NCBI GenBank assembly: GCA_016790705.1
Contig: JAEUOT010000012.1
Coordinates: 28,543 to 92,542, forward strand
From: Hydrogenophaga sp.
Lineage (GTDB): Bacteria > Pseudomonadota > Gammaproteobacteria > Burkholderiales > Burkholderiaceae_C
DNA: 64,000 bases
Direction of reading: 5' to 3'
The notes below the pieces were generated by a model. The model did not search any database and was not told where the DNA came from. It worked only from the letters and a program-made list of their open reading frames with translations. Shown here in pieces: positions 1 to 64,000 of this stretch (its first letter is position 1; each line of letters starts with the position of its first letter). Both the position numbers and the translations under genes were made by a program.

Positions 1-86
1 ACGGTCTCCAGGACGCGAGGGCCCGGGTTGTAACTCGGAATCAGGACCAGGTGGCTGGTCGAGGCTGGGGGGGATCGCTCAGTCAT
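1..86 (-). CDS. Glycosyltransferase family 2, N-terminal fragment (runs off the window)
   Basis: Only the first 28 codons are present. The ATG at 84-86 begins a frame reading MTERSPPASTS followed by HLVLIPSYNPG, the first beta strand and SYNPG-type loop of family 2 (GT-A fold) glycosyltransferases, which bind the nucleotide sugar there. The start overlaps the stop of the upstream acyltransferase by 8 bp, so the two are translationally coupled. In aryl-polyene and xanthomonadin clusters a GT2 gene next to an acyltransferase is common and is thought to help attach the polyene to its lipid or sugar carrier. The family call rests on about 17 residues. Confidence 0.65.
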   Translation of the reverse strand, partial: MTERSPPASTSHLVLIPSYNPGPRVLET

Positions 87-855
87 GATGGGTGGACAGG
101 TCGGGCACGCGAACCTCGCGGCGGAAGCAGGCCTCCAGCTCGGCGGTGAAGGCGCTGTGGTCGGTCGGGGCGTCAAAGCGCGGGCCCAGGCGGGCCTGGA
201 CGACCAGCGGCAGGATAGGGGGGCGAAACAGCGGCCAGGTCTTGCCGAGGTAGGCGGTCGAGAAATCCAGCAGCACGGTCTGCACCGGCACGCCCGCGCG
301 TCGCGCGACCATGCCCAGCGTGGGCGGGAACGGGTCGACCGGGAAGCTGACCGTGCGGCTGCCCTCGGGAAACAGCACCAGGTGACCGCCTTCCTGCAGC
401 GCGTCGCAGCCGCGCGCGATGATCTGCAGGATGCCGTCGTTGCGCACATAGCGCGCCAGCCGCGCGGCCGAGCCGAACAGCGGGTTGTCCATCAGGCTGG
501 CCTTCATCACGCAGACCGCGTTGGGCAGGCGCGAGACCAGGATCACCGCGTCCAGCAACGACGGATGGTTGGCCGCGATGATCATGGGCCCTTCGTGGCG
601 CAGCTGTTCGATGGCGCTGAAGTCGAAGCGGCAGCCGCACACGGCCTGCAGCAGCCGCAGGTAGATGCGAAAACCGAAGCTGATCGCACGTCGTCCGAGC
701 TGCCGGCCGAACGACCGGGGCAGCACCGGATAGAGCAGCATCGCGAACGGCAGCCAGAACAGGCAGAGCGCCGCCAGGCTGCCCAGACCGATGTGCATGG
801 CGATGCGCTCGTACAGCCACCACAGCGGGCCGCGCGCGCGGGACGGATCACTCAT
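79..855 (-). CDS. Lysophospholipid acyltransferase-family protein (PlsC-like) of the aryl-polyene cluster
   Basis: A 258-residue inner-membrane acyltransferase. A hydrophobic segment at residues 24-46 is followed by the PlsC hallmarks: block I HPSLLD (His97, Asp102, the HX4D catalytic pair) and block III FPEGSRT at residues 162-168. The open frame extends upstream of 855, but that extension is Arg/Ser/Ala-rich shadow of the preceding gene, so the ATG at 855 is chosen; it overlaps the stop of the MipA-like gene by 8 bp. In polyene pigment clusters such enzymes are inferred to transfer the polyene acyl chain to a lipid head group; the substrate here is inferred. Confidence 0.85.
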   Translation of the reverse strand: MSDPSRARGPLWWLYERIAMHIGLGSLAALCLFWLPFAMLLYPVLPRSFGRQLGRRAISFGFRIYLRLLQAVCGCRFDFSAIEQLRHEGPMIIAANHPSLLDAVILVSRLPNAVCVMKASLMDNPLFGSAARLARYVRNDGILQIIARGCDALQEGGHLVLFPEGSRTVSFPVDPFPPTLGMVARRAGVPVQTVLLDFSTAYLGKTWPLFRPPILPLVVQARLGPRFDAPTDHSAFTAELEACFRREVRVPDLSTHHD

Positions 856-1705
856 CGACCCGCACGCGTTCGGCCGACTCCCCGAGGATCCAGGAGACCG
901 CGACGCCGCCCGCGACGTAGTTGCGCGTGCGTACCAGCGGGCTGTCGGCGAAGGTCGCGCCGCGCAGGCTGTCATAGCGCAGGAAGGCGCCGACCCAGGT
1001 CTTGTCGTACCGCTTGGAGACACCCAGGATGTACTGCATGCCGGCAAAGCCACCCTTGGCCTGGTAGGCCGGGCGGGTCGCCGTCGCGTTGGCGGCGTCG
1101 ACGCCGTAGAAGTACTGGTGCTGCTTGCGGTCGCCGAACAACGGACCGACCTGCATGCCGGCGTTCCAGTCGGTGAGACCGGGAAGGCCGCCGAAATCCA
1201 CGTTCAGCTTGGGGTGGAACACCCAGCCGATGCTTTTGGGGTGGCGTTCGAGGGTGAACGCGGCGCGCAAGGGCACCAGCAGCTTCAGCTCCTGGCGCCG
1301 GTTCTCCGACTGCCACAGCGTGAGGTTCAGTTGCGGACCGACCTCGACGTTGGCGCGCAGGTCGGGCATGCCCTCGCGCACGTGGATGTCCCGGCTGTAG
1401 GCCGGCGGCGACAGGGCGCCGGAGACGGTCAGCTTCAAGCGGTCGGTCTCGAAGAGCTGTGCCCGCACGCCCTCCCTGTCCGCCTTGAGGAACTCGCCGC
1501 GGTACACGAAATAGGGCGTGGGCAGCACGAAGGCCTGTCGCTGGTCGGAGCCGCGATAGGCCGGGAAACTCACCGTGGCGACACCCACGCCGGCCTCCCA
1601 CAGCGGCTTTTCCACGTCGGCCCATGCCGACCCGGCCAGGGTCGGGCCCAGGACCAGGGCGGCCAGCAAGGCCAGCGGCTTCGGAGCGGAATACGGTCGC
1701 TTCAT
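848..1705 (-). CDS. MipA/OmpV family outer-membrane protein
   Basis: A 285-residue protein with a signal peptide ending SAWA (cleavage about residue 29), then alternating amphipathic strands and a start WEAGVGVATVSFPAYRGSDQ that matches the MipA/OmpV family, in which YRGSDQ is conserved. The C-terminus has the aromatic/aliphatic alternation of a barrel strand (VAGGVAVSWIL) but then a charged tail. The ATG at 1703-1705 overlaps the stop of the halogenase-like gene by 4 bp (ATGA), so it belongs to that operon. MipA scaffolds murein enzymes in E. coli, but most family members have no defined function. An outer-membrane barrel inside a pigment cluster suggests export or anchoring of the product; that is inference. 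Confidence 0.85.
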   Translation of the reverse strand: MKRPYSAPKPLALLAALVLGPTLAGSAWADVEKPLWEAGVGVATVSFPAYRGSDQRQAFVLPTPYFVYRGEFLKADREGVRAQLFETDRLKLTVSGALSPPAYSRDIHVREGMPDLRANVEVGPQLNLTLWQSENRRQELKLLVPLRAAFTLERHPKSIGWVFHPKLNVDFGGLPGLTDWNAGMQVGPLFGDRKQHQYFYGVDAANATATRPAYQAKGGFAGMQYILGVSKRYDKTWVGAFLRYDSLRGATFADSPLVRTRNYVAGGVAVSWILGESAERVRVDE

Positions 1706-3039
1706 GCGTTGTACACGGCGGGGTCGTCCACCTTGCGGATGTTGAAACGGCGGCGCTGCCAGGCCTGGAACGCCCGCCGGGGCTGCGTGATGTTGGCGAA
1801 GTAGTACAGGCCCTTGAAGAACAGGATCGAGCGCCAGATCGGGGTCTTGCCGAACACGTCGCCGGCCAGCACCGAAAGGATGGCCTCCTTGACGCGCAGC
1901 ACATTGCGCGGACCCATGAGGAAGTCGCGCATGATGGGATTGGTGACGCGGTAGATGAACCAGGAGAACTCCTTGGGGCCGTGGCGCATCACGCGGTCGA
2001 AGCGCTTGAGGGCCGCGCCGGTCTGTGCCGGCTGGCGCAGGCAGGTGTCGATGGTGTCCGCGCCGACGACCGCGCTGTGCATCGCCAGCCAGACGCCCGA
2101 TGAAAAGACAGGATCGATGAACGCATAGGCGTCGCCGAGCATGAGGTAGCTCTGGCCATGGTTGCGTTCGGAAACGTAAGAGAAGTTGCCGGTGGCTTCC
2201 ACCGGGCTGACCTGCGTCGCCATCGACAGGCGCTCGGCCAGCGGCGGACAGGTCGCGATGTTGTCCGTCAGGAACTGCTGCAGGCTGCGCGATCCCTTGG
2301 TCTTCATGTGGTACGGCCAGGTGACCATGCCGATGCTGGTCGTGCCGTTGGTCAGCGGAATGAACCAGAACCAGCCGTGGGCGAACCAGAAGATGCGGAT
2401 GTTGCCCTCGTCGTATCCTTCGCCCCGCGAGGTGCCGTCGAAATGGGCGTAGATCGCCGAGCTGTTGTGACGCGGGTTGCGGTGCTTGATGCGGAAGCGG
2501 TTGGCCAGAAAGGTGTCGCGGCCCGAGGCGTCCACCACGAAGCGGGCCCGCCATTGCAGCGACCGGCCCTCGTCGTCCACCGCGCGCACATCGGCGCCGC
2601 CTTCGGCCAGGAACTCGACGGCGGTGACCTTCACGCCCTCGAAGGCCTGCGCGCCCTTGTCACGGGCGTTGCGGAACAGGATCTGGTCGAAATCGGCGCG
2701 CCGCACCTGGTAGGCGTGCGGCATGGACTTGTCCCAGGCGTCGGCGAAATAGAAGGTCTGCGAGCGGCCGTGTTCCATCGAGACGAATTCGGCGCCCGGC
2801 TTGTACATGCCGATGGCCTTGATCTCGTCGGCAATGCCCATCTTCTCGAACAGGGGCAGGTTGGCCGGCAACAGCGATTCGCCGATGTGAAAACGCGGGT
2901 GGTGGGCCTTTTCGAGCAGCACCACCTGGTGCCCTTTTTCAGCGAGAAGACTGGCGACAGTGGCACCCGCCGGGCCACCGCCGATGACGAGAACATCGCA
3001 GGAAAGGCTGCCTGCTTCTGCCTGGGCCGGGGAGTTCAT
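1702..3039 (-). CDS. FAD-dependent halogenase-like oxidoreductase (first of two)
   Basis: A 445-residue flavoprotein. The Rossmann motif GGGPAGA lies at residues 20-26 and GES at 53-55. Lys80 sits in YKPGAEF, the position of the catalytic lysine of flavin-dependent halogenases. W223-F-W225-F-I-P228 is the WxWxIP motif that separates halogenases from monooxygenases. GDA at 302-304 and DPVFSSG at 309-315 complete the FAD site. Such enzymes use FADH2, O2 and a halide to make enzyme-bound HOCl or HOBr. A longer start at 3102 is possible, but its N-terminal addition is Pro/Arg-rich and unlike the family, so the ATG at 3039 is preferred. The neighbouring ketosynthases suggest an aryl-polyene substrate, as in brominated xanthomonadins. 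Geranylgeranyl-reductase-like activity is the alternative. Confidence 0.8.
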   Translation of the reverse strand: MNSPAQAEAGSLSCDVLVIGGGPAGATVASLLAEKGHQVVLLEKAHHPRFHIGESLLPANLPLFEKMGIADEIKAIGMYKPGAEFVSMEHGRSQTFYFADAWDKSMPHAYQVRRADFDQILFRNARDKGAQAFEGVKVTAVEFLAEGGADVRAVDDEGRSLQWRARFVVDASGRDTFLANRFRIKHRNPRHNSSAIYAHFDGTSRGEGYDEGNIRIFWFAHGWFWFIPLTNGTTSIGMVTWPYHMKTKGSRSLQQFLTDNIATCPPLAERLSMATQVSPVEATGNFSYVSERNHGQSYLMLGDAYAFIDPVFSSGVWLAMHSAVVGADTIDTCLRQPAQTGAALKRFDRVMRHGPKEFSWFIYRVTNPIMRDFLMGPRNVLRVKEAILSVLAGDVFGKTPIWRSILFFKGLYYFANITQPRRAFQAWQRRRFNIRKVDDPAVYNA

Positions 3040-3114
3040 GATGGGTCTCGGACGTGCGGTGCAGAGGCCGCCGGGAGGGAGCCGACGGCTGCCCTCCATC
3101 ATAGTGGCTCGGTG

Positions 3115-4743
3115 TCAGGCCACGGCGACAGGCAGCATGGGGGCGGCGCCCTCGGGACAGTGGTGCTCGGCCACCCGTTCTGCCAGCGATCCGGCATCCA
3201 GCGCCGGATGCTCGCTCAGCGCGCGAGCCAGGATTTCCGCGGCCAGCGCATGCAGCCTGTCGTGGGAGTCCCGGATGCGCTGGACGAAGGCGTCGCTGTC
3301 CAGGGTGTCGTTGAGGCTGCGATTGAGTTCGGCGAACCACGGCAGCGCCGCCTGGTCCAGCATCACAGGCGGGTTGCGCCGTGCGCTCACGCCCGACCAG
3401 GTGCGCAGGAACGCCTGCACCGCAGCGTTGAGCGCCTGGCAGCGCGCCAGTTGGGGCTGCAGCGCGGCCATCGAACCCAGGTCGGTCAGGCGGTCGTGGA
3501 ATACGAACTGTGCCAGCACGCCCCAGTAGTAGCTGTAGTCCCAGATCACTTTGACCGGCAACACCTCGGGGTCGCCGAAGATGGCGTACTGATCCTGGTA
3601 CAGGGTCAGGGTGCTGTCGTAGAACGAGTGCAGCAGTTGGTCGAACACCTGCGCCCGGGCGCCCAGGCGCCCACCCTGGCGGTCAGTCGCGATCAGTTCG
3701 GTGATGAAGGTGTTGCTGATGCCGATGAAGTCGCTGCCGGGCGAGTAGAACGGGTCCAGGAACAGGCCCGCCTCGCCGGTCAGGGCCCAGCGGTCGGCCG
3801 AGAAGAGCTGGCGGCAGCCGTAGGAGAAGCGCTTGAAGAAGGCGAAGTCCTGCAGCAGGTGGCGCTTGCCGTCGAGCTCGTCGAACAGCAGCGGCTGGTG
3901 GACGCGGAACCAGTCCATGGCCTTTTCGAAGGTGTCCATGGACGCCAGCGGGTGGTGGGCCGGGTCGGCCACGATGCCGACCGAGTGCGAGCCGGAGGAC
4001 AGCGGGATCAGCCAGACCCAGTAGCCGGCACCGACGAGGTGGTTGGTGGACAGCCAGCGCGCCGGCGGGTCGCAGCGCTCGCGCCAGGCCATGTTGTCGG
4101 TCCAGCGGTCGATTTCGATGCGGTCCTTGATGCGGAACCACACCGCGTGTGCGGCATGGTCGTTGGGCTCGGCCAGTCCCAGTTTGCGCTTGATCAGGCC
4201 GGCGCGGCCGCAGGCGTCGACCACCCATCGGGCGGTGACGCTGTGCGATTCAGCGCCGAGGCTGAACGCGACGCGGTGCATCGCGGCGGGGTCCTGCTCG
4301 CTGCCGGCCAGGTCCAGGCTGCGCACCAGCGAGCCTTCGATCACCTCGATGCCGCGCCGACGGGCTTCGGCGACCAGGAAATTCTCGAAGATGCCCCGGT
4401 CGATCTGGTAGCTCGGGACCGACAGGTGGCGGCTGGCGCCGATTTCGGTCACCTGGTCCAGGTCGCGCCGGCCCTCGGAGAAGAAGAAGCGGAACCCGAA
4501 CTTGCGCAGGTGCTTCTCGCGCAGGTGATCACCGAGGCCGATGACTTTGTCGAAGTAGTGGGCGCCGATTTCGACGGTCGATTCGCCCACCTTGTGCGCG
4601 GCCTCGGGCGCGGGCAGGCCGCGCCGTTCGAGCACCAGCACGTCAATGGTGGGGTCGCGCCGCTTGAGTTGCATCGCCAGCGTCAGGCCTGCCAGGCCGC
4701 CGCCCAGGATCACGACGTCGCGTGGGGAGGGTGGGTGTTCCAT
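3115..4743 (-). CDS. FAD-dependent halogenase-like oxidoreductase (second of two)
   Basis: A 542-residue flavoprotein related to but clearly different from the 1702-3039 product. It has GGGLAG at residues 14-19, KVGEST at 51-56, Lys81 in LRKFGFRF at the halogenase catalytic-lysine position, and W242-V-W244-L-I-P247 as the WxWxIP motif. EAGLFLDPFYSPG resembles the distal FAD-binding segment. An extra C-terminal region of about 150 residues distinguishes it from the shorter paralogue. The ATG at 4743 directly precedes the Rossmann strand; an extension to 4776 is possible but unneeded. It follows the KS-like gene by 29 nt and is probably cotranscribed. Whether it halogenates, or is an inactive partner or desaturase, cannot be decided from sequence. 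Confidence 0.78.
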   Translation of the reverse strand: MEHPPSPRDVVILGGGLAGLTLAMQLKRRDPTIDVLVLERRGLPAPEAAHKVGESTVEIGAHYFDKVIGLGDHLREKHLRKFGFRFFFSEGRRDLDQVTEIGASRHLSVPSYQIDRGIFENFLVAEARRRGIEVIEGSLVRSLDLAGSEQDPAAMHRVAFSLGAESHSVTARWVVDACGRAGLIKRKLGLAEPNDHAAHAVWFRIKDRIEIDRWTDNMAWRERCDPPARWLSTNHLVGAGYWVWLIPLSSGSHSVGIVADPAHHPLASMDTFEKAMDWFRVHQPLLFDELDGKRHLLQDFAFFKRFSYGCRQLFSADRWALTGEAGLFLDPFYSPGSDFIGISNTFITELIATDRQGGRLGARAQVFDQLLHSFYDSTLTLYQDQYAIFGDPEVLPVKVIWDYSYYWGVLAQFVFHDRLTDLGSMAALQPQLARCQALNAAVQAFLRTWSGVSARRNPPVMLDQAALPWFAELNRSLNDTLDSDAFVQRIRDSHDRLHALAAEILARALSEHPALDAGSLAERVAEHHCPEGAAPMLPVAVA

Positions 4744-4772
4744 GGGCGCAGTATCGCCGCAATCCTGCCCCT

Positions 4773-5570
4773 TCACGGGCAGTAGCGCAGGGACAGCGAC
4801 TGGTGGGTGCCGAGCGGCCAGGCGCCTTCTGCCGCCTCACGGCGGGCCAGCCACTCGAACATCGGCAGGGCGGCCGCCATGGCGTTTCGCTGCAGCGGCT
4901 GCACCTGTGCGCCCTGCGGTTCGGGGGGCGGGACCGGATGCGAGGTGACGGTGGCCGTGAGGCTGGCGTTCGGGTGGCCATCACCGTGTGGCGCCAGCAC
5001 CAGCGCCACCGCGAGCGCGGATTCGCTGGCGGTGGTGTGGGTCAGAGCGCCGACGGCTGCGGTGTCGTAGGCCACATAGAGCACCGGCTGCTGCTCGGCT
5101 TCACACTGCACCAGCGCTTCCAGCAGGCCTTGGGCGAAGCTGCATGCGGCGCCGCTGACGGCGGTGTGGGCGTGGCCGTTGTGGTTGAGCTGGCTCCAGA
5201 AGCCGGCGGGCGCGTTGTGGATCGAATGGAGGAACCGGGTCGGCGAAACCAGCGTGGGGGTGTGCACCAGCGTCCGGCAGAGGTCGTCTATCACCGGCAG
5301 GTCGCCGTGGGTCGAGGCAAACACGGCCAGCAGGCTGCCCGGGTCGCGCCCGCTGGCCGCCACAGCCTCCTCGGCGGCGGCCAGCGCCAGCGCGACGGTC
5401 TGGGGCGCGCGTCGGCGCTCGGCCGGGGGCAGCCGCGCGGGTGGCGGAATGGGACAGGGGGGCTGCACGGGTGCCAGGCGGCCGCTGAGCACCTCGCCCG
5501 CCACCGCCCAGCCGGGCATGAAGGGCGCCCAGAGCGAGACGCCTTCGATGCTGGCGCGAAGGGGGGTCAT
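4773..5570 (-). CDS. Beta-ketoacyl synthase chain-length-factor-like protein
   Basis: A 265-residue protein resembling the N-terminal half of a ketoacyl synthase (Ketoacyl-synt_2 type). It has SGAACSFAQGLLEAL around Cys143, but lacks the downstream HGT and KxxxGH histidine/lysine motifs. In aryl-polyene systems such a short KS-like subunit pairs with the full ketosynthase as a chain-length factor. The start ATG overlaps the stop of the 5567-6772 ketosynthase by 4 bp (ATGA), fitting a stoichiometric KS-CLF pair. The N-terminal 55 residues are Pro-rich. Confidence 0.8.
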   Translation of the reverse strand: MTPLRASIEGVSLWAPFMPGWAVAGEVLSGRLAPVQPPCPIPPPARLPPAERRRAPQTVALALAAAEEAVAASGRDPGSLLAVFASTHGDLPVIDDLCRTLVHTPTLVSPTRFLHSIHNAPAGFWSQLNHNGHAHTAVSGAACSFAQGLLEALVQCEAEQQPVLYVAYDTAAVGALTHTTASESALAVALVLAPHGDGHPNASLTATVTSHPVPPPEPQGAQVQPLQRNAMAAALPMFEWLARREAAEGAWPLGTHQSLSLRYCP

Positions 5571-6772
5571 GCGCCGGCTCCGCGCCCGAACAGCAGGACG
5601 GAATTGCTGCCGCCGAAGGCGAAGGCGTGACTGGCCGCGCAGCCGATGTCTTGCCGCACCGGACGGAGCAACAGGTGGTGGGCCATGGCGGGTTCCGGTG
5701 TCCGGGTCTGCACGGTGCCGGGCAGCAGGCCGTCGCGCAGCGCCAGCAGGGTGAACACGGCGCCGAGCGCGCCGGCTGCGCCCAGCGTGTGGCCGGTCAT
5801 GCCCTTGGTCGAACTGGCGGGCGTGCCCGGCGCAAAGCGTTGCGCGATTAGCCGGGCCTCGACCTCGTCGTTCTTGGGCGTGGCGGTGCCGTGCAGGTGC
5901 AGGTAGCCGATGTCCGCGGTCGTCAGGCCGGCCCGCTTCAGCGCCATCTCCAGCGCTGCGGCCGCACCCACGCCCTCCGGGTCTGGCGCGGAGAGGTGGT
6001 GCGCGTCGCTGGACTCGCCGTGACCCAGCAGCAGCAGATCGCCGTCACCGCGCTCCAGCAGGGCGAACGCGGCCGCTTCGCCGATGCTGATGCCCTGACG
6101 GTTCACGTCGAACGGTCGGCAGGGCTCGGGCGACACCAGCTGAAGCGCGTGAAACCCGAACAGCACGCTGCCGCAGAGGCTGTCCACGCCGCCGACCACC
6201 GCCGCGTCCGCCAGGCCCAGGCGAATCAGGCGCTCGGCGGCGGCAAAGGCCTTGGCGCTGGAGGAACAGGCGGTCGAGATGCTCAGTTCGATGCCCTGCA
6301 GACCCAGGGCCTCTTTCACGAAACCGGTGAGTGAGTGCAGGGTGTGCAGGCTGCGGTTGTCCGGCTGGGGTGGAAAACGACCGGTGACCGCCAGCGCCGC
6401 GTAGCCGTCCTCGGTTTCCCCGATGCTGGCGGTGGACGAACCCAGGACGAGGGCGACGCGCCCGGCGCCGTGGCGAGCGACCGCCTGCGCGACGCTCTCT
6501 GCGAAGCCATCCGCCAGCAGACCCCGCCAGGCCAGGCGGTTGTTGCGGCAATCCCAGTGTGAAAACCGGCCGGGCAGCGCCTGCTCAAGCCCGTCCACGC
6601 GACCGACCCAGGTCTGCGGCGCCTCCACCAAGGGCCGCGCGCCGAAGTCGTGGAGTCCCAGCGGTTGCAGCCCACTGCGTCCCGACGCGACCGCAGCCTG
6701 CATCGCCTGGCAGCCGTCGCCCAGCGCGGAGACGGCGGTGAAGGCGCTGACACGAAGGGGAGGGATGGGCAC
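5567..6772 (-). CDS. Beta-ketoacyl-[acyl-carrier-protein] synthase (FabF/ApeO-like) of the aryl-polyene cluster
   Basis: A 401-residue thiolase-fold condensing enzyme with the full set of KS residues: Cys169 in STACSSS, His294 in HLHGTATPKND, and Lys323 and His328 in STKGMTGHTLGAAG. The C-terminus carries SHAFAFGGSNS, where most FabF proteins have NSFGFGGTN. It condenses malonyl-ACP onto a growing polyene chain with its partner at 4773-5570. The frame is open to 7081, but that extension crosses the divergent promoter at 6849; a GTG at 6772 begins exactly where KS homology starts (VPIPPLRVSAFTAVSALGDG). No good ribosome-binding site is visible, so the start is approximate. Confidence 0.88.
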   Translation of the reverse strand: MPIPPLRVSAFTAVSALGDGCQAMQAAVASGRSGLQPLGLHDFGARPLVEAPQTWVGRVDGLEQALPGRFSHWDCRNNRLAWRGLLADGFAESVAQAVARHGAGRVALVLGSSTASIGETEDGYAALAVTGRFPPQPDNRSLHTLHSLTGFVKEALGLQGIELSISTACSSSAKAFAAAERLIRLGLADAAVVGGVDSLCGSVLFGFHALQLVSPEPCRPFDVNRQGISIGEAAAFALLERGDGDLLLLGHGESSDAHHLSAPDPEGVGAAAALEMALKRAGLTTADIGYLHLHGTATPKNDEVEARLIAQRFAPGTPASSTKGMTGHTLGAAGALGAVFTLLALRDGLLPGTVQTRTPEPAMAHHLLLRPVRQDIGCAASHAFAFGGSNSVLLFGRGAGA

Positions 6773-6848
6773 GGCTGGCGAAGGGGTGACAGGATGGGCT
6801 GGCGCATTGTAGGGAGCGGATGCAGGCGCCCGTGCCCGCCCGGCTCGG

Positions 6849-6854
6849 TAAAAT
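6849..6854 (+). promoter_or_regulatory. Candidate -10 element for the 6882 gene
   Basis: TAAAAT followed by TTCGGG lies about 28 bases before the ATG of the membrane-protein gene. This TAAAAT-TTCGGG layout is like the TATAAT-TTCCGGG in front of lysC in the same window. The -35 is weak. It sits in the 109-base divergent gap between the ketosynthase start and 6882. Confidence 0.5.
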
Positions 6855-6881
6855 TTCGGGCTTTCCCCCGAGCTGTCCACC

Positions 6882-7562
6882 ATGCGTTTGCCCAACACCT
6901 TCGATGCCGACCGTCCCGCTGCGGGACATGGGTGGAAAGCCGTCGCCGTGGTGCTGGTCGCCGTTGCCTGGGCCTGGGCGGCGCATGTCGCCAGTTCCCA
7001 GGGCGAGCCGGCGGCCTGGGGGGTCCTGCTGGCGATCCTGCCAGCGAGCACCGCCGTGGTGGTGGCGCTGTGGCGCACCACGCGGCGATGGATTGCGGTG
7101 GCGCTGGCGGCAGGACTGGCGATCGCGCTGGCGACGCTCTGGCCGTGGTTGCTGACGCAGGTGGCCCTGCTGTTCCTGGTCGAGCAACTGGGGGTCTATG
7201 CGCTGCTGGCCGCGCTGTTCGGCCGTTCCCTTCGCGGGCCGGGCGAATCGCTGGTGACCCAATTGGCCCGACGGGTCCATGGCGGCGTGCTGTCGGCCGC
7301 CCAGGAGCGCTACACGCGCAAGGTGACGGTGGCCTGGACGCTGTATTTCATCGGGATCGGGCTGCTGTCGGTGCTGCTGTTTGTCTTTGCGCCGCCCGCA
7401 GTCTGGTCCCTGTTCGCGAACGTGTTGGCCGGTCCGTTGATCGGACTGATGTTCGTGGCCGAATTCCTGTGCCGTCGCGTGGCGCTTGCAGGCGAAGACA
7501 ACGCCGGTTTTGCCGACGCCATCCGGGCCTGGAAGGCCCACAACGCCCAGAAGGCACCCTGA
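6882..7562 (+). CDS. COG4648-type membrane protein associated with polyene biosynthesis
   Basis: A 226-residue integral membrane protein with roughly six hydrophobic helices (about residues 17-37, 45-64, 70-92, 95-108, 145-168 and 172-195) joined by short Arg-rich loops. The block RVHGGVLSAAQERYTRKVTVAWTLYF resembles the COG4648 family, which is typically found next to aryl-polyene/xanthomonadin genes and sometimes annotated as a ketosynthase by association. It is divergent from the ketosynthase and ends 9 bases before dnaE, so it may be cotranscribed with dnaE. The molecular role is unknown; a membrane scaffold or transport role is inference. Family assignment is moderate. Confidence 0.7.
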   Translation: MRLPNTFDADRPAAGHGWKAVAVVLVAVAWAWAAHVASSQGEPAAWGVLLAILPASTAVVVALWRTTRRWIAVALAAGLAIALATLWPWLLTQVALLFLVEQLGVYALLAALFGRSLRGPGESLVTQLARRVHGGVLSAAQERYTRKVTVAWTLYFIGIGLLSVLLFVFAPPAVWSLFANVLAGPLIGLMFVAEFLCRRVALAGEDNAGFADAIRAWKAHNAQKAP

Positions 7563-7571
7563 TTCCCCCCG

Positions 7572-10500
7572 ATGTTCATCCACCTGCGCCTGCACACCGA
7601 GTTTTCCGTCGTCGACGGCACCAACCGCATCGATGACGTCGTGAGCGCCGCCGCGGCGGACGGTCAACCGGCCCTGGCCGTCACCGATCTGAACAACCTC
7701 TTCGGCGGGGTGAAGTTCTACAAGGCCGCGCGCGGCGCCGGCGTCAAACCGGTGCTGGGCGCCGAGGTGATGCTGGGGGGCTTCAACGACGAGACACCCG
7801 GTGCGATGCCGGGCAGCCACCAGCCTGCGCTGCCGCGTGTGATCCTGCTGGTGCAGGACAAGCAGGGCTACCTCAACCTGAGCGAGCTGCTGGCGCGCGC
7901 CTGGACCCGGACCGACGGCCGGCTCGGGGCGGTGATCCAGCGCGAGTGGCTGGAGGAGTTGCATGGTGGTCTGCTGATGCTCTCGGGCGCCCAGGCCGGG
8001 CCGGTCGGTCAGGCGCTGATGGCCGGTGACGCGCAAAAAGCGGCGGATGTCGCGCTGCAACTGGCCGGTCTGTTCACCCACCGCTTCTACATCGAGCTGC
8101 AACGCGCCGGTCGCGCCGATGACGAGCGCCACGTGGTCGCGGCGGTGCAGCTCGCGGCGCGCCTGCACCTGCCGGTGGTGGCGACACACCCCGTGCAGTT
8201 CTTGGCCGAAGACGATTACGAGGCCCATGAGGCGCGGGTCTGTATCGCCGAGGGCGAGATCCTGGCCAACAACCGGCGCGTGCGCCGCTTCACGCGCGAG
8301 CAGTACTTCAAGTCGGCCGCGCAGATGGAGGCGCTGTTCGCCGATATCCCGTCGGCGGTCGCCAACACGCTGGAAATCGCCAGGCGCTGCAACCTGACCC
8401 TGGTGCTGGGCAAGCCGCAGTTGCCGAACTTCCCGATTCCGCCGGTCAATGGCGTCGTGATGTCGGTCGAGGAGTATTTCCGCCACGTGTCGTACGAGGG
8501 GCTGGAGGGGCGGCTGAAGCACCTGTTCCCCAAGGAGGCCGAACGCGAAGCGCAGCGCCCGCGCTACGTCGAACGGCTGGAGTTCGAGCTCAACACCATC
8601 CTGAAGATGGGGTTCCCGGGCTACTTCCTGATCGTGTCGGACTTCATCAAGTGGGCCAAGGAAAATGGCTGCCCGGTGGGTCCTGGCCGGGGTTCCGGCG
8701 CCGGTTCGCTGGTGGCCTACGCGCTGCTGATCACCGACCTAGACCCGCTGCAGTACAACCTGCTGTTCGAGCGCTTCCTGAACCCGGAGCGGGTGTCGAT
8801 GCCCGACTTCGACATCGACTTCTGCCAGTCCAACCGCGACCGGGTGATCGACTATGTGAAGGACCGCTACGGCAAGGACGCCGTGAGCCAGATCGCCACC
8901 TTCGGCACCATGGCCGCGCGCGCGGCGATCCGCGACGTGGGCCGCGTGCTCGACTTCTCCTACGGCTTCTGCGACGGCATCTCCAAGCTCATCCCCAACA
9001 AGCCGGGCATGAGCGTGACGCTGCAGTACCCGCCCGAGCCCAAGAAGGAGGGCGACAAGAACAACTACGCCATCGAGATGGAGCCCATCCTGGCGGAGCG
9101 CATCGAGAAGGAAGAAGACGTCAAGACCCTGATCGAGCTGGCGCAGAAGCTCGAAGGCATGACCCGCAACATCGGCATGCACGCCGGTGGTGTGCTGATC
9201 GCGCCGGGCAAGCTGACCGACTTCTGCCCGCTGTACATGCAGCCGGGCAGCGAATCGGCGGTGAGCCAGTACGACAAGGACGACGTCGAAGCCATCGGCC
9301 TGGTGAAGTTCGACTTTCTGGGCCTGGCGACGCTGACCATCCTGGAGATTGCGCGCGAGTTCATCATGAAGCGCCACAAGGGCCAGGAGAACTTCCGCTT
9401 CGAGGACATCCCGCTGGACGACAAGGCGGTCTACGCGCTGTTCTCCAAGGGCATGACCGAGGCCGTGTTCCAGTTTGAAAGCCGCGGCATGCAGGGCATG
9501 CTGCGCGACGCCAAACCGTCTCGCCTGGAAGACCTGATCGCGCTGAACGCGCTCTACCGTCCGGGCCCGATGGACCTGATTCCCAGCTTCGTGGCGCGCA
9601 AGCACGGGCGCGAGGTGGTCGAGTACCCGCACCCGCTGGTGGAGCCAGTGCTGGCCGAGACCTACGGGATCATGGTCTACCAGGAGCAGGTGATGCAGAC
9701 CGCCCAGGTGCTGGGCGGCTACAGCCTCGGCGGCGCCGACATGCTGCGCCGGGCGATGGGCAAGAAGAAGGCCGAGGAGATGGCCGAGCACCGCGCGATC
9801 TTCCGCGCCGGCGCGGCCAAGAAAGGCATCAACGAAGAGAAGGCCGACGAGGTCTTCGACCTGATGGAGAAGTTCGCGGGCTACGGCTTCAACAAGTCGC
9901 ACGCCGCTGCGTATTCACTGCTGGCGTACCACACGGCCTGGCTGAAAGTGCACTACACGGCCGAGTTCTTCTGCGCCAACATGACGGTGGAAATGGACGA
10001 CACCGACAAGCTCAAGGTGTTGTGGGAAGACGCGCGCAAGATGGGCATGGCCTTTGAGCCGCCCGACGTGAACCGCGGCGGCTACCGCTTCGAGCCGGTG
10101 ACCGACAACCTGATCCGCTACGGCCTGGGGGCTGTCAAGGGCACGGGCCAGCTCGCCATTGAGGCCATCGTCGCGGCGCGCGAGGGTCGCGGCGAAGGTC
10201 CCAACGGCGACGAAACCGGCCCGTTCACCAGTCTGTTCAATTTCTGCCTGCGCGTGGACCGCCAGCGCATCAACAAGCGCACGGTCGAGGCGCTCATCAA
10301 GGCCGGCGCGTTCGACGCGCTCAACCTCAACCGCGCCGAGCTGGTGGCTTCGCTGGACATGGCGTTCGAATACGCTGCGGCCACGCAGGCGAATGCCCAC
10401 CAGGGCGGCCTGTTCGACATGCTGGGTGGTGACGACCACGGGTCCAGCACCCAGGAGCCGGCCTACGAAGCGACCCTGCCCTGGGGCATCAAGGAGCGCC

Positions 10501-11138
10501 TGACCCACGAGAAGACGGCGATCGGCTTCTACTTCTCGGGTCACCTGTTCGACGAGGTCGAGCGCGAGGTGCGACGTTTCGCCCGGACGCCGCTGGCCGA
10601 CGTGAAGGAAAGCCGTGACCCGGTGATCCTGGCCGGTATCGTCTCCGACTTTCGCGTCATCAACGGGCAGCGGGGCAAGCTGGCCTTCTTCAAGCTGGAC
10701 GACAAGAGTGCGGTGATGGAGGTCAGCGCCGACGAAAACCTGATCAACCAGTACCGCAACCTGCTCAAGGACGACGAACTCATCGTGGTGCAGGCGCTGG
10801 CGCAGCCCGACCGTTTCTCCGGCGGCCTGCGGCTGAAGATCCAGCAGATCTGGGACCTGGCGGCGGCGCGCTGCCGTTTCGGCAAGTTCCTGCGGGTGGC
10901 CGTCAACGGTCAGGCGCCGGCCATTGCCCAACTGGTGCGGGACTTTCCGCCGCGACGCGAAGAGACGGAGCAGGGCCAACTGGTGCGCGGCCTGGGGGTG
11001 CGGCTGGTGGTCGAGCGCGCGGGTGCCCGCTGCGAGCTTCAGCTGGATGACCGGGCGCTGTTTTTCCCGACCGACGCGGCACTGGCGAGCTGGATCGCGC
11101 AGGCGCACGAACGCCGCGCCGAGATCGTGTTCGACTGA
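7572..11138 (+). CDS. dnaE: DNA polymerase III subunit alpha
   Basis: 1188 residues, the usual size for the replicative C-family polymerase. The N-terminal PHP domain opens with FIHLRLHTEFSVVDG. The palm carries GPGRGSGAGSLVAYAL and the catalytic aspartates in MPDFDIDFC. The KSHAAAYSLLAYHTAWLK block and the C-terminal OB fold (ILAGIVSDFRVINGQRGK) are all present and in frame. It synthesises both strands at the replication fork with the beta clamp and epsilon proofreader. The ATG lies 9 bases after the membrane-protein stop. Nothing looks broken. Confidence 0.99.
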   Translation: MFIHLRLHTEFSVVDGTNRIDDVVSAAAADGQPALAVTDLNNLFGGVKFYKAARGAGVKPVLGAEVMLGGFNDETPGAMPGSHQPALPRVILLVQDKQGYLNLSELLARAWTRTDGRLGAVIQREWLEELHGGLLMLSGAQAGPVGQALMAGDAQKAADVALQLAGLFTHRFYIELQRAGRADDERHVVAAVQLAARLHLPVVATHPVQFLAEDDYEAHEARVCIAEGEILANNRRVRRFTREQYFKSAAQMEALFADIPSAVANTLEIARRCNLTLVLGKPQLPNFPIPPVNGVVMSVEEYFRHVSYEGLEGRLKHLFPKEAEREAQRPRYVERLEFELNTILKMGFPGYFLIVSDFIKWAKENGCPVGPGRGSGAGSLVAYALLITDLDPLQYNLLFERFLNPERVSMPDFDIDFCQSNRDRVIDYVKDRYGKDAVSQIATFGTMAARAAIRDVGRVLDFSYGFCDGISKLIPNKPGMSVTLQYPPEPKKEGDKNNYAIEMEPILAERIEKEEDVKTLIELAQKLEGMTRNIGMHAGGVLIAPGKLTDFCPLYMQPGSESAVSQYDKDDVEAIGLVKFDFLGLATLTILEIAREFIMKRHKGQENFRFEDIPLDDKAVYALFSKGMTEAVFQFESRGMQGMLRDAKPSRLEDLIALNALYRPGPMDLIPSFVARKHGREVVEYPHPLVEPVLAETYGIMVYQEQVMQTAQVLGGYSLGGADMLRRAMGKKKAEEMAEHRAIFRAGAAKKGINEEKADEVFDLMEKFAGYGFNKSHAAAYSLLAYHTAWLKVHYTAEFFCANMTVEMDDTDKLKVLWEDARKMGMAFEPPDVNRGGYRFEPVTDNLIRYGLGAVKGTGQLAIEAIVAAREGRGEGPNGDETGPFTSLFNFCLRVDRQRINKRTVEALIKAGAFDALNLNRAELVASLDMAFEYAAATQANAHQGGLFDMLGGDDHGSSTQEPAYEATLPWGIKERLTHEKTAIGFYFSGHLFDEVEREVRRFARTPLADVKESRDPVILAGIVSDFRVINGQRGKLAFFKLDDKSAVMEVSADENLINQYRNLLKDDELIVVQALAQPDRFSGGLRLKIQQIWDLAAARCRFGKFLRVAVNGQAPAIAQLVRDFPPRREETEQGQLVRGLGVRLVVERAGARCELQLDDRALFFPTDAALASWIAQAHERRAEIVFD

Positions 11139-11235
11139 GCGAACCGGTCGCCGGTCCTGACGGAAACCGGGGCATACGCCAAACCCGTCACGCAGAAATG
11201 GGTTTTCGGGTTCAAGTCTTGCATCTGCGAGGCCG

Positions 11236-13476
11236 ATGATCTGGATAACCATGAAGCTGCAATACAAAGCCTGGGCACTGGTGCTGGTCGTGGTCGGTCT
11301 CTGCGCTGGCGCCGCGATGTTGGGCGCGCGCCAAATCATCACCGCCTCGTTTGCCGAGATAGAAACCGACAACGCCATCCAGGAAGGAGAGCGTGCACGG
11401 CGGCTGTTCGACCAGCAGTTGCAGGCGCTCGGCGCGACGGCGCGCGACTACGCCTACTGGGGCGACGCCGTGGACTACGTGCAGGGGCGCAAACCCCATT
11501 TCATGCAGGAGAACTTCGAGGTCGGGAATCTGGGCTACCTGCGCATTTCCGAGGCCATCGTGTTCGATGCGCGCTGCCGGTTGCTGGACAGCGCGAGCCT
11601 GGATGCCCAGTCGCAACGGGTTCCGGTGCCGCCTGATCGCATCGAGCACGTTCGCCGGCTGGTGGCCGAGGTGCTGGCTTCCCCCGACCCGAACGTGATG
11701 ATCCGGACCTTGCGGGCGGATGCGGGTGAGTTGGACATGGTGGTGGTGGCGGCCATTCACCGCCCCGAGGCACAGACACAGGCGCCGGTCGGTGCCCTTG
11801 TGATCGTGCGCCGGTTTGACGCCAGGGAAGTGGCCCACCTTTCCGAAGTGCTCATGATGCCGGCCCGGCTGAACTTCGAGGACCCCGGACACGGCGGTGT
11901 CAATGTGCATGTGGTGCCGTTTGAGGGCGGTGGACAGGCGCTGCACGCAGTGCTCAAAGACCACAGGGAACGGCCGGTGAGCGAGCTGGTGCTGACGCTG
12001 GACCAGCGGTTGCGGGCGCAGGGCATCAACTTGGTCTGGCAGGGCATGGGGCTGGCGGCGGTGGCCGGCCTGGTGGCCAGCATCCTGCTGGTGTTTTTGC
12101 TGGACCGGCTGTTGTTGCGCCGCCTGCAGTCTCTGCATGGCGATCTTCAGCAGGTCACTGCCGAGGGGCCGGGCGCGGGCGGGCTGGTGCGCGTGGCCGG
12201 CAAGGATGAGCTCTCGCAACTGGGCGAAGGCATCAACCGTCTGCTGGTCCGTGTTCGCGCAGACGCCAGGGCGCAGCAGCAGGCCCACGAAAAGCAGGAA
12301 GCCCTGCAGCTCCAGTTGGCCCAGTCGCAGAAGACCGAGGCGCTGGGCCGTCTGACCGGCGGCATTGCCCACGATTTCAACAACTCGCTGGCCGCGATCA
12401 CCGGCTGGATCCGGCTGGCGTCCGAGGATCTGGACAGCAGCCACCCGAGCCACGAGTCGCTGCAGCAGGCCCTCAAGTCGACCCGCTACGCCGACGGACT
12501 GATGCGCCAGTTGCTCGCGTTCGGTCGCCAGTCCGCGCCCCGTCTGCGGCGGCTGCACTGGTCGGCACTGATCGAGGAAACGCGCCAGATGGTGGCCTCC
12601 GGCCTGACCCGGGATTGCGACCTCGAGGTGCATTACGAGGTCGACGACGATGAGGTCGATGCCGACCCCACCCAGTTGCAACAGGTGCTGGTCAATCTGT
12701 TGATCAACGCGGCTGATGTGATGAAAGGCCGTGGGCGGATCGATCTGACGCTGAGTGCCGTCGTGCTGCCGACGGCCGATCCGCTGGACAGGCCGCCGGG
12801 CGCGGCGGGTCTGCCCGATGGCCGCTATCTGGTGCTGCAGGTGCGCGACCACGGGCCGGGCATCGCGCCGGAGCACCTCGACCGGGTGTTCGATCCGTTC
12901 TTCACCACCAAGGCCAAGGGCCGGGGCACGGGGCTGGGGTTGTCGGTCGCTCAGGGCATCATGGCGCGCCACCACGGCACGATCGGCCTGGTCAACAGCC
13001 CGGAAGGAGCATGCTTCCTGCTCTACCTGCCGGAGAGTCGCCGCGATGCGGCGGTGGCGCCGGTCACGTCACCGGGTGGCCCGGGACGGGGGCGCCAGCT
13101 CCTGTTCGTCGACGACGACCAGTCGGTGCGCCACGCCTGGAGCGCGCTGCTGGAGCGCAAGGGCTGGCAGGTCACACGCTCGCGCGACGGCGAGGAGGCC
13201 TGGGCCCAGTATTCGCAGACGGGCAAGCACTTTGATGTGGTGCTGACCGACCAGTCGATGCCACGGCTGGACGGTGTCGGGCTGGCGCAGCGCATCCGGG
13301 AAACGGCTTCACCGTCGCCGGTGGTGCTCATGAGCGGACACGTCGATGAGGTCGATGCCGATCTGCTCAAGACCTTGTTTGCTGCCGTGTTGCACAAGCC
13401 GGTGGACCCAGGTGAACTCGACAGCGTGCTGCAGGGGTTGCCGCTGGGTGAGGGCGTGGTGGTGACCCAGTACTGA
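11236..13476 (+). CDS. CHASE4-type hybrid sensor histidine kinase/response regulator
   Basis: 746 residues. There is a transmembrane helix at 10-33, a periplasmic sensor region at 40-265 whose ALGATARDYAYWGDAVDYV segment matches CHASE4, a second helix at 267-290, and a HAMP linker to about 345. The HisKA box GGIAHDFNNSL has phospho-accepting His379. The ATPase has N-box VNLLINAAD, and GRGTGLGLS. The C-terminal receiver has DDD and phospho-acceptor Asp672 in LTDQSMP. The internal receiver could act as a phosphate sink or feed a partner; no cognate output regulator is adjacent. An ATG 15 bases downstream (11251) is an equally plausible start. It is convergent with tolA, leaving 35 bases between stops. 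Confidence 0.9.
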   Translation: MIWITMKLQYKAWALVLVVVGLCAGAAMLGARQIITASFAEIETDNAIQEGERARRLFDQQLQALGATARDYAYWGDAVDYVQGRKPHFMQENFEVGNLGYLRISEAIVFDARCRLLDSASLDAQSQRVPVPPDRIEHVRRLVAEVLASPDPNVMIRTLRADAGELDMVVVAAIHRPEAQTQAPVGALVIVRRFDAREVAHLSEVLMMPARLNFEDPGHGGVNVHVVPFEGGGQALHAVLKDHRERPVSELVLTLDQRLRAQGINLVWQGMGLAAVAGLVASILLVFLLDRLLLRRLQSLHGDLQQVTAEGPGAGGLVRVAGKDELSQLGEGINRLLVRVRADARAQQQAHEKQEALQLQLAQSQKTEALGRLTGGIAHDFNNSLAAITGWIRLASEDLDSSHPSHESLQQALKSTRYADGLMRQLLAFGRQSAPRLRRLHWSALIEETRQMVASGLTRDCDLEVHYEVDDDEVDADPTQLQQVLVNLLINAADVMKGRGRIDLTLSAVVLPTADPLDRPPGAAGLPDGRYLVLQVRDHGPGIAPEHLDRVFDPFFTTKAKGRGTGLGLSVAQGIMARHHGTIGLVNSPEGACFLLYLPESRRDAAVAPVTSPGGPGRGRQLLFVDDDQSVRHAWSALLERKGWQVTRSRDGEEAWAQYSQTGKHFDVVLTDQSMPRLDGVGLAQRIRETASPSPVVLMSGHVDEVDADLLKTLFAAVLHKPVDPGELDSVLQGLPLGEGVVVTQY

Positions 13477-13511
13477 CGCCCGTACGGAACCGGTGCCCGG
13501 GGCGAAGCGGC

Positions 13512-14414
13512 TCAGTCGGTGGGTCGCACAACGATGATGATCGGCGAGGGCACGCGGCCATCGACATCGCGCGGCAGCGATCCGGTGCGGTCGATGGCCT
13601 TGAGCGCGGCTTCATCCCAGGCCGGGTTGCCGCTGCTGTCGACCACCCGGCGAGCGGTGATGGTGCCGTCGGGCAACGCCCGGACCTCGACCTCGGTGCG
13701 CAACGAACGGGGGAACTCCTCCGAGTAGCGGATGTTGGGGCGGATCTTGGCCGCCACCCGTGAGGCATAGCCGGCCGACGGGCCAGCGGACTGTGCCGCC
13801 GTGCCCTTGGATTCGGGGCCACCGCTGGCACCCACCTGGCCCATCATGCGGGCCAGTTGGTCTTTCCGGTTTTTCTCGATGGCGGCCGCCTCACGCTTTT
13901 CGGCGTCCTTGCGCTCCTGGTCCTGCTTCTTCTTCTCGGCGACCTTTTTCTGGTCCTCGGCCTTTTTCTTTTCGGCCAGTTCCTTGTCCTTCTTTTCGCG
14001 CTCGGCCTTCTCCTTAGCCGCCTTTTCCTTCTTGGCTTCTTCCTGTTCGCGCTTCTTCTCTTCTTCAAGCTTCTTCTGCTTGGCCTTTTCGGTGGCGATG
14101 TCGGGCTGCTTCACCGTCGGCTGAGGCGGCGGTGGTGCGGGCTTGGGCTCGGGTCTGGGTGCCGGCTGGGGCGCGGGTTCCGGTTCTGGCGGGGGCGGAG
14201 GCGGCGGTTCGACCGCACGCGGTGCAGCCTCGCGCGGCAGCGACGACCAGATCTCTGCCTCGAAAGCCACCGGCGGCTCTTCCTCTCGCCAGTGGATGCC
14301 CCAGGTGAGGGCGGCCATCAGCAACAGGTGCGCCATCAGCGCAAGCGCCAGCGGCGTTCCCCAGCGCCCGGGTTGCGGGGGCTTGAAGTCGATGGCGTCG
14401 GTGATGAGCTGCAT
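13512..14414 (-). CDS. tolA: Cell envelope protein TolA
   Basis: A 300-residue bitopic protein. A single transmembrane helix at residues 20-41 is followed by a Pro-rich stretch (70-100), then a long Lys/Glu/Ala coiled coil at about 105-190 typical of TolA domain II, and a small globular domain III (about 215-300) with a TonB-C-like pattern (RYSEEFPRSLRTEVEVRALP). TolA links the TolQR proton channel to the outer membrane and drives constriction during division. It follows tolR by 9 bases. Unlike most proteobacteria, tolB and pal do not follow: the next gene is the convergent kinase. Confidence 0.95.
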   Translation of the reverse strand: MQLITDAIDFKPPQPGRWGTPLALALMAHLLLMAALTWGIHWREEEPPVAFEAEIWSSLPREAAPRAVEPPPPPPPEPEPAPQPAPRPEPKPAPPPPQPTVKQPDIATEKAKQKKLEEEKKREQEEAKKEKAAKEKAEREKKDKELAEKKKAEDQKKVAEKKKQDQERKDAEKREAAAIEKNRKDQLARMMGQVGASGGPESKGTAAQSAGPSAGYASRVAAKIRPNIRYSEEFPRSLRTEVEVRALPDGTITARRVVDSSGNPAWDEAALKAIDRTGSLPRDVDGRVPSPIIIVVRPTD

Positions 14415-14423
14415 GCGCGGGTG

Positions 14424-14873
14424 TCAGCGTCCTGAGGCCTGGACCGCCAGTCCCACACGCTCGACGCCGGCGCGCTTGAGCGTGTCCATGGTCCTGACCA
14501 CGGTGTCGTACTTGATGTCCTTGTCCGCGCTGATGACGACCGGCACCTTGTCCGGTTCGGCGCCACCGGCCGACTCGGCCTGCAGGCGCTGAACTTCTGC
14601 CGCGAGCTGGGTCAGTTTGATGCTCTTGCCGCCCTTGCTGGCGGTGCCTTGGTGTACCTGGATGGTTTCGTCCTTGTCGATCACGACCTGCACGAACCCC
14701 TTGGGCTGCTGATCGGCCTGACCGACACTGGGCAGGCTGATCTGGCTGGGCGAAATCAGTGGGGCCGTGACCATGAAGATGATCAGGAGCACCAGCATGA
14801 CGTCGATGAACGGGACCATGTTGATCTCGTTCTTGGTGCGGCGGGTGCGCCCCCGCGACGACAGGGCCGCCAT
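14424..14873 (-). CDS. tolR: Tol-Pal system protein TolR (ExbD/TolR family)
   Basis: 149 residues with one transmembrane helix (about 19-41) that contains the essential proton-path aspartate in MVPFIDVMLVLLIIFMV, then a periplasmic domain ending in VISADKDIKYDTVVRTMDTLKRAGV. TolR assembles with TolQ into the proton-driven stator that energises TolA. It starts 3 bases after the tolQ stop and is followed by tolA at 9 bases. Confidence 0.96.
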   Translation of the reverse strand: MAALSSRGRTRRTKNEINMVPFIDVMLVLLIIFMVTAPLISPSQISLPSVGQADQQPKGFVQVVIDKDETIQVHQGTASKGGKSIKLTQLAAEVQRLQAESAGGAEPDKVPVVISADKDIKYDTVVRTMDTLKRAGVERVGLAVQASGR

Positions 14874-14876
14874 GGT

Positions 14877-15581
14877 TCAGTGCCCCGACGCGGTGGAGTT
14901 GACGGACTGCACGCCGAGGTTGCGGTGCAGGATGTTGGAGAACTCTTCCATGAAGGTCTCCATGCGGTTGGCCACGCGGTCGATGTCGGTCGCGAAGCGG
15001 TTGTAGGCAACGACCGCAGGGATCGCGGCGAACAGGCCGATGGCGGTGGCGACCAGGGCTTCGGCGATGCCGGGCGCGACGGTGGCCAGCGTGACCTGCG
15101 CCAGTGCGGCGAGGCCGGTGAAGGCGTGCATGATGCCCCAGACGGTGCCGAACAGTCCGACGTAGGGCGCGACCGAGCCCACGGTGCCCAGGAAGGACAG
15201 GTTCATTTCCAGTGCGTCGATCTCGCGCTGGAAGCTGGCGCGCATGGCGCGGCGGGCGCCGTCAAGCAGGGCGCCGGGGTCGGTGATCCGGCGCTCGCGC
15301 AGCTTGTGGTACTCGCGCATGCCGCTGGCGAAGATGCGTTCCATCGGACCGCCGTGGCGTGCGCTCTGGGCGGCGGCAGAGTACAGGTCGTTCAGGTTGG
15401 TGCCCGACCAGAAGTCCTTCTCGAATTCCTCGTTGTGGCGGTTCACGCGCTTGAGCGTGAACACCTTTCGGAAGATGGCGGCCCAACTGATCACGGAGAC
15501 CAGCACGAGCAAGGCAACCACGGCCTGGACAACCCATGACGCGTGGAGCAGCAACTGGACGATGGAGAGATCTTGGGGCAT
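14877..15581 (-). CDS. tolQ: Tol-Pal system proton channel protein TolQ (MotA/TolQ/ExbB family)
   Basis: 234 residues with three transmembrane helices: about 12-34, and a pair around 130-152 and 165-190. The GSVAPYVGLFGTVWGIMHAF block and APGIAEALVATAIGLFAAIPAVVAYN are diagnostic of the MotA/TolQ/ExbB channel, with a threonine-lined proton path. It is the first of the three tol genes after ybgC, with a 45-base gap and no strong ribosome-binding site. The order ybgC-tolQ-tolR-tolA is the standard one. Confidence 0.96.
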   Translation of the reverse strand: MPQDLSIVQLLLHASWVVQAVVALLVLVSVISWAAIFRKVFTLKRVNRHNEEFEKDFWSGTNLNDLYSAAAQSARHGGPMERIFASGMREYHKLRERRITDPGALLDGARRAMRASFQREIDALEMNLSFLGTVGSVAPYVGLFGTVWGIMHAFTGLAALAQVTLATVAPGIAEALVATAIGLFAAIPAVVAYNRFATDIDRVANRMETFMEEFSNILHRNLGVQSVNSTASGH

Positions 15582-15626
15582 GGTCGGTGGAGGTTGAGGG
15601 GGCGAGGGTCGGAGATCGGAATGGGG

Positions 15627-16115
15627 TCAGGGGTTCCCGTGGGAGAGGGCCGACAGCACCTGGGCGGGAATCCGCTGCGGGCGCATGGTGGCGGCGTCGA
15701 CCCAGCCGATACGGATGCTGCCTTCGCAGAGCACCGCGGGCGGCTGCCCATCAGGCAACTGCAGCAAGGCGCTCTGGTCGATTGTGAGCGAGGCCCGACC
15801 CGATTCGGTTACACGGGCCGTAACCAGAAGCAAATCGTCGAGTCGGGCGGGACGGTGGTAACGCAACTGTGTGCCGGTGACCACAAACATGCCGCCGACC
15901 TGCTCGCGCAGCTTCTGCTGCTCGACCCCCAGCTGGCGCAGCCATTCGGTGCGCGCGCGTTCGAAGAACTTGAGGTAGTTGGCGTAGAAGACGATGCCGC
16001 CGGCATCGGTGTCTTCCCAATACACGCGCACCGGCCAGCCGAACGGCGCCTCCACGCTTCCCGCTTGGCGAGGTTCGCGGCCCGGCGTCGGGGCGGTGTC
16101 TGGCGTCTCTTTCAC
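15627..16115 (-). CDS. ybgC: Tol-Pal-associated acyl-CoA thioesterase YbgC
   Basis: A 162-residue single hot-dog-fold thioesterase. YWEDTDAGGIVFYANYLKFF carries the catalytic Asp of the 4-hydroxybenzoyl-CoA thioesterase family and the ybgC signature. The frame is open further upstream, but the extension is the shadow of the aminotransferase; a GTG at 16115 overlaps that gene's stop by 4 bp (GTGA), the typical coupled arrangement, so it is taken as the start. It sits immediately before tolQ. In E. coli YbgC acts on short acyl-CoA/ACP and is tied to phospholipid metabolism; its exact role with Tol is unsettled. Confidence 0.93.
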   Translation of the reverse strand: MKETPDTAPTPGREPRQAGSVEAPFGWPVRVYWEDTDAGGIVFYANYLKFFERARTEWLRQLGVEQQKLREQVGGMFVVTGTQLRYHRPARLDDLLLVTARVTESGRASLTIDQSALLQLPDGQPPAVLCEGSIRIGWVDAATMRPQRIPAQVLSALSHGNP

Positions 16116-17344
16116 AGCGCGGCCTCCAGGCGCAGCACGGCTTCCTGCAACTGCGGCATGGCGTTGGCGAAGGAGAAGCGCAGGTAACGGCCCGGATCGG
16201 CCTGGCCGAAGTCGCGGCCCGGGGTGGTGGCAAGCTGGCAGCGGCGCATCAGTTCGAAGGCCAGGGCCCAACTGCCGCCTTCGCCCGGTCTTTCACCGGC
16301 CATCGGGATGCCCCAGCGGTCGCACAGCCCGGACACGTCGGCCCAGGCATAGAAGGCCCCGTCGGGTTGAACGGGAACGTTCAGCCCCAGCCGGTCCAGC
16401 GCCGGAATGAAGACGTCGCGCCGGGCCTTGAACTCGGCGCGGCGGCGCTCGTACTCGGCCAGACTCTCGGGCGCAAAGCAGGCGAGGGCGGCATGCTGCG
16501 CAATGGTGCTGGCGCAGATGAACAGGTTCTGCGCCAGGCGCTCGACGGCCGGTACCAGCGCCGGCGGCAGCACCAGCCAGCCCAGGCGCCAGCCGGTCAT
16601 GTTGAAGTACTTGCTGAAGCTGTTGATGCTGATGACCTCATCACCCAGGCCATCGGGCAGGCCCAGCGCGCTGTGGCCATAGGCCTCGTCGTAGGACAGG
16701 CCCAGGTAGATCTCGTCGACCAGCGTGATGCCGCCCTTGTCGCGCACGAAACGGGCGATGCGCTCCAGTTCGTCGCGGGCAATCGAGGTGCCGGTCGGGT
16801 TCGACGGCGAGGCCAGCAGCACGCCGCGGGTGGCCGGCGTCCAGGCCGACGCCACATGCTCGGCGCTGAGCTGGAAGCGGTCTTCGGGGCCGGAGGGGAT
16901 GAGGACCGGCGTGCCCTCTGCGGCCTGCACGAACTGGCGGTTGCAGGGGTAGCTCGGGTCCGGCATCAGCACCTCGTCACCCGCTTCGATCAGCGCCAGG
17001 CAGGCCAGTTGCAATGCGGCCGACGCGCCGGCCGTCACGACGATGCGGGCCGGGTCGATGGAGAGACCGAAACGGCTGGCGTACCAGCCGCTGATCGCTT
17101 CGCGCAACGCGGGCAGGCCTGTGGCCTGGGTGTACTGGCTGCGGCCGTTACGGATCGCGCTCTCGGCGGCGGCCTGCACCAGCGGCGGTGCGGTGAAGTC
17201 GGGCTCGCCGATATTCAGGTAGATCATCGGGCGGCTGCCCGGCGCCGCCTGGCGTGCCATGTCGGCCGCCGCCTTGGCCAGTTCCATCACATAGAACGGC
17301 TCGACCCGCAGGGCGCGCTGGCTGATTCGCAATGGCGCTCCCAT
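16112..17344 (-). CDS. Pyridoxal-phosphate-dependent class I/II aminotransferase
   Basis: 410 residues of fold type I. The PLP lysine is Lys245 in SINSFSKYFNMTGWRLGW. Further family blocks are NIGEPDFTAP, YTQATGLPALREAI, SPSNPTGT (PLP-phosphate and substrate binding) and LRFSFA with the carboxylate-binding arginine near the C-terminus. The substrate is not readable; aspartate, tyrosine or N-succinyldiaminopimelate-type transamination are all possible. The ATG at 17344 starts 5 bases after the nusB stop and the gene overlaps ybgC by 4 bp, so it lies in the rib-nusB-tol chain. The upstream extension of the frame is shadow. Confidence 0.92.
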   Translation of the reverse strand: MGAPLRISQRALRVEPFYVMELAKAAADMARQAAPGSRPMIYLNIGEPDFTAPPLVQAAAESAIRNGRSQYTQATGLPALREAISGWYASRFGLSIDPARIVVTAGASAALQLACLALIEAGDEVLMPDPSYPCNRQFVQAAEGTPVLIPSGPEDRFQLSAEHVASAWTPATRGVLLASPSNPTGTSIARDELERIARFVRDKGGITLVDEIYLGLSYDEAYGHSALGLPDGLGDEVISINSFSKYFNMTGWRLGWLVLPPALVPAVERLAQNLFICASTIAQHAALACFAPESLAEYERRRAEFKARRDVFIPALDRLGLNVPVQPDGAFYAWADVSGLCDRWGIPMAGERPGEGGSWALAFELMRRCQLATTPGRDFGQADPGRYLRFSFANAMPQLQEAVLRLEAAL

Positions 17345-17349
17345 GCCGC

Positions 17350-17853
17350 TCAGTCGCCCTTGGCAGTCTTGCGTCCGCCGGCCTGGGCTGCAGAGGCCTC
17401 CAGCGGACGCAGTGTGGCCCCCAGCGGATGCAGCACGCCGTTGACGTACTTGTGGCCATCGGTGCCGCCAAAGGACTTGGCGAGTTCGACGCACTCGTTG
17501 ATCACGACCCGCAAGGGCACGTCAGGGCAATGCTGGAACTCGTATGCGCCGATCCACAGGACAGCACGTTCGATCGGAGAGATCTCGGCCAGCGGGCGGT
17601 CCAGCAGCGGCGCGATCTGTGCATCCAGCGCCTCGGCCTGTTCGACGCAACCATGGAGCAGGGCGTCGTAGTGTGCGCTGTCGGCTTTGTGAAAGCCCGA
17701 GAGATCCCGGGTGAAGGCGTCGATGTCGCCCGCGTCGTTGCGTCCGACCAGGTGCTGGTAGAGCGCCTGCAGCGCGAACTCACGGGCGCGTGTGCGGGCC
17801 GACTTGTCGGAAGCTTTGCGGGGTTTGGCGGGACTGTTCTCGCTCATGCTCAT
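17350..17853 (-). CDS. nusB: Transcription antitermination factor NusB
   Basis: A 167-residue all-alpha RNA-binding protein. After a short basic tail come [41 protein letters not shown]-type helices ([20 protein letters not shown] here) and [25 protein letters not shown], the invariant NusB core. It binds boxA RNA with NusE to antiterminate rRNA transcription. The start overlaps the ribH stop by 4 bp (ATGA), the classic ribH-nusB linkage. A Lys/Ala/Gly-rich C-terminal tail of about 20 residues is extra. Confidence 0.97.
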
Positions 17854-18314
17854 CCGATCTGTTCCAGCACGTGAGCCATCTCGATGGCCACCCGGGCGGC
17901 GTCGCGCCCCTTCTCGGTCTGGCGCGCCACCGCCTGCTCCAGGTTCTCGGTGGTGAGGATGGCGTTGGCGATCGGGGTGTGCGTCTCCAGCGAGACGCGG
18001 GTCACGCCGGCGCCGGACTCGTTGGCCACCAGTTCGAAGTGATAGGTCTCGCCGCGAATGATGCAGCCCAGCGCGATCAGCGCGTCGTATTCGTCCTGCT
18101 CGGCCATGGCCTGCAGCGCAATCGGGATCTCCAGCGCGCCCGGGACGGTCACTCGGGTGATGTTCTTATCCTGCACGCCCAGCGCGATCAGCTCGGCATG
18201 GCAGGCATCGTGCAGGGCGTTGGTGATGCCTTCGTTGAAACGGGCCTGCACGATGCCGATGCAGAGTTTCTTGCCGTCGAGAAGGTTGGTGCTGCCTTTG
18301 TCTGCGCCAAACAT
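17850..18314 (-). CDS. ribH: 6,7-dimethyl-8-ribityllumazine synthase
   Basis: 154 residues with lumazine-synthase motifs: [48 protein letters not shown] (with the catalytic histidine in the YHFE segment) and GVLTTEN-type [13 protein letters not shown]. It condenses 5-amino-6-ribitylamino-uracil with dihydroxybutanone phosphate. It starts 24 bases after the ribE stop. In many Burkholderiales ribBA, which supplies the second substrate, lies between them; here it does not. Confidence 0.98.
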
Positions 18315-18338
18315 GGGGGTCTTTCTTGTTGTCGGGTT

Positions 18339-18968
18339 TCAGAGAGGGGTGGCAGTGGCGAGCATGCGCTCGACGTAGCGGGCCACGGTGTCGATTTCCA
18401 GGTTCACGCCGCCGCCGGCGGCGAGGTCACCCAGGGTGGTGTTCTGGACCGTGTGGGGAATCAGGTTGATGCTGAACTCGCAGCCATCGGGCAGGTCCTG
18501 GACCCGGTTGACGGTCAGGCTCACGCCGTTGACGGCGATGGAGCCCTTGTAGGCCAGGTACTTGCCCAGCGCAGGCGGCGCCAGCACCCGCAGCTCCCAG
18601 CTTTCGCCCACGCGCTCGAAGCGGGTTACCCGCCCGACGCCGTCCACATGGCCCGAGACGATGTGACCGCCCAGCCGGTCGTGGGCGCGCAAGGCCTTTT
18701 CCAGGTTGACCCGACGGCCAGCCTGGTCCAGTCCCGTGGTCCTTGCCAGTGATTCCGCGGAAATGTCGATCGTGAAACGGGAGGAGGGCGCGTCCAGCGA
18801 GGTGACGGTCATGCAGGCCCCGTTGTGGGCGATGCTGTCGCCCAGGGCGACGTCGTCGAGGTAACCCGGCGGCGCCTCGATGGTGAGTCGCTTGCCGTGG
18901 TCCAAAGAGCTGCCCAGCGGGTGGAGGTCGGCGATGCGCCCCACGCCGGTGATGATGCCGGTAAACAT
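18339..18968 (-). CDS. ribE: Riboflavin synthase, alpha subunit
   Basis: 209 residues with the internal duplication typical of the family. Each half is a barrel; the N-terminus MFTGIITGVGRI is invariant, the first half ends with GDSIAHNGACMTVT and the second repeats it as GSIAVNGVSLTVN. The enzyme dismutates two lumazines to riboflavin. The ATG at 18968 begins exactly at MFTGII, so the longer open frame is rejected. It lies 58 bases after ribD. No FMN riboswitch-like sequence is visible upstream of ribD or ribE. Confidence 0.97.
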   Translation of the reverse strand: MFTGIITGVGRIADLHPLGSSLDHGKRLTIEAPPGYLDDVALGDSIAHNGACMTVTSLDAPSSRFTIDISAESLARTTGLDQAGRRVNLEKALRAHDRLGGHIVSGHVDGVGRVTRFERVGESWELRVLAPPALGKYLAYKGSIAVNGVSLTVNRVQDLPDGCEFSINLIPHTVQNTTLGDLAAGGGVNLEIDTVARYVERMLATATPL

Positions 18969-19026
18969 CCGCGTATTTTCGCAGGGTTTGGCGGCATTCG
19001 CCGCCAGCGCCTTGCCCGGCAACCGT

Positions 19027-20175
19027 TCAGGCGGCAATAAAGGCGTCCCGTTGCGACACGCGCGCCAGGATGCGCAGATCGTCGCCCACGGGCGTCACAG
19101 GGCCGAAACGCAGCGCCAGCCGCTGTTCCAGCGACTGCAGCGGGCCCCAGGACGCCAGTCCGGCGCCTCCGCTGCCCAGAAGCTGTGGCGCAAGATACAG
19201 CAGCAACTCGTCGACCAGGCCCTCCCGGATGAACGACCCGTTGAGCTTGTGACCGGCTTCGAGGTGCAGTTCATTGACTTCGCGACGCGCCAGGTCCCTG
19301 AGCATCGCGGCCAGATCGACCTTGTCGCCCGGTCCGGGCATCTCGATCACCGTCGCCCCTCGCGCTTCGAGCGCCGCCCTGCGTTGCGCGTCGCCTGTGG
19401 CGCAGTAGATGAACAACCGGCGGGGCAGGCTACCTGCCGTCGCCTGGAACAGTCGCGCGGTCACTGGGGTGTCCAGCCGGCTGTCCACGATCACCAGATG
19501 CGGCTGACGGGGTGTGGGGGCCAGCCGCACGTCCAGCATCGGATCGTCTTCCAGAACGGTGCCGATGCCGGTGAGCACGGCGCAGGCCCTGGCACGCCAG
19601 GTGTGACCGTCCGCGCGCGCGGCCTCGCCCGTGATCCACTGGCTGGCGCCGTTGGAAAGGGCGGTCACGCCGTCCAGCGACATGGCGCCCTTCATCCGCA
19701 CCCAGGGCGTTTCGCGGACCATGCGGCTGAAGAAGCCAATGTTGAGTTCACGGGTGGCCAGTGCCAGCACATGGTCCTTAGGGAGCAGCTCCACCGCAAT
19801 GCCTGCCGCACGCAGCCGCTCCAGACCCCGCCCGGCCACCAGCGGATTGGGGTCCGCCGTGGCCACCACGACCCGTGCGATGCCTGCAGCCACCAGGGCA
19901 TCGCAACACGGCGGTGTGCGCCCGTGGTGGGAGCATGGCTCCAGGGTGACATGCGCGGTCGCGCCTGCGGTGGGCTCGCCGCGCGCAGCGGCATCGCGCA
20001 AGGCCATCACCTCGGCGTGTGGCCCGCCCGCTTGCTGGGTGTGGCCGCTGCCGATCTCGCGACCGTCGGCGGCGACGAGCACGCACCCCACGCGGGGATT
20101 GGGATTGGACAGGGTCAGGGCGCGTTGCGCGAGTTCATGTGCCCGCCACAACGGCGCCTCGCGACCCTTCGTCAC
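19027..20175 (-). CDS. ribD: Bifunctional diaminohydroxyphosphoribosylaminopyrimidine deaminase / 5-amino-6-(5-phosphoribosylamino)uracil reductase
   Basis: 382 residues. The N-terminal cytidine-deaminase-fold domain has the zinc set His53-x-Glu55 (HAEV) and Cys81/Cys90 in PCSHHGRTPPC. The C-terminal reductase domain has RMKGAMSLDGV and VLTGIGTVLEDDPMLDVR. The enzyme performs steps two and three of riboflavin synthesis. The start is a GTG at 20175, only 2 bases after the stop of the pilin gene, with no obvious ribosome-binding site: it is probably expressed by read-through and coupling from the pilin operon. Confidence 0.97.
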   Translation of the reverse strand: MTKGREAPLWRAHELAQRALTLSNPNPRVGCVLVAADGREIGSGHTQQAGGPHAEVMALRDAAARGEPTAGATAHVTLEPCSHHGRTPPCCDALVAAGIARVVVATADPNPLVAGRGLERLRAAGIAVELLPKDHVLALATRELNIGFFSRMVRETPWVRMKGAMSLDGVTALSNGASQWITGEAARADGHTWRARACAVLTGIGTVLEDDPMLDVRLAPTPRQPHLVIVDSRLDTPVTARLFQATAGSLPRRLFIYCATGDAQRRAALEARGATVIEMPGPGDKVDLAAMLRDLARREVNELHLEAGHKLNGSFIREGLVDELLLYLAPQLLGSGGAGLASWGPLQSLEQRLALRFGPVTPVGDDLRILARVSQRDAFIAA

Positions 20176-20177
20176 GT

Positions 20178-20669
20178 TCAGGAGGCCTTGAAGCAGTCGG
20201 CCAAGGTGGTGCCGGACGCGTTGTTGGCCAAGGACTTGACACCGGTATTGGTGACGCTGAGGTCGCCGCAGCGGTCGGCTGCCATGCCGCCGGTTCGGGT
20301 GGCACGCAGGGTGTAGGTCGACGCCTGGGTAGCCGTGGCCACGGCTACGTTGTTCTCGATCAACTCGATGTTGTACATGGTCGCGCCGGAACCGGGACGT
20401 GGCGACGTCGCCGTCCCCGCAGGAATCTGCGCTCCGACAAAGGTGTCGCGGGTGCTGAAGTAGCGCCGCATGTACTGCTCGGCCTCTCCCAGCGCGCGTT
20501 GCGCATCCGCCCGCCGCGACTTGGCGACCTGCTCCTGGTAGGAGGGATACCCGAGCGCCGCCAGGATGGCGATGATCGCCACCACGACCATGAGCTCGAT
20601 CAGGGTGAAGCCGGTTTGACGCCCGTGGCCGGGCAGTCGTGCACAGGAGTGAATGCTGTTCATGGTCAT
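20178..20669 (-). CDS. pilE: Type IV pilin, PilE-like
   Basis: About 163 residues. A short basic leader ends in a type III prepilin cleavage site, [26 protein letters not shown], with the conserved Glu at mature position 5. Two cysteines near the C-terminus (in AADRCGDLS and LADCFKAS) would form the usual pilin disulphide loop. It is secreted by the type IV pilus machinery after PilD cleavage. Possible starts are GTG 20681, ATG 20669 and ATG 20663; none has a clear ribosome-binding site. It is the last pilus gene before ribD. Confidence 0.9.
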
Positions 20670-20685
20670 GTTCGTGTTCACGCGG

Positions 20686-23600
20686 TCATTGTGTCGGCGG
20701 AGAGCTCAGCTGGATTTGCGTCCGGCTCCATCCTGAGGTCGGGCAGGTGACACCACCGACGATGGAGCCCGATTCCGTGCCCACAATGGTGGTGCGCAGG
20801 TTGACGCAGGGCGCCTTCCCGTCCTTGTTGATGACAAATTCACCGTCGTTGCCGACGCCGTAGGGGCGACCGACCACTTCGGGATCGGTGTAGGGGTCGG
20901 ACGGATCCGCCACCGGAGGCAGGGTGTAGGAGGTCAGGGGTGTGCCGTCGATGGTGGCGCGATAGCTCGACACCGAATTGCCGCGGGTGAAGCCTCCCTG
21001 AGGCCTGTACGTGACAGCATACGCATCCAGGCGGCCATCGCCGGTGACGTCAAACGACTTGCTATATGCCGACGCACCGGTTCGGGCGTCCAGCAGGTAC
21101 GCATAGTTCGGCGGCAGATCGGACGCCAGACACGTCTCGGCAGCGGCGTTTGCGGGCGGTCGGATCACCGTGGAAGTGATGAGAACGCTGGTGCCGATAT
21201 TGATCACGTCGGCAATGGATCGCTCACCATTTTTCAGGGCGTCAACGGTCTCATGCGCATTCTTCATTGGCATGTACCAGCCTCGCTGCGTTCCCCAGTC
21301 GATGGGGTTGTCGGTAATGGCATAGAAGGTCGAACCGCCGACTGTCGTCCCGGATGCGGGGAGAACCTCCTGCAGTTGCAGCTCGGTCGGCAGCACTTGT
21401 AGGGACGTGGCGCCGTTGACCATCGATCCGTCAAAGTTCTGGCGATCCCAGATGCCGTAGATGGTCTGCGCACCCAGGTCATTCAGGTCGCTCTCGTCCA
21501 GCAGCATGCCGGTTGCAAACACCACCATCAGGCCATCCGTGTACGGATTCTTCAGGTCGTGAACCTGCCATGCAGGAGCACCGTAAATCGGTCTGTTGCC
21601 GGGAACCGTGAACAGTGGTCGTCCAGACTCCACCTGCCAGTTCGATGGCGCCCCGGTGAGGTTGAATTTCCACAATTGGCCATTGGCGTCACCCGCGTAT
21701 GCGGCCACCACACGGTTGTGCAGACCGTAGTTGCGCACCAGGGTCACGCCGCTGAGCCCGCGACCCGCGGAATACCCTGAAGGCAGCGGGATGGTTCGGA
21801 TGACTGCGCCGGTCAGGGCATCCAGAACGACAAGCCCCGCTTTCGAGCCGCTCTGACCGTTGTAGTGTCCATTGTTGACGGCCACGATCCAGCGACCCCG
21901 CTTCGTGTCGTTCACGTTCGTGACATCTTCGGTTTGTCCACTGCGGGCCCCGTTGGAGATGTAGCCCAAAGTGACATCGTCGCCGTCGGCGGTATTGATC
22001 AGGTCGGGGCCTGTTTCCCACAGGAAGTCGGTCCGGTCGGGCTTGCGGTCTGGTACTGGGCCCGGATGGATGGGGGCGTTGATCGCGTAGATCAGCTGCT
22101 CACCGCGGCCGCCGGACCCCACGGCGATGTGCCGCCAGGCCTTCCATTGATCGGGGATCGACAGGGACAGGGTGTCGGAATAGCTGCGATCAAAGATGTC
22201 GTTCTGTGTCACCGGCCCGTCGAGGACATATTCAAAGTTGTACGGTTCGGCGGCAAAGTTCAGCAGACGTTTCATGCTGCGCCTGGGCATGAACGCAGCC
22301 TGCTCCACGCCGGTCGACGCATCGAAGGAATGCACCACACCCGCATTCGTGGCGACGAACAGGGATGACGGGTAGCGCAGCTTGCGGCCTGCAAACGACT
22401 TGTAGCTGTCCCAGCCATCCACGCCACCCGCAGTGATTTCGTCGTAGTGGTAGTCGCGCGAATAGTTCATCAACTCTGCCGGCGGATTGACCATCGCACC
22501 AACTTCCTTGACGCGCTGGCGGAACAGCCGGTTGCCAGTGTCGGTGACGGCGTTGTCGCCCCGCAGGTAGTTGACGAAGCTCGCATCGTTGGCAATGCGC
22601 GATGCGTCCGTGCCGAACTTGAGCGCGTCTCGAACATCGACGGGCAGCGAGCTGAAATCGCCGGAGAAGCTGATGGGCGTGTTCGTTCCGGTGATGGTGA
22701 AGATCCTCCGCGAAGCCGGCGCCGGAATCAGATCGGGCGTGACTTGGTCGGTCGACCAGCGGACCACACCGGTTTCATTGCCGGTGGCGTTCAGCTCGCG
22801 GGCAACAATCGTTCCGGAGTTGTCCAGCGTCTGGTAGGAGACGGAGTACTTGAGCGCTCCCGCCAGCGAAGAGCCATTGGCACTGGAGCTCACCGACACG
22901 CCGGCGTCGCGTCCGGTGGTGTTGGCGATTTCGGCAAGGATGATGTTGAAGATCGACTTGACGTCGTTCGCCGTTCTGGCGCTGAAGGAGCGCGCACCTC
23001 CGGTATAGCCCGCGTGAATGAAGTCGTCCACGCGCATCTGGTTGGTGGTGGTGGTGTCGTTCAGCAGGTCGCCCGTGGGCCAGCTGGGCTGGGTGATCGG
23101 GGGCGTGTTGGTGGTGAAGTTGGAGATGTAGGTGTTGATCTGGTTGAAGGTGAGGCCTGCGCCGGTTACAGCGCCGGTGGGCTGCACCAGGTAGCCGACG
23201 GTGTAGGTCGCCATGTTCTGCCAGAACGTTGGCTGTCCCGGACGGGTCTGCACCTCGTTGTTCAGACCGGTCCTCATGTCGATGTTCCAGTAGTAGTTGG
23301 CCGTCAGGTCAGCCAGGCCGCCGCGGTCAGGGCTCGGGAACGGAACGTACTTGAGTCGGCCGGTGGGTGTCGGAATGCCGCTGGGAGAGTACTGAACCGT
23401 ATCGGTACTGCCGTCGGTCAGCGTCCGGCTGAAGGAAGTCCCGGTGATGTTGTCGTAGTCAGGCCCAGCGGGATGCGGTGCGACATCGGCGCCCCCCGCG
23501 GTGCTGGTCCAGCCGCCGTCGGAGAACAGCAGGTTGAATGAACGGCGACAGCTCATCTCGGGGCTCGAGGCATTCGTCGGGACGGTTCGCCACGGGTTAT

Positions 23601-24996
23601 CTGTGACGCCGGTCCCCAATTGGTAATAGTTGGCCGCCTGGGTGATCGAGTTGTGCAGAGGCGTTGCCCCGCGGGCCAGAAGGTTGTCCAGCCAGGTGAA
23701 CATGTCCTTGTTTTCCGTCGAGCCCCGGCTGAGCGTGCGGACGCCGCGGCTGACCGGAATGGTGAACATGGTCTGACCGGGAATGTTCACGATCAACTGA
23801 TTGGTGGCACTCGAGCTGGGCGGGTTACGGAGCATCAGGTTGGTGTTGCCGCCCAATGCACCGTTGGGGATGGTGGTGTCGTTGATCGGCATGTAGCCAA
23901 TGCGCAGTTGCCCATCAAACTTGGACGGGTTGTTGAGCTTCCCCTTGTTGTCGACGTCGGTCAGGGCCAGGCCGATCGCGGTGGTAGTGGCCAGGATGCG
24001 CGTGCTGTACCACGCATACCAGTTGAGGATGTTTGTCACCTCCTGGGCGTTGGTGCAGACGTTGCCGCTGCAATCGGTGCGGTCGTGGGTGCCGAGGATG
24101 GTGTAGGTGGTGGGTGCGCCGTACACGACGTCCACTTTGGTGATCGCCCTACAGCCGGTCTGTTGTCCCGATCCGTTGCTGACAACGTCGGTGCAGTAGG
24201 CGTAGGTGAAGGCGGGCGTCGCACCCGTCGGGTTGGTGTAGGGAATGTGTTGCGGAATGCGCAGCGAGTAGGGCAGCTTGTAACGCGAGGTGAACCCGGC
24301 GGGGGCCGGAGCGTTCACGAAGCCTTGGGCCGTCTTGGTGACGGTATCGTCGGCGTACATCGAGTGGTAGTAGCGGTAGTCGTACGGAGACTGGTCGCGT
24401 TGCAGCACGTCGTATGTGAAATTCACGCTGACCTGGTTCGACACAAACTTGATGTTGTCAGGGATAGCGCGCGCCACGCCGCTTTCGTCTACCCGGGGCA
24501 GATAGCGCACACGGGGGTTGTAGTAGATCGGATTGACGTCCGAGGAGCGTTGAGCGTGCCAGTTGAAGGCGGCTTGCACCGGGCTGTATTCGATCGCGAC
24601 GTTGGTCAGCGGACGCGTCTTGAAAACAGAGCCGTCTTTGTAGCGTTCATAGCAGGTCCAGGTCTCCGGGGGGCCTGCCGAGTAGATGGCTCGTCCATTG
24701 ACGCCGGTATTGAACGTGGAGGCGTTGGTTGAGTTGACGTTCGAGTACGGCGACGGACACTGCTTGTAGTGGTACTCGGTTTCGTCGGTGATGTTGTAGC
24801 TCTCGTGGTAGGTAAACGCCATCGAACCTGAGTTGTCGATGGCGACCATGAGATTGGGCTTGGCCCCCGCCGGGTTGGACAGCAGCGGTCGGCTCGAAGG
24901 CTGGGCAGTGACGGCCGAAACGCCCAGCAGGGCCGCACCGATCAGCATGCCGGCGCTGAGCCGTCTGAAAAACCCTGGGTTGACGAGTGACTTCAT
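20686..24996 (-). CDS. pilY1: Type IV pilus tip adhesin/assembly factor PilY1
   Basis: A 1436-residue exported protein. A signal peptide (about 1-32, ending VTAQ) is followed near residue 52 by VAIDNSGSM, the DxSxS core of a metal-ion-dependent adhesion site in a von Willebrand A-like domain interrupted by long insertions. The C-terminal half (from about residue 850) has beta-propeller repeats such as [19 protein letters not shown] and [15 protein letters not shown], as in PilY1 of Pseudomonas. [11 protein letters not shown] near residue 1316 is an EF-hand-like calcium loop. The ATG at 24996 has TGAGGTGA upstream and is preferred to the GTG at 25002. It probably caps the pilus tip with the minor pilins. 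Confidence 0.93.
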
Positions 24997-25032
24997 GCTC
25001 ACCTCACTGAAAATCTGTTGTGGCAGCCGCGA

Positions 25033-25638
25033 TCAGCAGATGCCGTTGTTGGCGCAGAGGGTCGGGATTTCTGGCGTCAGGATCGACTGCAGCCACACCT
25101 CCGCGCCTTCGCGAAGCCGCCCGTTATTGCCGACGACTGCGTCACTTGAGAGGCCACGGGAGGTCACCAGATACCGGCCATTGACCATTGCCTGGATGAT
25201 GCAGGTCGGAGGGTTGCGAAGATTGGCGCCACTCTGCACCGAGCTGCCGTATGTGGGCGTCAGGGTGATTAGGTTGGCAGCGCCCGCCGCCCAATTGGCG
25301 TGGGTGTTCCACACACCCGCGCGGATGGCGGTCACGGTATCGGCCGTGATTTCCGTGGCCACAACGCGGGCGGCTTCGGTCGGGTAGCCCGTCCCGCCGT
25401 TGTCGGTCCTGTCCCGGGCAATGCGTTCACAGCGCCTCAGGGCGTCTTCCGCAGACACCCTCGCGACCTGGTTGGTGCGCATGTTGTTGGAGAACTGCTC
25501 GAAGGTGGCCGAGTTCCGGGCGGCCATCAGACCGGCAAACGAGATGATCACCAGCATGATCAGCGCCATTGGCAAGACGACGCCTTGCTCGCCGTGGCGG
25601 ACACAGCGGGTGCCTGGCGACCGGAATTCAGTTTTCAT
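25033..25638 (-). CDS. pilX: Minor pilin / pilus assembly protein PilX
   Basis: A 201-residue protein with an N-terminal basic leader, then GVVLPMALIMLVIISFAGLMAARNSATFEQ, the hydrophobic stretch of PilX-type proteins, in which the conserved Glu+5 is often replaced; here the segment is GEQGVVLPMALIML. The C-terminal half is soluble with Cys residues (PPTCIIQ and LCANNGIC). The ATG at 25638 overlaps the pilW stop by 11 bp. It sits between pilW and pilY1, the standard position; PilX joins the tip-priming complex. Confidence 0.88.
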   Translation of the reverse strand: MKTEFRSPGTRCVRHGEQGVVLPMALIMLVIISFAGLMAARNSATFEQFSNNMRTNQVARVSAEDALRRCERIARDRTDNGGTGYPTEAARVVATEITADTVTAIRAGVWNTHANWAAGAANLITLTPTYGSSVQSGANLRNPPTCIIQAMVNGRYLVTSRGLSSDAVVGNNGRLREGAEVWLQSILTPEIPTLCANNGIC

Positions 25639-26623
25639 ACAAAGTGCTCCAGGGGTCCACACCCGCTTGGTAGTTGGCCGGCAAGGCGGGGCGCACGTTG
25701 CGCAACTGGATGGTGGTCACATAGGCGCGGCGCAGAAAGCGGTCGGTGGGGGTGAGTGCATTGCCGGCGCAGTCCCGGTAGTAGCCAACGTCGGCGACCG
25801 TGTTGTCGCCCGTGGGTACGGCCGTGGCGCTGCGCACGATCAGGCAGATGCGGACTGCCGCCACGCGCGACCAGTTGGCCGCCGTGGCGCCCAGCGCGGC
25901 GTTGTTGGCCTGGACATAACCGGCGACGTGATGGGGAACAATACCGCCCGTCGTCGGCAATCGGGTGATGCCGTATTCGATCTGCATGTTCTCGTCGTTG
26001 GGGACCAAGGCCGTCGCATTGCCGAACCCCGCGCCGGTCCGGCCCTGGCAGAACAGGGACGGGGTTCCATCAGCATCGTTAGCAACGTAGTACCGGTTGT
26101 CAGCCAGCACCATGGGCGTAGCCGAGGAGGCCCCCTCTGCCAGCGCGTTCCAGGCCGCTATGCCTTCGTTCACGCAGTTGGCGGGCACCCGGACACCCGC
26201 CGGGTTGAGCACGGTCTGGCTGTTGAGCTCGTTGGCTTCGTAGCGCACCGCCAACGCGTCGGACCCGGCGGCGCTGGCGCTGCAGGTCAGCGCCTCGAAG
26301 GCCGTGCCCCCGGCGTTGCTGGAAAAACCGCCGTCGCAACCCAGAACAGCACGACCTGAGAAAAGCCGGGCACCGGAGTTGTCGACGTTCGAGAAACCGG
26401 CAAGCCGGATCTGTTGCTGAAGCAGTTCAAGGGCGACAGCCCCATCCTCATTCATCTGCGCCTCAAGGGTGCTGCTGCGCGAGGTGTTGGAGGTGTTCAC
26501 ATAAATGATGCCCACCGCGCCGAGCAAAAACAGCCCGATCGTGAGCGCAACCATCAACTCGACCAGACTCAGGCCACGCTGGGTCTTGATCGATTGCATA
26601 AGAGAAGAGCGCCGAATGGACAT
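25628..26623 (-). CDS. pilW: Minor pilin / pilus assembly protein PilW
   Basis: A 331-residue type IV prepilin. KTQRGLSLVELMVALTIGLFLLGAVGIIY shows the G|LSLVE cleavage site with Glu+5 and a hydrophobic helix. The remainder is large and soluble with several cysteines, as usual for PilW. The ATG at 26623 is 2 bases beyond the pilV stop; a GTG at 26629 overlapping that stop is an alternative. Together with PilV, PilX, FimT and PilE it forms the pseudopilus-like complex that initiates pilus assembly. Confidence 0.9.
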   Translation of the reverse strand: MSIRRSSLMQSIKTQRGLSLVELMVALTIGLFLLGAVGIIYVNTSNTSRSSTLEAQMNEDGAVALELLQQQIRLAGFSNVDNSGARLFSGRAVLGCDGGFSSNAGGTAFEALTCSASAAGSDALAVRYEANELNSQTVLNPAGVRVPANCVNEGIAAWNALAEGASSATPMVLADNRYYVANDADGTPSLFCQGRTGAGFGNATALVPNDENMQIEYGITRLPTTGGIVPHHVAGYVQANNAALGATAANWSRVAAVRICLIVRSATAVPTGDNTVADVGYYRDCAGNALTPTDRFLRRAYVTTIQLRNVRPALPANYQAGVDPWSTLYEN

Positions 26624-26625
26624 GG

Positions 26626-27246
26626 TCACAGCCCTACCTTGAAGTACATGCAGCTGTAGACGAGCTGATCCGCTGCGCTCAGCGTATTGGGGCAGTTGAC
26701 TTTGCCTGTATTGAACAGGGACCCGCTGGCGATATCGGCTGCGGGCTCCTTCCACAACAGCCACACATCCATGTCACGTGACGCCGCGCTCGGCCGGGTC
26801 ACCACAATGGCGTCACCCTCAGGAAACCGGTTGCGCACCGCCCGGAGGAACTGGTCCACGTCCGCAGCAGCGAGGCCGTTGGCAATGGTGGTCTGGTTGG
26901 CGGCAACCGACGGGTCCAGGTCGAGGTTGGCTGGGGGGACTGTGACCGGAGAGGTCTGATAGTTATCGCTGAGCGCGATGGCGTAGCTGCCACGGTCATA
27001 GCCAGCGACGTTGATCCGGGCTCGATCAGCGAAATCATTGACCAATGCCTGACCCACCAGCCGGAGTTGCGACACCTTGTTGTAGCCGATCGTCGCGCCG
27101 GCAAGTCCGGCGATACCCAGAAGTCCGATGGACACCAGCAGCACCGCAACCAGCACTTCGATCAGGCTGGCGCCTGCTTGCCTTCCCGGAGGCAGTGCCT
27201 TGTGGCCGTGAAAAGAAGAGGTCATTTTCATGGGAGGCAGCGGCAT
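26626..27246 (-). CDS. pilV: Minor pilin / type IV pilus modification protein PilV
   Basis: A 206-residue prepilin: GRQAGASLIEVLVAVLLVSIGLLGIAGL gives the cleavage site G|ASLIE and the PilV-type LLGIAGLAGATIGYNK continuation. Its ATG overlaps the fimT stop by one base (TGATG). Internal methionines 15 and 21 bases further on are possible alternative starts. It is part of the priming complex with PilW and PilX. Confidence 0.9.
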   Translation of the reverse strand: MPLPPMKMTSSFHGHKALPPGRQAGASLIEVLVAVLLVSIGLLGIAGLAGATIGYNKVSQLRLVGQALVNDFADRARINVAGYDRGSYAIALSDNYQTSPVTVPPANLDLDPSVAANQTTIANGLAAADVDQFLRAVRNRFPEGDAIVVTRPSAASRDMDVWLLWKEPAADIASGSLFNTGKVNCPNTLSAADQLVYSCMYFKVGL

Positions 27247-27821
27247 CAGGGGTGGGTGGTGGCAACCGTTGCACGTCCGACGCGTGACACGGTGACCTTG
27301 TTGACCAAAGTCGCGGACGTGGCACCGCTTGGGGTCACCGTGAAGGTGGTCGCGCCTGTCGTGGCGCCTGCTGTCGAGCCTGGCGCCATGAGACTGGTGG
27401 GGAAGAACTGAAGAAAAGTCATGCCGCCCGATGAGGTCAGGCTGGCAATGCCTCCCGGCGCGGTCGTCACCTGCAGGATGCGCTCACCGGTATCAAACGC
27501 CTGATCGGTGGCGCCGTCGTCGACAAACACCATCCAGCCGTTGCGCCATTCCGTGGTGCCCGTGCAACTCGTGCCGTTACTGCTCGGGCACACCATGATC
27601 CGTCGGGAAGACTTGATGGCCTCGGTCCTTGCCAGATGAAGACTCGATGTCAGCGCCCGGGTGGCGCTGTCTCGCCGCCAACTGCGCAGGGTTTCTCCGA
27701 AATCGGGCATCGCCAAAGCGACCATGATGGCGGCGAGGGCCAAGGTGACGACCAGCTCGACCAACGTGAACCCTTCCTGTTTGGTCAGGTGGGTATTGAA
27801 GAGAGAGGGCGAGTGTTTCAA
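27246..27821 (-). CDS. fimT: FimT/GspH-family pseudopilin (first of two)
   Basis: About 191 residues. KQEGFTLVELVVTLALAAIMVALAMPDF is a G|FTLVE prepilin site, followed by the GspH/FimT domain with LARTEAIKSSRRIMVCPSSNG, a block shared by FimT proteins, some of which bind DNA during transformation. I place the start at a TTG (27821) because GGAG lies 7 bases upstream, while the ATG at 27929 adds a 36-residue non-leader-like tail with no ribosome-binding site; the start is uncertain. It follows its paralogue at 27957. Confidence 0.85.
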   Translation of the reverse strand: MKHSPSLFNTHLTKQEGFTLVELVVTLALAAIMVALAMPDFGETLRSWRRDSATRALTSSLHLARTEAIKSSRRIMVCPSSNGTSCTGTTEWRNGWMVFVDDGATDQAFDTGERILQVTTAPGGIASLTSSGGMTFLQFFPTSLMAPGSTAGATTGATTFTVTPSGATSATLVNKVTVSRVGRATVATTHP

Positions 27822-27956
27822 TTTGCAGCTCCGTACTGCAATGTAGCGGTCCCCTGCTGGCAAACTTGAGTCGCTCTGACGCGCGGTCGGTTTTGGGTTC
27901 CTCAGCGGCAAAAAGCATTCATTTTTCACGAAATCGGCAAGGCAGGCCGCTGGCGG

Positions 27957-28508
27957 TCATTGATCGCTTTCACTTTCAGGATCACCCGTGCTGAGTCGGA
28001 TCCGCCCGATTCGGTTGACCGTGATTCGCTGAACAGTGCCGATGCGGGGAACAATCTCTAGCGTTGCCATGCCCGAGGCCATCATTCCGGTGGGGGTGAA
28101 CACAAAGCGCTGAACGTTCGCATTTCCCTCGAATCGACGAATGCCGGAAGTGCCTTGTGATACGGCAACCATTTTGTCACTCGGGCCGTACTGGTTGTCG
28201 GCATCCAGGTCCTGGAACACCAGCCATCCCGATGTCCAAGACTTGACGCTGGATGGTGCACAGGACAATCCGTCGGTACTGCTGCACATCACAACCCGGT
28301 GAGACCAGTGAATGGCCTCGGACCTCGCGAGTGTGAGGTGGCCGGTGACTGTGCGTGTGACAAGGTCCCTTTGCCAGGAGGCCAGCAATGCGCTGAGCTG
28401 AGGAATCCCGAGTTGAAAAAGAATGGCCAGCAAGGCCGTGGCAACGATTAATTCGGCCAGCGAGTAGCCGCGAGCGCGGTGGCGCCCGGAGGAGCGAGGT
28501 TGATCCAT
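27957..28508 (-). CDS. FimT/GspH-family pseudopilin (second of two, operon leader gene)
   Basis: A 183-residue prepilin-like protein whose N-terminus RARGYSLAELIVATALLAILFQLGIPQLS has a variant cleavage site G|YSLAE with Glu+5. The body resembles the neighbouring FimT (LARSEAIHWSHRVVMCSSTDG versus LARTEAIKSSRRIMVCPSSNG), so the two are diverged tandem duplicates. GGATTCAGGG precedes the ATG. It is the first gene of the minus-strand pilus chain; the promoter must lie in 28509-28637. Confidence 0.82.
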   Translation of the reverse strand: MDQPRSSGRHRARGYSLAELIVATALLAILFQLGIPQLSALLASWQRDLVTRTVTGHLTLARSEAIHWSHRVVMCSSTDGLSCAPSSVKSWTSGWLVFQDLDADNQYGPSDKMVAVSQGTSGIRRFEGNANVQRFVFTPTGMMASGMATLEIVPRIGTVQRITVNRIGRIRLSTGDPESESDQ

Positions 28509-28587
28509 CCCTGAATCCTTTGGTATTGCTTTGGATTCATTATTGGGGCAGGTGACGGATGATGGCGACCCGGTATGGCGCGTTTTG

Positions 28588-28603
28588 TCCTCACAATTGA
28601 GGA
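28588..28603. repeat. Interrupted palindrome in the nrdR/pilus-operon gap
   Basis: TCCTCA-CAAT-TGAGGA, a perfect 6-bp dyad with a 4-base spacer, flanked by TTTTG on one side and TAAAA on the other. It is the only strong symmetry in the 129 bases between nrdR and the pilus operon. It could be an operator upstream of the pilus promoter or a weak hairpin; there is no proper T-tract for an intrinsic terminator of nrdR. Confidence 0.4.
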
Positions 28604-28637
28604 TAAAAGTCTGTGAAGCCTGTTCGCGCGACCGCGA

Positions 28638-29087
28638 CTATTTCCGGACTTCGTCCACCAAGGCTCTGAATTCGTCGATGTCTTCGAAGCTTCTGTAGAC
28701 GCTGGCGAAACGGATGTACGCCACCTTGTCGAGCTTCTTGAGCTCGCGCATGACCATCTCGCCCAGCTTGGTCGAGGCGACTTCGCGGCTACCCAGGTTG
28801 AGCAGTTTCTCCTCGATGCGCTCGATCGCGGCATCGACCTGCTCGGTGCTGACCGGTCGCTTGCGCAGGGCCAGGGTGAACGAGGCGCGGAGCTTGGCCG
28901 GCACGTAGTCCACGCGCCGGCCGTCCTTCTTCACCACGGCCGGGAAGCTGACTTCCGGCCGCTCGTAGGTGGTGAAACGTTTTTCGCAGTGACCGCACTG
29001 CCGGCGGCGGCGGATGAAGTCCGCGTCCTCGGAAACCCGGGTCTCCACGACCTGGGTTTCCAGATGACCGCAGAAAGGACACTTCAT
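28638..29087 (-). CDS. nrdR: Transcriptional repressor NrdR
   Basis: 149 residues. The N-terminal zinc ribbon has Cys3, Cys6, Cys31 and Cys34, followed by [14 protein letters not shown] and the ATP-cone domain ([28 protein letters not shown]). NrdR senses ATP/dATP and represses ribonucleotide reductase genes through NrdR boxes. It starts 19 bases after the glyA stop, the conserved glyA-nrdR pairing of betaproteobacteria. Confidence 0.98.
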
Positions 29088-29106
29088 CGCGCGGCGCCGC
29101 AGGAAC

Positions 29107-30351
29107 TCACTTGTAGACCGGGAAGCGCGCGGTCAGGGCGTTGACCTTGGCGCGCACCGCCTCGATGTTGGCCGGGTCGCGCGGGTTGTCCAGCACGTCG
29201 GCGATCAGGTTGGCGGTGATGCGGGCTTCTTCGTCCTTGAAGCCGCGGGTCGTCATGGCCGGGGTGCCGATACGCACGCCGCTGGTGACCATCGGCTTTT
29301 CCGGGTCGTTCGGGATGGCGTTCTTGTTGATGGTCATGTGGGCGCTGCCCAGCACGGCCTCGGCTTCCTTGCCGGTGATGCCCTTGGCACGCAGGTCGAC
29401 CAGCATGACGTGGCTTTCGGTGCGGCCGCTCACGATGCGCAGGCCGCGCTGGGTCAGGGTCTCGGCCACGATCTGGGCGTTCTTGACCACCTGTTGCTGG
29501 TAGGTCTTGAATTCGGGTGTCAGCGCTTCCTTGAAGGCCACGGCCTTGGCCGCGATGACGTGCATCAGCGGACCGCCCTGCAGGCCGGGGAAGATGGCGC
29601 TGTTGATGGCCTTCTCGTGCTCGGCCTTCATCAGGATGATGCCGCCGCGCGGGCCACGCAGGCTCTTGTGGGTGGTCGAGGTCACCACGTCGGCGAACGG
29701 CACCGGGTTGGGATAGACGCCGGCGGCGATCAGGCCGGCGTAGTGGGCCATGTCGACCATGAAGATGGCGCCGATTTCCTTGGCGATCTTGGCGAAACGC
29801 TCGAAATCGATGCGCAGGCTGTAGGCGGAGGCGCCGGCCACGATCAGCTTGGGCTTGTGCTCGCGCGCCTTGGCTTCCATGGCGTCGTAGTCGATGGCTT
29901 CGTTCTTGTCGAGGCCGTAGCTGACCACGTTGAACCACTTGCCCGACATGTTCAGCGGCATGCCGTGGGTCAGGTGGCCGCCTTCGGCCAGGCTCATGCC
30001 CATGATGGTGTCACCGGGCTTGAGGAAGGCCAGAAACACAGCCTCGTTGGCGGAGGCGCCACAGTGCGGCTGCACGTTGGCGGCGTCGGCGCCGAAGAGT
30101 TGCTTGACCCGGTCGATGGCCAGCTGCTCAGCCACATCGACGTATTCGCAGCCGCCGTAGTAGCGCTTGCCAGGGTAACCCTCGGCGTACTTGTTGGTCA
30201 GCTGCGTGCCCTGGGCGGCCATCACGGCCGGGCTGGCGTAGTTCTCGCTGGCGATCAGCTCGATGTGGTGTTCCTGGCGGGCGTTCTCGGCCTGGATGGC
30301 AGCGAACAGCTCGGGGTCGGTTTGTTCAATGAGGATGTTGCGGTCGTACAT
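29107..30351 (-). CDS. glyA: Serine hydroxymethyltransferase
   Basis: 414 residues. The PLP lysine is Lys229 in [33 protein letters not shown] and [12 protein letters not shown] are invariant SHMT blocks. It converts serine and tetrahydrofolate to glycine and methylene-THF and supplies one-carbon units. The ATG at 30351 begins [16 protein letters not shown], where family homology starts; the longer open frame upstream is leader RNA. A hairpin-rich leader of about 200 nt precedes it. Confidence 0.98.
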
Positions 30352-30409
30352 GGTTTGGCAGTCTCGGGGTGGACTCTGGGGAAAGGGACCCCACGCATTC
30401 CGGCGGAAC

Positions 30410-30564
30410 GGCAGGGACTGCCCAGGCGAACGGCTGAACACCCGGCAAGCGGGTGGTGCGCTTCCCAGTGGTTGTCCCGCTCGCGGGGAGCGGGGGGCCA
30501 CGTCAGCGCCGACGGCAGGTGGTCTGCCGCGCGCCTATCGCCAGTTGCGCACCCCGTTAGTTTA
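30410..30564 (-). promoter_or_regulatory. glyA promoter and hairpin-rich 5' leader
   Basis: The 251 bases between glyA and the transglycosylase gene hold a candidate -10 (TAAACT on the minus strand, 30559-30564) and then four perfect short hairpins on the glyA transcript: 30513-30529 (6 bp, 5-nt loop), 30476-30494 (7 bp, arms CCCGCTC/GAGCGGG, 5-nt loop), 30439-30455 (6 bp, CACCCG/CGGGTG, 5-nt loop) and 30410-30422 (5 bp, GGCAG/CTGCC, 3-nt loop). No coding potential is evident. The regular spacing suggests a structured regulatory leader; the mechanism is unknown. Confidence 0.45.
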
Positions 30565-30602
30565 TCCGAGGCAAGTCGGCCCGGTGCCGGCGGGGCATCC
30601 CG

Positions 30603-31520
30603 TCAGGAGGTGATGAGATCGCTGGCCTTCGGTTCGGTCACCGAGGGTGTCGTGGCCGGCAACTCCTCGCCGGATTGCAGGAGGCCTGTCCGCGTGGCTG
30701 TTTCCGGTGTCGGAGCGGATGGGGCCACCACGGAAGTGGCTGCAAAGTCGGGGAACGAGGTCGGCATGGGCTTGCCCAGCGCCACGCTCTGGATGCGCAT
30801 GTGTTCGCTCATCACCTTGTTGATGTAGTCCCCGCCATCGGTCGTCACGGCGCCGACGTAGAGGCGCAAACCGCCTTCCGTGGACCCCGCCTGCTTGATG
30901 CAGTCTTGCAAGACCTTGACGCCGACCCTCAGGTTGCTCACGGGATCAAAGGCGGCATCCATGCCACCGAAATCGGCGTACTTGTCCGAATGGGCGCGCG
31001 TCAGCACCTGCATGAGGCCCTGTGCGCCGACAGGACTTTGGGCATAGGGATTGAAGCGGGACTCGATGGCCATGACCGCCAATATCAGGGTTGGGTCAAG
31101 GCGGGCTTTCTCTCCGATCGCGAAGGCCTCTGCCACCAGCTTGGCCAGCGGCTCCTGGGCCACCCGGTAGCGGCGGCTGAGCCATTGGGTGACCGCTGCC
31201 TGCTGCTTGGGCAGGATCGTGGCTGGCGCGCCCGAGGTTGCACCGGGAAGGTCCGTCCGGATGTCGCTGTCGTCGCTGGCGAGCTCGACGTCATGCCGTT
31301 CGAGCAACCAGCCGAGCAGTCGCTGCTCTGCACTCAGGCGCAAATCGGCGCGTGCGGCAAGGGTCAGCGCCAATGCGGCCAGGCCAACGCCCAGCAGGGC
31401 CATGCCGTTGTGGGTGAAGGCTACAAATCCGCGATAGGCATCCGACATGGCGGTGCGAAGCGCGTGCGTTCTGGCAACGTCGAGGTTGCTCTTGTGATTG
31501 TCCGAGGAAGGGCTGGTCAT
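30603..31520 (-). CDS. Membrane-anchored lytic transglycosylase (SLT domain)
   Basis: 305 residues. A basic N-terminus and one transmembrane helix (about 38-57) anchor the protein. The SLT goose-type lysozyme fold follows, with catalytic Glu153 in AVMAIESRFNPYAQSPVGAQGLMQV and a downstream YVGAVTTDGGDYINKV segment that resembles the usual YNAG motif but departs from it. It cleaves the MurNAc-GlcNAc bond to give anhydro-muropeptides. The last 60 residues are Pro/Thr-rich. AAGGAG precedes the ATG by 8 bases, and a strong promoter lies at 31661-31689. Confidence 0.88.
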   Translation of the reverse strand: MTSPSSDNHKSNLDVARTHALRTAMSDAYRGFVAFTHNGMALLGVGLAALALTLAARADLRLSAEQRLLGWLLERHDVELASDDSDIRTDLPGATSGAPATILPKQQAAVTQWLSRRYRVAQEPLAKLVAEAFAIGEKARLDPTLILAVMAIESRFNPYAQSPVGAQGLMQVLTRAHSDKYADFGGMDAAFDPVSNLRVGVKVLQDCIKQAGSTEGGLRLYVGAVTTDGGDYINKVMSEHMRIQSVALGKPMPTSFPDFAATSVVAPSAPTPETATRTGLLQSGEELPATTPSVTEPKASDLITS

Positions 31521-31660
31521 GTTGTCGCTCCTTGCAGGGCTGTGCCGACCTTGTGGGCGGCGTTCAGCGGTTTGGGGGGCGCCATCTATGGCGGTGGTCG
31601 CAGGCGGGGCTCGGTATTGCCGGCGACGGTTCGGGTATTCCCTAGGCGGGAAGCGGGCGA

Positions 31661-31689
31661 ATCGTATGTGGATGTTAATTTCCAGTCAA
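31661..31689 (-). promoter_or_regulatory. Strong sigma-70 promoter for the lytic transglycosylase
   Basis: On the minus strand, TTGACT (31689-31684), a 17-base spacer and TACGAT (31666-31661) each match the consensus hexamers at five of six positions. Transcription would start near 31654, giving a leader of about 134 nt. This is the best -35/-10 pair seen in the window, and the AT-rich palindrome at 31704-31728 sits just upstream, where an UP element or regulator would bind. Confidence 0.65.
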
Positions 31690-31703
31690 TATTTTAAACA
31701 CCG

Positions 31704-31728
31704 TTTTATATAAATTATTTATATAAAA
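31704..31728. repeat. AT-rich perfect inverted repeat (two 12-base arms)
   Basis: TTTTATATAAAT, one central T, then ATTTATATAAAA: a perfect 25-base dyad with no G or C, in a genome that is otherwise GC-rich. It lies 14 bases upstream of the -35 of the transglycosylase promoter and about 110 bases upstream of the candidate small-RNA promoter. It could be an operator, an UP element, a nucleoid-protein site or an easily melted region. The surrounding 31670-31740 is also AT-rich. Confidence 0.7.
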
Positions 31729-31839
31729 GGCTGGTTTTTGGGCCTTTATTCATGCGATCGCTAGCACGCAGTTCAGGCACTTCGAGCCTTTGCGAGGGTC
31801 AGAAGTCCGGGCGACCGCCGGTCGTACCGATCACCGGTC

Positions 31840-31869
31840 TTGATCCGGTTTTTTGAAAGTCCGTGTAAC
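31840..31869 (+). promoter_or_regulatory. Candidate sigma-70 promoter of the small RNA
   Basis: TTGATC (31840-31845), an 18-base spacer and TGTAAC (31864-31869) match the hexamers at four of six positions each. The predicted start is near 31876, where the first hairpin of the candidate RNA begins. Confidence 0.4.
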
Positions 31870-31875
31870 TGGCGG

Positions 31876-32100
31876 CCGTGCATCTTGAAAGACACGGAGC
31901 GCAGGAGTACGCTTCAGGCGCTGGTTGTGATGACCAGTGCCTGCCGGCTACAAGGTTCAGCCAAGTGGTCGGCCCCCTCGGGAGCAATCTCTTGCTCCCC
32001 GGGCGCGGGGACATCGCTCTCCCCGCGTCCAACCCGACGGCAAGTGCCTTGTTGCCCGCCGTCAACCCCGGCAGACTGGTTCTGCCGGGGTTTCTTCTTT
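31876..32100 (+). ncRNA. Candidate structured small RNA, about 220 nt, unknown family
   Basis: A non-coding stretch packed with perfect hairpins in series: 31876-31897 (5 bp), 31918-31940 (8 bp including one G-U), 31980-31999 (8 bp, GGGAGCAA/TTGCTCCC), 32004-32027 (8 bp, CGCGGGGA/TCCCCGCG), 32036-32063 (6 bp) and 32066-32090 (9 bp) followed by a T-rich tract. An additional small hairpin near 31901 presents GGA in its loop, as CsrA/RsmA sites do. A weak promoter precedes it. The long frame crossing this region belongs to an artificial extension of the DUF349 gene. It does not resemble tmRNA, 6S, 4.5S or RNase P RNA as far as I can recall their conserved cores. Confidence 0.55.
32066..32100 (+). 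terminator. Rho-independent terminator ending the small RNA
   Basis: CCCCGGCAG, a 7-base loop and CTGCCGGGG form a perfect 9-bp stem (32066-32074 with 32082-32090), followed by TTTCTTCTTT. Nothing coding on the plus strand lies upstream, so it must end a non-coding transcript starting in 31690-32060. Confidence 0.85.
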
Positions 32101-32203
32101 ATGGCGCGCGTCTTCGCGCGGCGAGGGACGGTTCCCCGGCGACAATAAGGTTCTGGCTGGCTCGGAACTCCTTCGCGGGCTTGCTGTTGTTACTCCATCT
32201 GTC

Positions 32204-34882
32204 ATGTCGCTTTTTTCTCTGCGCAAATCCACCCCTTCTTCCCCTGTGTCCGATAGCTCTGGTGCCGCGGCTGCTGGCGCCCGGCCTGGCACCACCGCGT
32301 CGGCACCGCATCCGCTGGATGCGGTCACGCTTGGCGCTTTTTCGGCGCCGACTTCCGGTGAGCGTGCTGCCAAGCTGCGGGCCTGGTTGCAGACCGAGCC
32401 GAGTCCGGAACTGATGAACGAGGTCTACAAGGAGCTGTCGCAGCGCGACAGAGGGGCGGCCAAGCCGCTCAAGGAAAAGCTCGACGAGGTCCGTCGCCAG
32501 AAGGCGCAGGAACATATCGGCATCGAATGGGCGCAAAAGGCGCAGGCACTGATCGGCCAGTCGCGCATGAATCTGGCCGATGCGCTGGCCTGGCAGCGAG
32601 ACGCTGCTCGGGCGGGCGCTCCGCTGTCCCGTGAGCCGCTGGCCGGGTTGAAGCTGGCACTGGCTGATCGGGTCAAGGCCATCGAAGACCTGCAGGACCG
32701 GGTGCAGATCAAGCGCGAATCCGCCGTGCTGATGGCGCAGCGCATCGAGGTCTTGTCCACCAAGTCCTGGCGCGAAGCCCAGTCGAGTGCGGAGGCACTG
32801 CGCGCGGACGTCGGTCTGTGGCAGCAGGAGGCGACCGCCCTGATGGAGGATGCTCAGTGGGCGAGTGTCGAGCCCAAGTTCCCGCCCATGCTGGATGCCT
32901 CGCGTCAACAACTGCAACTGGTGTGGGACGCGTTTGAGGCGGCGCTGGGTCTGGCGGTGGCGGCGGACGCCGATCCGCAGGCACCGCTGCCGGCAGTGCC
33001 TGTCTGGGCCGACGAGTTGCGCGTGGCCCGTGGCGAGCCGGCCGAAGCCGCTGCCAGCCAGGACGCGCAGGCCCAGAAGGAGCGCCGCGAGAAGGCCCAG
33101 GCCGATCTGGAGCGGGCCCTGTCTGCGCTGGAGAGCGAGGTCGCGCAGGGTCATGGCAAAGCGGCGCCCAAGGCGGCGGCGGATGTGCGTGCGCTGCTGA
33201 AGTCCCAAGGCCGTCTGCTCGGGCCTGAACTGGAGGCCCGCGCTCACGCGGTTCTGGCCCAGGCGGGGGAGCTGGAGGACTGGCAGCGGTGGCGTGCGGA
33301 CCAACTGCGCGAAGAGCTGGTCAAGAAGGCTGAAGCCCTGCTGGCGCCGCCGGAAGGGCAGCGCCTGGGTGGGCGCAAGCTGCAGGAAACACTTCGCACC
33401 CTGCGAGAACAATGGAAGACCACCGATCAGGGCGGTCCAGCCAACCATGCGCTCTGGAAGCGCTTCGACGAGGCGTGTACCCAGGCCCACAAGTTGGTGG
33501 AGGCCTGGTTGCTGCAGGTGCGCCAGCAGGCGGAAACCCACAAGGCCCAGCGCGTGGCGCTGATTGCCGAGTTGCGCGCCTGGACGGAGATCCATGCGGG
33601 CCAGACCGACTGGAAGGCGCAGATCCGGGACCTGCACAACTTCTCCGAGCGCTGGCGCGAGGCCGGGCACCTGGGCGAGAAAGCCTTTGCCGAGCTTCAG
33701 CCGCAGTGGAAGGAGGCCATGCACGCTGCGCACGCCGCGCTTGAAGGGGCTCAGTCCGACAGCATCGCCCGCCGGCGCCAGATGATCGAAGAGGCGGAAA
33801 CGCTGGGAGCCAGCCCGGTGCTGCGGATTGATGCCGTCAAGGCATTGCAGCAGCGCTGGCAGGCGGAAGCCCATGCAGTGCCTCTGGAGCGCAAGCAGGA
33901 ACAGAAACTCTGGGAGGCGTTCCGTCAGCCGATCGACGCAGCGTTCCAGCGCAAGAGCCACGAGCGTGAGAAGGCGTCAGCGGCGCTGAATGCGCACGAT
34001 CAGCGTGTGCTCGATGCAGCCAGGGCGCTGGAGGCGGCCAGTGCCGCCGGCGACGCACAGAAGATCCGTCAGGCTCAGGAAGCGCTGGAGCAGGCGATGC
34101 GGGGCCAGGCGCCAACGGCGTCCGCTGCCGAGCCGGCCGCAGGACCTGCAGCGACTGAAGCCATCGAGGAAAACTCTGCGTCTGAAGTCGCGGAACAACA
34201 GCCCGAAGGCGCAGTGCAGCCGACACCGACGCAGACACCCGCCCGCAAGCTGGTGGCGATGCGGGGGGATGACCGGCCCGGCATGAAAAAGGCCGAGCCG
34301 GCAGGGCGAGATGACCGTCGGGGTCCTGGTGGACGGGACGCAAGAGGCGGTCGCGACGCAGGGCGTGGCGCTCGCGAGGGCTGGAGCGATGCCCGTCCTG
34401 GCCGGGAACCCCGCGGTCCTGCCACGCCTCGTCTGGGCGACGCCGCGTTCCGAGCCCAGCGTCAGGCGATCGAGCATGCCGAAGCGGCGCTTCGCAAGCT
34501 GGCCGCGCAGGCGCACGGCGAGGTGCTCACACAGCTCATCGACGCGTGGGAAAACCGTGATCCGGCGAAGGTGCCTGCGGCTCAGGCGTTGGGCCGGGTG
34601 GGCGCGCCTGTCCGGGCCGCCTGGGTCCAGGCCATCGGTGCCGCGCCCAAGGCCATGTCGCCCGAGGCGCTGCTGCGGCTGGAAATGGCGGCCGAGGTGC
34701 CGACGCCCGCAGATCAGGTGGATGCACGTCGCTTGCTGCAACTGCAGCTGCTGACGCGTCGTCACGACGCGCCGCCCGCAGACACCTGGGGCAAGGACCT
34801 GGCGGATGTGTTCGGCAGCAGCCACGAAGCGGGCGCCGCCCGTCGGGTGCAGAACGTGCTGAAGGTTCTGCTGCGTCGCTGA
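32204..34882 (+). CDS. DUF349 domain-containing protein
   Basis: 892 residues, almost entirely helical and rich in Ala, Gln, Glu and Arg, with repeated WKxxxx(F/Y)xxAxxxAH(K/A) modules (for example ALWKRFDEACTQAHK and KLWEAFRQPIDAAF) that define DUF349 repeats. A low-complexity Arg/Gly/Asp segment at about residues 685-740 (GGRDARGGRDAGRGAREGW-like) resembles RNA-binding RGG linkers. The C-terminal 140 residues form a separate helical unit. The ATG at 32204 begins MSLFSLRKS; the frame upstream is the small-RNA region. Function is unknown; coiled, charge-rich architecture suggests a scaffolding or nucleic-acid role, which is inference. Confidence 0.85.
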   Translation: MSLFSLRKSTPSSPVSDSSGAAAAGARPGTTASAPHPLDAVTLGAFSAPTSGERAAKLRAWLQTEPSPELMNEVYKELSQRDRGAAKPLKEKLDEVRRQKAQEHIGIEWAQKAQALIGQSRMNLADALAWQRDAARAGAPLSREPLAGLKLALADRVKAIEDLQDRVQIKRESAVLMAQRIEVLSTKSWREAQSSAEALRADVGLWQQEATALMEDAQWASVEPKFPPMLDASRQQLQLVWDAFEAALGLAVAADADPQAPLPAVPVWADELRVARGEPAEAAASQDAQAQKERREKAQADLERALSALESEVAQGHGKAAPKAAADVRALLKSQGRLLGPELEARAHAVLAQAGELEDWQRWRADQLREELVKKAEALLAPPEGQRLGGRKLQETLRTLREQWKTTDQGGPANHALWKRFDEACTQAHKLVEAWLLQVRQQAETHKAQRVALIAELRAWTEIHAGQTDWKAQIRDLHNFSERWREAGHLGEKAFAELQPQWKEAMHAAHAALEGAQSDSIARRRQMIEEAETLGASPVLRIDAVKALQQRWQAEAHAVPLERKQEQKLWEAFRQPIDAAFQRKSHEREKASAALNAHDQRVLDAARALEAASAAGDAQKIRQAQEALEQAMRGQAPTASAAEPAAGPAATEAIEENSASEVAEQQPEGAVQPTPTQTPARKLVAMRGDDRPGMKKAEPAGRDDRRGPGGRDARGGRDAGRGAREGWSDARPGREPRGPATPRLGDAAFRAQRQAIEHAEAALRKLAAQAHGEVLTQLIDAWENRDPAKVPAAQALGRVGAPVRAAWVQAIGAAPKAMSPEALLRLEMAAEVPTPADQVDARRLLQLQLLTRRHDAPPADTWGKDLADVFGSSHEAGAARRVQNVLKVLLRR

Positions 34883-34889
34883 TTCGCGC

Positions 34890-35747
34890 TCAGTGATCGG
34901 GGCGGAAGAAGCCGTCGTACAGCGCCAGCAGTTCGGGAAACTCGCTGGCGAAGCGTCCGCGATGGACGAAATAGGCCTCGCAGCTCACGGAAAAGAACTC
35001 GGCCGGGTGGCTGGCGCCATAGGCGTCCAGCCAGGGAGGCTCGCCGCCGAAGCGTTCGGCGAGTGAGACGGCTTCGCGAAACCGTTCGTAGGCGGCAGTC
35101 ATCGTGTTGCGCCAATGTTCCTGCGCGGCGCGGACGGTGGGCTTGCCCCACAGCGCCACCGTCAGGGCCGGCGCGCCATCCGCTTCCCGGTCGCTGTGCA
35201 TGCCACGCATGTCGATCTTGTGGGCGAACTCGTGGATGACGAGGTTGTGACCCCGCTCTGCGGTAAAAGGCGCCGCTGCCACCTCTTCCCAACTGAGCAT
35301 CACCGGACCGCGATTCATCGCCTCTCCGGCCAGGACCTCGTCGTATTGATGGACCACCCCGATCGCGTCGGGGCGGCTGCGTCTGGCCACCGCCGCTCCG
35401 GGCTGGACCACGATGCCGACGAAGTCGTCGTACCAGTCGAGCACCTGGGTGCCGTGGGTTCCCGGTTTTCCCGAGGGCGGACGCATGTGCAGCAGAGGCA
35501 GGCAGGCCTGGGCGGCCACGGTCAGCGCCATGGCGTCGCTCACTGTCAGCCCGTGGGCGCCGTGAAACTCCTTCTCCAGCAGGAAGTGCGATGCGAGCAG
35601 CGCCAGCCGTTGCTGCTCTGTGGCGGACAAGCTGGCAAGAAAAGGGTGGGACCGGATGATGTCGCCCCACAGTGGCTCGGGCGGCGTCCCGACGTGACGC
35701 CAACGGCGCGGCAGCCAGCGCTGCAGCGATCCGGCCAACGGGCTCAT
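34890..35747 (-). CDS. mtfA: MtfA-family zinc metallopeptidase
   Basis: 285 residues. The zinc motif is HEFAH in VIHEFAHKIDM, and a glutamate ligand lies about 65 residues on (ASHPAEFFSVSCEAYF). The whole DUF980/M90 family pattern is present, including VLDWYDDFVGIVV. In E. coli MtfA binds Mlc (DgsA) and influences glucose-PTS expression; in betaproteobacteria the partner is unknown. The ATG at 35747 overlaps the lpxH stop by 4 bp (ATGA). Its 3' end is convergent with the DUF349 gene, 7 bases apart. Confidence 0.9.
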   Translation of the reverse strand: MSPLAGSLQRWLPRRWRHVGTPPEPLWGDIIRSHPFLASLSATEQQRLALLASHFLLEKEFHGAHGLTVSDAMALTVAAQACLPLLHMRPPSGKPGTHGTQVLDWYDDFVGIVVQPGAAVARRSRPDAIGVVHQYDEVLAGEAMNRGPVMLSWEEVAAAPFTAERGHNLVIHEFAHKIDMRGMHSDREADGAPALTVALWGKPTVRAAQEHWRNTMTAAYERFREAVSLAERFGGEPPWLDAYGASHPAEFFSVSCEAYFVHRGRFASEFPELLALYDGFFRPDH

Positions 35748-36544
35748 GCGAGCGGTCGCCGTTGCAGCAGCCCGTCGGCCGTCAGCCGCAACACCTCCAG
35801 GCGAGGCGGAACAGTCAGGGCATCCCAGTCGCTGAGCACCACCCGGCTCATTCCGTCTCCGAGATCGTGGGTCGCGGGGCGGTGGGTGTGGCCGTGAATC
35901 AGGGTGTCGGCGCCTGCTCGTCGCAACCACTCACGGGCGGTGTCGGTGTCCACGTCCGCCCACAGCGCCGGGTCGTGCGCCATGCTGCGCTTGCGTTGCT
36001 CGCTGCGTGTGCGCATCTCGCGCGCAATGGCTTCGCGCTCGGCCAGCGTCTGGGCCAGGAAGGTCGTCTGCCAATCGGCGGACCGCACCTGGTGTCGAAA
36101 GCGCTGGTACTCGTGGTCGTCAATGCACAGCGCGTCACCGTGGCTCAGCAACCAGCGGCGTTCCCGGAACTCCAGGACGGTCGGGTCGGCGAGCCCTTTC
36201 ATGCCGCAGGCCGCCAGCGCGTCGCCTCCCAGCAGGAAGTCCCTGTTGCCGCACATGAAGAAAGTGGGCGTGTCCCGGCTGTGATCGAGCAGTTCCTTGG
36301 CCCAGAGCGCTGCAAAGCCGTCGGGATCGGACAGGGTGTCGTCTCCGATCCAGACCTCGAACAGGTCCCCCAGGATGAACAGCGCATCAGCCCTCAACGC
36401 CACCGGCGTGCGCAGATAGTCTCCGAGCGCGCGGGCGGTGGCGGGTTCGCCGGCCTGCAAATGGATGTCCGAAATGAAATCGACCGCCTGCCATTGCGCG
36501 GGAGCGCGCCAGAGGGCAAAGCGGTCGTCGTGCGGGCGGGTCAT
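35744..36544 (-). CDS. lpxH: UDP-2,3-diacylglucosamine diphosphatase
   Basis: A 266-residue calcineurin-like phosphoesterase with the metal ligands in order: SDIHL, GDLFE, GNRDF, SHGD and HGHTHRP. It hydrolyses UDP-2,3-diacylglucosamine to lipid X in lipid A synthesis at the inner-membrane surface. It lies 26 bases after ppiB and is coupled to mtfA by a 4-bp overlap. The length fits the LpxH family. Confidence 0.96.
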   Translation of the reverse strand: MTRPHDDRFALWRAPAQWQAVDFISDIHLQAGEPATARALGDYLRTPVALRADALFILGDLFEVWIGDDTLSDPDGFAALWAKELLDHSRDTPTFFMCGNRDFLLGGDALAACGMKGLADPTVLEFRERRWLLSHGDALCIDDHEYQRFRHQVRSADWQTTFLAQTLAEREAIAREMRTRSEQRKRSMAHDPALWADVDTDTAREWLRRAGADTLIHGHTHRPATHDLGDGMSRVVLSDWDALTVPPRLEVLRLTADGLLQRRPLA

Positions 36545-36570
36545 CGGGCAGGGGCGCTCGGCCCCGCGGT

Positions 36571-37083
36571 TCAGAGGGCGACCGCCTTCTCGATCACGAC
36601 ATCCTGCTTGGGAACGTCGTCATGGAAACCTTTGCGGCCGGTGGGCACGACTTCAATTTTCTTGACCACGTCGGAGCCCGAGATCACCTTGCCAAAGACG
36701 GCGTAGCCCCAGCCCTGCGCACTGGGTGCCGTGTGGTTCAGGAAGCTGTTGTTGGCAACGTTGATGAAAAACTGGGCGCTGGCCGAATGCGGGTCGTTGG
36801 TGCGCGCCATGGCGATCGTGTACACCTCGTTGCGCAGGCCGTTGTTGGCTTCGTTCTGGATCGGGGCGTCGGTCGCTTTCTGTTGCATGCCGGGCTCGAA
36901 GCCGCCGCCTTGCACCATGAAGCCGGGAATCACGCGGTGGAACACCGTGTTGTTGTAGTGACCCTTGTTCACGTACGACAGGAAGTTGGCCGTGGTGAGC
37001 GGTGCTTTCTCTGCATCGAGTTCGAGCGTGATGACGCCGAAGCCGGCGATGTGCAGTTCGACCTGGGGATTGGCCATGTTCAT
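36571..37083 (-). CDS. ppiB: Cytoplasmic peptidyl-prolyl cis-trans isomerase (cyclophilin B type)
   Basis: 170 residues without a signal peptide. The cyclophilin active site is seen in [17 protein letters not shown] (with the catalytic Arg), [19 protein letters not shown] and [11 protein letters not shown]. It accelerates proline isomerisation in folding. The ATG at 37083 overlaps the stop of the preceding cyclophilin gene by 4 bp (ATGA); a second ATG two codons on is possible. Confidence 0.95.
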
Positions 37084-37811
37084 TTCTCCAGAGTGGCTTT
37101 GAGGATGGTGACGGATGTCTTGGGCACGTCCGTCGGGAAGGGGCCACCGGCACCGGTGGGCACGGCCTTGATCTTGTTGACGACTTCCATGCCGGAGGTC
37201 ACTCGCCCGAATACGGTGTACCCATAGAGCTGGCTGGCGGCCAGCAGTTGGGCGCGACGGATGTTTTCGTAGACGCGTCCTCCGTACTCGAAGCGGGGCA
37301 CGGGGTCGCCCGGCGGGATCGGTGTCGGATCGAGGAACGCGTTGTCACGAACGTTGATGAAGAACTGCGCGGTGGCCGATTGCGGATCGTTGGTGCGTGC
37401 CATGGCCACGGTACCGATCACGTTGCGGGGACCGCCTTTTTCGATTGCCGCCTGACCCTCATGGGCAACGGGCGCTCGCGTGGGTTTTTCCTGGTACTTC
37501 GCGTCAAATCCGCCGCCCTGGATCATGAAGTTGTTGATCACGCGATGGAAGATGGTGCCGTCGTAGTGCTTGTCCCGGACGTACTGCAGAAAGTTCTCTA
37601 CCGTTTTGGGCGCCTTGTCCGGGTAGAGCTCAAGCACGATGTCGCCAAGGGATGTTGTCAGGCGAACCCTCGGGTTTGCTGAGGGTGGGGATGCCGGCGC
37701 GGGGGTCTGCGCCAGCGAGGCCACGACCGGGGCGCTCAGGACGACACCAAGCAGGCCACGCACCAGCAGACGGCGCGCGGCGGTGAAACGGGAAACGCAG
37801 ACGCGGTGCAT
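37080..37811 (-). CDS. ppiA: Periplasmic peptidyl-prolyl cis-trans isomerase (cyclophilin A type)
   Basis: 243 residues. A basic N-terminus and hydrophobic core ending about VASLAQ form a signal peptide, followed by a Pro/Ala-rich linker and a cyclophilin domain ([47 protein letters not shown]). It differs from the adjacent ppiB mainly by the signal peptide and an insertion near residues 165-190. The ATG at 37811 overlaps the transpeptidase stop by one base (TGATG). Tandem secreted and cytosolic cyclophilins presumably arose by duplication. Confidence 0.93.
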
Positions 37812-39301
37812 CAGGGTGTTCCTTCGAAGAAGATCTTCCACTGGTTGTGTTCGCGCGCCCAGTACTGCCGCCGGGTGACCCCCTTGGCTTGGCCCTGCAT
37901 CACTTCACCAAAGGTGACAACCATGGTGTCCTGGCTGTCCTTCCAGCGCAGGGCAGACACATCCTTGAGTTCGATGCCCCGGGCGCTGCGCAAGGCACGA
38001 AGATCGGACTCCACACGAGACCAGACCTGGCTGCCATTGCCCTTGACCGAATAGAAGTCCTTGAGCTGGTCGAGTCGGCCTTCGCTCTTGGCTTTTCTCC
38101 AGGACTCCAGCGAAGCCTCGAAGGCGCTGCGTTCATTGTCGAGGGCCGCAGGCTGGACCCATTGCAGTTCGGGCGCGATCACGACCGGCGTCGTTCGGAT
38201 CTGCACGGTAGACAACAGCTTCTGCAGGTCCGGGTTGGAGAGGACCACACAGCCATCGGAGGCCTGCGGGGCCCGCACAAACTGGTCGCGCGGCGTGCCG
38301 TGCAGCCAGATGCCGCCCCCCGTTTTCCCGCGCTGGATGTCGAGCGGGTTGGGATAGTTGATGGGAAGGGCACCAATGCCGTACAGGTCGGGCAACGTCG
38401 CCGGGTTGAGCGTGCTGGTGATGTAGTAGACGCCCAGAGGCGTTCGCTTGTCGCCCTCTGCGGACTTCTCGATACCCAAGAGCCCGACGGAAATGTAGAA
38501 GTCACCCAGCAGCTTGAATTTCGGAGGCGGTGCGAGCAGCGAGCCTGCCGGCGCCGGACTCTCGTTCTCGAACAGATACAAGCGGGACTTGGAGGCGTCC
38601 ACTGCGATGGCATGCCGGCTGCTCGGCGCCAGCGCGACGAACTGGGACGGAACGGTTCCTTCAGGCGGGCGTTCGGTCAGTGCGAGGATGCGGCGGCGCG
38701 ACTCCTCGCGCAGCGTCGCCAGTTGTTGGGCTGCGGCGGTGGCATTGGTGTCGGGCACGTCGCCGAGCTGGCGGACGGGACGCATCTGGATGCTCAGCAG
38801 ATCGCCGTACACCAGATGGGCCAGGTGAAAGGTCGGGTACTCGCGAACCAACTCTTCGGCCCGGGCCAGGGCCTGCCGATGCTGTCCCTGGCTGATCAGC
38901 CGGTAGACCGCCAGCAAACGGGCCTCCGCTTCTGCGAGCCGGGGGGTCAGACTGGCGACGGTGCCCTCGTCGCCCAGTGACCGCGTCTGAAGTCCTGATG
39001 ACGCTGTGGGTGCAGCGGCCGTCACGGCTGCTTGCGACGCGTTCTGAACCTTTGACAGGGCCGAACCGAACAGGGACGATGCCTCTGCAGCCGCAGAAGC
39101 GGGGGCGGCCGCAGCATCAGAAGCGATGGAGCGAGCCGTCCCTGAGGACAGGCGCTGGAACAGATAGGAGCCGCCTGTGACAGACACAGCGACGAGCGCC
39201 AATCCAAGCATCCATCGTGGAATGCCCAAGCTCGAACCCGTGTTCAGGGAGGCGGAGGGGACCGTCGCGTGACCCCGTTGGAAAAACCGCCGACCCGCCA
39301 T
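37811..39301 (-). CDS. L,D-transpeptidase with C-terminal Cds6-like domain
   Basis: 496 residues. A transmembrane/signal-anchor helix (about 30-48) and an Ala-rich linker are followed by a YkuD catalytic domain at about 225-375 with His334 in [10 protein letters not shown] and the nucleophile Cys351 in SDGCVVL. The C-terminal 110 residues form a SnoaL/NTF2-like domain of the type called Cds6 in these proteins ([30 protein letters not shown]). YkuD enzymes make 3-3 peptidoglycan cross-links or attach proteins to murein. It overlaps the TPR gene by one base (TGATG). Confidence 0.9.
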
Positions 39302-40389
39302 CAGGATCCCGTGGACTCGCGGACGATCAGCCAGCGGTTGCCACTCTTGACGAGGTCGAGGGTCTTGCTGCTGGACACGCTCAGCGAGTCGGAGGCGTAG
39401 GCCTGGCGGAAGCGGGCCGACGCGCGATCACCGGTGACCGTCACGGAGAGGTTGCTGACGCCGACGCTGATCTTGTTGCGCGGGACGATGCGGGCCTTGC
39501 GGTCTGCCTCCCAATCCTTGCGGGACTGACCACCAGGCGGGGTGAAGTTGGCGGCGTAGGCGCCAAGATAACCCGCCATGTTCTTGCTCGACCAGGCCTT
39601 GGCCCAGGCATTCACGGCGGCTTCGACGTCGGCTTGCGCGTTGGTGGCTGCGGCAGGTGCGGGTGCGGGCGCTGCGGGTGCCGGTGCAGCGGCCGTTGTC
39701 GGCGCCGCAGCAGGCGCTGCCGGCGCAACGGCCGGTTTGGTGTTGGCAGCCACCGTGGCCGTTGCGGCAGGCGCAGCGGATGTGGGCTTGACGCCCTTGG
39801 CGTCGGCGGCGAACAGGTTCCGGATCAGGCTGAGCTTGGGGGCCACGCCGGCGTTGCTGGCGTCCAGTTGCAGGGCCTTGCTGTAGGCCTGGCTGGCGAG
39901 CTTGGCATACACGTCACCCAGGTTTTCATGGGCGGTCGCGTAGCTGGGGTTGGTGCGGATGGCCATCTCGAGCGCCGCACGTGCCTTGTCGAACTGGCTC
40001 TGACCGGCATACAGCACGGCCAGGTTGTTGTAGGGCTCGGGCAGCTCGGGGTAGTCTTCGGTGAGCTTGGCGAAGGTGGCGATGGCGTCGTTGGGTTTTC
40101 CGCTCTCGGTCTGGATCACGCCCTTGATGAATCGCATCTGGGGGTCACGGGGCTTGCCCGCAAGAAACTGGTCGACCTTGCCCAGGGCCTCAGAGAGTTG
40201 TCCGGCCCGCATCAGCCGGTTGACTTCGGCGTAGTCATCGCTCTGGGCCCAGGCCATCGGTGCGCTCATCGCAGCGGAGACCGCCACGGAAAGCGCCAGC
40301 ATTCGAAGCGGTGCCGCGAACGGACGGCGGGCCTTGGCCTGCGTGGAAGTGAAGGAGAGCTCGGACGGGAAAGTCTTGGACGGGTTCAT
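39301..40389 (-). CDS. Secreted TPR protein with C-terminal Cds6-like domain
   Basis: 362 residues. A long N-terminal region ends in a signal-peptide-like core (MLALSVAVSAAMSAPMAWAQ, about 30-49). Tetratricopeptide-type helices follow (about 50-175, e.g. ELPEPYNNLAVLYAGQSQFDKAR). An Ala/Pro linker (about 205-250) leads to a C-terminal domain similar to that of the adjacent L,D-transpeptidase (VNAWAKAWSSKNMAGYLGAY... SGNRWLIVRES). The shared domain and coupled genes suggest a joint periplasmic role, possibly positioning the transpeptidase; that is inference. Confidence 0.85.
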   Translation of the reverse strand: MNPSKTFPSELSFTSTQAKARRPFAAPLRMLALSVAVSAAMSAPMAWAQSDDYAEVNRLMRAGQLSEALGKVDQFLAGKPRDPQMRFIKGVIQTESGKPNDAIATFAKLTEDYPELPEPYNNLAVLYAGQSQFDKARAALEMAIRTNPSYATAHENLGDVYAKLASQAYSKALQLDASNAGVAPKLSLIRNLFAADAKGVKPTSAAPAATATVAANTKPAVAPAAPAAAPTTAAAPAPAAPAPAPAAATNAQADVEAAVNAWAKAWSSKNMAGYLGAYAANFTPPGGQSRKDWEADRKARIVPRNKISVGVSNLSVTVTGDRASARFRQAYASDSLSVSSSKTLDLVKSGNRWLIVRESTGS

Positions 40390-40445
40390 GGGACCTCAGG
40401 TGGCGGAAGCGGCAGACTGGAGGCCGAAATGGGCCAATATGTAAG

Positions 40446-40494
40446 ACTATAGCGCTCAACCAGACACGGTTGGGAAATCGGGGCTGGCTATACT
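40446..40494. promoter_or_regulatory. Divergent promoter region between the TPR gene and cysS
   Basis: The 184-base gap contains TATAGT on the minus strand (40451-40446), serving the TPR/transpeptidase/ppi/lpxH operon, and TATACT on the plus strand (40489-40494) for cysS. The -35 hexamers are weak on both sides. No other structure was noticed in the gap. Confidence 0.45.
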
Positions 40495-40573
40495 GCCGCA
40501 TTGTATCTGAGGGTACCGCGACGGCGCCCGCGTTCAGGTGCGTCCGAACCTCCGAACGGGCCCGGTTTCCCGA

Positions 40574-41959
40574 ATGTCCTTGCGAATTTTCAATACCCTC
40601 TCCCGCGGCATCGAGCCGTTTGCCCCGATTGAACCCGGCCATGTGCGCATGTATGTGTGCGGCATGACGGTCTACGATCTCTGCCATCTCGGTCATGCCC
40701 GCTCGATGTTGGCCTTCGACGTGGTGCAGCGCTGGCTCAAGGCCTGCGGTTATCGCGTCACCTACGTCCGCAACGTCACCGACATCGAGGACAAGATCAT
40801 TGCCCGCGCCGTCAGGAACGGCGAGACCATCAAGCAACTGACCGACCGCATGATCGACGCCCTGCACCAGGACGCCGACGCGCTGGGCATCGAGCGGCCG
40901 ACGCTTGAGCCGCGTGCCACCGAGTACGTGCCGCAAATGCTGGACATCGTGCGCCAACTGGAAGACAAGGGCCTCGCCTATCGCAGCCCGAATGGCGATG
41001 TGAACTACGCGGTGCGCAAGTTTCCTGGCTACGGCAAGCTCTCGGGCAAGTCGCTGGACGACCTGCGCGCCGGTGAGCGTGTGGCCGTGGACGACGGCAA
41101 GCAGGACCCGCTGGACTTCGTGCTCTGGAAATCGGCCAAGGCCGACGAGCCGGCTGAAGCGAAGTGGGACAGCGCCTATGGCAGCGGGCGTCCGGGCTGG
41201 CACATCGAATGTTCGGCCATGAGTTGCGAAATGCTGGGCGAGAGCTTCGATATCCACGGCGGCGGGGCTGACCTGCAGTTCCCGCACCATGAGAACGAGA
41301 TCGCCCAGAGCGAAGGCGCCACCGGAAAGCCGCTGGCCCGCTTCTGGATGCACAACGGCTTCGTGCGCGTGGACAACGAGAAGATGTCCAAGAGCCTGGG
41401 CAACTTCTTCACCATCCGCGAGGTGCTGGAGAAGTACGACGCCGAGACCGTGCGCTTCTTTGTGTTGCGCGCCCATTACCGCAGCGCGCTCAATTACAGC
41501 GACGCGCACCTGGACGATGCGCGTTCGGCGCTCAAGCGCCTGTACACAGCATTGGCTGCGGTGAAGGCGTCGGTGCCGGCGGCAATCGATTGGTCGTCGT
41601 CGTTCGCGGCGCGTTTCAAGGCGGCCATGGACGAGGACTTCGGCACGCCGGAGGCGGTGGCTGTGCTGTTCGATATGGCCAGCGAGGTGAACCGGACACG
41701 TGATCCTGCGCTGGCCGGACTCTTGCAGGCGCTGGGCGGGGTGCTGGGCTTGCTGCAGCAGGACCCGCAGGCGTACCTGCAGGCGGGTGGCGCAGCCGAT
41801 GGCCTGGACGAAGCGGCCATTGCGGAGCAGATCGCCGCACGCGCTGCCGCCAAGGCCGCGAAGAACTTCCAGGAAGCCGACCGCATTCGCCAGGCCTTGC
41901 TGGCCCAAGGCATCGTGCTCAAGGATGGCCCTGCCGGCACCACCTGGGAGCGTGCCTGA
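40574..41959 (+). CDS. cysS: Cysteinyl-tRNA synthetase
   Basis: 461 residues of a class I synthetase. It has the HIGH-type motif in [16 protein letters not shown], zinc-binding Cys/His residues (Cys29-type [30 protein letters not shown]) and [11 protein letters not shown] as KMSKS. The ATG at 40574 starts [10 protein letters not shown], where family homology begins. It ends overlapping the next gene by one base (TGATG). Confidence 0.98.
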
Positions 41960-42609
41960 TGGCCACCTCCGTGCTGCCCGATGTCGGGCCAGACGCGCCG
42001 CTGTATTGGCAGGAGGCCTGCCGCCACCTCATGAAGCGCGACCGCGTGATGAAGAAGCTCATCCCGCAGCATCCCGGGGTGTGCCTGCAGTCGCGCGGCG
42101 ATGCCTTTGTCACGCTGGCGCGCAGCATCGTGGGGCAACAGATTTCGGTCAAGGCCGCCCAGTCGGTGTGGGACCGGTTCGAGAAGCTGCCGCGCAGGCT
42201 GGTGCCTGCCCAGGTGCTCAAGCTCAAGGTGGATGACATGCGCGCGGCGGGTCTGTCGGCACGCAAGGTCGAGTACCTGGTGGACCTCGCGCTGCATTTC
42301 GCCAACAATCAGGTGCACACGGACCAGTGGGCGGAGATGGACGACGAATCCATCATCGCCGAGCTGGTGGCGATTCGCGGCATCGGCCGCTGGACCGCCG
42401 AGATGTTCCTGATCTTTCACCTGATGCGTCCGAACGTGCTGCCGCTGGACGACATCGGCCTGCAGAACGGCATCAGCCGTGCCTACTTCTCCGGTGAGCC
42501 TGTGAGCCGCAGCGAGATCCGTGAAGTGGCTGCCTCCTGGGCCCCTTTCTGCAGCGTCGCCACTTGGTATATTTGGCGCTCGCTGGACCCGCTGCCGGTC
42601 AGCTACTGA
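41959..42609 (+). CDS. alkA: DNA-3-methyladenine glycosylase II (AlkA/HhH-GPD family)
   Basis: A 216-residue HhH-GPD glycosylase with IVGQQISVKAAQSVWDRF, the hairpin in AIRGIGRWTAEMFLIFHL and the catalytic Asp in LPLDDIGLQNGI. It removes alkylated purines in base-excision repair. It is shorter than E. coli AlkA because the N-terminal domain is absent, as is common in this group. It is coupled to cysS by a one-base overlap. Confidence 0.92.
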   Translation: MATSVLPDVGPDAPLYWQEACRHLMKRDRVMKKLIPQHPGVCLQSRGDAFVTLARSIVGQQISVKAAQSVWDRFEKLPRRLVPAQVLKLKVDDMRAAGLSARKVEYLVDLALHFANNQVHTDQWAEMDDESIIAELVAIRGIGRWTAEMFLIFHLMRPNVLPLDDIGLQNGISRAYFSGEPVSRSEIREVAASWAPFCSVATWYIWRSLDPLPVSY

Positions 42610-42669
42610 GCCCTTCCCCGGGCGACCGCTCCCCGGACGTCGTTCCTACAAGACCAAAGGAGTCACACC

Positions 42670-43656
42670 TTGGCCAAACGCAATTTCCTTGATTTCGAAC
42701 AGCCCATCGCCGAACTCGAAAGCAAGATCGAAGAACTCCGCTACGTCCAGTCCGAATCCGCAGTCGACATCTCTGCCGAGATCGAACAGCTGTCGGGCAA
42801 GAGCCTGCAGCTCACCAAGGACATCTACAGCACGCTCACGCCGTGGCAGATCACGAAGATCGCCCGCCACCAGGACCGCCCCTACACGCTGGACTACGTG
42901 CGCGAGATCTTCACGCACTTCCAAGAGCTGCATGGTGATCGGCACTTTGCCGACGACCTCTCGATCGTGGGTGGTCTGGCGCGTTTCAACGGACAGCCCT
43001 GCATGGTGATCGGCCATCAGAAGGGCAGGGACACCAAGGAGCGCGGCCTGCGCAACTTCGGCATGACCAAGCCCGAGGGCTACCGCAAGGCCTTGCGGCT
43101 GATGAAGCTGGCCGAGAAGTTCAAGCTGCCGGTGTTCACCTTCGTCGACACCCCTGGCGCCTACCCCGGCATCGATGCCGAGGAGCGTGGCCAGTCAGAA
43201 GCCATCGGTCGCAACATCTTCGAGATGGCGCAGCTCGAAGTGCCCATCATCTCCACCATCATCGGCGAGGGTGGGTCCGGCGGCGCGCTGGCGATCTCGG
43301 TGGCCGACCAGGTGCTGATGCTGCAGTATTCGGTCTACTCGGTGATCAGCCCTGAAGGTTGTGCCTCGATCCTTTGGAAGACCAGCGACCGTGCCAGCGA
43401 CGCTGCGGAAGCCCTGGGCATCACCGCCCACCGCCTCAAGGCGCTCGGGCTGGTCGACAAAATCGTCAACGAGCCGGTCGGCGGTGCGCATCGCGATCAT
43501 GCGCAGATGGCCGCGTTCCTCAAGCGTGCGCTCAACGACGCCTGGCGCCAGGTGGCCGACCTCAAGGTCAAGGAATTGCTGGAACGCCGTCACGCGCGAC
43601 TCGACAGCTACGGCCGATTCACCGACACCAAGGCCGAAGGCGGCGCCAAGCGCTGA
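42670..43656 (+). CDS. accA: Acetyl-CoA carboxylase carboxyltransferase subunit alpha
   Basis: 328 residues with AccA hallmarks: [63 protein letters not shown] and [12 protein letters not shown]. It transfers the carboxyl group from biotin to acetyl-CoA. The start is a TTG at 42670, supported by AGGAG 8 bases upstream and by the family N-terminus. A 60-base gap separates it from alkA. Confidence 0.98.
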
Positions 43657-43663
43657 ATCCGGC

Positions 43664-44629
43664 ATGCCGGCGTCGCCCAACCCGTGCGGGCCGGCGCTGG
43701 CCGACTGGAGCGGACGGCAGCTTCCGGCGCCCCGGTGTGTCGCCATTGCCTACAGCGCAGGAGCCGACTCCACGGCGCTGTTGCTGGCGGCTCAGTCACG
43801 CTGGCCGGGACGGGTTCACGCCATCCACATTCACCATGGTCTGCAGGCAGCGGCGGACCAGTTCGAGCAGCAGGCGAGGGCGTTTTGCGCGGCACACGAC
43901 GTGGCGCTGACGGTCCTCCGTGTGAATGCTGCGGCGGCGCCGGGACAAAGCCCTGAAGATGCGGCGCGGCGAGCGCGCTATGAAGCACTGGCCCGAAAGG
44001 GGCGGGACCTCGAAGCCGATGCGGTCCTGCTCGGACACCATGCCGACGATCAGGCGGAGACCGTGTTGCTGGCGCTCAGCCGTGGTTCGGGCCTTCCCGG
44101 CTTGTCGGGCATGGCCGAGAGTTTCGTTCGACATGGCATGGCGTTTGGTCGACCGTTGTTGCCATTGCGGGCGGTGGCCCTGCGCCAGTGGCTCGATGCA
44201 GAGGGGCTGACCTATGTCGAAGACCCGAGCAACGCCGATCCTCGCCTGACGCGCAACCGCATCCGCCATGTGCTCAGCCCGGCATGGGAGGCCGGTTTCC
44301 CCGGTTATCAGGAGGCGCTGGCGCGCGCCGCACGCCACGCCGCGCAAGCGCAGGCCTTGCTGGATGAACTGGCCGCTGCCGACCTCGCCACCGTCGGCGA
44401 GCCACCGGCCATCGCGGCGCTCCAGGCGCTTGCCAGGGGCCGGCAGGGCAATGCCTTGCGCATGTGGCTCAAACGCTGCGCCGGCCATGCGCCCAGTGAG
44501 GCACAGCTCAGCGAGCTGCTGGACCAGATCGCCGCCTGCACGACCCGCGGGCACCGCCTGCAGATTCGCGTCTCGGCCGGCACCGTGCAGCGGGCCGGTG
44601 AACGGCTGCAGTACCTGCCGCCGATATAA
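43664..44629 (+). CDS. tilS: tRNA(Ile)-lysidine synthetase
   Basis: A 321-residue N-type ATP pyrophosphatase. The PP-loop reads AYSAGADSTALLLA, a variant of SGGxDS with Ala in the second position, followed by HIHHGLQ and LGHHADDQAETVLLALSRGSG. TilS converts the wobble cytidine of tRNA-Ile(CAU) to lysidine. The ATG at 43664 lies 7 bases after the accA stop; the frame further upstream is accA shadow. The C-terminal tRNA-binding domain is short. Confidence 0.92.
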   Translation: MPASPNPCGPALADWSGRQLPAPRCVAIAYSAGADSTALLLAAQSRWPGRVHAIHIHHGLQAAADQFEQQARAFCAAHDVALTVLRVNAAAAPGQSPEDAARRARYEALARKGRDLEADAVLLGHHADDQAETVLLALSRGSGLPGLSGMAESFVRHGMAFGRPLLPLRAVALRQWLDAEGLTYVEDPSNADPRLTRNRIRHVLSPAWEAGFPGYQEALARAARHAAQAQALLDELAAADLATVGEPPAIAALQALARGRQGNALRMWLKRCAGHAPSEAQLSELLDQIAACTTRGHRLQIRVSAGTVQRAGERLQYLPPI

Positions 44630-44664
44630 TTTCCGGGTTTTGCCCGGCAGCGCTGCTGCGGCAA
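44625..44664 (+). promoter_or_regulatory. lysC promoter -10 and structured leader
   Basis: TATAAT at 44625-44630 overlaps the tilS stop codon region and is followed by TTCCGGG. The leader then folds either as CCGGG/CCCGG (44633-44637 with 44643-44647) or, exclusively, as TTGCC/GGCAA (44640-44644 with 44660-44664). The coding start of lysC is 94 bases after the -10. Confidence 0.5.
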
Positions 44665-44723
44665 CCGGTCGCGGTCCGGCGGACTTCGGCCTCCATTTCC
44701 GACCTCCCAAGCATTCTTTCGCG

Positions 44724-46004
44724 ATGGCATTGATCGTTCACAAGTACGGCGGCACCTCCATGGGGTCGACCGAGCGCATCCGCAACGTGGCCCGGCGCGT
44801 GGCCAAATGGCACAAGGCCGGTCACCAGATGGTGGTGGTGCCCAGTGCCATGAGCGGTGAGACCAACCGCCTGCTGGCCCTGGCCAAGGAGTTGCAGCCT
44901 TCCACCCTCGGCAAGGCCTATGGCCGCGAGCTGGACATGCTGGCCGCGACCGGCGAGCAGGCATCCTCGGCGCTGCTGGCGATTGCGCTGCAGGCCGAAG
45001 GCATCGACGCCGTCAGCTACGCCGGCTGGCAGGTGCCCATCAAGACCAACGACGCCTACACCAAGGCCCGCATCGAGTCGATCGACGACGCCCGCGTGCG
45101 CGGCGACCTGGCCGCCGGCAAGGTGGTGATCGTCACCGGCTTCCAGGGTGTGGACCCCGACGGCAACATCACCACGCTGGGCCGTGGCGGCAGCGACACC
45201 TCGGCTGTGGCCGTGGCGGCTGCGATGAAGGCTGCCGAATGCCTGATCTACACCGACGTGGACGGCGTGTACACGACCGACCCGCGCGTCGTGCCCGAAG
45301 CGCGTCGCCTGGAGCGCGTGAGCTTTGAAGAGATGCTGGAGATGGCCAGCATGGGTTCGAAGGTTCTGCAGATCCGCTCGGTGGAATTCGCGGGCAAGTA
45401 CAAGGTGCCGCTGCGCGTGCTGTCCAGCTTCACGCCCTGGGACATCGACCTGAACGAAGAAGCCAGCTCTGGCACCCTGATCACTTTTGAGGAAGACGAA
45501 GATATGGAACGAGCCGTTGTTTCCGGCATTGCCTTCAACCGCGACGAAGCGAAGGTCTCCGTGCTGGGTGTGCCCGACAAGCCGGGCATTGCGTACCAGA
45601 TCCTGGGTGCCGTGGCCGGAGCCAACGTCGAAGTCGACGTGATCATCCAGAACCTGTCCAAGGACGGCAAGACCGACTTCTCGTTCACCGTGCACCGCAA
45701 CGATTTCCAGAAGACGCTGGACCTGCTCAAGGGCCAGGTGCTGCCGGCGCTGGGCGCGGCCGACGTGGTGGGCGACAACCGCATCTGCAAGGTCTCCATC
45801 GTCGGCATCGGCATGCGCAGCCACGTGGGCGTCGCCAGCCGCATGTTCAAGTGCCTGAGCGACGAAGGCATCAACATCCAGATGATCTCCACGTCGGAAA
45901 TCAAGACCTCGGTCGTGATCGACGAGAAGTACATGGAACTGGCCGTTCGCGCGCTGCACCGCGAGTTCGATCTGGACCAGGCGGCCGACACGATTTCCAA
46001 GTGA
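44724..46004 (+). CDS. lysC: Aspartate kinase, lysine/threonine-type with two ACT domains
   Basis: 426 residues. VHKYGGTSMGS is the aspartokinase N-terminus, with TLGRGGSDTSAVAVAAA and YTDVDGVYTTDPR in the kinase domain. The C-terminal third contains tandem ACT domains (VSVLGVPDKPGIAYQI and VSIVGIGMRSHVGVASRMF) for allosteric feedback by lysine/threonine. It commits aspartate to the lysine, threonine and methionine pathways. An in-frame ATGGAACGAGCC near 45504 resembles the internal beta-subunit start of some class II aspartokinases (inference). Confidence 0.97.
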   Translation: MALIVHKYGGTSMGSTERIRNVARRVAKWHKAGHQMVVVPSAMSGETNRLLALAKELQPSTLGKAYGRELDMLAATGEQASSALLAIALQAEGIDAVSYAGWQVPIKTNDAYTKARIESIDDARVRGDLAAGKVVIVTGFQGVDPDGNITTLGRGGSDTSAVAVAAAMKAAECLIYTDVDGVYTTDPRVVPEARRLERVSFEEMLEMASMGSKVLQIRSVEFAGKYKVPLRVLSSFTPWDIDLNEEASSGTLITFEEDEDMERAVVSGIAFNRDEAKVSVLGVPDKPGIAYQILGAVAGANVEVDVIIQNLSKDGKTDFSFTVHRNDFQKTLDLLKGQVLPALGAADVVGDNRICKVSIVGIGMRSHVGVASRMFKCLSDEGINIQMISTSEIKTSVVIDEKYMELAVRALHREFDLDQAADTISK

Positions 46005-46062
46005 GCTTCAGTGCCTCTGGCCCCCGGAAACCGCGGTGACTTGAGGCATAATACGCGGCTCT

Positions 46063-46155
46063 GGAGTGATGACCGAGTGGCCGAAGGTGCTCCCCTGCTA
46101 AGGGAGTATGGGGTGTAGAGCCTCATCGAGGGTTCGAATCCCTCTCACTCCGCCA
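46063..46155 (+). tRNA. tRNA-Ser (anticodon GCU)
   Basis: 93 nt including CCA. The acceptor stem is GGAGTGA (46063-46069) with TCACTCC (46145-46151). The anticodon stem CTCCC/GGGAG encloses loop CTGCTAA with anticodon GCT at 46097-46099. A long variable arm and the T loop GGTTCGAATCC are typical of serine tRNAs; G discriminator and encoded CCA at 46153-46155. CATAAT just upstream (46047-46052) is a plausible -10. Confidence 0.97.
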
Positions 46156-46162
46156 GTCAGAC

Positions 46163-46190
46163 AAGGCCCCCACGAAAGTGGGGGCCTTTT
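46163..46190 (+). terminator. Rho-independent terminator after tRNA-Ser
   Basis: GGCCCCCAC, loop GAAA, GTGGGGGCC (46165-46173 with 46178-46186) followed by TTTT, with flanking AA/TT extending the stem. A GAAA tetraloop on a 9-bp GC stem is a strong terminator for the tRNA transcript. Confidence 0.93.
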
Positions 46191-46251
46191 GTCTTTCTGG
46201 CCAGCGTGAAGCCAACCACCGACGCCAGTCCCGGACGATCAAAGGGTGACC

Positions 46252-47424
46252 ATGACCGATGCTTCCTTCAAGGATCCCTCGTACCACATGCGGCTCCTCG
46301 TTGATCGCGTTCCGACGATGCTGGCCTACTGGGATCGCGATCTGAAATGTCGATTTGCCAATCGGGCCTACGAAACCTGGTTCGGCGTGAATCCCGATCA
46401 CCTGCTTGGAACATCCATCCAGGACCTGCTGGGCCCCGAGTTGTTCGCGAAGAATGAGCCGTACATGCGAAAGGCCCTGGCTGGTGATCGCCAGGTGTTT
46501 GAGCGCGTGGTGCCGGGGCCTGGTGGTGTTCAGCGACCGGCGCTGGCCGAGTACATCCCCGACGTGGTCGACGGCGAGGTCAGGGGCTTTCTGGTCCAGG
46601 TCACCAACCTGACCGAGCTGAAGGAGACCCAGGCGGCCCTGAAGCTGGAAGCCCAACTCCGTGCGCGCATTGAAGCGGATGCCGTCAGGCTCAAGGCGCT
46701 GCTTCAGGAGCGCACCGAGATGCTGGACGTGCTGGCCCATGAGGTTCGCCAGCCGCTGAACAACGCATCGGCCGCGCTCCAGGTCGCCCGGGCCTCACTG
46801 CGCTCCAGCGCTGACGAATTCGCTTCGGAACAGGTGGTCCGCGCGCAGGAGGTGCTGGGCGAGGTCCTGAGCAGCATCGACAACACCTTGTCTGTGGCCG
46901 AGTTGCTGGCCGGGCCGGACCCGATTCACCGCGAAGACACCGACATCGAAACGCTGATCGCCGTGGCGATCGCTGACATGCCCGCTGTCGATCAGGGGCG
47001 CATCCATGTTCGCCGTGACACCGCCACACGTACGGCGTTGATGGACATGGGTTTGATGCGCCTTGCGCTGCGCAATCTCCTGTCCAATGCCCTGAAGTTC
47101 AGCCCCAAGGAGACTTCGGTGGACCTGCGGGTGTTGGACACCGACGAGCCCCCCGCGCTGGTGATCGAGGTGGTGGACCGTGGTGCCGGAATCTCCGAGG
47201 ATTTCGTGTCACGAATGTTCACCCGCGGTGCGCGCGAAGCGGATGGCGGCGACGTTCATGGCCTCGGACTGGGGCTCTACATCGTCGAGCGCGTGATGTC
47301 GTTGCACGACGGCTCGGTCCGGCTTGCAAACACCGGCGTCGGGGGCACGACCATGCGGCTGACGATTCCGCAAACGGATGCCTCCGATGCGCCCGCTCCG
47401 GGATCAGATCGCCACCAGAGGTGA
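46252..47424 (+). CDS. Soluble PAS-domain sensor histidine kinase
   Basis: 390 residues with no transmembrane helix. An N-terminal PAS_4-like fold is at about 12-125 (AYWDRDLKCRFANRAYETWFG). A coiled linker leads to the HisKA box VLAHEVRQPLNN with His163, and a HATPase domain with N-box RNLLSNALKFSP and G-box GLGLGLYIVERV. The ATG at 46252 follows AAAGGGTG, preferred over the GTG two codons earlier. Its last 21 bases overlap the 3' end of the convergent response regulator at 47404. The signal sensed is unknown. Confidence 0.88.
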   Translation: MTDASFKDPSYHMRLLVDRVPTMLAYWDRDLKCRFANRAYETWFGVNPDHLLGTSIQDLLGPELFAKNEPYMRKALAGDRQVFERVVPGPGGVQRPALAEYIPDVVDGEVRGFLVQVTNLTELKETQAALKLEAQLRARIEADAVRLKALLQERTEMLDVLAHEVRQPLNNASAALQVARASLRSSADEFASEQVVRAQEVLGEVLSSIDNTLSVAELLAGPDPIHREDTDIETLIAVAIADMPAVDQGRIHVRRDTATRTALMDMGLMRLALRNLLSNALKFSPKETSVDLRVLDTDEPPALVIEVVDRGAGISEDFVSRMFTRGAREADGGDVHGLGLGLYIVERVMSLHDGSVRLANTGVGGTTMRLTIPQTDASDAPAPGSDRHQR

Positions 47425-48090
47425 GCGAAAGACGTAGCCGATGCCGGACTTGGTCTGCAGCGGCACAGCGATGGGGGTGGCGCGTTCGATTCGGCGGCGC
47501 AGGCGAAACACGGTGCCGTTCAGGCCGCCCGATGCTTCCCCTTCAGCGTGGCTCTCCAGTTGCTGGAGCAAGGTCTGGCGGGTGACCACTTCGCCATTGG
47601 CCGCAAGAAAACAGGTGAGCAGCTCAAGGTCCCGCGGGCTCAGATCGATGCGTGCGCCGTCGGGCGCGATCAGTTGTGCCGCCCGCTGATCCAGGCGCCA
47701 GGTGTTCTGCAGCGGGTCGGTCGCCCCAGCGCGGCGCTGGACCGCTTCGATGGCCAAGGCCACCTGCTCGAACTGCACCGGTTTGGCCAGGTACATGTCC
47801 GCGCCTGCCTTGACCACTTGCTTGAAGGTGTCCGCAGCGAGGCGGCCGGAGACCACCAGGACACCGGCGCTGGTGCGCCGACGCAAGACCTTGATCAGGT
47901 CGACCCCGTCCACGCTCTGCAGCATCAGGTCGGTGACGTAAAACTCGAACTTGTAGGGGTCGTTGGAGGCCAGCAGGTCCGAGCTGTCTGCGAATGGGGT
48001 GACCGCGATGCCGAGGCTGCTCAGGTAGCGTGTGAGACCCGCAGAGAACGTTTGGTCATCGTCGATCAGCGCCAGGGAACTTGGAAGCAT
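47404..48090 (-). CDS. OmpR/PhoB-type two-component response regulator
   Basis: 228 residues. The receiver has acidic pair DDD at 10-12, phospho-acceptor Asp54 in YVTDLMLQ and Lys in YLAKPV. The C-terminal winged helix (about 130-225) has LSPRDLELLTCFLAANGEVVTRQTLL and VFRLRRRIE. It is convergent with the PAS kinase and overlaps it by 21 bp, so the two are probably partners. No clear ribosome-binding site precedes the ATG. Confidence 0.88.
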   Translation of the reverse strand: MLPSSLALIDDDQTFSAGLTRYLSSLGIAVTPFADSSDLLASNDPYKFEFYVTDLMLQSVDGVDLIKVLRRRTSAGVLVVSGRLAADTFKQVVKAGADMYLAKPVQFEQVALAIEAVQRRAGATDPLQNTWRLDQRAAQLIAPDGARIDLSPRDLELLTCFLAANGEVVTRQTLLQQLESHAEGEASGGLNGTVFRLRRRIERATPIAVPLQTKSGIGYVFRSPLVAI

Positions 48091-48206
48091 CGTGCATGGG
48101 GTGGGGACTGCGCAGTGAACGGCGATTCAACCACACCGCCGGTGCCCCCAAACAAGGAATTGTGATGCGAAGTAGGGCTTGTTTGATTGAGTGCGAATAA
48201 GTTTGC

Positions 48207-48234
48207 TAAAGAAGAATCTTGTTCGTGCCGAAAA
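48207..48234 (+). promoter_or_regulatory. Candidate sigma-28 (FliA) promoter of the chemoreceptor gene
   Basis: TAAA (48207-48210), 16 bases, then GCCGAAAA (48227-48234), compared with the FliA consensus TAAA-N15-GCCGATAA. The spacer is one base longer than usual and one -10 base differs. It lies 85 bases before the chemoreceptor ATG, and FliA control of such genes is common. Confidence 0.4.
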
Positions 48235-48319
48235 GGCATCTGGACCTTTCAACCTGCTTGTTTGGCGGACGCTCGTGTGCCGTCGGGCCAGTCACCACAC
48301 CCTCTCCGGAGAAACGACC

Positions 48320-49879
48320 ATGAAGAGTTTGACCGTCAAGATGCAGCTAACGGCTGCGTTCGGGGCGCTGGCCATACTGGTGTTGATCGTCAGCCTTCTG
48401 TCGCTGCACGACCTGAACGATGCGAACGAGCGTTTCTCAGGCTATGTCAGCGGTCCCGACGAGCGTGAGGCACTGGTTGCGGACGTCCTGGAATCCGCCA
48501 ACCGGCGCGCCATTGGCGTGCGCGACATGGTGCTCGTCAAGTCCGCCAACGACCGCGAATCCGCGAAGGCCATGGCCATCAAAGGACACGAAGAACTGCA
48601 GGCCGGCCTGAAGGCGCTGAACGAGGCCGTGTCCAAAGCGACGGACGTCACCGAACGAGACCGCGCGCTCGTCGCCGCCATCGACAAGGTCGAATCCCGA
48701 TACCGCCCGGTGGCCCTGGCGATTGTCGAGCTGGCTGCGGCGAACAAAAACGAGGAGGCGGTCGAGAAGATGAACGTCGAGTGCCGGCCCTTGCTTGCCG
48801 AGTTGCTCTCGGCGGTCGATGCCTATCTCGCGTACAGCAAGGAACAGGCCGCAAGCAAGGTTGCTGCGTCGGTGGCCAGCTACGCGGTGCAGCGAGCGCT
48901 GCTGTTCGCCATCAGCGGGGTGGCGGTGGTGGTGGCCGCTGCACTGGGCTGGTTCATCACCAGGCGGCTGGTGACGGCGCTGGGCGCCGAGCCGGTGCAA
49001 CTGAGCAACTCCGCCCAACGCATTGCCGAAGGCGATCTCAGCCCGCTTCCCGGCGCCGAGAAGGCACCGGCCGGCAGTGTGCTGGCCTCCATGGGGCGGA
49101 TGCAGACGCAACTGGTCGGGCTGATCGGACAAGTCCGGCGGGCGGCCGACAGCATCGCCACCGCCAGTGCCCAGATCGCACAGGGCAACACCGATCTCTC
49201 GGGACGCACCGAACAGCAGGCCTCTGCATTGCAGGAAACCGCTGCCTCCATGGAGCAGCTCAGCTCCACGGTCAAGCAGAACGCAGACAACGCCCGTGAG
49301 GCCAACGAGCTGGCCCGCAATGCCAGCAACGTGGCGCTCAAGGGGGGTGAGGTCGTGGGTGAGGTGGTGCAGACCATGAAGGGGATCAACGACAGTTCCC
49401 GGAAGATCGCGGACATCATCGGCGTCATCGACGGCATCGCTTTCCAGACCAACATCCTTGCGCTGAACGCCGCCGTGGAAGCGGCACGGGCGGGCGAGCA
49501 GGGCCGCGGTTTCGCCGTCGTGGCGTCCGAGGTGCGAAGCCTGGCGAGCCGTTCCGGTGAGGCCGCGAAAGAGATCAGGAACCTGATTGGCGCCAGCGTG
49601 GAGCGGGTCGAGCAAGGGACTGCGCTGGTCGATCAGGCGGGCACCACCATGGCCGAAGTTGTCGGCTCCATCCGGCGTGTCACCGACATCATGGGCGAGA
49701 TCAGCGCGGCCAGCATCGAGCAGAGCTCGGGTGTCAATCAGGTCGGGGATGCGGTGACACAGATGGACCAGGCCACCCAGCAGAACGCTGCCCTCGTCGA
49801 AGAGAGCGCCGCCGCAGCGGCAAGCATGAAGACCCAGGCCCATCAGTTGGTCGATTCGGTGGCCCAGTTCAGGTTCTGA
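48320..49879 (+). CDS. Methyl-accepting chemotaxis protein
   Basis: 519 residues. A transmembrane helix (about 10-30), a periplasmic four-helix-bundle sensor (about 33-190), a second helix (about 193-215) and HAMP (about 216-270) lead to the cytoplasmic signalling domain with the invariant hairpin [23 protein letters not shown]. It senses a ligand and controls CheA. The ATG at 48320 has GGAGA upstream; the longer frame has no signal-anchor start. It ends without a CheR-docking pentapeptide. Confidence 0.95.
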
Positions 49880-49944
49880 AGGGCCGGGGTTCTCCTGGCA
49901 CCCGGGCGACCCGGCAGATGCCCGGGTCCGATCACAATCGCGCG

Positions 49945-50856
49945 ATGTCCTCATCGCCATCCTCCAAGGCCCTCTCCGGTTCAGCCTTCGTCACCCTGCT
50001 GCTGATCGCGCTGATGATGGGCGCCAACCATGTGGCGGCGCGGCTGGCGTTTGACCATGGGGTCACGGTCTCGACGGCGGTGCTGTTCCGAAGTGCGGTG
50101 ACGGCGCTGGTGGTGTGGGTGATCGTGCGGGTGGCCGGCGTGCCGGTGAACGTGTCGGCGGCGCAGCGCAAGGCCTTGCTCAAGATCGGGCTGCTGATCG
50201 GGCTGCAAAGCCTCTGTCTGTATTCGGCGGTGGCGCGGCTGCCGGTGGCACTGGCACTGCTGGCGTTCAACACCTATCCGCTGTGGACCGCGCTGTGGGC
50301 GCGCACGCTCAAGGGGGAACGGATCGAGCCGCGTGTCCTGCGCGCCATGCCGGTGCTGCTGCTGGGTCTGGCGCTGGCGCTGGATGTGGCGGGCGCCGCC
50401 TCCGGGCTGGGCGCCTCTGCGCACTGGGGACGCATCGGTGCCGGGGTCGCCTTCGCGCTGACGGCTGCGGCGTCCTTCGGCCTGGCGCTGGTGTTCACCC
50501 AGCACGAGACGCTGGGGCTGGACGGACGGGTCCGCACAGCGATCACCATGGCCCTGGTCGCGGCCGCTGCGCTGGTTGGCGTGGTCGCGCAAGGCGGGCT
50601 GGCGTTGCCCAACGCGCCGATCGGCTGGTGGGGGCTGGCAGGGCTGACCGCGCTCTACGGGACCGCATTCACGATCATGTTCACCGTGCTGCCCCGGCTG
50701 GGGGTGGTCGGCGGCTCGCCGATCATGAATGTCGAGCCGATCTTTGCCCTGGTGCTGGCCTGGGCGGTGTTGGGGCAGACGGTCGCGGCGATGCAGGTGG
50801 CGGGCGGGCTGCTGGTGGTGGCCACCGTGATGTGGCTCGGGCTGCGGCGGCGCTGA
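49945..50856 (+). CDS. EamA/DMT-family permease
   Basis: A 303-residue inner-membrane protein with about ten hydrophobic helices in two EamA halves. VAARLAFDHGVTVSTAVLFRS and the terminal NVEPIFALVLAWAVLGQTVAAMQVAGGLLVV are typical of drug/metabolite exporters. The substrate is not readable. The ATG at 49945 follows CACAAT closely, suggesting a leaderless transcript; the ATG at 49918 is the alternative. Its stop is directly adjacent to that of the convergent hslR-like gene. Confidence 0.88.
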   Translation: MSSSPSSKALSGSAFVTLLLIALMMGANHVAARLAFDHGVTVSTAVLFRSAVTALVVWVIVRVAGVPVNVSAAQRKALLKIGLLIGLQSLCLYSAVARLPVALALLAFNTYPLWTALWARTLKGERIEPRVLRAMPVLLLGLALALDVAGAASGLGASAHWGRIGAGVAFALTAAASFGLALVFTQHETLGLDGRVRTAITMALVAAAALVGVVAQGGLALPNAPIGWWGLAGLTALYGTAFTIMFTVLPRLGVVGGSPIMNVEPIFALVLAWAVLGQTVAAMQVAGGLLVVATVMWLGLRRR

Positions 50857-51306
50857 TCAGTCGTCGTCCAGCGAGGCGCTCCAGCGTTCGTTCCAGTCGG
50901 CAGACGGCTGGCGCTGCCAGGCCTCAAGATCGCGCCGGTCGCGCTTGCTCGGGCGGCCGTGCACGATGGATGCGGCGGGTTCGGGGCGCAGGCGCCGCTG
51001 CTCGGCCTCGGCCAGACGCAGCCGCACGGACTCCGGGGTTTCCTCGTAGAGCAGGGCGGCGACCGGCGCCGGTCCGCGCACGCCGCTCAGCGCCCGCACG
51101 TCGACGGTGCGGATGCCGCCCGGCGTGCGGATCTCGATCCGGTCACCGATCCGGACCTCGCGGGCCGGTTTGGCCGCCGCACCATTGACCGCGATGCGGC
51201 CCTTGCCGATCTCTTCGGCGCTCAGCGAACGGGTCTTGAAAAAGCGGGCGGCCCAGAGCCATTTGTCGAGCCTGACCTTGCCGCCTTCCCGACTGTCCTG
51301 GTTCAT
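50857..51306 (-). CDS. hslR: RNA-binding S4-domain protein, HslR-like
   Basis: 149 residues. The S4 domain fills the N-terminal half: VRLDKWLWAARFFKTRSLSAEEIGKGRIAVNG. The C-terminal half is basic with KRDRRDLEAW. HslR (Hsp15) rescues stalled 50S-peptidyl-tRNA complexes in E. coli. The start overlaps the tctE stop by 4 bp (ATGA). Confidence 0.9.
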   Translation of the reverse strand: MNQDSREGGKVRLDKWLWAARFFKTRSLSAEEIGKGRIAVNGAAAKPAREVRIGDRIEIRTPGGIRTVDVRALSGVRGPAPVAALLYEETPESVRLRLAEAEQRRLRPEPAASIVHGRPSKRDRRDLEAWQRQPSADWNERWSASLDDD

Positions 51307-52739
51307 GCGGGTTCTCCCGTGTTCGCAGGTTCGGCGAGCGGCAGACGGACCGTGGCGTCCAGCCCGCTCACGCGCCCGTGTTCCAGCCGGTTGTCCAGTC
51401 CGATGCTGCCGCCGATCGACTGCACGATGCCCTGGCAGATCGCCAGGCCCAGGCCCGAGCCCGCGCTGCTGGGCGGCGCGCCGTGGTCGGTGGCGAAGGG
51501 CTGGAACAGGCGCTCGCGCAGCGCGGGAGAGATGCCGGGGCCGCTGTCGCTGACGGACAGCGCGACGGTGCGGCTGTCGCGGTGCTGAGTGACCGCCAGC
51601 GGCGATCCGGGCGGGCAGTGCTTGATGGCGTTGTGCAGCAGGTTTCGGCTCAGCTCCTTGAGCGCCCAGGCGTGCGAGCGCACCGGGGCGCTGCAGATGT
51701 CCAGAGAAAAATCCAGCGACCGGTCGGCGATGAGCGGCGCCAGCTCCAGCGCCACCGAACGCACCACCTCGCCCCAGTCGACGACGGGTGCGTCCTTGTC
51801 CTGGCGCAACTGTTCCACCTTGGCCAGCGCGAGCATCTGGTTGGCCAGCTCGGTGGCCTGGTCGACGGTGTGCCCGATTTCCTCCAGCGCCTGCAACGGC
51901 GGGACGTCGCCCCGTCGGGCCGACTGGACCTGGGTCTTGAGCACGGCCAGCGGGGTGCGCAACTGGTGCGAGGTGTCGCGCACGAAACGCTTCTGGTGGG
52001 CCAGCAGCTCGGAGAGCCGCTGCATGTGCTGGTTGGTGGCTTCGAGCAGTGGCAGCACTTCCCGCGGCGCGCTGTCGGTGGGCAGCGGCGAGAGGTCGTT
52101 CTCGTTGCGGCGGGCCAGCGCCTGGCTGATCGAGCGCACCGGGCGGGTGGCGCGCTGCACGACGAAGACGACGACCAGCACGATCACCACCACCAGGGCG
52201 GCCTGGCGCCACAAGGTGTCGACAAGAATCTGGCGCGCCAGCGTCTGGCGCAGCTCCAGCGTTTCCGCCACCTGGATGGTGGTCATGCCCTGGGCCACGC
52301 TGCTGGCCACCGGCTGCAGCAGCACGGCCATGCGCACCGGCATGCCGCGGTAGCTGTCGTCGTAGAAGTGCACCAGCGCGGAGTAGATCTTCTGGTCCGG
52401 CAGGCTGGCGCGGGGCGGCGGCAGGTCGTCGAAGCCGGAGACCATCTCGCCCCGGAAGCCGCTGACGCGGTAGAAGATGCGGCTGCGGTTGTCCGCCTCG
52501 AACGCTTCCAGCGCGGAATACAGCAAGGTGGAACTCACGTGGGCGTCCGCGCCTTCGCCGGTCACCGAGAGCTGTTCGCTCAGCGACTTGGCGGTGGCCA
52601 GCAGGGTCCGGTCGTAGGCGGTGTCGGCTGCGGCCAGCGCCTGGCGGTAGAGCACGACGGTGTTGACGACGACAAAGCCGAACAGCGGCAGCAGGATGCC
52701 CAGCAGCAGCGTGCGGCGCAGCGACAACGTGGTGCTCAC
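51303..52739 (-). CDS. tctE: Sensor histidine kinase TctE-like
   Basis: 478 residues. A transmembrane helix at about 10-32, a 2CSK_N-type periplasmic domain (about 35-178), a second helix (about 179-195), HAMP, and a HisKA box DTSHQLRTPLAVL with His258. The ATPase has N-box LLHNAIKHCPPGS and GSGLGLAICQGI. A GTG at 52739 overlaps the tctD stop by 4 bp. It lies beside the TctCBA uptake genes and probably senses tricarboxylates such as citrate. Confidence 0.88.
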   Translation of the reverse strand: MSTTLSLRRTLLLGILLPLFGFVVVNTVVLYRQALAAADTAYDRTLLATAKSLSEQLSVTGEGADAHVSSTLLYSALEAFEADNRSRIFYRVSGFRGEMVSGFDDLPPPRASLPDQKIYSALVHFYDDSYRGMPVRMAVLLQPVASSVAQGMTTIQVAETLELRQTLARQILVDTLWRQAALVVVIVLVVVFVVQRATRPVRSISQALARRNENDLSPLPTDSAPREVLPLLEATNQHMQRLSELLAHQKRFVRDTSHQLRTPLAVLKTQVQSARRGDVPPLQALEEIGHTVDQATELANQMLALAKVEQLRQDKDAPVVDWGEVVRSVALELAPLIADRSLDFSLDICSAPVRSHAWALKELSRNLLHNAIKHCPPGSPLAVTQHRDSRTVALSVSDSGPGISPALRERLFQPFATDHGAPPSSAGSGLGLAICQGIVQSIGGSIGLDNRLEHGRVSGLDATVRLPLAEPANTGEPA

Positions 52740-53425
52740 GCGGCGGCCTTGAGCAGGTAGCCGAGCCCGCGCAGCGTCACCAGTTGCGCGCCGGTGTGGC
52801 CGATCTTCTTGCGCAGGCGGTAGGCCACGACCTCGATCGCCTCGGGCTGCACGTGGGCCTCGCCGGGGAACACCAGTTCGAACAGCCGCTCCTTGGTGAT
52901 GGCCTGTCCGGGCTGGGACAGCACCGCGCGCAGCAGCGCCAGCTCGCGGGGCGGCAGCTCCAGCGGCTCGCCGTCGTGGTACACCGCGCCGCTCTCGCGG
53001 TCGATCTGCATGCCGCACCAGCCGGCGCTGCGCACAGGCAGTCCGCCCGCCGGGGTGTCGCTGTCGGCGGACCGGCGCACCAGGGCCCGTACCCGGGCCT
53101 CCAGTTCGTCGAGGTCAAACGGTTTCGGGAGATAGTCGTCGGCACCGGTGTTCAGCCCGATGATCCGGTCGCCCACGGTGCCGCGTGCGGTCAGGATGAT
53201 GACCGGCGTCTTCAGACCCTCGGCCCGTGCGTCGCCCAGCACCTGAAGGCCGTCGCGACCGGGCAGGCTCAGGTCCAGCAGCACGGCATCGGGCAGGCTG
53301 GCGCGCCACAGCGCCAGTGCGCGGTCGCCGTCACCGCAGGTCAGCACCTGCATGCCACGGCGCTCCAGCGTGCGCTGCAGCGTGGCCTGCATGGTGGGGT
53401 TGTCTTCGATCAGCAGCAGTTTCAT
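52736..53425 (-). CDS. tctD: Response regulator TctD-like (OmpR family)
   Basis: 229 residues. The receiver has Glu7/Asp8, phospho-acceptor Asp51 in LLDLSLPGRDG and Lys in YLPKPFDLDEL. The winged-helix domain carries LELPPRELALLRAVL and VVAYRLRKKIG. It activates or represses the divergent tct genes. The ATG at 53425 starts the MKLLLIEDN core; the longer frame is in the divergent promoter. Confidence 0.9.
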   Translation of the reverse strand: MKLLLIEDNPTMQATLQRTLERRGMQVLTCGDGDRALALWRASLPDAVLLDLSLPGRDGLQVLGDARAEGLKTPVIILTARGTVGDRIIGLNTGADDYLPKPFDLDELEARVRALVRRSADSDTPAGGLPVRSAGWCGMQIDRESGAVYHDGEPLELPPRELALLRAVLSQPGQAITKERLFELVFPGEAHVQPEAIEVVAYRLRKKIGHTGAQLVTLRGLGYLLKAAA

Positions 53426-53514
53426 GCTGAAACGGATTATCGGCAGGCCACGAGACGATGCCGTTCGCGTGGTCGGGTGGCGTCCTAGGGTTTCCACTGA
53501 GGCGGGCGACAGCC

Positions 53515-53553
53515 GAATGACAGCGGCCGACAGGAAGATTCCGGCTGTCATTC
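53515..53553. promoter_or_regulatory. Inverted repeat in the tctD/tctC divergent promoter region
   Basis: GAATGACAGC (53515-53524) and GCTGTCATTC (53544-53553) form a perfect 10-bp dyad with a 19-base spacer, ending 20 bases before the tctC ATG. It is suited to be a TctD operator or a hairpin in the tctC leader. Further partial copies of GACAGC or CCGACAG lie nearby. Confidence 0.5.
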
Positions 53554-53573
53554 AACCCACGGAGACAAGAACG

Positions 53574-54539
53574 ATGCGTCGCGATACCTTCATCAAATCC
53601 CTGGCCGCGCTGGCCGCTGCCGGCGCCCTGCCCAACGCCGCCTGGGCCGCCGGTGCCAACGTCAAGATGATGATTCCCGCCAACCCCGGCGGTGGCTGGG
53701 ACGGCACGGGCCGAGCCCTGGGCGAGGCCCTGCGCGATGCCGGCGTGGCGTCTTCCGTGACCTTCGAGAACAAGGGCGGCGCCGCCGGCGCCATCGGCCT
53801 GGCCCAGTTCTACAACGCCGCCAAGGGCGACCCGAATGCGCTGATGGTGATGGGCGCCGTGATGCTGGGCGGCATCATCACCGGCAAGCCGCCGGTCTCG
53901 ATCACCCAGGTCACGCCGATTGCCCGCCTGACCACCGAATACAACGTCTTCGTGCTGCCGGCCAACTCGCCCTTCAACACCATGAAGGACGTGATCGAGG
54001 CCCTCAAGAAGGACCCGGGCAGCGTCAAGTGGGGCGGCGGCTCGCGCGGTTCCACCGAGCACATCGCCGCCTCCCAGATCGCGCAGGCCGTCGGCGTGCC
54101 GGCCGCCAAGATCAACTACGTGCCCTTCCGTGGGGGCGGTGAGGCTGTCGCCGCCATCCTGGGTGGCAACGTGACCGTCGGTGGCTCGGGCTACAGCGAG
54201 TTCCAGCAGTACATCGAGAGCGGCAAGATGAAGGCGATCGCCGTCACCTCGCCGACGCGGGTCCAGGGGATGGACAAGATCCCGACGCTCAAGGAGCAGG
54301 GCATCAACGTCGAGATCGGCAACTGGCGCGGTGTCTATGGCGCCGCCGGCATCACCCCCGAGCAGCGAGCCGCCCTGACCGACATGATCGTCAAGGCCAC
54401 CAAGAGCAAGGCCTGGCAGGACGCGCTGGTCAAGAACAACTGGACGCCGGCCCTGCTGACCGGCAAGGCGTTCGACGAATTCGTGGACAAGGACTTCTCC
54501 GCCCTGCGCGCGACCATGGTGCGCGCCGGCATGGTGTAA
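53574..54539 (+). CDS. tctC: Tripartite tricarboxylate transporter substrate-binding protein (TctC/Bug family)
   Basis: 321 residues. A signal peptide (residues 1-26, ending AAWA) is followed by the Bug fold with IPANPGGGWDGTGRAL, FENKGGAAGAIGLAQF and VPFRGGGEAVAAILGGNV, the ligand-binding loops. It captures tricarboxylate-like substrate in the periplasm for TctBA. GGAGACAAGAACG gives a good ribosome-binding site. An intrinsic terminator follows before tctB. Confidence 0.95.
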   Translation: MRRDTFIKSLAALAAAGALPNAAWAAGANVKMMIPANPGGGWDGTGRALGEALRDAGVASSVTFENKGGAAGAIGLAQFYNAAKGDPNALMVMGAVMLGGIITGKPPVSITQVTPIARLTTEYNVFVLPANSPFNTMKDVIEALKKDPGSVKWGGGSRGSTEHIAASQIAQAVGVPAAKINYVPFRGGGEAVAAILGGNVTVGGSGYSEFQQYIESGKMKAIAVTSPTRVQGMDKIPTLKEQGINVEIGNWRGVYGAAGITPEQRAALTDMIVKATKSKAWQDALVKNNWTPALLTGKAFDEFVDKDFSALRATMVRAGMV

Positions 54540-54567
54540 GCCTCCCACCGACGTCGACTGTCACAGC

Positions 54568-54599
54568 GGCCGCGGCGCTCGCGTCGCGGCCCTTTTTTT
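54568..54599 (+). terminator. Intrinsic terminator or attenuator between tctC and tctB
   Basis: GGCCGCG (54568-54574) pairs with CGCGGCC (54585-54591) with further inner pairing, followed by seven T residues. It would stop much of the transcription after tctC, leaving less TctBA than binding protein. Confidence 0.85.
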
Positions 54600-54623
54600 A
54601 TCCGTTTTCAAGGAGTCCGACAC

Positions 54624-55160
54624 ATGCCATCCGACACGACCGGGGTGCAGGCGTCGCGCCCGGACCACCGTCCCGCCCAGTTGCTCATGGGGGTGGCCGT
54701 CATCCTCGTGGCTGCCGTGCTCGCCTATGGCGCCGCCAACATTCCTTCGGACGCGGGCTATGCCGGCGTCGGGCCCGACTTCCTGCCCTGGCTCGTCTCG
54801 GCGGTGCTGACCGTCTGCGGCGTGTTCCTGATCTGGGAGGTGCGCACCGGTGGCTACCGGAACATGGAAGAGCCGTCCGGTGCGGCCAGGGGCGACTGGC
54901 ACGCACTGGCCTGGGTGGCGGCGGGCATCCTGGGCAATGCGGCGCTGATCACCAAAATCGGCTTCATCCTGAGCTGCGCCCTGTGTTTCGTGCTGGCGGT
55001 GCGCGGGCTGCGCATCAGTGAAGGCAAGCCTGGCGGCAACGCGTCACAGGTGGTGCGCGATGTCGCAGTCGGGATGCTGATTGCGGCGCCGACCTATTGG
55101 CTGTTCACCAAATTCCTGGCGGTCAATCTGCCGGGGCTGACGGCGTCGGGCTGGATCTGA
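54624..55160 (+). CDS. tctB: Tripartite tricarboxylate transporter small membrane subunit TctB
   Basis: 178 residues with about four hydrophobic helices and the family pattern GPDFLPWLVSAVLTVCGVFLIWEV near the N-terminal half. It pairs with TctA in the inner membrane. AAGGAG precedes the ATG; tctA starts 19 bases later. Confidence 0.92.
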   Translation: MPSDTTGVQASRPDHRPAQLLMGVAVILVAAVLAYGAANIPSDAGYAGVGPDFLPWLVSAVLTVCGVFLIWEVRTGGYRNMEEPSGAARGDWHALAWVAAGILGNAALITKIGFILSCALCFVLAVRGLRISEGKPGGNASQVVRDVAVGMLIAAPTYWLFTKFLAVNLPGLTASGWI

Positions 55161-55179
55161 GGACGCAGAGGAACCCAAA

Positions 55180-56673
55180 ATGCTTGAACTCTGGAACCAC
55201 CTGCTGGGCGGCTTCGCGACCGCCGCCACCCCGGTCAACCTGCTGTGGGCACTGGCCGGTTGTGCGCTGGGCACCGCCATCGGCGTGTTGCCCGGCCTGG
55301 GCCCGGCCGTGACCGTGGCGATGCTGCTGCCGATCACCGGCCAGGTCGAGCCGACCGCCTCGATGATCTTCTTCGCGGGGATCTACTACGGCGCGATGTA
55401 CGGCGGCTCGACCACCTCCATCCTGCTGAACACCCCGGGCGAGACCGGCACCATGGTGACCGCGCTCGAAGGCTTCAAGATGGCCAAGAACGGGCGGGCC
55501 GGCGCGGCGCTGGCGACCTCGGCGATCGGTTCGTTCTTCGCCGGCACCATCGCGACCGTCCTGGTCACGCTGTTTGCCCCCTATCTGGCGGACTTCGCCG
55601 TCAAGCTCGGGCCGCCCGAGTACTTCTGCCTGATGCTGCTGGCCTTCACCACGGTGAGCGCGGTGCTCGGCCAGAGCACGCTGCGCGGCATGACCGCGCT
55701 CTTCATCGGCCTGGCCCTGGGTCTGGTGGGCATGGACCAGATCACCGGTCAGGTGCGCTACACCGCCGGCGTCATCGAGTTGATGGACGGCGTCGAAGTG
55801 GTGCTGGTCGCGGTCGGCCTGTTTGCGGTGTCGGAGGCGCTGTACAACGCGCTGTACGAGGGCAAGGCCGAGTCCAGCATGAACAAGATGAACCGGGTGC
55901 ACATGACGCGCGCCGAATGGAAACGCTCCTGGCCGGCCTGGCTGCGCGGGACCGTCATCGGGTTCCCCTTCGGCACCATTCCGGCCGGTGGCTCGGAGAT
56001 CCCGACCTTCCTGAGCTACGCGACCGAGCGCAAGCTGGCCAGCCCCGAGCACAAGAACGAGTTCGGCACCGTCGGCGCCATCGAGGGCGTGGCCGGCCCC
56101 GAAGCGGCCAACAACGCCGCCGTGACCGCCACCCTGGTGCCCTTGCTCACGCTGGGCATCCCGACCTCGGTGACCGCCGCGATCCTGCTGTCGGCCCTGC
56201 AGAACTACGGTATCAACGCCGGCCCGCAACTGTTCCAGACCTCGTCCGCCCTGGTCTGGGCGCTGATCGCCTCGCTCTACATCGGCAACGTGATGCTGCT
56301 GGTGCTGAACCTGCCGATGGTGGGGCTGTGGGTCAAGCTGCTGAAGATCCCGAAGGCGCCGCTGTACGCCGGCATCCTGATCTTCGCGACCGTGGGGGTG
56401 TACGGCATGCGCCAGAGCTCGTTCGACCTCTTCCTGATGTTCGGGCTCGGCCTGGTGGGGGTGGTGATGCGGCGGCTGGACTTTCCGACCGCGCCGGTGA
56501 TCGTCGGCCTGATCCTGGGGCCGCTGGCCGAGGCGCAGTTCCGCAACGCGATGTCGATCGGGGAGGGCAACTGGTCGGTGTTCTTCCAGCGCCCGATGTC
56601 CGCGACCCTGCTGGTGATCGTGCTGCTGGTGCTGGTGACGCCGCGCCTGCTGGCCTGGCACCGCAAGAGCTGA
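55180..56673 (+). CDS. tctA: Tripartite tricarboxylate transporter large membrane subunit TctA
   Basis: A 497-residue integral membrane protein with about twelve helices. [17 protein letters not shown] and [21 protein letters not shown] are the TctA signature, repeated in part at [20 protein letters not shown]. It is the Na+- or proton-coupled permease fed by TctC. AGAGGAA lies before the ATG. Confidence 0.96.
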
Positions 56674-56675
56674 AG

Positions 56676-56790
56676 CCCCCACGCTCCGCCGCTGCGCGGG
56701 TCGCTGCCCCCCGAGGGGGAGCGATTCAAGCTTGGGGCGGCCCGGCGCCTGAATCCCTCGCCCCCACGCTGCACCGCTGCGCAGGCTGCG
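56676..56790. repeat. GC-rich intergenic repeat with two direct copies
   Basis: The 134-base gap after tctA contains CCCCCACGCTCCGCCGCTG (56676 on) and a near copy CCCCCACGCTGCACCGCTG (56761 on), separated by a CCCCCCGAGGGGG hairpin-like block. A related element occurs at 60339-60416. Such elements resemble the REP-like repeats common in Comamonadaceae genomes; copy number cannot be judged from one window. Confidence 0.6.
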
Positions 56791-56807
56791 GGCACGACAA
56801 TGGCGGC

Positions 56808-57449
56808 ATGAGTGCTCGAACAACCGTCATCTTCGATTTGGGCGGCGTGCTGCTGCACTGGCAGCCGCTGGTCCTGCTGCAGCAACTGCTGCCTCACCAC
56901 GCACCCGATGCCGCCGGCGCCCAGGCGCTGGCGCGGCAGATCTTCCAGGGCTTCGACCCCGGCAGCGACTGGGCCCTGTTCGACCTCGGGCAGATCGAGC
57001 CCGAGCCGCTGGCGCAGCGCATCGCGGCGCGCACCGGGCTGCCGGTGGCCGATGTGCGGGCGGTGATCGACGCGATCCCGCCGCACCTGGCCACGCTCGA
57101 AGGCACCGCGGCACTGCTGCACGAACTGCGCGCCGCCGGGCACCGCTTGTGCTTCCTGTCCAACATGCCGGCGCCCTATGCCGACCGGCTGCTGCGCGAG
57201 AAGCCGTTCTTCAGCGCCTTCGACGACGGCATCTTCTCGGCCCGGGTGCAGCGCATCAAGCCCGACGCCGGCATCTACACCCTGGCGGTCGAGCGCTTCG
57301 GACTGGGCGCGGACGGGGTCTGGTTTGTCGACGACGTGCAGCGCAACTTGGACGCCGCCCGGCCGCATGGCTGGCAGGGTCTGCGCTTCGAAAGCGCCGA
57401 ACAACTGGGTGCCGACCTGCGCTCGGCCGGCCTGCTGCCGTCGTCCTGA
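56808..57449 (+). CDS. HAD-superfamily hydrolase (HAD-IA, YihX-like)
   Basis: 213 residues. The nucleophile Asp sits in TVIFDLGGVLL, with Gly at the usual acid/base position as in YihX-type enzymes. LCFLSNMPAP is motif II, RIKPDAGIYTLAVERFG motif III and WFVDDVQRNLDAA motif IV. It should be a small-molecule phosphatase of unknown substrate. The ATG at 56808 begins MSARTTVIFDLGG. Confidence 0.88.
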   Translation: MSARTTVIFDLGGVLLHWQPLVLLQQLLPHHAPDAAGAQALARQIFQGFDPGSDWALFDLGQIEPEPLAQRIAARTGLPVADVRAVIDAIPPHLATLEGTAALLHELRAAGHRLCFLSNMPAPYADRLLREKPFFSAFDDGIFSARVQRIKPDAGIYTLAVERFGLGADGVWFVDDVQRNLDAARPHGWQGLRFESAEQLGADLRSAGLLPSS

Positions 57450-57476
57450 CGCGCCCCACCGCCTTACCATCGCGTC

Positions 57477-58933
<1,457 letters not shown>

Positions 58934-58958
<25 letters not shown>

Positions 58959-59002
58959 AAAGCAGTCCCTTCAAGCCGGCCAAGACTGTCTGAATTTCCG
59001 AC
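58934..59002 (+). promoter_or_regulatory. Enhancer-like palindromes (upstream activating sites) for the sigma-54 promoter
   Basis: GTCTGA-TTT-TCAGAC at 58934-58948 is a perfect dyad; GTCTGA-ATT-TCCGAC at 58988-59002 is the same site with one mismatch. They are 54 bases apart, about 120 and 65 bases upstream of the -24 element, the usual distance for sites bound by Fis-type HTH activators. The first lies inside the last codons of the activator gene. Confidence 0.6.
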
Positions 59003-59053
59003 GCTTCGAAGGCGGGCAGCAGCAAGTTGTTGATTTCAAAGGCCTGCCTGTGC

Positions 59054-59069
59054 TGGCACGGTCTCTGCA
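59054..59069 (+). promoter_or_regulatory. Sigma-54 (-24/-12) promoter of the ABC transporter operon
   Basis: TGGCACG-GTCT-CTGCA fits the consensus TGGCACG-N4-TTGCA with one mismatch; GG and GC have the correct spacing. It is 51 bases before the substrate-binding-protein ATG. Confidence 0.8.
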
Positions 59070-59119
59070 AAAGGGGGCTGCGTTCACCGCCCGGTGATGT
59101 CACAACCAGGAGACAAGAC

Positions 59120-60316
59120 ATGTTCCAGACCACGCGCTGCGTTGCGGTGATGGCCCTTGCCTGCACCGCTTCGATGGGTTTCGCCCAGTCCAACAAGGGT
59201 GAAATCCGCATCGCCCACATCTACAGCAAGACCGGCCCGCTCGAGGCCTACGCCAAGCAGACCCAGACCGGTCTGATGATGGGCCTGAACTACGCCACCA
59301 ACGGCACCATGATGGTCGCCGGCAAGAAGATCGTGGTCATCGAGAAGGACGACCAGGGCAAGCCCGACATCGGCAAGAGCCTGCTGGCCACCGCCTACGC
59401 CGACGACAAGGTCGACCTGGCCATCGGCCCGACCGCCTCGCCGGTCGCGCTGGCCATGCTGCCGGTCGCGCAGGAATACCAGAAGATCCTGCTGGTCGAG
59501 CCCGCCGTGGCCGACTCGATCACCGGCGACAAGTGGAACAAGTACATCTTCCGCACCGGCCGCAACAGCAGCCAGGACGCCGCCGCCAACGCCGCCGCGC
59601 TGGACCAGCCGGGCAACGTGATCGCCATGCTCGCCAACGACAACGCCTTCGGCCGCGACGGCGTGAAGGCCGCCAAGGAATTCACCAAGAAGGCCAAGAT
59701 CGTCCACGAGGAATACCTGCCCGTGGGCACGACCGACTTCACCGCCGGCCTGCTGCGCATCGTCGACAAGCTCAAGGACCAGCCCGGCAAGAAGTACATC
59801 TCGGTCGGCTGGTCGGGCGCCCCGACGCCGTTCCCCAAGATCGCCGAGATGGAGCTGGAAAAGCGCTACGGCATCAAGCTCGCCACCGGCGGCAACATCC
59901 TGCCGGCCATGGTCGCCTACAAGAACGTCCCCGGCAGGGAAGGCGCGCTGTACTACTACTTCGGCATCCCCAAGAACCCGGTGAACGAAGCCATGGTGGC
60001 CCAGCACTACAAGGAGTTCAAGGCACCGCCGGACTTCTTCACCGCCGGTGGCTTCAGCGCCGCGATGGCCGTGGTGACCGCGCTCAAGAAGACCAACGGC
60101 GACACCAAGACCGACACGCTGATCAAGACCATGGAAGGCATGAGTTTTGAGACGCCCAAGGGCACCATGACCTTCCGCAAGGAAGACCACCAGGCCATGC
60201 AGAGCATGTACCACTTCAAGATCAAGGTGGACCCGGCGTTTGCCTGGGGCGTGCCGGAACTGGTGCGCGAGATCAAGCCTTCCGAACTCGACATTCCGAT
60301 CCGGAACAAGAAGTAA
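59120..60316 (+). CDS. ABC transporter substrate-binding protein (branched-chain amino acid/LivK-like family)
   Basis: A 398-residue periplasmic protein: signal peptide to about residue 23 (ending GFAQ), then the type I binding fold with IRIAHIYSKTGPLEAYAKQT and later AMLANDNAFGRDGVKAAKEF. The family transports branched-chain amino acids, urea, amides and aromatic acids; the substrate here is not readable. CCAGGAGA precedes the ATG. It is the first gene behind the sigma-54 promoter, so uptake is probably nitrogen- or substrate-regulated (inference). Confidence 0.9.
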   Translation: MFQTTRCVAVMALACTASMGFAQSNKGEIRIAHIYSKTGPLEAYAKQTQTGLMMGLNYATNGTMMVAGKKIVVIEKDDQGKPDIGKSLLATAYADDKVDLAIGPTASPVALAMLPVAQEYQKILLVEPAVADSITGDKWNKYIFRTGRNSSQDAAANAAALDQPGNVIAMLANDNAFGRDGVKAAKEFTKKAKIVHEEYLPVGTTDFTAGLLRIVDKLKDQPGKKYISVGWSGAPTPFPKIAEMELEKRYGIKLATGGNILPAMVAYKNVPGREGALYYYFGIPKNPVNEAMVAQHYKEFKAPPDFFTAGGFSAAMAVVTALKKTNGDTKTDTLIKTMEGMSFETPKGTMTFRKEDHQAMQSMYHFKIKVDPAFAWGVPELVREIKPSELDIPIRNKK

Positions 60317-60338
60317 ACCCCTGCGCTGTATAGAACGC

Positions 60339-60416
60339 ACCCCCTGCGCCGCTGACGCGGCTTCCCCCTGAAAGGGGGACAACGCCTGCGGCCCGGCAAA
60401 GCCGGTTCCGCGGCGT
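60339..60416. repeat. GC-rich REP-like intergenic element
   Basis: It contains two hairpins: CCCCCT-GAA-AGGGGG (60364-60378) and CCGGC-AAA-GCCGG (60393-60405), in the 163-base gap between the binding protein and livG. It resembles extragenic repeats of Comamonadaceae and could reduce read-through into the membrane and ATPase genes. Confidence 0.6.
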
Positions 60417-60479
60417 TTCTGGAAGGTCGCGGCACTGGCCGCAACTGCTCGCGCACTTGCGCTGCGCGGAGGAATACGG

Positions 60480-61247
60480 ATGCTTGAAACCACTGATCTC
60501 ACGGTCCGCTTCGGCGGGCACGTGGCGGTGAATGCTGTGTCCTGCGCGTTCGCGCCGGGCACGCTGACCGCCATCGTCGGCCCCAACGGTGCCGGCAAGA
60601 CCACCTACTTCAATCTGATCTCGGGCCAGATCAAGGCCACCGCCGGACGCGTGAAGCTCAACGGCGTGGACATCTCGGCCCAGGGCGCAGCCGCACGGGC
60701 CCAGGCCGGGCTTGGCCGCGCCTTCCAGCTCACCAACCTGTTCCCGAACCTGACCGTGCGCGAGAACGTGCGGCTGGCGGTGCAGGCGAGGGCGGGTGCG
60801 GGGCTGAACCTCTGGAAGATCTGGAGCGACCGGCGCGATCTGGTGGTGCGGGCCGACGAGGTGCTGGAGACCGTGGCGCTGGCCGACAAGGGCGACCAGC
60901 TCGCGGCCAGCCTGCCGCACGGCGACCAGCGCAAGCTCGAAGTCGGCATCCTGATGGCGCTGGAGCCGCAGGTGTTCATGTTCGACGAACCCACTGCGGG
61001 CATGAGCGTGGACGAGGTGCCGGTGATCCTCAACCTGATCCGCCAGCTCAAGGCCGACAAGACCAAGACCATCCTGCTGGTCGAACACAAGATGGACGTG
61101 GTGCGCGAACTCTCGGATCGCATCATCGTGCTGCACAACGGCGAGCTCGTCGCCGACGGCGACCCCGCGACCGTGATCGCTTCGCCGGTGGTGCAGCAGG
61201 CCTACCTTGGCATCAACCCCGAAGAAAAAGAAGAGGCCACGGCATGA
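60480..61247 (+). CDS. livG: ABC transporter ATP-binding protein, LivG type
   Basis: 255 residues. Walker A is GPNGAGKTT and Walker B FMFDEPTAGM. The LivG-specific GLGRAFQLTNLFPNLTVRENV is present. The signature region reads SLPHGDQRKLEVGILMALEP, where HGDQRK replaces the usual SGGQ-type motif. GGAGGAA precedes the ATG and the gene overlaps livF by 4 bp (ATGA). Confidence 0.93.
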   Translation: MLETTDLTVRFGGHVAVNAVSCAFAPGTLTAIVGPNGAGKTTYFNLISGQIKATAGRVKLNGVDISAQGAAARAQAGLGRAFQLTNLFPNLTVRENVRLAVQARAGAGLNLWKIWSDRRDLVVRADEVLETVALADKGDQLAASLPHGDQRKLEVGILMALEPQVFMFDEPTAGMSVDEVPVILNLIRQLKADKTKTILLVEHKMDVVRELSDRIIVLHNGELVADGDPATVIASPVVQQAYLGINPEEKEEATA

Positions 61248-61981
61248 GCGAGGCACTGCTGAAACTTGAGGGTGTTCATACGCACATTGGGGCCTATCAC
61301 ATCCTCCACGGCGTGGACCTGGTCGTGCCCAAGGGCGAACTGACCATGCTGCTGGGCCGCAACGGCGCCGGCAAGACCACCACGCTGCGGACCATCATGG
61401 GCCTGTGGCACGCCAGCCAGGGCCGGGTCACGCTGGCCGGGCAGGACATCACCGCCCGCCAGACGCCCGAGATCGCCACCAGCGGCGTGGCCTACGTGCC
61501 CGAGAGCATGGGCATCTTTTCGGATTTGTCGGTGCGCGAGAACATGCTGCTGGCCGCGCGCGGCGCGCGCACGCTCGAGGACATCGACACCACGCGCCTC
61601 GAATGGATCTTCGGCCTGTTCCCGGCCATGAAGAAGTTCTGGAACCACCCGGCCGGCAAGCTCAGTGGCGGACAGAAGCAGATGCTGGCGGTCTCGCGCG
61701 CCATCGTCGAGCCGCGCCAGCTGCTGCTGATCGACGAGCCCAGCAAGGGCCTGGCGCCCGCGATCATCCAGAACATGATCGAGGCCTTCCGCCAGCTCAA
61801 GGCAGCGCAGACCACGATCCTGCTGGTCGAGCAGAACTTCAACTTCGCCAAACAGCTCGGCGACAGCGTGGCCGTCATGGACGACGGGCGCGTGGTGCAC
61901 AGCGGCCGCATGGCTGATCTCGCTGCCGACGAAGCCTTGCAAGGCAAGCTACTGGGTCTGTCTTTGGGAGCGCACCAATGA
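61244..61981 (+). CDS. livF: ABC transporter ATP-binding protein, LivF type
   Basis: 245 residues. Walker A GRNGAGKTT, signature LSGGQKQMLAVSRA and Walker B LLIDEPSKGLAP are all canonical, and VAYVPESMGIFSDLSVRENM is the LivF block. It forms the ATPase heterodimer with LivG. Its ATG overlaps the livG stop and its stop overlaps the livH ATG (ATGA). Confidence 0.94.
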   Translation: MSEALLKLEGVHTHIGAYHILHGVDLVVPKGELTMLLGRNGAGKTTTLRTIMGLWHASQGRVTLAGQDITARQTPEIATSGVAYVPESMGIFSDLSVRENMLLAARGARTLEDIDTTRLEWIFGLFPAMKKFWNHPAGKLSGGQKQMLAVSRAIVEPRQLLLIDEPSKGLAPAIIQNMIEAFRQLKAAQTTILLVEQNFNFAKQLGDSVAVMDDGRVVHSGRMADLAADEALQGKLLGLSLGAHQ

Positions 61982-62964
61982 GTCTGTTCAAAGACATGGA
62001 CTGGAAACCGCTGGCCCTGGTGCCGGTGCTCGCGCTGGCCGCGCTACCTGCCGTGGGCAGCCCCGCGACCTGGCTCACGCTCACCGTGGCCGGGCTGGCG
62101 ATGGGCATGATCGTCTTCATCATCGCCTCGGGCCTGACGCTGGTGTTCGGCCTGATGGACGTGCTGAACTTCGGGCACGGCGTGTTCATCGCGCTCGGCG
62201 CCTTCGTGGCGACCACGGTGCTGGGCAGCATGGGCGCCTACACGGCGGCCGACAGCCTGTGGATGAACCTGCTGGCGCTGCTGCCGGCCATGCTGGTCGC
62301 GATGGCGGTGGCCGGTGCGCTCGGGCTGGTGTTCGAGCGCTTCATCATCCGCCCGGTCTACGGCATGCACCTCAAGCAGATCCTCATCACCATGGGCGGC
62401 ATGATCATCGGCGAGGAGCTGATCAAGGTCATCTGGGGCCCGGGGCAGATCGCGCTGCCGCTGCCCGAGGCGCTGCGCGGCTCGCTGTTGCTGGGCGATG
62501 CCTCGGTCGAGAAGTACCGCATCGTCGCGGTGCTGGTCGGCTCAGCCGTGTTCGCGGCCATGGTCTGGACGCTCAACCGCACCAAGGTTGGCCTCTTGAT
62601 CCGCGCCGGTGTGCAGGACCGCGAGATGGTCGAGTCGCTGGGCTACCGCATCAAGCGGTTGTTCGTCGGCGTGTTCGTCGCCGGCAGCGCGCTGGCCGGG
62701 CTGGGCGGCGTGATGTGGGGCCTGTACCAGCAGAGCGTGACACCGCAGATGGGCGCGCAGGTCAACGTGCTGATCTTCATCGTCATCATCATCGGCGGCC
62801 TGGGCTCCACGCTGGGCGCGCTGATCGGCGCCTTGCTGGTGGGCCTGATGGCCAACTACACCGGCTTCCTGATGCCCAAGGTGGCGCTGTTCTCGAACAT
62901 CGCGCTGATGGTCGCCATCCTGCTGTGGCGCCCGCAGGGTGTGTACCCCGTCACCAGCCGCTGA
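61978..62964 (+). CDS. livH: ABC transporter permease, LivH type
   Basis: 328 residues with about eight helices and LTLVFGLMDVLNFGHGVFIALGAF, the LivH signature, plus VLIFIVIIIGGLGSTLGALIGALLVG near the end. It forms the membrane channel with LivM. Confidence 0.94.
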   Translation: MSLFKDMDWKPLALVPVLALAALPAVGSPATWLTLTVAGLAMGMIVFIIASGLTLVFGLMDVLNFGHGVFIALGAFVATTVLGSMGAYTAADSLWMNLLALLPAMLVAMAVAGALGLVFERFIIRPVYGMHLKQILITMGGMIIGEELIKVIWGPGQIALPLPEALRGSLLLGDASVEKYRIVAVLVGSAVFAAMVWTLNRTKVGLLIRAGVQDREMVESLGYRIKRLFVGVFVAGSALAGLGGVMWGLYQQSVTPQMGAQVNVLIFIVIIIGGLGSTLGALIGALLVGLMANYTGFLMPKVALFSNIALMVAILLWRPQGVYPVTSR

Positions 62965-62975
62965 GGAGCCCGACC

Positions 62976-64000
62976 ATGCTTGCACGACTCCTGTCCAAAG
63001 ACCTGCCGCGCAGCCCCTGGCTGGCGGTGCTGCTGGTGATTCTGTTCATCGGCCTGGCCTTCGCGCCCTTTCTGTTCCCGGGCGTGAAGGCGCTCAACGT
63101 CGCGGCCAAGATCCTGGTCTTCGTCGCGCTGGTCGCCAGCTTCGACCTGCTGTTGGGCTACACCGGCATCGTCAGCTTCGCGCACACCATGTTCTTCGGC
63201 ATCGGCGCCTACGGCGTGGCGATCGCGCTGGGCGCGTTCGAGGAACCGTCCTGGGGCGCGATCGCCGTCGGCGTGCTCGGTGCCTTGGTGGTGTCGCTGG
63301 TGCTGTCGCTGCTGATCGGCCTGTTCTCGCTGCGGGTGAAGGCGATCTTCTTCGCCATGATCACGCTGGCCGTGGCCTCGGCCTTCCTGACCCTGGCCTC
63401 GCAGCTCTCGGACATCACGGGCGGCGAAGACGGCCTGAGCTTCGGCGTGCCCGAGTGGCTCTCGCCCGGCTTCGAGCTGCGCGAAGAAGCGCTGTCGCTG
63501 CCCTGGGGCGAGGTGGCGCTCAATGGCAAGCTGATCACCTACTACCTGCTGTTCGTCGGCGTCTGCGCGATCTTCCTGACCATCCTGCGCATCGTGAACT
63601 CGCCCTTCGGCCGCGTGCTGCAGGCGATCCGCGAGAACGACTTCCGCGCCGAGGCGATCGGCTACCGCACGGTGATCTACCGCACGCTCTCCAACGTGCT
63701 GTCTGCCCTGTTCGCCACCGTCGCCGGCGCGCTGCTCGCGATCTGGCTGCGCTACACCGGACCGGACACGACGCTGTCGTTCGAGATCATGCTCGACATC
63801 CTGCTCATCGTCGTCATCGGCGGCATGGGCACCCTGTATGGTGCGGTGGTCGGTTCGGTCCTGTTCGTGGTGGCGCAGAACTACCTGCAGGACCTGCTGA
63901 AGCTGGGCGCCACGGCCTTCGAAGGTGTGCCCGTGCTGTCGGCCCTGGTGTCCCCCGACCGCTGGCTGCTGTGGCTGGGCGTGCTGTTCGTGCTTTCCGT
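62976..64000 (+). CDS. livM: ABC transporter permease, LivM type (3' end outside the window)
   Basis: 341 codons are present and the frame stays open to the edge. The start MLARLLSKDLPRSPW has GGAG upstream. LLLGYTGIVSFAHTMFFGIGAYGVAIA and the ILRIVNSPFGRVLQAIRENDFRAEAIGY block are LivM signatures; LDILLIVVIGGMGTLYGAVVG lies near the cut end. It follows livH by 11 bases. Confidence 0.93.
   Translation, partial: MLARLLSKDLPRSPWLAVLLVILFIGLAFAPFLFPGVKALNVAAKILVFVALVASFDLLLGYTGIVSFAHTMFFGIGAYGVAIALGAFEEPSWGAIAVGVLGALVVSLVLSLLIGLFSLRVKAIFFAMITLAVASAFLTLASQLSDITGGEDGLSFGVPEWLSPGFELREEALSLPWGEVALNGKLITYYLLFVGVCAIFLTILRIVNSPFGRVLQAIRENDFRAEAIGYRTVIYRTLSNVLSALFATVAGALLAIWLRYTGPDTTLSFEIMLDILLIVVIGGMGTLYGAVVGSVLFVVAQNYLQDLLKLGATAFEGVPVLSALVSPDRWLLWLGVLFVLS

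Follow-up and report, generated by a model that had tools for sequence, protein, structure and literature searches.

We find a conserved, predicted small RNA of about 180 nt on the forward strand of the window (31919..32100, +), the window being the whole stretch of 64,000 nucleotides from a Hydrogenophaga genome that was analysed. It is marked by its fold, by its match to a covariance model and by covariation. Comparison with relatives strongly supports its reading as a stand-alone sRNA gene, with a predicted sigma-70-like promoter and an intrinsic terminator. The feature is real at the sequence level and conserved, and, as it lacks a gathering-level match in Rfam, it would represent a new RNA family of a known kind, an intergenic sRNA. 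A preliminary description of this DNA had proposed a new non-coding RNA with a terminator, and this proposal is backed by covariation, by synteny, by the conservation of the promoter and by the fact that Rfam gives no match.

The interval proposed there, 31876-32100, has a folding energy of -120.4 kcal/mol compared with a mean of -87.8 for shuffled sequences (z -7.34), and none of 200 dinucleotide shuffles folds as well. When trimmed to 31919-32100 (+), the transcript obtains a z of -7.52 and forms five serial hairpins (H1 to H5), followed by an intrinsic terminator hairpin of 12 bp. The 5' end is placed from the position of the promoter and the 3' end from the terminator. A start at 31876 is therefore too far upstream, as 31876-31913 contains the promoter and the small stem located there is outside the conserved RNA; the first "stem" of that interval includes the -35 box, i.e. 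it is promoter DNA. The series of five hairpins and the terminator stand, while the "six perfect stems" do not, since H2 and H5 contain internal loops, and the terminator stem, described with 9 bp, has 12 bp (32064-32092). The reverse strand of the region likewise folds well (z -6.08), as expected of serial hairpins, and the strand is thus settled by other evidence. In A1, the alignment of close relatives described below, the third H3 pair is most often G-U (16/28). Read on the other strand, this pair would become an A-C mismatch, a result in favour of + strand transcription.

The RNA does not appear to encode a peptide. Among the ORFs of at least 8 codons that end within it, no start position is common to more than 9 of the 28 relatives, which speaks against a small peptide or a shared leader peptide and agrees with the earlier claim that the RNA has no ORF of its own. 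A GTG at 31937 opens a frame that runs on into the DUF349 gene, and the DUF349 protein itself starts at 32204, about 100 bases further on, as had been described. The combination found here, a conserved secondary structure and no shared ORF, is that of an sRNA.

To describe the conservation of the structure, we collected the relatives obtained by blastn in the alignment A1, using 28 of 30 rows (L009 is cut by a contig end and L030 is divergent), and built the covariance model R1 from it. R1 matches the window at 31911-32100 with 159.5 bits, the window sequence being one of the 28 training rows. RNAalifold predicts 51 pairs on A1, 24 of them with compensatory changes in at least one sequence. 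The paired columns are paired in 97.4% of the cells, and a shift of the partner by at most three columns lowers this to 47.9% or less. Double changes are found at 24 pairs and in 97 cells, against means of 11.0 and 25.1 after shuffling, and none of 500 shuffles reaches these values.

Wider alignments give the same picture. An R1 search was performed on 45 of 88 sources, chosen for spread, and after dropping one duplicate, 44 rows remained (A3). The core model R2, from H3 to the terminator, consists of 44 sequences. The alignment A5 contains 50 rows, i.e. 35 of the 44 A3 rows and the 15 of 20 weak R2 hits that have an SLT transglycosylase gene as neighbour; nine A3 rows were left out for shortness (L108, L062, L111, L077, L078, L106, L104, L112, L101) and five weak hits because they have no SLT neighbour (L142, L145, L151, L152, L159). 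In A5, 30 of 40 pairs show compensatory changes, and none of 500 shuffles is as high. The compensatory changes that the structure first proposed calls for in relatives are thus present in A1 (24/51 pairs) as well as in the wider set A5 (30/40). The loci L050-L119 were retrieved with an exact H3 pattern, which guarantees H3 conservation among them; this bias does not affect A1, the genome searches or the weak R2 hits. Five of the 70 loci obtained with this 20-base pattern are chance matches (L060, L083, L087, L094, L098; R1 score at most 21.1 bits).

The hairpins are conserved to different degrees. H1 (31919..31939, +) has 8 bp in the window, and double-sided changes occur at all 7 consensus pairs. 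H2 (31943..31973, +), defined by the fold and the A1 helix counts, is variable and contains inserts in other genera. The most conserved element, according to the pair counts in A1 and in the wider set, is H3 (31980..31999, +), which reads GGGAGCAA-TCTC-TTGCTCCC and has the consensus GGRAGCAA-UCNN-UUGCUYCC. Six of its eight pairs are invariant within A1, and because H3 is nearly invariant within the genus it shows no double changes in it. In the wider set anchored by the SLT gene, compensated changes are found at five of the eight pairs of the stem and the loop AUC is mostly kept.

The percentages of paired cells in A5 were counted on the fold of the window's own sequence and lean towards it. 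H4 (32001..32030, +), seen in the fold and the A5 counts, consists of an apical GGGAC...CUCCC with an open loop and of a long outer stem that is not conserved in register: 86.5% of the cells are paired in the apical part and 38.5% in the outer stem, which counts against the full fold of the window. The sequence of the H4 loop shows no conservation outside the genus. H5 (32036..32063, +; GACGGC...GCCGUC), supported by the fold and by the A1 and A5 counts, holds with 84.8% paired, as does the lower terminator stem with 96.4%; the pairing is less well kept in inner H5 (69.3%) and in the upper terminator stem (77.1%). The terminator (32064..32100, +), supported by the fold and the A1 counts, has its 12-bp stem at 32064-32092 followed by a T-rich tail. 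Both stem and tract are conserved, as in an sRNA with an intrinsic terminator of its own. Averaged over A1, the bases that are conserved and mostly unpaired belong to the loops of H3 and H4 and to the linkers that precede H3 and follow H4. None of the hairpin loops of the predicted fold contains GGA.

The predicted sigma-70-like promoter is located at 31885..31913 (+), with the -35 box TTGAAA (31885-31890), a spacer of 17 nt and the -10 box TACGCT (31908-31913), and it is conserved: relatives share a CTTGA-N17-TAACCT-like pattern in the stretch just 5' of H1. A loose pattern, TTG...-N(16-18)-TA...T, counted without a background control, directly precedes the RNA in 54 of 70 sequences, the window included. 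In the high-scoring group it is found in 39 of 40 sequences, with a spacer of 17 nt in all 39, and the sole miss (L051) is cut by the locus end; among the remaining sequences it is found in 15 of 30, and in the first locus set in 26 of 30. Delftia and Comamonas do not fit this pattern and have, judged by eye, a TATATT- or TATAGT-like box further upstream. The relatives give no support to a promoter at 31840-31869, as had been proposed; the conserved one is that at 31885-31913. The conserved TTG...-N17-TA...T box would provide the promoter of its own that an sRNA gene should have.

Upstream of the promoter we noticed a further element, ATTGAAAA..T.CATSR. The pattern was drawn by eye from these same loci, and in 16 Hydrogenophaga genomes it has 8 exact matches, all 8 at the promoter of this RNA, an exact match being missing in 8 of the 16; the reversed pattern, used as control, has no match in the same 16 genomes. 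In every match the edge lies 45-62 bases upstream of the start of the RNA model. The copy in the window, at about 31849-31865, is degenerate. The conservation of this element suggests that the transcription of the RNA is itself regulated, and it may be a candidate site for a dedicated regulator or transcription factor.

The gene neighbourhood was examined in 63 of the 65 genuine loci from the H3 pattern (L057 and L079 are cut by contig ends). On one side the constant neighbour is a gene for an SLT transglycosylase, an enzyme of the cell wall (PF01464; 30603..31520, - strand in the window). It is divergent from the RNA in all 55 of the 63 loci in which it was detected, with the match 371-691 bases upstream of the model start. 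It is also found beside the RNA in 15 of 19 weaker R2 matches of the family fetched with their surroundings, and is absent beside four. On the other side, the gene of the DUF349 protein (PF03993; 32204..34882, + strand in the window) is a frequent neighbour, not a constant one. DUF349 is found downstream in 43 of the 63 loci. In 28 it is adjacent, on the same strand and with the match edge -5 to 227 bases from the RNA, and in 15 it is separated by 3.8-4.5 kb. Among the 20 loci without DUF349, ten extend 2.1-4.4 kb downstream, which shows that the gene is not next to the RNA in these loci either; the other ten have less sequence or are cut short.

In one of the loci with a gap, L102, a DUF748/AsmA-like gene (2745-6380, +; tested with Pfam) lies between the RNA and DUF349, its start being about 84 bases beyond the RNA. 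In L104 and L069, ORFs comparable in size and starting point are seen by eye, and a gap like that of L102 occurs in 14 other loci. The DUF748 gene is absent from the window, which suggests gain or loss of an envelope gene at this place. Since the downstream gene varies and the SLT gene is constant, the terminator does not make the RNA the leader of one fixed gene. The comparison supports that the RNA keeps to the SLT side and that its position is independent of the downstream gene. Among the genes named here, SLT, DUF349 and DUF748 were tested with Pfam, and the names GlyA, NrdR and LpxH are those which we presume from the protein sequences. In the same neighbourhood a ZMP/ZTP riboswitch (RF01750, 40.7 bits) is located at 30413-30558 (-) of the window, as the leader of the gene read as glyA; the ZTP riboswitch is also found near this locus in L092, L153 and L099.

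A blastn search with the window sequence matched 30 of 60 genomes, its own genome included, all from one genus, Hydrogenophaga. With R1, 58 of 67 Hydrogenophaga genomes are matched, training sequences included. Among those of good quality (at least 90% completeness and at most 5% contamination) all 44 contain the RNA, and the nine misses are assemblies less than 90% complete. A second, weak R1 match (24.2-26.8 bits) occurs in five of the 58 genomes, one of these being the terminator read backwards. In the family, R2 matches 120 of 299 genomes and 62 of the 141 genera sampled, with one match each. The carriers are related bacteria of water and soil; those with a name include Hydrogenophaga, Comamonas, Delftia, Ramlibacter, Curvibacter, Polaromonas and Rhodoferax, from which we infer that the family is Comamonadaceae. 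The larger genome searches use stricter filters that lose weak matches, and these counts may thus be low.

In draws of 300 genomes each across the order, R2 matches eight, six in the family and two outside, and R1 matches 19. Six of the latter belong to the family, and the other 13 (L037-L049) are weak, with 21.7-37.6 bits. None of these 13 has a match to SLT, DUF349, GlyA, NrdR or LpxH within about 1.5 kb, and we treat the matches outside the family as unproven. In L142 (1501-1622, -), from a genome of 1.7 Mb outside the family, R2 scores 43.7 bits on a match of 44% G+C that contains the H3 hairpin and has no SLT neighbour. No match to the window sequence was found in plasmid and phage records by blastn, which reaches little beyond the genus.

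At the RNA, in the window as in 18 related loci, Rfam gives no hit at the gathering level of any family. In the whole window, Rfam at gathering thresholds reports only a tRNA (tRNA-Ser by ARAGORN) and the ZTP riboswitch. The best weak match at the RNA is sX11 (RF02230), a proteobacterial sRNA with a GC-rich terminator hairpin, with 26.5 bits at 32000-32099. Membership in sX11 is ruled out on score, as its gathering score is 70 bits, and most of the match, as we read the alignment, comes from the terminator. 6S RNA is also a stand-alone RNA of about 180 nt; however, it forms one long interrupted hairpin, in contrast to the five serial hairpins found here. The 6S model (RF00013; gathering score 46.4 bits) has no match at the locus, even at E up to 5, nor in the organism's own genome (84.75% complete). 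The RNAs CsrB, RsmY and RsmZ, which act as CsrA sponges, are serial hairpins ending in a terminator, and the RNA described here resembles them in this respect. It differs in that its hairpin loops have no GGA and in that CsrA is found in none of 36 genomes (see below).

Full-text literature searches, judged mostly by titles and the starts of abstracts, gave no paper that we recognised as describing this RNA. The sX11 RNA is named in a Herbaspirillum study (PMC6337395), and a Bordetella study (PMC3110155) was also consulted. The Burkholderiales-1 motif, a candidate RNA of Burkholderiales from 2010, is marked with '?' as an RNA and has no Rfam number in Table 1 of its source (PMC2864571). We compared it by its description in that table and text, in which it is, like the RNA here, a Burkholderiales candidate RNA without an Rfam number, and the two may be identical. 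According to PMC11722255, the S17 RNA of Bordetella, from a family with toxic sRNAs of Burkholderia, is a betaproteobacterial sRNA of about 190 nt; its promoter is of the sigma-A type with a spacing of 17 bp, and it ends at an intrinsic terminator. By this description it resembles the RNA here in general build but is set apart by its locus, where it is flanked by a glycosyltransferase gene and coq7. What is broadly conserved in S17 is a stretch of 27 nt close to the 5' end of a processed form.

As to the mode of action, we think that the RNA is probably a stand-alone sRNA acting in trans, with its own promoter and terminator and with pairing to mRNAs through exposed bases. It would be transcribed from the sigma-70-like promoter up to the intrinsic terminator, possibly under control of the ATTGAAAA..T.CATSR element, and would most likely act as a post-transcriptional regulator. 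Pairing with target mRNAs would involve the exposed bases of loops and linkers, foremost those in the loops of H3 (AUC) and H4 (GAC...CUC). Hfq perhaps assists this pairing, and as for an Hfq-dependent sRNA, Hfq is encoded in the same genome (PF17209, 104.7 bits). However, classical Hfq sRNAs are not so fully paired and have an uninterrupted U run as tail, and in the RNA described here almost all bases are paired and the tail is not an uninterrupted U run, which counts against a reading of the Hfq type. The two neighbouring mRNAs do not appear to be the targets. The start regions of the SLT genes give no consistent duplex signal (mean z 0.04 over 54 loci), nor do those of the DUF349 genes (mean -0.45, median -0.16 over 43 loci). 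Low values among the 40 rows listed for DUF349 are found at single loci (L050 -5.1, L080 -3.4, L116 -3.2) and are not common to relatives. At loci with an adjacent DUF349 gene the tested stretch may overlap the terminator of the RNA itself; for L080, with DUF349 at a distance of 4 kb, this explanation fails.

The main rival to this trans-acting reading is a regulatory RNA that binds a protein: the conserved H3 and H4 would be recognised by an RNA-binding protein, which is titrated or recruited without mRNA pairing, in analogy to 6S, CsrB and GlmY/GlmZ. The RNA is highly structured, it is present in all 44 good Hydrogenophaga genomes, and in most relatives the H3 hairpin and its loop AUC are kept while the stem covaries, all of which would fit such a role. 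We nevertheless hold it to be unlikely, if quite conceivable, as the proteins and RNAs of this kind that we searched for were not found. CsrA (PF02599) is found in none of 36 genomes, the organism's own included (22 of the genus and 14 of the order), whereas the same search finds it in E. coli, B. subtilis and T. maritima. ProQ is not found in the organism's own genome (84.75% complete), and 6S has no match at this locus, as noted above. The binding of CsrA/RsmA through GGA, hinted at in the preliminary description, is contradicted by the lack of CsrA and by the hairpin loops without GGA, and the idea of a CsrA sponge fails because none of the 36 genomes has CsrA.

The RNA could instead serve the downstream gene in cis, as a 5' leader or attenuator whose last hairpin terminates conditionally. 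The terminator does stand before a coding gene, and in the 28 of 43 loci with an adjacent DUF349 gene, this gene has the same orientation as the RNA and is first matched within 227 bases of the RNA end. This reading is disfavoured and in our view improbable, as a constant position upstream of DUF349 is not observed: the gene is 3.8-4.5 kb away in 15 of the 43 loci, it is missing in ten more loci with 2.1-4.4 kb of downstream sequence, and in L102 the DUF748 gene follows the RNA after about 84 bases instead. Moreover, the relatives share no leader peptide, and the constant neighbour is the divergent SLT gene. A DNA-level element, with the inverted repeat of H3 as an operator and only incidental repeats or terminators besides, would account for H3 being a perfect dyad with little variation within the genus. 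We give it hardly any credence, since the H3 stem shows compensatory changes at five of eight pairs in the wider set and G-U pairs are common in it, and since H3 is flanked by further covarying helices, a promoter and a terminator.

The RNA described here is probably a core regulator, given its presence in all 44 good Hydrogenophaga genomes and in 62 of 141 genera of the family, together with its own predicted promoter and terminator. It is doubtful that this core Comamonadaceae RNA binds an RNA-binding protein through H3 and H4 and has the role of a global regulator where CsrA is not found; the setting of that idea is that ProQ and a recognisable 6S are not found in one incomplete genome. As no Rfam family reaches the gathering score, annotation that relies on Rfam would miss the RNA, and the covariance models obtained here provide a tool to search for it. 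A culturable Hydrogenophaga from which the RNA has been deleted would give access to sRNA regulation in Comamonadaceae.
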